DNA of 24,312 bases from positions 1 through 24,312 of the forward strand of contig LT649468.1 in NCBI GenBank assembly GCA_900128395.1, given 5' to 3'. The notes beneath the pieces were generated by a model, which made no database searches, had not been told where the DNA came from, and saw only the letters and a list, made by a program, of their open reading frames with translations. The first letter of the stretch is position 1. Each line of letters opens with the position of its first letter. Shown here one piece after another: positions 1 through 24,312 of the stretch. The position numbers were made by a program, and so were the translations under genes. Source of the stretch: Stramenopiles sp. TOSAG23-2 (taxonomy: Eukaryota; Sar).

Positions 1-350
1 CATAAATTCTTGATTTAATCTACTCAAATGATAATTCCTACTCTTCAAAAGAATACAATAACACGCTGAAATAATCTATCTCACACTAGTGTGTTGATAT
101 TCCAATAATCGAGAATACCAATGAAGGTAAATAGATAGTATCAACTACGAAGTACTCATAATATGATAGCTGATGGAAAACGTACATCATAGGAAGGCGG
201 AGATTTAAATATAATATAAATTAAATTATTTTTGAAAACAAAAAAAAATATATATAATATATATATTATTATAATATATATAATATATAATTATATATAC
301 ATTATATATAAAATGTTCTCTTACTCAATATATATATATATATTATTTTT
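1..350. other. Left-edge intergenic DNA, 3' flank of the GCKR-like gene
   Basis: No gene is supported here. The stretch is very AT-rich, especially 230-350, which is almost pure A/T with TA runs at about 329-342. It contains a 12-bp perfect palindrome at 82-93 (CACACTAGTGTG). It also holds one copy (307-327) of a 21-nt repeat whose other copy is at 7192-7212. The region lies downstream of the minus-strand gene that ends at 351, so 3' UTR and polyadenylation signals are expected here, but I cannot place a cleavage site. Confidence 0.6.
307..327 (-). repeat. 21-nt 3'-flank repeat, copy 1
   Basis: On the minus strand this reads TGAGTAAGAGAACATTTTAT followed by A. It begins 24 nt past the stop codon of the GCKR-like gene. 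The same 21 nt occur exactly on the plus strand at 7192-7212, downstream of the ABCC gene. The orientation relative to the upstream gene is therefore the same in both cases. It may be a shared 3'-end element or a relic of a dispersed repeat. Confidence 0.6.
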
Positions 351-2294
351 TTATTGCGACGATATTGCATCAATAGCTTTATTCACAATTTTATATTTCA
401 CAATTGCATCAAGTGCTTCTTGAATGGTCATTCCTGCACCTAATAATATTGCCAAAGGCAATACTTGTTGCTCTTTCTCTTTATCGCTATCATCACTTGG
501 TGTAGCAACTTTAATATGATCTGATATTTGTCTCTTATCAACAGGTACATCACCATCAATTTGACTTAAATCATCGACATGATAAATTGCTTTCCACAAT
601 GCAAGCAAAGCTTTTTTCTCGTCAACGTTTGCAAACATCGATATTAAACGTATACAACGATGATAAATTTTATTATTTGTTGGACCAGTGTTAATCATAT
701 GATTACGACATACCATACCTTTCATGACTTGTGCACCGGTACTTATTGCGTTTAAAATTAACTTCAAACTAAAATGTGAAAAAGCAGTATATCCTTGGAA
801 TATTTCAGGATATTTCAATATGCTTTTGCAATCAATGTTGAAAAAATCAGAGTTTGTCAAATCCATATCATCCTCTGATCCACATTGTATCCTACATGCA
901 AATGTATTTTTCTCCTTTCTTGCTCGCATAGTCACTTCATCGATGTATTGATCATCCTTGTTATCTTTACTATTACGTGATGCATGTAATGCAATGACAG
1001 AATCATTCTCATTCAATGTAGGATATACATCTGACATAAATTGTTCAATCGAGATACGATATAATGATCCACGTCCAGAAATATCACCTTCTATTGCTCC
1101 AGCACCAACCCAACCACCTGTGCAAAATCCACGGAATTCAGTAAATGCAGCACCATACGTATCAGGCATTTCAGATGCATCAACGAAACCTAATATTCCA
1201 GCAGATTCTTTTCCTAAATAATAAACATGTCCTTTCTTTCCTATTGAATTACCACAACCTTCTAAAATTTTAGAAATATCTTCTGTAACTAAATACGTAC
1301 GATGGTAGGTTTCCTCCATAGTGGATACAATATTATCTACATATTGATCACAATTGATGCTTTTATCGCTTTGATTAATTTTACAAGATAAAGGCAATGT
1401 AGTTGCATCAGAAACAGCGCTACCAAAACATGCATCTAATATAACTTTAGTCACAGAACCACCTTTCATTCGTGATGATGCGCATACAGCTTCTGGTCCT
1501 ACAACAGGATTGATTATAAAATGTTTTGCTTTCGATGATGATGAAGCAGCTTGTTGCAATCTCATAGCGACATCTAACATTGTCTTTGATTTGGATGTTG
1601 GACGATTTCTCCACATTTCAATAGTTGCATCACGTGCAAGTCGTACAGGATTAAAGCCAACTAATACTCCACTATAATTTGGTAATGACGTTGGTAAATG
1701 GACCCCATTCGCTTCACTCCATGTTTTCACATCATCTTCACTTTTAGCATCACACATATCTAATACAAAATCAATTTGACCAGCAACATATGGGGCAGAT
1801 ACACCACATGTAATACCAACTACCATGACTAAATCGCCTTTCTTTTGTTTTGTAGTCACGGCCAGTAAATCTTTCACTGCGCCGACAGTATCGTCCTCTG
1901 GTAATTCATCTGACAATAACAATGCGCTGTCCCCACCGGAACAAAGATATTTAAAACATGGTCTTAAACCATTCTTAAATAATACTTGATTTAAATTTCT
2001 AGCAACTAAAAATGCTATTCGACCACTTGTACCGGAACCACTCATCACTACAACACTGTTATTTGACAAGATGATGTCTCTTGCAGCAATAGAAACTTTT
2101 TTCATGACATCCCGAATAGATACATCAGCTAACGACGTGTATGATCGATATCCTGAAAAAATTTGTGCATCACAACCACGCAATAATCGTACCATTCCTA
2201 ATGGTGTTGCAATATCTAATTTATCCGTCAATTCATTAGCACGTTCCGTGATTGGTAATTCTTTTTTTGCATTGTCATTCGCTACCGTTGCCAT
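351..2294 (-). CDS. GCKR-like: Glucokinase regulatory protein-like (GCKR/MurQ family, double SIS domain)
   Basis: The protein is 647 residues, close to animal GCKR (about 625). The chosen ATG at 2294 has A at -3 and starts the conserved protein; the open frame continues upstream to 2423 with unconserved low-complexity sequence. The first SIS domain carries SGSGTSGR (residues 85-92), a GGDSAL...LPEDD segment (120-135), and VGITCGVSAPYVAGQ (159-173). GFNPVRLARD is at 213-222. GPEAVCASSRMKGGS (266-280) matches the PROSITE GCKR/MurQ family signature. A second SIS domain occupies roughly 320-500, followed by a helical C-terminal lid. In animals GCKR binds fructose 6- or 1-phosphate and inhibits glucokinase; bacterial MurQ cleaves the lactyl ether of MurNAc-6-phosphate. 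The two-SIS-plus-lid size and VGI..G.SAPYVAGQ favour GCKR. Whether it regulates a hexokinase here is inference. It is divergent from the ABCC gene. Confidence 0.88.
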   Translation of the reverse strand: MATVANDNAKKELPITERANELTDKLDIATPLGMVRLLRGCDAQIFSGYRSYTSLADVSIRDVMKKVSIAARDIILSNNSVVVMSGSGTSGRIAFLVARNLNQVLFKNGLRPCFKYLCSGGDSALLLSDELPEDDTVGAVKDLLAVTTKQKKGDLVMVVGITCGVSAPYVAGQIDFVLDMCDAKSEDDVKTWSEANGVHLPTSLPNYSGVLVGFNPVRLARDATIEMWRNRPTSKSKTMLDVAMRLQQAASSSSKAKHFIINPVVGPEAVCASSRMKGGSVTKVILDACFGSAVSDATTLPLSCKINQSDKSINCDQYVDNIVSTMEETYHRTYLVTEDISKILEGCGNSIGKKGHVYYLGKESAGILGFVDASEMPDTYGAAFTEFRGFCTGGWVGAGAIEGDISGRGSLYRISIEQFMSDVYPTLNENDSVIALHASRNSKDNKDDQYIDEVTMRARKEKNTFACRIQCGSEDDMDLTNSDFFNIDCKSILKYPEIFQGYTAFSHFSLKLILNAISTGAQVMKGMVCRNHMINTGPTNNKIYHRCIRLISMFANVDEKKALLALWKAIYHVDDLSQIDGDVPVDKRQISDHIKVATPSDDSDKEKEQQVLPLAILLGAGMTIQEALDAIVKYKIVNKAIDAISSQ

Positions 2295-2950
2295 CTTTGT
2301 ATATCGTCTGTTTTTTTTTTGCTTTTGGGGGGTGGTGGTGAAGATTCTTCTTAATAATCTAGTATACACACATATACATAAAATAAATCGAATAGCTGCT
2401 ACATAAACACACACAACACACACACAGATGAAACAGAGGAGAGAGTCAATTGTTTTTTTTTTGCATTCATTTCTTCTTTCTTTTTTTTTTTTCTCAATAA
2501 TATATAAATAAAATATGTGAATTTATCTAGACAAATATTGTATATCAAAAGTATAATTAATGGTATTCTATTTCGTTCACTCCAATTTGATGATAAAATC
2601 CTTAAAAATGAAATAGCCAATTTGCTGATAAAATCCTTAAAAATGAAATAGCCAGCCGTGTGTTAAGCCAATATTTTAATTCCACATTTCCAATCCAACC
2701 ACAGAAGACGTCATCAAAATAATTATTATTAGCAGCTGTACAGTGCTACACACCTTGACAAATGTAAGAAAGAACATTCATATATATATCACAGAAGAAA
2801 AAACAAATTCAAATATGTAGAAACAAAGCTATACTATCTATAGTGAGACGACAGATATATTTATTAAATAACTTTTACAGCATGGGAAAAGAAACGACGT
2901 ACTACGGCCATTAAGAAGAACATAATAATAATAATAATATACAATCAAAC
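2295..2950. promoter_or_regulatory. Divergent intergenic region between GCKR-like and ABCC genes
   Basis: This is 656 bp with no supportable gene, and it must hold the promoters of both divergent genes. On the GCKR side there are poly-T tracts (2310-2320, 2452-2462, 2480-2492), a G-rich run at about 2326-2337, and a CA-rich stretch at 2404-2427. These are poly-A and pyrimidine/purine tracts in the minus-strand leader. A 35-bp tandem duplication sits at 2582-2651. An AAT microsatellite (2923-2940) ends 10 nt before the ABCC ATG. No TATA box can be singled out because the whole background is AT-rich. Confidence 0.5.
2582..2654. repeat. 35-bp tandem duplication
   Basis: Two adjacent 35-bp units lie at 2582-2616 and 2617-2651, and the first 3 nt of a third follow. 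The units start CCAATTTG and differ at one position (A versus C at unit position 9). The low divergence suggests a recent duplication inside the divergent promoter region. Confidence 0.9.
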
Positions 2951-5900
2951 ATGAAAGTACAACAAAGTAAGAAAAAAAAGAATACATCGAAACCTCCACC
3001 GAAAGAACAACCACCACATCCATTGGATTTGAATATCAACTTTTTTTCACGTATTACGTTTTCTTGGTTATTTAATTTAATAGCACTTGGTAGGCAAAGG
3101 GAGTTAGAAAATGAAGATGTATTTAAATGTCCATCTCGATTAGCATCTTTGAACAATATAAATAAATTTGATGATTTAGTAGCACAAGAAATTAAAAAGG
3201 AGAAACCAAAATTTTCTACTGTTATATGGACTATTGTATGGTATGAATATACAAGTGCATTTGTTTACTCTGTTCCTTTCATTATTTGTTATTTTTTTCA
3301 ACCATTATTCATACGAGGATTATTAAGAAAAATTGAAGGCAATGAAGATCCTTTTTTCGTTGGTTGGAGCGGTATATCATTATCAATTGGATTGACGTTA
3401 ACTACTGTATTAATGAGTCTGTCTATGCAAAACATGTGGGGAAATTTATTAAATGCTGGTGCTAAAGCACGCTCAATAGGGATGAGTTATATTTTTAAAA
3501 AAGCCTTAAAACTAGCACCACATTCTCGCCAACAACATTCAGTTGGTTCATTGGTGACGTTGATGACAGTCGATTTAGATCGTGTCTTTTATTGGATACA
3601 GCAATCGAATTGGCTTGTAGTTTCTCCATCTGCAATTATTTTTATTTCATATATTGTAGTAAATGAAATCGGTGCTATCCCATCAATGTGCGGTGGGATT
3701 GTATTAATTATTTTAACTGTTTTTTCTTATTACACAGCGACAGTTTTGAAACGAGCGCGAATTAAAGTTATGCGAAATACGGAACGAAGGGTTCATTTAA
3801 TTGAAGAATTACTACAAGGTATACGAGTAATTAAAAGTTATGCATGGGAAGGCCCATTAGCGGATCAAGTGGAAGATGTACGAAAATTGGAGTTGAAAAA
3901 TTTAGGGATCATGTTATTTTTCAGTGCAGTATCTTTATCAGTTGCATTTATTACGCCAGTAACAGTTGGATTAATCTCATTTTATGTATATGCATTGCAA
4001 GGCAATGAGTTAACTGCATCAGTTGTTTTTACAACATTTGCTGCTATTAATTTGCTAAGATTGCCAGTGAAAATTATACCTATGGTAATTGCTCGATATG
4101 TTGAAGCGGTAGTATCGTTTAAACGATTGACAAAATTCATGTGTCTAGATGAATTAGAAGATAATCCATTTACATTGACAGATGCAAGTACATCGGAAAA
4201 ATATTCTTTAACAATGAAAAATTGTATTTTTGCATGGTCACCAGAGAAAGATTCATTTCGTGTAAAAGTACCAGAATTAAATATTAAAAGAGGAGATTTA
4301 GTTTGTGTCATAGGTGTCGTTGGGTGTGGAAAAACAAGTTTACTTTCATGTATACTAGGAGAGTTATTAAAAATCGATGGTACCGGTACGCGAGACAAAA
4401 CAGGATATGTAAGCCAAAAAGCATGGATACAAAATTGTTCATTAAAAGATGCGATTTTATTTGGTAATCCATATAACAAAGAACGATATGAAAAAACAAT
4501 CGAAGTTGCACAATTAACAACGGACTTACTAGTGCTACCAAATGGCGATGCAACAGAAATTGGTGAACGTGGTATTAATTTATCTGGTGGGCAAAAGCAA
4601 CGTGTTGCAATTGCACGTCTGATTTATAGTGCAGATAATATTGATCTATGCATTTTTGATGATCCACTGAGTGCTGTAGATGTCCATGTAGCAAGTGCAT
4701 TATTTGAAGAAGCTATTTGCGGCTCACTTTTAAAAGAAAAAACACGTATCTTGACTTTAAATTCTCACTATCATTTATTACAACATGCTGACTATATTGT
4801 TGTTATGGAAGATGGAACCATTTCCGCAAAAGGAAGGTATGAACAAGTTGCAAATATGGAGTCGTTTAAACATTTAATATCGTCGATGGAGGAAACGGAA
4901 GAGGAAAATGATAATGATGAAGGTAATAGTAAAAGTGAAGATATTATCTCAGCAGCAGCAGTAGCAGTAGCAACCAATTCTCCAATAAGCAGTAGTAAGC
5001 AAGTTGTACTGAAGGAAGAAGGAAAAGAAGAAAAGAAAGAAAAAGTTGATGATCTGCAAGATGGAACAGGAACTTCGAATAAATTGATTAAAAAAGAGGA
5101 TAGAACAGTCGGTTCAGTTGGCCTTAAAACGTTGATAGCATATTATGATGCAGCATCTAATGGTAAAAATGGTGCGTTGTTTTGTTCATTTGTTTTGTTT
5201 ACATTTGTCCTGGCACAAGGAATTCGAACCGTAGACGATGTCTTGCTAAGTCAATGGTCAAAGGACTCGTCAGATAGTAATTTATTTACTTTATATGCTG
5301 TTTTTGCTGGATTAACATTTTTATTTTATGTGCTATCTAGCTTAACATTTGTATATGCTGCAATTCGTGCATCAAAAGTATTTCATTCACGAATTTTTAG
5401 TGCCATCTTGGAAGCACCAATCAATACATTTTATGATGTTACACCCGTTGGCCAGATTCTAAATAGATTTACGAAAGATATTGATCAAATTGATATGTTA
5501 TTGCCTGATTATCAAGTGCAGTTTATACAAAATGCATTATATTTCGTAGGGGCAGCTATTTTATGCGTTTATAGCAATCCATTCTTTGCATTAATTTTGC
5601 CAGTATTATTGGTCCTGTTTGTCAAGCTTGGTGCTTTTTACCGCGCAGCTTTGCGTACAGTGAAAAGGTTAGAAAGCATTTCAAGATCACCAATATTTTC
5701 CACATTTTCAGAGGCTATGAATGGATTATCAACTATCCGATCGTTTACAGGGCACCAGAAAAAAACATTGGAGAAACACTATGAAAGTGTTGATTTGAAT
5801 ACATCGCTCTTCCATGCCTATTGGCTTTCTGGAAATTGGTATGCTCTTCGTGTAGACACATTAGGTTCTTGTATTGCTTTTTTTGTTTCATTATTCGCAA

Positions 5901-6859
5901 TTGTTGCAAGTGATTATGGCCAAGGCCCTGAAATCGTAGGTTTAGCATTGACGTTTGCAGTACAATTTACCTCTTTACTTCAATGGACAGTTCGATGTGC
6001 ATTAGAAACTGAATCAAATATGACATCTGTTGAACGTCTACATTATTATGCATCTTCCATACCGAAAGAAAAAAGCGATGGTGATGAATTACCTTCTAAA
6101 AATTGGCCGGAAAAAGGTGAAATTGAAATGAGTAATTGTAAATTGCGTTATCGTGATGGGTTACCGCTCGTATTAAAAGGTGTTGATTTGAAAATTAAAT
6201 CAGGGGAAAAAATTGGTGTCGTTGGGCGTACTGGAGCCGGTAAATCGTCATTGGTTATAGCATTCCTACGCATTGTTGAACTGGTGGAAGGCTTTATTAA
6301 AATTGATGGTGTAGATTTATCGAAGCTTAAATTGAAGGATATACGTTCAGTTGTCAGTTTAATACCTCAAACACCTTTTCTATTTTCTGGTACTTTGCGA
6401 ATGAATTTGGATCCATTTAATGAATATACAGACGACAAAGTTTGGCAAGTACTTGAACAAGTCCATTTGAAACAAGCATGTATGAATTTTCCAAATAAAT
6501 TATTATATGCTATTTCAGATCAAGGCAGCAATTTATCTGCTGGACAACAGCAACTGATATGTGTTGCAAGAGCATTATTAAGAGGCTCTAAAGTAATTCT
6601 ATTAGATGAAGCAACAGCAAATGTTGATAGTGCTACTGATACTTTGATACAAGAAACGATTCAAACTGCATTTAAAGGTGCAACTACTTTGACTATTGCA
6701 CATCGACTTGATACTGTAATGGTTTCCGATCGAATTTTGGTCATGGATGATGGTAAAGTAAGCGAATTTGACACTCCTGCAAATTTATTGAAAAATGAAC
6801 ATGGAATATTTTATGGTTTAGTAGAAGAATGGAGAAGCAATAATGAAGATTCAAAGTGA
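2951..6859 (+). CDS. ABCC/MRP-type ABC transporter (full, no TMD0)
   Basis: This 1302-residue full transporter is arranged TMD1 (about 95-400), NBD1, acidic linker, TMD2 (about 735-1030), NBD2. It lacks the extra N-terminal TMD0, as in short MRPs. NBD1 has Walker A GCGKTS (458-463), signature LSGGQ (544-548) and a Walker B ending in two Asp (570-571). That is the degenerate ABCC NBD1 with Asp where the catalytic Glu would be. NBD2 has Walker A GRTGAGKSS (1092-1100), signature LSAGQ (1195-1199), catalytic Glu1220 and H-loop His1251, so it looks hydrolytically competent. The linker (about 645-715) is low-complexity, with Ala/Val encoded by an AGC-rich repeat and then Lys/Glu. The ATG has a favourable A at -3. 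The family exports glutathione, glucuronide and other organic-anion conjugates across plasma or vacuolar membranes; the substrate cannot be read from sequence. A GST gene lies 2.4 kb downstream, but there is no sign of co-regulation. Confidence 0.93.
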   Translation: MKVQQSKKKKNTSKPPPKEQPPHPLDLNINFFSRITFSWLFNLIALGRQRELENEDVFKCPSRLASLNNINKFDDLVAQEIKKEKPKFSTVIWTIVWYEYTSAFVYSVPFIICYFFQPLFIRGLLRKIEGNEDPFFVGWSGISLSIGLTLTTVLMSLSMQNMWGNLLNAGAKARSIGMSYIFKKALKLAPHSRQQHSVGSLVTLMTVDLDRVFYWIQQSNWLVVSPSAIIFISYIVVNEIGAIPSMCGGIVLIILTVFSYYTATVLKRARIKVMRNTERRVHLIEELLQGIRVIKSYAWEGPLADQVEDVRKLELKNLGIMLFFSAVSLSVAFITPVTVGLISFYVYALQGNELTASVVFTTFAAINLLRLPVKIIPMVIARYVEAVVSFKRLTKFMCLDELEDNPFTLTDASTSEKYSLTMKNCIFAWSPEKDSFRVKVPELNIKRGDLVCVIGVVGCGKTSLLSCILGELLKIDGTGTRDKTGYVSQKAWIQNCSLKDAILFGNPYNKERYEKTIEVAQLTTDLLVLPNGDATEIGERGINLSGGQKQRVAIARLIYSADNIDLCIFDDPLSAVDVHVASALFEEAICGSLLKEKTRILTLNSHYHLLQHADYIVVMEDGTISAKGRYEQVANMESFKHLISSMEETEEENDNDEGNSKSEDIISAAAVAVATNSPISSSKQVVLKEEGKEEKKEKVDDLQDGTGTSNKLIKKEDRTVGSVGLKTLIAYYDAASNGKNGALFCSFVLFTFVLAQGIRTVDDVLLSQWSKDSSDSNLFTLYAVFAGLTFLFYVLSSLTFVYAAIRASKVFHSRIFSAILEAPINTFYDVTPVGQILNRFTKDIDQIDMLLPDYQVQFIQNALYFVGAAILCVYSNPFFALILPVLLVLFVKLGAFYRAALRTVKRLESISRSPIFSTFSEAMNGLSTIRSFTGHQKKTLEKHYESVDLNTSLFHAYWLSGNWYALRVDTLGSCIAFFVSLFAIVASDYGQGPEIVGLALTFAVQFTSLLQWTVRCALETESNMTSVERLHYYASSIPKEKSDGDELPSKNWPEKGEIEMSNCKLRYRDGLPLVLKGVDLKIKSGEKIGVVGRTGAGKSSLVIAFLRIVELVEGFIKIDGVDLSKLKLKDIRSVVSLIPQTPFLFSGTLRMNLDPFNEYTDDKVWQVLEQVHLKQACMNFPNKLLYAISDQGSNLSAGQQQLICVARALLRGSKVILLDEATANVDSATDTLIQETIQTAFKGATTLTIAHRLDTVMVSDRILVMDDGKVSEFDTPANLLKNEHGIFYGLVEEWRSNNEDSK

Positions 6860-7323
6860 GAGGGGATTGTTTAGCTTTTTATTTAAAATACACGTTTTTT
6901 TCTTTTCAGTGGAGTTTTAAAAAGCATTTTCACACGACATACTCAAAAAAAGGCTTTCTTTAAATTAATAATTAATACTCCTAATGTGGTCAGTCTGTTT
7001 TTCCGGGGTAGCTATTTCGTAAATGAATATATATTAGTATTTGGGACAGATAAAATTTATATATGCAAAGGATTTTTTTATATGAATATACGAAGTATAA
7101 ATATTATTTAAGATTTTATATAAGACTTTATAAATCATTTTTGGTTTGAGATGTTAATGAACGGGAGTAAAAGAAATTTATATTTAATATATGAGTAAGA
7201 GAACATTTTATATTATTATAAGACAAATTAATTTTATTTTTATTAATATATATATACAAATTAAAATATATAGGGGGGCCTTTCATTTTTTAATTTTTAC
7301 TCCCCCGCGCTCCCTTTTTCTTC
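6860..7323. other. Convergent intergenic region, ABCC and K2P 3' flanks
   Basis: This is 464 bp of AT-rich DNA between two converging genes, with no supportable ORF. It contains the second copy of the 21-nt repeat (7192-7212). A GGGGGG run at 7273-7278 and a CCCCC run at 7304-7308 lie close to the channel gene's stop codon. Both genes' 3' UTRs and poly-A sites should be here. Confidence 0.5.
7192..7212 (+). repeat. 21-nt 3'-flank repeat, copy 2
   Basis: On the plus strand this is identical over 21 nt to the minus-strand sequence of 307-327. It lies 332 nt past the ABCC stop codon. The match stops where both flanks become TA-rich. Confidence 0.6.
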
Positions 7324-8529
7324 TCATGGAGTATGTTTCTTATTTTCTTCTCCATCTACTTTAAATTCCTTCTCCTTATCAACAACATTAATTTGGATTT
7401 CTTCTTCTTTACCGAAAACATTTACTTTTTCTTCTTCCTTCACGGAGGTGTCTACTTCCGGAAATGTTTCATTGGATGATATTGCATTATTATCATCATC
7501 TGGCTTTTTCTGATACAATGGGTTATAAAATATTCCCTTACTCTGTGTTAAACGTTTTTTGATTCTTTTACGAGCTTTTTTCACTCTTGCTAATATGATT
7601 ACAGCTAATAATTCCAACACTATTGCTATAATTCCAAGCCCTACAATTGTATAAATCACTGTAAAAACACCACCACCAAGGGTAGAGGGAGCATAATCAC
7701 CAAGTCCTACAGTGGTCAACGTAACATATGTAAAATAAATTCCTTCCCAATATGTCCAATTTTCTATTAAACAAATAATTAATGATCCAATTAATACCCA
7801 TAGAAACATTACTGCAAACGATACTTTTACTTTTCTTTCCTCTTCTTTGAAATCAGGGACTTCAGCCTTAAGCAATAATGTTAATTCTTGAAATTCTTTT
7901 AAATCTAATTCATTTGATTCATCAACGTCAACTTGCTTAAAGTATTCTTCAAATTCATCAGCTGTCACTGTAATTCCTAGCTCTTTTAAAGCTGCAAATA
8001 CTTCCGTACCGTCTAAACATCCACTATTGTCAGTATCAAAGTGTTCAAATGCCGAAGCCATTTTCGATGCTTTGGGTGATAATGAAAGTGTTAAAATTTC
8101 AAGTACCATGTTTGATAAATTTACAAAACAAATACCAGCCAATGGAATAGCAACAGTGGCATATAACAAAACAAATGCTTGTCCTGCTAGTGTGCTAGGA
8201 GAAAAAGAACCGTAGCCAACAGTGGTAGCAATTGTAAACGCGAAGAAGGTGGAGCTTAACACGTGCCAATTATTTTCATACGTGCCATCTGATAAAAGAT
8301 GAGCCTTCTCTTTTAGGTAATTAATCAACGTTTCATTATCATTTAAATATTTCTTCAATGCTTCTAAATCATCTTTGTTTTGCTTAATAAGTTTTTCATT
8401 TTGATCGTATTCAATTAAATGAAATATGACACCACCAACAATTATTAATAAAAAGAATAAGATAAAATATCTCAAACATTTAATTAAACGTGAATGATGC
8501 TCTGGCCTCCATTTCATAATACGATCCAT
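7324..8529 (-). CDS. Two-pore-domain K+ channel with central EF-hands
   Basis: The 401-residue protein has the order TM1 (about 21-40), pore 1 TTVGYG (102-107), TM2 (about 113-135), two EF-hands, TM3 (about 236-256), pore 2 TTVGLGDY (272-279) and TM4 (about 288-315). Both pore motifs are intact K+ selectivity filters, and two subunits would make one pore. EF-hand loop 1 (165-176, DTDNSGCLDGTE) has every canonical Ca2+ ligand position. Loop 2 (201-212, DVDESNELDLKE) is also complete apart from Asn in place of the central Gly. The EF-hands lie in the cytosolic loop between TM2 and TM3, whereas plant TPK channels carry them at the C-terminus. The tail after TM4 is Lys/Arg-rich, then Lys/Glu-rich. 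A Ca2+-gated K+ conductance is likely; the membrane is unknown, since no targeting signal is obvious. Confidence 0.9.
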   Translation of the reverse strand: MDRIMKWRPEHHSRLIKCLRYFILFFLLIIVGGVIFHLIEYDQNEKLIKQNKDDLEALKKYLNDNETLINYLKEKAHLLSDGTYENNWHVLSSTFFAFTIATTVGYGSFSPSTLAGQAFVLLYATVAIPLAGICFVNLSNMVLEILTLSLSPKASKMASAFEHFDTDNSGCLDGTEVFAALKELGITVTADEFEEYFKQVDVDESNELDLKEFQELTLLLKAEVPDFKEEERKVKVSFAVMFLWVLIGSLIICLIENWTYWEGIYFTYVTLTTVGLGDYAPSTLGGGVFTVIYTIVGLGIIAIVLELLAVIILARVKKARKRIKKRLTQSKGIFYNPLYQKKPDDDNNAISSNETFPEVDTSVKEEEKVNVFGKEEEIQINVVDKEKEFKVDGEENKKHTP

Positions 8530-9217
8530 GATTTATACTAATATATATATTAATAGTCTTCTATGTTTATATATGTGAGCTATTCCTATTATTTGTAGAG
8601 ATTTAACATTTTTTGTTTTGTTTGATCAACAACACAATAATATCTTTTCTATATGTAGCTTCTTCTTCCTGTCTCTATGTATTAATTTCAATTAATATTA
8701 ATATATGGTACCATGGTAGACCTAAAATGTGAAAATGTGTCTTGCACACTAACACATGTGTGGGGTTAAAGGTTAAAGAGTTGGGGTAAGGTAAGCCTAT
8801 ACCAGGTAATCTATATACTGTAGGTCCTAGACTAAGACTTTTAAGGTAAGCCAGTAAGCCTGGTAAGGTTAGCTGGTACAAAGAGAAGCTGGTTTGCAAA
8901 AAAATAAAAAGATGGGGAGACTATTTTAATCAATATTACATTATGAAACTCGCCTGGATACAAAAACTGGAGATCAATTTTTATTTTCTAATGCAAGTGG
9001 TACTGAAATTACAACTATTTCTATTACGGCGCTGATGCTACAATAAAATTTTTTTTTTTATTACTCGTACGAAGTATTATTACTATATTTTTTTTTAAAA
9101 TTATTATTTTTTACCAAAAAAATAAGTATGATATAATTATTGTGTGGTGCTCTCTCTCGAAAAGTATCATGTACCTCCATCCTCCACATTACCTCCAACA
9201 TATTTCTTTTATTTATT
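8530..9217. other. Intergenic region between K2P and GST genes, with repeat island
   Basis: This 688 bp has no supportable gene. Bases 8530-8700 are AT-rich and hold the K2P promoter on the minus strand. Bases 8705-8915 are GC-richer and repetitive, with several GGTAAG(CC) and CCAGGT/CTGGTA motifs and a GGTACCATGG palindrome-like start. The end of this island (8896-8914) is shared exactly with 10294-10312. A 74-codon minus-strand open frame across it has no recognisable features and looks fortuitous. Bases 9060-9217 hold the GST 3' flank. Confidence 0.5.
8850..8914 (+). repeat. Dispersed repeat fragment, copy 1 (left of GST)
   Basis: The stretch contains TGGTAAGGT, then GTAC, AAG and AAGC, and ends in an exact 19-nt match, GCAAAAAAATAAAAAGATG (8896-8914), to 10294-10312. 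The same elements recur in the same order in the second copy with indels, so I read these as diverged copies of one repeat in direct orientation on both sides of the GST gene. Confidence 0.5.
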
Positions 9218-9892
9218 TTACAACTTGCCTTTTGGTGCTTCACCTTTTGGATTCACTTTCATTCCTCTTGGTGGATAAAATGCAGGTCTTTTCGTCGTTA
9301 AATTGACCCATGTCAATACATTTGGCCATGGACTATAATCAAATTTTATAGCACGACCATATTGACCCACTACAGAAGCCATCATTACATCTGCCACTGT
9401 GAACCTTCCTCTGCCTTCACCAATTAAATAATCACGTCCTTCAAGTTCCGTATTCAATGCATTCAATAATGGTTGCAATTTTTTCGTAAACTGAACACGA
9501 CCTTCTTTACCACCTTGTCCAAATACCATTGGCAATAAATTTGGTTCAAAATTACTGATACTAGATAATCCATACATTGAAATGCGAGCTCGTTCACCTT
9601 CATTTTGTGCTGACATAGGACCACCTAAAACGTTTGCAATGTATTGACAAATTGCTTGGGACTCGTATAAAACCACATCGCCATGTTTCATCACTGGTAT
9701 AAGGCGGTATGGATTTAATTTTAGAAATTCTTCCGTATCACGCACATCATTAAATCCAGTAACTGGCCCGCCAGTATCGACTTCAAGGAAATCTTCACCT
9801 ATTTTCATTCCATATTCTCTTAGCAACCAATATGGTCTTGATGCTCGAGAAGCTTGATGTCCATAAATTACAATTTTATCTTTTGATGCCAT
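9218..9892 (-). CDS. Glutathione S-transferase
   Basis: The 224-residue protein has the two-domain cytosolic GST fold. The N-terminal thioredoxin-like half contains a candidate catalytic loop QASRASRPYWLL (13-24), with Ser rather than Tyr as the probable glutathione-activating residue. The cis-Pro segment NPYRLIPVM (about 60-68) is followed by the glutathione-binding YESQAICQYI (about 76-85). The helical half ends with the ..DYLIGEGRGRFTVADVMMASVVGQ capping motif and a conserved PNVLTWV. There is no targeting peptide. The start ATG at 9892 opens directly on the first strand (KDKIVIYGHQASR). The reaction is conjugation of glutathione to electrophiles; the exact class cannot be assigned. No intron is seen. 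The gene sits between two copies of a short dispersed repeat. Confidence 0.88.
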   Translation of the reverse strand: MASKDKIVIYGHQASRASRPYWLLREYGMKIGEDFLEVDTGGPVTGFNDVRDTEEFLKLNPYRLIPVMKHGDVVLYESQAICQYIANVLGGPMSAQNEGERARISMYGLSSISNFEPNLLPMVFGQGGKEGRVQFTKKLQPLLNALNTELEGRDYLIGEGRGRFTVADVMMASVVGQYGRAIKFDYSPWPNVLTWVNLTTKRPAFYPPRGMKVNPKGEAPKGKL

Positions 9893-10141
9893 AATAAATT
9901 TTTTTTTTCTTCTTTAGTTCTTTTTTTAAAGTGTGATGATAATGAGATATTACAATTATTGTAAATGTGTGTGTATCTATAATATATACTATGATATATT
10001 GTTGTTAGTATTACGAAGTTTTTCTGATGGTATATATTTATGATAGCCATCTGTTTATCTAAATATATATATTGTTTTTTGTGTGTCTAACTCATCGAGG
10101 TGTGCGTGTATCCATGTATTACGAGGAGTAAAAAGGGGAGT

Positions 10142-10176
10142 AAAAGATATTTTTTTATAGAAAAAAAATATCTTTT
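10142..10176. repeat. AT-rich stem-loop, 15-bp perfect arms
   Basis: The left arm at 10142-10156 (AAAAGATATTTTTTT) and right arm at 10162-10176 are perfect reverse complements, with a 5-nt loop. It is preceded by two GAGTAAAA-like direct repeats at about 10125-10145. It could form a strong hairpin but does not adjoin a gene end. Confidence 0.75.
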
Positions 10177-10254
10177 CTTTCTTCCAATAAATCCTCTTTT
10201 GATACTACCAACTTTTTTCATTTTATGAATATCCGAAAATATTAATAATGATCT

Positions 10255-10312
10255 AATTGGTAAGTGCGTGGTAAGGTACGAAGGAAGCCAGTAGCAAAAA
10301 AATAAAAAGATG
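10255..10312 (+). repeat. Dispersed repeat fragment, copy 2 (right of GST)
   Basis: This is the direct-orientation counterpart of 8850-8914. It carries TGGTAAGGT, GTAC, AAG, AAGC and then the exact 19-nt block GCAAAAAAATAAAAAGATG at 10294-10312. Confidence 0.5.
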
Positions 10313-10464
10313 ATGCGGAATATTTTGTTGTTTTGCTGATTTTAAGAGGCTTTCGATTTTGTACCAGGTGGTATTTTAATGATGGAAATATGAGCTAATA
10401 TTGTTATAAGAAAGTTGGTAATTTAATAATGTGTGCTGGTGTGCACATGTCGAATAATTATTAT

Positions 10465-10485
10465 TACCAGGTACAGTACCTGGTA
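10465..10485. repeat. 21-bp perfect palindrome with CCAGGT core
   Basis: The arms TACCAGGTAC (10465-10474) and GTACCTGGTA (10476-10485) flank a single central A. The half-site TACCAGGT also occurs at about 8799 and 10364, within the repeat-bearing parts of the two GST-flanking gaps. It could be a dimeric protein-binding site or a palindromic end of a small mobile repeat. Confidence 0.75.
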
Positions 10486-10737
10486 CAGTAATATGAGGAG
10501 TCAGTGAGTGACATAAATTTGTATACCTTTTCTTTAATGAATGAATTAAAATTATTATAAAAATAAATAAACATTAGTTGCATTATGCATATTTATTAAT
10601 AAAAACATTTTTTATAGAACCAATGATATTTTATATCATATTATTTATCATCATATAAATTATATATATTTATATTTAAATATTATATTAATATATGACC
10701 CAACACCCCAAACGTATATATATAATATATAAAATTT

Positions 10738-10950
10738 ATTACGGACGGAAGGGAGACAGCAAGGAAACTTTATTTTAAGTGATTACCGCCTTGCCTTCGA
10801 TTCAAAACCAGACGTCCCAGTAGACCACATTGTCAAAATTGCATTAAACATGCAGGTGGAAAGGCGTGTGCTCCAAGATGCGAATAGTTAGAAACGTTGG
10901 GCCAAGAGTTTGGGCGTTTGGGCCAGAAATCTATGACGCGTAAATTAAAT
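10738..10950. other. GC-rich island in AT-rich gap (possible gene remnant or ncRNA)
   Basis: Bases 10801-10920 are about 46% G+C, clearly above the flanking AT-rich DNA. On the plus strand one frame stays open from at least 10732 to a TAG at about 10890 and includes DYRLAFDSKPDVPVDHIVKI. A second frame is open for 31 codons and contains RVWAFGPEIYDA. Neither frame is recognisable. No tRNA cloverleaf could be built. It may be a decayed coding or transposon fragment, or an RNA gene. Confidence 0.3.
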
Positions 10951-11401
10951 TAGTCCTCATAATTGTGATGCTAAAATAAACTTAATCCACCCTGATATAC
11001 AAAAAATACATTTTTGTGAGAGTATTAGTATTTTCTGACGTGCAATTGGCACATTCTAATTTTCCTATATGTAGTCAATAACCTACAATCACGGTGTGCA
11101 TTTTTTTCATTTTTTCATTTTTCTGAGATTTGATAGAGACTATATTTCACCTCCAAGTACAAATAATTAGTATAGTCGTCTAAAACGACCCTCGTCGAAC
11201 TAAAAATTTTGTTGCGAATTGCTGTCCAGGCTGTGTGGATTGCCACCAAAGATACGATAAATAATATATCCGACTGTGATGTATATATATTAACATGGGG
11301 ATGTGAATGAATACAATGTATATATATAGGAAGGATATGTGTACAACAGACATACCCCCTATCCCTTCTCCTTTTCCTTTATTTTTTATGTACAAAATAC
11401 C

Positions 11402-12772
11402 ATGAAAAAACGATTATATACAACATCAACAACTGAGTTTTTGAAACAGATTCAACCACAGAATCTAATTTCTACTAATCGACGTGTTGTAGTAACAGGT
11501 CTTGGAACAGTGAATCCATTAGGACTATCAATAAAATCATCATGGAAGAAATTAATTCAAGGACACGTTGGTATTGATGTGGTCCCGTTGTTTAAAGATG
11601 CTGGCTTGCCGATCCATATAGGTGCAACAGTAAAAAGAGGAAGTCCTGATGATGAGGAATATTTAGATCCAGATGAATTATTTTCTAATAAACGTGCTGA
11701 GGATGTAGATTTTATTACATTTGCATTAGCAGCTGCGAAAGAGGCATTGGAAGATGCAAATTTTTCCGCGGAAACAGAGGAAGAACAAGTTCGTAGTGGC
11801 ATAGCATTAGGTGCTGGTATTGGTTCATTGGAAGAAATAGTATCAGCATCTGAAACATTAAATAGCCCACGTGGTTTAAGACGATTATCACCGTATTTCA
11901 TACCTAGAACATTAGTAAATCTTGCTGCTGGAAACATTAGTTTAAAATATAATTTAAAAGGACCAAATCACTCGTGCATTACCGCGTGTGCAACAGGTGC
12001 ACATTCAATAGGAGATGCATGTCGTTTTATTAAATTTGGCGATGCAGATGTAATGGTAGCTGGTGGCACAGAATCGACAATGAATCCATTAGCTATTGCT
12101 GGATTTTCAAGAATCAAAGCACTTGCATCCAATTATAATGAAAATCCAAAAGAATCATCAAGACCGTTTGATAAAGATCGATCAGGATTTGTCATGGGAG
12201 AAGGTGCTGGTGTACTTGTATTGGAAGAATTGGAACATGCAAAAAAACGTGGTGCTAATATTTATTGTGAAGTACGTGGATATGGATTATCTGGTGATTC
12301 ATATCATATTACTGCACCAAGTGAAGATGGTGATGGTGCATTTCGAGCAATGAAATCAGCATTATTGCAAAGTGGATTGACGACTGAGCATTTAAATTAT
12401 ATCAATTGCCATGCCACTTCAACTCCATTAGGTGATAAAGTAGAATGTAATGCAATAAGAACCTTATTAAATGACAAAGAGGTTGGAAATAAAAATAATA
12501 ATCATAGTCCATCAATATCATCCACGAAAGGTGCAACTGGGCATTTATTAGGTGCTGCAGGTGCAGTCGAAGCTATTTTTTCCATTTTAGCTTTACATAA
12601 TGGTGTAATTCCACCCACTGTTAATTTAGAAAATCCAGATGATGAATTCAATGATTTAAACATTATCCGTGAAAATGCTGTGGAAAATGAAGATGTAAAT
12701 GTTGTATTGTCAAATTCATTTGGTTTTGGTGGTACAAATTGTTCATTATGTTTTACAAAATATATCGAGTAG
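11402..12772 (+). CDS. OXSM-like: 3-oxoacyl-[acyl-carrier-protein] synthase II, mitochondrial type
   Basis: The protein is 456 residues from the ATG at 11402. It opens with MKKRLYTTSTTEFLKQ..., about 26 residues that are basic, Ser/Thr-rich and lack acidic clusters until Glu12, like a mitochondrial presequence. The catalytic domain starts at RRVVVTGLGTVNPLG. The condensing-enzyme triad is intact: Cys196 in TACATGA, His337 in NCHATSTPLGD and His381 in GATGHLLGAAGA. The usual GFGGTN motif is near the C-terminus. Two His in the active site and the length put it with KAS I/II rather than KAS III. The reaction is decarboxylative condensation of malonyl-ACP with acyl-ACP. In mitochondria this pathway supplies octanoyl-ACP for lipoic acid. 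Mitochondrial rather than plastid location is inferred from the short basic presequence. It converges on the HGPRT gene. Confidence 0.93.
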   Translation: MKKRLYTTSTTEFLKQIQPQNLISTNRRVVVTGLGTVNPLGLSIKSSWKKLIQGHVGIDVVPLFKDAGLPIHIGATVKRGSPDDEEYLDPDELFSNKRAEDVDFITFALAAAKEALEDANFSAETEEEQVRSGIALGAGIGSLEEIVSASETLNSPRGLRRLSPYFIPRTLVNLAAGNISLKYNLKGPNHSCITACATGAHSIGDACRFIKFGDADVMVAGGTESTMNPLAIAGFSRIKALASNYNENPKESSRPFDKDRSGFVMGEGAGVLVLEELEHAKKRGANIYCEVRGYGLSGDSYHITAPSEDGDGAFRAMKSALLQSGLTTEHLNYINCHATSTPLGDKVECNAIRTLLNDKEVGNKNNNHSPSISSTKGATGHLLGAAGAVEAIFSILALHNGVIPPTVNLENPDDEFNDLNIIRENAVENEDVNVVLSNSFGFGGTNCSLCFTKYIE

Positions 12773-13132
12773 AGAGATGAGAACCCCCCCCCCTGCTTTT
12801 TACGTAATTTAATATATATATAATTTATACCGAACGTAATTAAATATCAAAAAGTCATACGTATATGTAGTTTTAAAAAAAAAGTTTTTTTAGTGTGTGT
12901 AATGTGTCTGTACCGTATATGATATCATAATGTATGTATGATATATAGACTATCATATATGATATCATATATATGTCTTGTGCTTTTACTTCCTTTCACA
13001 TTTTCTCGAAAAAATATACACACATTCCGTTAAAAATTCCACACACCATAACATATTATCCTCGTACACGCATTTTACAACACTACATGTGTGTGTAAAC
13101 GTCATGTGTGTGTGTGTGTACTCCCTCTTTTT
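12773..13132. other. Convergent intergenic region, KAS and HGPRT 3' flanks
   Basis: This 360 bp has no gene. It starts 11 nt past the KAS stop with a run of ten C (12784-12793). An AT-rich palindromic cluster at 12917-12975 contains TATATGATATCATA and an 18-bp perfect palindrome at 12955-12972. A GT microsatellite lies at 13088-13119. Confidence 0.55.
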
Positions 13133-13792
13133 TTACATGTATGCTTCAGGCTTTAAAACACCAACAAACGGTAATGTACGATAATGTTCAGCAAAATCCA
13201 TTCCATAACCAACAACAAATTCATCTGGACAATCGAACCCGACGTAATCAACATCAACATTAGCTGTACGCCTAGCCTTTTTATCAAGTAAACAACACAA
13301 TTTAAATGACGCTACCTCTTTGCTCTCAAAGTGCTTCTTTACCCATGCCAATGTATTTCCTGTATCAATCAAATCTTCAACTATAAGAACATGTTTCCCT
13401 TTTGGATCAACATCAATATCTTTTTTTAAATTTATACTTCCTGAACTTGTAGTCTATATTAATAGGTGTGTATAATATAATTGTTAGTATTTTATCGTAT
13501 GTAGAATAATTTTTTTTGATTTCATACTTACCCCATGACCATAACTACTTGCAATAATAAAATTTATAGAACTAGGTACTGTCAATTTTCTTACCAAATC
13601 TGCAACAAATAAAATAGCACCTTTCAATAAACCTACAATTAGAATTTCTTCACCTTCGTAATCTTTTGATATTTGCGCTGCCATTTCCGTGATTCTTTTT
13701 TCAATCATTTCCTCCGTGAATAATATTTTTCCTAAAGTTTCATGGTATTTTTTCGGGATAGCAGCTGAGCCGGTTTCAATTAATGACGTCAT
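13133..13792 (-). CDS. HPRT1-like: Hypoxanthine(-guanine) phosphoribosyltransferase, two exons
   Basis: The coding sequence is complement(join(13133..13453,13532..13792)), 193 residues. Exon 1 encodes MTSLIETG... to ASSYGHG (1-87) and exon 2 resumes at TTSSGS (88). The join restores the conserved flexible loop SSYGHGTTSSG and keeps phase 0. LLKGA (55-59) is the pyrophosphate loop. VLIVEDLIDTG (109-119) is the PRPP-binding motif with Glu113, Asp114 and Asp117. The purine-specificity strand DYVGFDCPDEFVVGYGMDF lies near the C-terminus. The open frame extends upstream of 13792, but the sequence there is AT-rich and unconserved, and the ATG at 13792 gives the usual family length. The enzyme salvages hypoxanthine (probably also guanine) to IMP/GMP with PRPP. 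No targeting signal is visible, and the C-terminal tripeptide AYM is not a peroxisomal signal. Confidence 0.93.
13454..13531 (-). other. Spliceosomal intron of HGPRT (78 nt)
   Basis: On the minus strand the donor is CATGGG|GTAAGTATG, a near-perfect consensus, and the acceptor is ATTAATATAG|ACTACAAG. TATTAATATAG resembles a TNCTAAC/TTAAT-type branch-plus-acceptor end. Removing it rejoins the HGPRT catalytic loop in phase 0. This is the only intron I can demonstrate in the window. Confidence 0.92.
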
Positions 13793-14390
13793 ATTTACTA
13801 GTATTATAAAACAAATTTTTAAAATTATAACCAAGGGGAGATAGTAGTATAATATAGAATTGTGCCACTGTCTATCCCATTTTCCTTTCTTGTGTTTTTG
13901 TATATATGTACTTATGGTGGTGGATAATCTCTCTACGTTCTCTATCTCCACAATTTTATTATCCATAAAAAAAAAGTTCATATAAACACCTTATTTTTCC
14001 TTTTTAATCTATTTAAGGAAGATGCGTTTTCCTGAACATCGCCGCCGTCGTCGTCCGATTATTAATACGATGAAGGAAGTTGAAGAATGCCGAATGATGA
14101 ATTTATCATCAGATGAAAAATCTTTTTTTTTATTTTTTGATAATAATATTTTAATTTACAAACAGGTTTACAAACAGGTTTACAAAAATAGGCACCCCAC
14201 AGATGGGCGGCCTAGTTAGTGGAGAGAGTAAAAGTAAATCATATATGAATAAATAAATAAATATTTACAAACACAAATCTAATATAACCTGGATAACAAG
14301 GAAAAGTGCATATAATTAATTATATATATATTATAAAATTAGGAAATAACAGTTATTATTATCATCCATTTTTTAACATAGTTAGATATA
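13793..14390. promoter_or_regulatory. Divergent intergenic region between HGPRT and GxGYxYP-MsrA
   Basis: This 598-bp region should carry both promoters. It contains a 65-codon plus-strand open frame at 14022-14219, starting with an Arg-rich segment (MRFPEHRRRRR) and ending in low-complexity sequence. I cannot support it as a gene, though its first 30 codons have a more coding-like composition. A 12-bp tandem repeat (ACAAACAGGTTT twice, 14158-14181) sits at its end. Bases 14230-14390 are AT-rich with short TA runs. Confidence 0.45.
14158..14186. repeat. 12-bp tandem repeat
   Basis: Two exact copies of ACAAACAGGTTT lie at 14158-14169 and 14170-14181, followed by a partial ACAAA. They fall upstream of the GxGYxYP-MsrA gene. 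Confidence 0.85.
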
Positions 14391-16862
14391 ATGACAACAT
14401 TCTATAAAAGTGAACGTCGTATTTTTGTAGCAATAATATTAGCAATAACAGTTAACTTTACTAATTTTTATTATGTCGAATCAGCTGTATTTTGGGATTT
14501 ACAAAGTGCAAACATTACAGGATATGAGGAAGAATCATTAGTATACACGCTTCAAGGATTGGTCAATAAAATAAATGAGCCACCTGAATTGTTTTATAAC
14601 ACTGGTGAAAAGAATATTGATTTTCCACAATCTGATGGTTTATGGGTTGATTATTTTAAAAAATATCGTAATATCACATTTGACAAGGACCCACCAAAAC
14701 CAATATTATGTGATTTAATTATAAAATACAAAAATAAGTTAGACGGGGCAGTATTATATAATAGTGATGGCTTCAGTATTTACCTAGCCATGACAATTGC
14801 TGGACTTGACAATTTATTACCTATATCTTTAAATTTAATAAAAAGCCATGATTGTCTTAATGAGTTAAAAGTTGTTCAAAAAGTGGAAAATTTTGCTGAT
14901 AAATTCGATGCTTACCGTTGGGCGATAACTAATTTGTTACCACGAACAAATTCAAACCTTGTATTTAATGCTGATTATTATCACAATGCAGTGCAATCAC
15001 AAGGCGCTGCAACTATAATGTCTGTTGATTACCCAATACAAAATAAAGCCTTTATAATGAATTTATGCCCACTTTGGAAATGCGACCCTATTGATTGTGG
15101 AAAAGGTGGTGGAAGAGTACCAACACCAAAAGAAACAGCGTTGTATGTAGAAATATTAGAATCAAAACCTGAATTAGTTAGTGTGTGGGGTTGGTCTGAT
15201 CCGGAACATGCATATACAAATATTACAGCTCATGCAGGTGGCGTCGTATTTTGCACTTTTTCGACACCCAACTTATCTTTTTGGAGAGCTATATCAATTT
15301 ATTTAAATACAAAGCCAATTAATCCCCCAAAACATGATTTGAATCGAAAATTAGATCACGATAAAGTCTACATCATGTTTGAAACAAATGAAGGGGATAC
15401 GCCGCGTATATTATCTTCCCAATTTACAGGAGCTTGGGTTTCAAATCATCGTGGTAAAATTCCAATGGGGTGGGCTGCAGATCCATATTTAGGGACTATA
15501 TTTCCAGAACTATGGAATTTTTATTCAAAAAATACAACTGTTAATGATACTTTCATCGATGGCGTTGATGGTGCCGGGTACATATTTCTTCATTCTTTGG
15601 GCAATCATGCCAAATCATATGAAACCAGGGCCGGAAAAGTCTTACAAGAAAGTGGTATTACCGTAGTCGATGTTGGAGTAGCCTCAAATAAATGGCCAGC
15701 AGCAACACAAAGTGAAATCGAAGAATATGTAAAGAATGCGCATGAAGGGAATGGTGGCGATCATACTAGTCCAGGAATGATATTAAATGCATGTGGTACT
15801 GCTTGGAATCAACCAATTAATTTCTGGTTAGGTGATGGAACTCCAGTAATCAATAGTGTATGTGTTGGCCCAAAAAATGATACCAGCAATGGGCATTACC
15901 TATATTATTATAGAAATTATTTAAATCAAACAGAACCGAAGAAAGATTTAGCAAGTAGAATTTCATGGGCTTCAAATCATTATAAGAAACCAAGCGAACC
16001 TTTGTTTTTACTAATATTCGGAAGTTTAGGAGTTTACGGTGGAAATTCAGATGTATTTACATTTTTGTCAGATGTTATAGATTCATTGGATGAAAATAAA
16101 TTTGAAGTTGTCGGTTCCTGGGAAATGAGTAGACTTGCAAGGGAGCTATATTATCAAAAAAACAACAAATCTGCTGGCCCAACCGATTTCATTAAAAATA
16201 TTGAAAATGCTATTGATGACATAGGAGAGGAATTATATCTAGGGTCTGGTTGTTATTGGGGTAGGCAATATGATTATGTACAAATTGAACTATCCTCATT
16301 TGGTAGGAAAAACTCTCAAGTGACAACAATTGGTGGATATATGTACGGTAACTCGACAAATAAAAATGCTTGTTATTATAATAAAAACGATGTATCTGTG
16401 TATAGTGAGGAAGGACATGCAGAAGTTGTGAAAATAAATGTACCAAAGCTCAAAATTGCTGATATCTTAAAAAAATATTTTGAATCATTCGTGCAAATAG
16501 ACACAAAAATTTGGGAACGTGAAGATTATTTTGACCTTGGGCCGGGCTATCGTGCATTAATTGGTATGAAAGGTGGTATGAAAAATAATTTTGTTATGAA
16601 TTTGATCAAGCAAGTCGATCCACATAATACAACGTTTAAAATTGGAAAAGGTTCTGATTCAGATACATTAGGAACAAACACTGTATATATTTATGATAGT
16701 GATAAATTTGAATTTCATCAGGCAGAATTGTGTTTACAATTTCACAATAATCAAACTGGTACTTATCCAAAGCAATACCATGATATAAAAACTATTTTAA
16801 CTTCGGATGGTAAATTAAAGAAAACGAATTGTCCGTTACCAGAAATTGTTGGTTGTAAATAA
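14391..16862 (+). CDS. Secreted GxGYxYP-family protein fused to an MsrA domain
   Basis: The protein is 823 residues. An N-terminal signal peptide (about 1-31, hydrophobic AIILAITVNF, cleavage near YVESA) is followed by a GxGYxYP-type region (about 33-600). Its hallmark is GAGYIF at 394-399, preceded by PMGWAADP...FPELWNFYSK...VNDTFIDG, the expected family context, with Phe in place of the second Tyr. This family (Pfam GxGYxYP_N and _C) is thought to be glycosidase-like; its activity is unproven. Residues about 614-790 are a methionine-sulfoxide reductase A domain: LGSGCYWG with candidate catalytic Cys621, GHAEVV (675-680), LGPGYRAL, and a FHQAE helix matching the YxAExYHQ region. The Cys pair in NCPLPEIVGC could be resolving cysteines. 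Many Asn-X-Ser/Thr sites fit secretion. The frame is continuous, with no stop or intron at the junction. The substrate is unknown. Confidence 0.82.
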   Translation: MTTFYKSERRIFVAIILAITVNFTNFYYVESAVFWDLQSANITGYEEESLVYTLQGLVNKINEPPELFYNTGEKNIDFPQSDGLWVDYFKKYRNITFDKDPPKPILCDLIIKYKNKLDGAVLYNSDGFSIYLAMTIAGLDNLLPISLNLIKSHDCLNELKVVQKVENFADKFDAYRWAITNLLPRTNSNLVFNADYYHNAVQSQGAATIMSVDYPIQNKAFIMNLCPLWKCDPIDCGKGGGRVPTPKETALYVEILESKPELVSVWGWSDPEHAYTNITAHAGGVVFCTFSTPNLSFWRAISIYLNTKPINPPKHDLNRKLDHDKVYIMFETNEGDTPRILSSQFTGAWVSNHRGKIPMGWAADPYLGTIFPELWNFYSKNTTVNDTFIDGVDGAGYIFLHSLGNHAKSYETRAGKVLQESGITVVDVGVASNKWPAATQSEIEEYVKNAHEGNGGDHTSPGMILNACGTAWNQPINFWLGDGTPVINSVCVGPKNDTSNGHYLYYYRNYLNQTEPKKDLASRISWASNHYKKPSEPLFLLIFGSLGVYGGNSDVFTFLSDVIDSLDENKFEVVGSWEMSRLARELYYQKNNKSAGPTDFIKNIENAIDDIGEELYLGSGCYWGRQYDYVQIELSSFGRKNSQVTTIGGYMYGNSTNKNACYYNKNDVSVYSEEGHAEVVKINVPKLKIADILKKYFESFVQIDTKIWEREDYFDLGPGYRALIGMKGGMKNNFVMNLIKQVDPHNTTFKIGKGSDSDTLGTNTVYIYDSDKFEFHQAELCLQFHNNQTGTYPKQYHDIKTILTSDGKLKKTNCPLPEIVGCK

Positions 16863-16965
16863 ATTTCTGGAAATAGTTATAATATCATTTTTTTATATTT
16901 TTTAAATATGATATAAATAAAATTAAAAATATCATACTGGTTGTTGGATTTATTATTTTAATTTT

Positions 16966-16980
16966 ATACGAACTTCGTAT
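16966..16980. repeat. 15-bp palindrome in 3' flank
   Basis: The arms ATACGAA and TTCGTAT are separated by a single C, about 100 nt past the GxGYxYP-MsrA stop codon. Its role is unknown. Confidence 0.7.
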
Positions 16981-17022
16981 GATGCTGCACATATTAAAAA
17001 TAAAAAGAAAATAAAAAAATAT

Positions 17023-17040
17023 GATTAGTTCTTACTAATC
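17023..17040. repeat. Short hairpin in 3' flank
   Basis: GATTAGT (17023-17029), loop TCTT, ACTAATC (17034-17040). The 7-bp perfect stem lies between two converging genes and could act in RNA 3'-end formation of either transcript. Confidence 0.6.
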
Positions 17041-17277
17041 TATTAAAAGTGGTACTCGTAATATTTTAAATATTTTAACCGGACATATATTAATACGTAT
17101 AAGATACAAATTTGAGCGCTCGTACAAGTATCATAAATTAAAAAAATATACGAGAACGCGTTAATAAAAAAAATGTTTTTGTTCGTACACGATAGTTTTT
17201 ATATAGGACGCAAGAAGAAATCTATTTGACTCGTATTTTAAACACTCTCTCCCTGTTTCCTATTTCTCCCTCTTGTA

Positions 17278-20200
17278 TTAAAAATTGTTTTTCTCCCTTT
17301 GGCGAAGTATAGAATTGACTGCAGAATGTGTATCCAGGTAAAAATTTACTTTACCAATGATATCAATAGCACCACTCAATTTTAATTTATTATAGACTTT
17401 ACTGTTGATCTTGGATATTTTTACTGCAATCTTTTGCTTTTTCACCTGTTTTACTAGTCTCATTAAAACATGTATGGCAGTTGAATCTATCCATGCAACA
17501 CATGAAAAATCTAAAATAATACTATCAAATTTTTGTATCCCATCATCAATATTTTCAGTGCTATTATCGTGTAAATGTTTATTCACAACACGCTTTAATG
17601 TTTCGACATTGCCAAAAAATAATGGTGCTTCAAAACGTAAAATAATCATTTTCTTTAATAAGTGTATTTGAAACATTTTATCATCGATTGCCCTATAATC
17701 TGTACTATTTATAGCACGCCCAAGTAGTGCCGTATGTGGAACAGCACTTAAAGTTAAAAACAATATAACAGAAAGACCAACAGAAAGTAATAAGCCATTT
17801 GTTATTCCAAGTGTCAACGTCAATATGAATGCCAATGCTAACGATAGAAAATCTTTTTTTGAAAGATTCCAAAGAAATTTAAATTCATCAATATCAACTA
17901 AACCAGCAACTGCACAGATAATGATAATTGCAATTACAAATTTTGGTAAATATGCCAATGCTGGTGCAAATACAAATAACAATATTGTACATATTATTGA
18001 AGATAATAATAAGCTCATTTGGCTTTTAGCTCCGGCTTTATCACTTATAGCTGATCTACTAAATCCACCACCTGTTACATAGGCGGAGCATAATCCACCA
18101 ACAATATTTGATAGCCCAAGCGCAAATAATTCGTGATTGTCATTTAAAGTATTTTTCTTATTCTTCTGTTTTGTATAAGATGTGTAGAGTTTCACATTTG
18201 CGGAATGCTCAACAAAAATGACCACACTTAACAAAAAACAATTTACAATAGAGCGGAGGTAAACATCAATACCAATACTAGGAATAGCTGGTGTTGCAAA
18301 CTTTGGATGAAAAGGTCCAATCATAGCAATATTTGAACAGGCATAAAAACCTTCTTCAGTTCCAGTAGTTGCTTTATCACTACAATATGCTATTTCCGAA
18401 GTTGAAGCATTAATGTTTGTATCTACATGAGATGGTTTACCGGATGGGCACAAAATTTGGGTAGATAATTTATTTACAATATTTTCACGTTGTTCTTTCG
18501 GTAAAGTAATAAAATTGAGATTATCAGCAATATTTTCATTAATTGTAGCAGAGTAAAACCATTTCATATAATGCAAAACAGCCAAACGTTCTTTGCAAGT
18601 TTGTATCCCATTTCGTAACTTTTTCCCATTCCATAGTGCAAAAAATGTATAACTAGAAATTGGCCAAGCTTCTGGCGTATTTAAAACAGTCTGTGACATT
18701 AAAGACAATTTATCTTTTCCGTTGTTTTCCGTTGCATCAATTGCTGTTTGGACTGAAATTTTGTTTGGGATAATAGGATTATTTCCAACATCAAATATAG
18801 AAATACAATGCAATTTTCTATTTTTCACTTCAACATCCCCGGAAACTGCATATCCTATTGAAAATGGTGTTTTATCAACAAAATCTATAACACCCTGATT
18901 ATAGTTTGCTAAAGTAATGTCATTTCCATCTGTTTCTTTTCTCCCTGCATTCCAATTGACTGTTTTCCCAAAACCTATTGTCTCATGAAAATCAGTATCA
19001 AACAATGATAACGCTTCAGTAAATATTGATGTCGTTCCTGACCCATCCTTTCGCACAATCATTTTGATACCAACACTTGGTAATAAATGTGCTAGATTTG
19101 GATTTTCTCGTTGTATCGTATCATGATCCCACCTCGTAATATTGCGGCGAAATATACGTGCAATCGTTTTCGGGCGTAAAACTAATCTTGGAGTCTCTTT
19201 GCTTGTAGCCTTGTCAACAGATATTATATCAGGGAAAACGTTTGCAAATGCACATACAGAAGTAGCCATGGTCGGTATTAATATAATATCACCCTTGTTT
19301 GTCACATTGTATTTAATAAGCGAGGAATTTGATATTTTGACGTCTGTACCGGCAAAATCAACTTCGTTCTGAAGTATGCTACTAATTCCATCTCCACTAC
19401 CAGTAGCTTTGTACTCAATGTCTATAGTTGTACTATGTTGACATTTAAAAGATTGAATTGATTCTTGATATACATGATAAGGCAAAGATGCCCCTCTGCC
19501 TAGGGCTTTTGGTAAATTAATGTCTACGCTGTTGCTATTATTATCATTTCCGTTCGTAGTAAAAGGCACAAATTGGCATGCACTTGCACCAAACAAAATA
19601 CCGACAATCAATAAGATTACGATAGGGTGGCAAATCGAAAAGCAATTGGAGCATATTCTTTGGCTCTTTGTTTGCATATAATTTTTGTTTCCCTTTTTCA
19701 AAGGGCTAAACGATGATTGCTGTAGTTGCCCCTCCTCTATTTTATTGTTATCAACAGCTGCAACAGGAATAAATGATGATGATGAAGAAGAAGCTGTTGA
19801 TTCTACTGATGATGATTTTGACTTCATACGTGGTACTATTTTATTTGCATTTTTACAATATCTCAATGCCATGTAAAACAAAAATCCTATGAGGGAATAA
19901 AAGACGATTAACATATTTGTCTCTGGCAATTTTGTAATTATATTTGGCAGCGCACTCTGAATTGTTGTCCCTTTTTTTCCAGATGATATTCCAAATACAT
20001 GTTTGAGTTGGGAAAGAATAACAACTACAGCTGCCGCAGCTGAGAACCCTTTTAAAACAGGGCGTGACACTAAGGCAGTTGTGATCACACCAATTTGCAA
20101 AATTGCCAATAAAATTAAAACAAAACCTGTCAATATAGTCATTCCAAATACGTAAGTTGCCTTATCTTCTGAAGCAGCAGAATCGACTAGTAGTTCATCT

Positions 20201-21933
20201 ACCATTGCGCCTATTAATAACGCGGGAATACTCATTGGACCTACTGCAACTTTTTTTGAAGAACCAAACATACCGTATATCAACGCAGGAAAAATGACGG
20301 AATAACAACCATATTCAGGAGCAATTCCAATCAAGCTGCTATAGGCAATGCTTTGAGGTATACCAACCATTGATATAGCTAAAGAAGCATTGAAATCCGC
20401 TAATAAGTTTTTTTTGAAATCGTACTCCCAAATCCAGTAGAAAACACTGTTGTAATACACAGTACAACAAGAGTTTACACAAAGTTTGCAAATATCTATA
20501 AAAGTAACCCCTTCGTTAAAATTTGCTTCATTTATAACTTCACTAAATTTTCGTTCTTTGGTTGCCTTTTCTGATTGGTTTGTATTTACTACTATGTCGA
20601 CATCACTACTACTGTTATTATTGGAGAAGGAACTATCAGTACTATGATACCCACGTTCTAAAGTATTAACAATTTCTTGTTTCAATGCGGATAATGGACT
20701 ATTATTATTATTATTAGTGTTTTTTGTATTTTGCTTAAGTTTTTGTTCATATTTATTTTCTACATCAGTTTCTGTGTCGCTACTGTCTATCTTTCCACCA
20801 TCAATTTGCGTTTCCTCAACTTGACTTTCCTCAAAATTAGAGAAAAGCATTTTGTGTGTATTTAACAGTTGTAATAAGCCTTCACTCATTTCAGGATCTA
20901 ATTGTGAAACTTGAAGCGCGAATATTTTCAGCAAAGAGGCAAATGTATCAACTTTTACTTGCATAATTTCTAAATTTCGAGTCGTAATTTCCAAAAGTTC
21001 ACTATCATTCATTTTAATATCACCATATAGCTCTACCATATTACTGTTTGCACTAATTTCCTTGTTTTTTACATCATCGCCACCACCACCATTATTTTTA
21101 CCATCATCGCCACCATCAGAAGACGATATTGAACTCTTAATTATTAATGGATTAATAATTGGTGCAACTTTATCTGCTATTCCTTCACGCATTTCACTTT
21201 TTTCCGCCCCTGTCAACGATAAATCTAACGCACTCATAGCATTCTGTCCCACCCGTATTGCCATTAAAATGTTTTTCGTTGCATTCTTACTTGATTCCTT
21301 AATTTTTTTCCTTAAGTTCTTCGATAATATTGTCCGTTGTTCTGCTTCTTCTTTCTCCGTCTTCTTGGCACTAGAGCTATTCATTTTTTGAGTAGCATGA
21401 TCAACTTTTTCCATAAAATTGAGAAGAGTGTTTGTATCATTATTCTTGTCAAATTTCTTCAATATTTTATAAAATCCAGTATAATTTAATTCAACAAATG
21501 ATATTAAAATGGCACTCAAATGCATTGCATCAACTTGTTGTTTCCTATTTTTTGCAACTCTAGAAGAGGTCATTTGCCTATTAATTTCTTTTGATTTTTG
21601 ATCTGAAAAAGTAATTGTTTTGACTAGTTCATTATCAAGAATATGAAAAAAGTAACTTGAAAGTGCATCAACAGAAACTGTGTTGATATCCTTACCTGTT
21701 TTAACATTTCCATCTTTAACACCATAAAATGTGCTGATAAATGTCCATTTGTCTTCAAACAAACTATCCCGTAATTTATAGTTAACTTCTTCTTTTGTTG
21801 CCGTATTTGTTTTATCTTTTTTTTCTTTTGCTGTTGATATGAGAGATATTATTTTTTTTAAAGCATTGTATTGTAAATATTTCTTTGCCCATGGTTCATA
21901 TCGTTCTTCCCGAATCCGGTTTCCAAATTTCAT
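17278..21933 (-). CDS. SPX - SulP/SLC26 - PstS-insert - SulP - STAS fusion, probable phosphate transporter
   Basis: The protein is 1551 residues in one frame. SPX domain: MKFGNRI at the extreme N-terminus, Tyr22 and Lys26 in YLQYNALKK (the inositol-pyrophosphate-binding pair numbered identically in Vtc4), and the Lys-rich helix FYKILKKFDKN (about 154-164), followed by helical and Asn/Ser-rich linkers. SulP first half (about 500-800): IPQSIAYSSLIG, VAVGPMSIPALL and four more helices, ending with a TM7 at about 780. Inserted domain (about 808-1165): a complete PstS-type phosphate-binding protein with GRGASLPYHVY from 812, YKATGSGDGISS, DFAGTD (Asp864) and RKDGSGTT (961-968); it has NSS, NVT and NIT glycosylation sites. 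SulP second half resumes at about 1220 with TM8, then GGFSRSAISDKAGAKSQ. STAS spans about 1430-1545 with DFSCVAWIDSTA. The insert lies between TM7 and TM8, the extracellular side. Phosphate import with internal SPX feedback is inferred. Confidence 0.9.
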   Translation of the reverse strand: MKFGNRIREERYEPWAKKYLQYNALKKIISLISTAKEKKDKTNTATKEEVNYKLRDSLFEDKWTFISTFYGVKDGNVKTGKDINTVSVDALSSYFFHILDNELVKTITFSDQKSKEINRQMTSSRVAKNRKQQVDAMHLSAILISFVELNYTGFYKILKKFDKNNDTNTLLNFMEKVDHATQKMNSSSAKKTEKEEAEQRTILSKNLRKKIKESSKNATKNILMAIRVGQNAMSALDLSLTGAEKSEMREGIADKVAPIINPLIIKSSISSSDGGDDGKNNGGGGDDVKNKEISANSNMVELYGDIKMNDSELLEITTRNLEIMQVKVDTFASLLKIFALQVSQLDPEMSEGLLQLLNTHKMLFSNFEESQVEETQIDGGKIDSSDTETDVENKYEQKLKQNTKNTNNNNNSPLSALKQEIVNTLERGYHSTDSSFSNNNSSSDVDIVVNTNQSEKATKERKFSEVINEANFNEGVTFIDICKLCVNSCCTVYYNSVFYWIWEYDFKKNLLADFNASLAISMVGIPQSIAYSSLIGIAPEYGCYSVIFPALIYGMFGSSKKVAVGPMSIPALLIGAMVDELLVDSAASEDKATYVFGMTILTGFVLILLAILQIGVITTALVSRPVLKGFSAAAAVVVILSQLKHVFGISSGKKGTTIQSALPNIITKLPETNMLIVFYSLIGFLFYMALRYCKNANKIVPRMKSKSSSVESTASSSSSSFIPVAAVDNNKIEEGQLQQSSFSPLKKGNKNYMQTKSQRICSNCFSICHPIVILLIVGILFGASACQFVPFTTNGNDNNSNSVDINLPKALGRGASLPYHVYQESIQSFKCQHSTTIDIEYKATGSGDGISSILQNEVDFAGTDVKISNSSLIKYNVTNKGDIILIPTMATSVCAFANVFPDIISVDKATSKETPRLVLRPKTIARIFRRNITRWDHDTIQRENPNLAHLLPSVGIKMIVRKDGSGTTSIFTEALSLFDTDFHETIGFGKTVNWNAGRKETDGNDITLANYNQGVIDFVDKTPFSIGYAVSGDVEVKNRKLHCISIFDVGNNPIIPNKISVQTAIDATENNGKDKLSLMSQTVLNTPEAWPISSYTFFALWNGKKLRNGIQTCKERLAVLHYMKWFYSATINENIADNLNFITLPKEQRENIVNKLSTQILCPSGKPSHVDTNINASTSEIAYCSDKATTGTEEGFYACSNIAMIGPFHPKFATPAIPSIGIDVYLRSIVNCFLLSVVIFVEHSANVKLYTSYTKQKNKKNTLNDNHELFALGLSNIVGGLCSAYVTGGGFSRSAISDKAGAKSQMSLLLSSIICTILLFVFAPALAYLPKFVIAIIIICAVAGLVDIDEFKFLWNLSKKDFLSLALAFILTLTLGITNGLLLSVGLSVILFLTLSAVPHTALLGRAINSTDYRAIDDKMFQIHLLKKMIILRFEAPLFFGNVETLKRVVNKHLHDNSTENIDDGIQKFDSIILDFSCVAWIDSTAIHVLMRLVKQVKKQKIAVKISKINSKVYNKLKLSGAIDIIGKVNFYLDTHSAVNSILRQREKNNF

Positions 21934-22293
21934 ATCGGAGACGATTGTAGATAGACGGAAAGATGAATAATATAATAGATGATAATGGAACTTTTTAAAT
22001 GGAAATCAAAGAAGTGAGATAATAACTTTGTTCAATAAGTATATGTATGAATTATTAGTTAATATATATATGTATAAATATACCATATTTTTAATAAATT
22101 TTTTTTCAAAACGTGAAATTACTACAAGTGCACAAGTTGTATTGGGTATTACACTATAATATAGTGCTGTGTAGGCGCATCACTTTTATGGATAAAATAT
22201 GTCTGCTTTTTTTATTATGGACGGAGCGAATCATTAATAGCGGAACGAATAATTGGAGAGGTATTGCTTCATCAATATATATATTGTTTTATT
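21934..22293. other. Intergenic region, promoter of the SPX-SulP-PstS gene
   Basis: This 360 bp lies between two tandem minus-strand genes. It has no supportable ORF. A 15-bp palindrome (CACTATA, A, TATAGTG) is at 22152-22166. Bases 22030-22110 are TA-rich. It must hold the promoter of the SPX fusion gene near 21934 and, at the 22293 end, the 3' flank of the TSP1 gene. Confidence 0.5.
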
Positions 22294-24300
22294 TTAAAAA
22301 TTCATGAATATAAGAGAACTCCACAAACAAACAAAATAAATATAGCCAAAGAATACATTTGAACCGCGCAATCCCTTATCCGTTTTTTCGTTCACAGCAA
22401 TATTTTGTTTCGATGGGTTGCAATCACTACTTGGTGGTAATGACCATCCTTTTTCTTGATATGCCATACGGATAATTTCCATGTCAAGATCTGATTTCCC
22501 ACATGCTTTACATGCAATTTCAAATTGTTTATCAGCGGCAGCCTTGTCGTTTTTCTTGATTTGTAACTCCACTAAATATGACTCAGCAAGGCAAAAATTT
22601 GGAATTAATTGCAATGCTTTGTCATAATACATTTTTGATTTATCCAAATCACTTGATGCACGTTGTCGATATAATACACCTAAATCAGTATATACATAAC
22701 CTAAACATGTGGTATTACTCAAATGCGATGGAATCAACCAATCTGAACAAGATAAAGGTGAATTAGATGCGATGGACAAAAGCATTTGTTCCAACGTATT
22801 TGCATTACTTTCCGGTATCGCAGTAGTATCACCTTTGTATACCTTAACGGATGCTTTCATATACTCTGCTAACGTGGAACCACCTGCTTGGGAAATGGAA
22901 CTTGTTTTACGAGTATCAATACCATGTACACGAATTCTCTGTTTACCTTCCGAACATGCTTTACCAACATTACATGAGAAAAATCTGGTACCCATGGTTT
23001 CACATTTGAATGTAAAATTTCCGCTATTACCAACATCAGTTCGTTTTGCACTGATGGAGAAATCACAATCGATATAAGTTGGATAGCTGTATACCTCATG
23101 AACATCATGTTGAATATTTGTATTCGTCCAACTAATTTCAACTGTCTGACCAATTTCACAATGTACTAATGGCATCTCAGAAACATTGAACCATTTTGCA
23201 CCTGCTGGAACCATATAATCCCAATTAATAACCTGTTTACTTGTCTGCACTAATGCTTGAGAAGATGTACCACTGGAAGCTGTTGTTGGTGATGCAATTG
23301 TTGGCGATGCAGTAGTTGTTCCACAAAATTGTGTTTCTGGGGAGCTTGGACAGGCTGTACCTCCATTACTAGGCTGTGTCGATACGGTGTATGTTCTACT
23401 TTGTGAATTACTACTACATGTGGACCATGTTGACCATGAACCAGCACAATTTACAGGATTGCCAGTACAACTTTGTGATTCTGGTGATGATGGACATGCC
23501 GTACCACCATTACTAGGTTGTGTTGTTACCGTATATGTTCTACTTTGTGTACTGCTACTACAAGAAGACCAGGAGGACCATGAACCAGCACAATTTACAG
23601 CATCAGTACAGCTTTGTAATTCTGGTGATGATGGACATGCCGTACCACCATTACTTGGTTGTGTTGTTACCGTATATGTTCTGCTTTGTGTACTACCACT
23701 GCAGGTCGACCAAGATGACCATGAACCAGCACAATTTACAGGATCAGTACAACTTTGTGATTCTGGTGATGATGGACATGCCGTACCACCATTACTTTGT
23801 TGTGTTGTTACCGTATATGTTCTACTTTGTGTACTGCCACTGCAAGTCGACCAGGAGGACCATGAACCAGCACAATTTACAGGATCAGTACAACTTTGTG
23901 ATTCTGGTGATGATGGACATGCCGTACCACCATTACTTGGTTGTGTTGTTACCGTATATGTTCTACTTTGTGTACTACCACTGCAGGTCGACCAAGATGA
24001 CCATGAACCAGCGCAGTTTACAGCAGGAGCTGCAGCAGGCGCAGGGGCAGGGGCAGGACTTGGAGATGGCGATGGACTACCTTTACTACCAGGTAATTTT
24101 CTAGCTTTTGCTCTTAAATTCAATAACGTTCTATCATATTGATTATTCTTAGGTGCATTAGCTATTTTTTTCGTTTTTCCATTTGGTAATGTAATAGATA
24201 TTACTTTTGCTTTCAATTGCTGTGCATGTACAATCGATGAATATATGATGCATAGATTCAACAACAATATTTTTAATAATTTGCAATTCATATTTTTCAT
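22294..24300 (-). CDS. Secreted TSP1(x5) - cupredoxin-like - TPR protein
   Basis: The protein is 668 residues. The signal peptide (about 1-26, ending SSIVHA) leads into a basic stretch and a Pro/Ser/Ala spacer (about 74-93). Five thrombospondin type-1-like repeats follow (94-327), each with WSxWSxC, RTYTV and two more Cys; units 1 to 4 are almost identical. After a Thr/Ser-rich linker comes a phytocyanin-like cupredoxin domain (about 358-460). It keeps His398 and Cys443, but the second His is Ala448 (GKAC where phytocyanins have PGHC) and no Met follows, so copper binding is doubtful. Residues about 535-610 look like tetratricopeptide repeats (YVYTDLGVLYRQ... YYDKALQLIPN). The C-terminus ends in a hydrophobic segment (VFFGYIYFVCLWSSLIF), either a membrane anchor or a GPI-attachment signal. 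A cell-surface adhesion or scaffold role is likely; the function is not known. Confidence 0.82.
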   Translation of the reverse strand: MKNMNCKLLKILLLNLCIIYSSIVHAQQLKAKVISITLPNGKTKKIANAPKNNQYDRTLLNLRAKARKLPGSKGSPSPSPSPAPAPAPAAAPAVNCAGSWSSWSTCSGSTQSRTYTVTTQPSNGGTACPSSPESQSCTDPVNCAGSWSSWSTCSGSTQSRTYTVTTQQSNGGTACPSSPESQSCTDPVNCAGSWSSWSTCSGSTQSRTYTVTTQPSNGGTACPSSPELQSCTDAVNCAGSWSSWSSCSSSTQSRTYTVTTQPSNGGTACPSSPESQSCTGNPVNCAGSWSTWSTCSSNSQSRTYTVSTQPSNGGTACPSSPETQFCGTTTASPTIASPTTASSGTSSQALVQTSKQVINWDYMVPAGAKWFNVSEMPLVHCEIGQTVEISWTNTNIQHDVHEVYSYPTYIDCDFSISAKRTDVGNSGNFTFKCETMGTRFFSCNVGKACSEGKQRIRVHGIDTRKTSSISQAGGSTLAEYMKASVKVYKGDTTAIPESNANTLEQMLLSIASNSPLSCSDWLIPSHLSNTTCLGYVYTDLGVLYRQRASSDLDKSKMYYDKALQLIPNFCLAESYLVELQIKKNDKAAADKQFEIACKACGKSDLDMEIIRMAYQEKGWSLPPSSDCNPSKQNIAVNEKTDKGLRGSNVFFGYIYFVCLWSSLIFMNF
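23320..24021 (-). repeat. Tandem array of 141-bp TSP1-encoding units
   Basis: Five coding units are spaced 141, 141, 141 and 144 bp apart, measured by the CCAGC(A/G)CA(A/G)TTTAC landmark at 24008, 23867, 23726, 23585 and 23441. The extra codon lies before the last unit. Units 1-4 in protein order are nearly identical in DNA, and the last has diverged most. This suggests recent duplication or gene conversion. Confidence 0.92.
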
Positions 24301-24312
24301 GTTAATTCGTAT

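Follow-up and report, generated by a model that had tools for sequence, protein, structure and literature searches.

Within a 24,312-nucleotide contig of Stramenopiles sp. TOSAG23-2 (the window, by which we mean the whole stretch of DNA analysed), one reading frame encodes a 1,551-residue protein that joins an SPX domain, an SLC26/SulP carrier, a PstS domain inserted in that carrier and a STAS domain. We interpret it as an SLC26/SulP phosphate carrier equipped with a solute-binding protein and a cytosolic gate of its own, a reading to which we assign a probability of roughly 0.6 and for which we infer both the substrate and the direction of transport. All parts are of known kinds; what is new to the literature searched, as far as titles and the beginnings of abstracts reveal, is their combination, in which an SLC26 carrier has a binding protein built in.

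Four modules in one chain

The coding sequence (17278..21933, reverse strand, as are all its features) starts with ATG and has no internal stop. All four Pfam domains exceed their curated cut-offs: SPX (two stretches, E 8.2e-10), Sulfate_transp (two stretches, E 3.7e-67), PBP_like_2 between these (residues 811-1074, E 5.9e-18) and STAS (residues 1428-1538, E 9.5e-17). The initial annotation, which had placed these four modules in one frame, is thereby borne out, and the hallmarks it named are all present (Y22, K26 and KILKKFDK at 156-163; D864 and RKDGSGTT at 961-968; GGFSRSA at 1289-1295; DST at 1483-1485). Two full-length relatives, P0002 and P0003, have GGFSRTA in place of GGFSRSA and DAT/DSS in place of DST.

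The SPX domain (residues 1-177; 21403..21933), delimited by Pfam PF03105, by matches to OsSPX2 and XPR1 and by alignment, is by itself a weak match in this protein (39.7 bits against a cut-off of 27.8). Its best solved relatives by PDB sequence match are SPX-domain proteins 2 and 1 and XPR1; K2, Y22, K26, K156, K159, K160 and K163 are invariant in all five alignment rows, and the N-terminus has the basic inositol-phosphate surface of SPX-domain proteins. A poorly conserved linker (residues 181-490; 20464..21393), with 22-24% identity to P0002, P0003 and a third relative, P0010, leads to the first SulP/SLC26 repeat (residues 497-785, TM1-TM7; 19579..20445). The PstS domain (residues 807-1168; 18430..19515), delimited by Pfam and PstS alignment, is followed by the second repeat (residues 1222-1397, TM8-TM14; 17743..18270) and, at the C-terminus, by STAS (residues 1428-1545; 17299..17652; PF01740 and PDB alignment). 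Pfam, PDB alignment and a predicted structure define both repeats, and sequence and model agree on two intact 7-TM repeats in a 14-TM, 7+7 inverted-repeat fold. Membership in the SulP/SLC26 family is indicated by PF00916 (227.2 bits against 23.2) and STAS (61.1 against 22.6), whereas all four fusion proteins fall below the 380.45-bit cut-off of the sulP subfamily model TIGR00815 (329.6, 337.8, 359.2 and 120.9 bits), which matches in two stretches flanking the insert and in one in the incomplete P0010.

That the insert interrupts the transporter between TM7 and TM8, as originally proposed, is supported by the predicted model and PDB alignments. A PstS domain in this loop should therefore lie on the membrane side opposite SPX and STAS, a second part of the proposal that agrees with the model and, more weakly, with charge and cysteine distribution. 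The charge argument is thin: the Ser-rich TM6-TM7 loop (residues 698-769) is net positive in the window protein (10 K/R, 4 D/E) and barely so in P0002 (14/12), but not in P0003 (6/6) or P0010 (11/19). With a pTM of 0.45, the model does not fix how PstS is oriented above the carrier or whether it docks over the vestibule.

Relatives and module trees

A homologue search started with the window protein returned 8 matches among 8,000 candidates scored. P0001 is 99% identical, lies on another public contig and represents a public sequence cluster with 60 members. P0002 and P0003 are both 35% identical over their full length, and both match the window protein and P0001 in having all four Pfam domains, only some of which occur in the remaining five hits. 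Starting from P0003, a second search gave 5 matches among 8,000 candidates scored, two of them P0002 and P0003, and added P0010 and two SulP-STAS proteins. Since the candidates scored were the 8,000 sharing the most words, the family has at least the members found here. P0010 comprises SPX, the SulP N-half, PBP_like_2 and TM8; its protein model ends inside TM8, so that TM9-14 and STAS are unseen. P0002, P0003 and P0010, at 31-35% identity, thus have the same order as far as each extends, and the four-module order is beyond chance, being kept whole in P0002 and P0003 and in part in P0010. Sequence databases already contain such relatives, and P0002 is named only for its PstS part.

Identity to P0002 varies by module, from 35% in SPX (63/179) and 24% in the linker (49/208) to 49% in the SulP N-half (98/199), 42% in the PstS insert (140/336), 56% in TM8-14 and 46% in STAS. 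As the PstS value is near that of the carrier, the insert appears to be constrained much like the carrier. In a PstS tree of 12 rows one branch (95/95) separates the four inserts from all other rows, and in a SulP tree of 14 rows another (100/99) does the same for the four fusion SulP parts. P0010 splits first within the fusion group in both, on branches (84/87 and 85/80) short of the tool's star, and the P0002-P0003 pair is resolved in the SulP tree only (98/94). Both trees are small samples with some long rows, and the four fusion rows fill less than half of the columns in the SulP tree; as such they are compatible with one fusion followed by descent.

Outside the fusion group, the 1,091-residue P0006 has a PstS-like domain (PF12849) at its N-terminus; inspection by eye suggests a membrane helix and, in the second half, a cyclase-like region without a Pfam match. 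It groups with the fusion inserts in the PstS tree (100/98), on a long branch, and is possibly an external phosphate receptor. Bacterial PstS candidates comprised 5 proteins at E ≤ 0.001 among 1,931, with 25-27% identity over 80-90% of the query, and singled out no donor.

No fusion emerged from prokaryotic genome contigs: a scan with the PstS alignment confirmed none of 447 pattern matches, and one with the SulP C-half confirmed 5 of 124. Of these five SulP loci, four have complete frames of 578-713 residues and L015 begins at the contig start; none contains a GSGT or SSGT string. Both scans rely on no more than two short peptide patterns each, so that they are weak evidence for the absence of the fusion. 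Among viral contigs, two scans confirmed 0 of 198 and 0 of 29 pattern matches, and the PstS alignment confirmed 6 of 141; the two of these six that were read, L009 and L010, are both stand-alone frames, of 324 and 345 residues. The L009 frame is PstS-like, lies on a 354-kb viral contig and has 28% identity to the insert.

Binding sites and known systems

The best solved relatives of the insert (residues 811-1168) are Yersinia and E. coli PstS, with E values of 3e-26 at best when the whole protein is the query and of 2e-27 for the insert alone. Nine checked positions align to E. coli PstS positions that we take to be its phosphate-touching residues, and all nine are kept in five of five rows, in line with the claimed match to the bacterial phosphate contacts: T10 (S816), F11 (L817), S38 (S846), D56 (D864), R135 (R961), D137 (D963), S139 (S965), G140 (G966) and T141 (T967). 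At two of them the residue is a conservative replacement of the E. coli one (T10 to S and F11 to L), and D864 is the equivalent of Asp56, presumably the residue that favours phosphate over sulfate. Against the 205-bit cut-off of the PstS equivalog model TIGR00975, only P0003 scores high enough (205.1 bits), with the window protein at 173.9, P0002 at 187.7 and P0010 at 96.6.

Among solved structures, those nearest to the carrier in sequence are AtSULTR4;1 (7lhv, E 5.5e-70), thermostabilised prestin (7v73) and rice SPDT (9u9f). The AtSULTR4;1 anion site Q112, Y116, S392 and R393 corresponds to Q527, Y531, S1292 and R1293, the Q and Y present in five of five rows and the S and R in all four rows that reach TM10. 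PDB alignments outline a putative carrier site of Q527, Y531, S568, F1291, S1292 and R1293, in which S568 stands where AtSULTR4;1 has Ala153; SPDT also aligns a Ser here, a weak hint. In the excerpts of PMC8298490, SLC26 anion-site residues do not separate sulfate from other anions, and Glu347, whose equivalent by alignment is E1242 in TM8, is required for H+-driven transport in AtSULTR4;1. Because the carrier part keeps this anion site and the Glu of TM8, it probably transports.

AtSULTR4;1 and SPDT thus share with the window protein the 7+7 TM fold, the STAS domain and the Q/Y/S/R anion site; AtSULTR4;1 also shares the TM8 Glu for H+ coupling, and SPDT is deposited as a phosphate transporter. 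Unlike the window protein, their solved chains, of 685 and 670 residues, are too short for SPX and PstS modules. An N-terminal SPX on a phosphate-handling membrane protein is likewise found in PHT5/VPT (SPX-MFS), PHO1/XPR1 (SPX-EXS) and SPX-SLC (SLC13/CitMHS); yeast Pho87/90/91 are SPX carriers too. In the excerpts that describe SPX carriers, however, their membrane part is MFS, EXS or SLC13 and not SulP, and no binding-protein domain is mentioned; the window protein has PF00916 and no Pfam match to CitMHS/Na_sulph_symp at E 0.01. Excerpts of PMC12388464, PMC11528361 and PMC8717665 list as SPX partners EXS, MFS, VTC, RING, SLC13/CitMHS and rarely other domains.

The insert has in common with bacterial PstS, part of the PstSCAB ABC importer, the whole two-lobed fold and the phosphate contacts, but sits in a secondary carrier, in an assembly where no ABC permease was found. 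TRAP transporters would share the principle of a binding protein feeding an ion-driven carrier; theirs is a separate soluble protein (PMC10942642, in excerpt), and the window protein has no Pfam match to DctQ or DctM at E 0.01. An excerpt of PMC3237598 lists a protein named PstS among diatom transporters. Neither an SPX-SulP nor a PstS-SulP fusion appears in titles or abstract beginnings of the open-licence literature searched for it, and the same holds for the SPX-SulP-PstS-STAS order, for which the initial annotation knew of no described protein.

Genome setting and proposed function

The assembly (17.45 Mb, 793 contigs) has SPX matches in two frames, Sulfate_transp in two and PBP_like_2 in one. 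Its second SPX protein is a separate 353-residue frame, and its other SulP (L007, G000:C247) is a distant 945-residue protein with no insert on reading and no PBP_like_2 match, whose C-terminal end resembles by eye the start of a cyclic-nucleotide-binding domain. One PiT-type PHO4 carrier is present, so the window protein need not be the main importer; three CitMHS frames lie on contigs without a reported SPX match. The ABC permease domain PF00528, detected in 14 of 14 controls, has no match in the assembly; nor do VTC polyphosphate polymerase (controls 3/14), ATP-sulfurylase (5/14), psbA or chlorophyll-binding protein (1/14 each, a cyanobacterium). Since the assembly may be incomplete, the controls are prokaryotic and intron-split genes can be missed, we treat these absences as provisional. 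The lack of matches to the last two makes it probable that the host, a presumed protist by its genes and genome size, is non-photosynthetic.

Elsewhere in the window, Pfam places GxGYxYP glycoside-hydrolase-like domains in one frame with a domain of peptide methionine sulfoxide reductase (14391-16862, forward strand). On the reverse strand, the frame at 351-2423 encodes a glucokinase-regulatory-protein-like protein, in a presumed protist, with two SIS domains and a lid; that at 7324-8529 is ion-channel-like and combines an EF-hand pair with two Ion_trans_2 stretches; and that at 22294-24300, of 668 residues, contains five thrombospondin stretches of the spondin type and has a weak match to a plastocyanin-like domain.

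The four-module order was not seen in the literature searched for it, as would be expected of an assembly chimera, contamination or a retained intron, but the window frame is open throughout, P0001 is nearly identical on its separate contig, P0002, P0003 and P0010 repeat the order at 31-35% identity and the PstS and SulP trees do not conflict; chimera or contamination is very unlikely, and the chance of any such artefact is next to negligible. It is very doubtful that the protein is a sulfate or bicarbonate carrier regulated by phosphate, with PstS and SPX merely reporting phosphate outside and inside. The Pfam name Sulfate_transp would suit such a carrier, as would carrier-type PDB matches that are mostly named as sulfate, chloride or bicarbonate carriers or prestin, whereas the carrier is fused to two phosphate-related modules, no ATP-sulfurylase was found in the assembly and SPDT shows, by its deposited name, that phosphate is within the family's range.

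PstS ordinarily serves to feed a carrier, which, together with the kept anion site and TM8 Glu of a carrier that probably transports, makes it quite unlikely that the domain is instead an external phosphate receptor switching the SLC26 carrier, or SPX/STAS signalling, with no hand-over of substrate. What speaks for a receptor is P0006, in which Pfam finds no transporter domain and whose PstS-like domain clusters with the inserts (on its long branch), so that some PstS-like domains may serve as sensors, and the good allosteric position of an insert joining gate and core helices, judging from the model and excerpts of PMC8298490. Somewhat unlikely is a location in the membrane of a digestive vacuole or acidic phosphate store, with PstS lumenal and phosphate released with H+ to the cytosol under SPX control; this overlaps with the preferred reading, which leaves the membrane open, and the two estimates are not exclusive. 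Yeast Pho91, with its SPX-controlled release of phosphate to the cytosol, is the model here, but a bacterial PstS-type site is micromolar and would be saturated in a millimolar store, and no VTC polyphosphate polymerase was found in the assembly. AtSULTR4;1, the best PDB sequence match, is vacuolar (PMC8298490, in excerpt), as are several SPX carriers (PMC11528361, in excerpt), and the lack of psbA and chlorophyll-binding protein matches in the assembly is consistent with a phagotroph.

Our best reading is thus of a phosphate importer that would be self-contained and take its gating from internal phosphate. The proposals on architecture, topology and phosphate site stand and are strengthened, as judged from sequence and model, by three distant relatives, trees fitting one fusion, kept contacts, the Glu347 equivalent and the failure to find ABC permease or ATP-sulfurylase in a possibly incomplete assembly. 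In such an importer, PstS would bind HPO4 2-/H2PO4- on the extracellular or lumenal side and hand phosphate to the SLC26 anion site (Q527, Y531, S1292, R1293), and the carrier would move it inward with H+ through E1242 by an elevator motion of core against gate. The insert links TM7, the last helix of the gate, to TM8, the first of the core, so that PstS closing on phosphate could be coupled mechanically to this motion. SPX would read inositol pyrophosphates and raise or lower carrier activity according to the phosphate status inside the cell. The membrane may be the plasma membrane or, as for AtSULTR4;1 and several SPX carriers, that of the vacuole. The main uncertainty is whether PstS feeds or senses, and the next is the choice between these membranes. 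More tentatively, and at somewhat less than even odds, the family may be a new class of eukaryotic binding-protein-dependent secondary transporter, in which a PstS clamp in the SLC26 gate-core hinge drives or licenses the stroke by closing and SPX acts as a cytosolic off-switch.

If our reading is true, an ion-driven phosphate carrier, its own binding domain and an intracellular phosphate gate are combined in one chain, which would do alone the job of the multi-part bacterial Pst system. Three questions could then be put to the test with a single purified protein: whether a binding protein can feed an SLC26 elevator, by what means SPX gates a carrier and how phosphate, when scarce, is taken up by protists.
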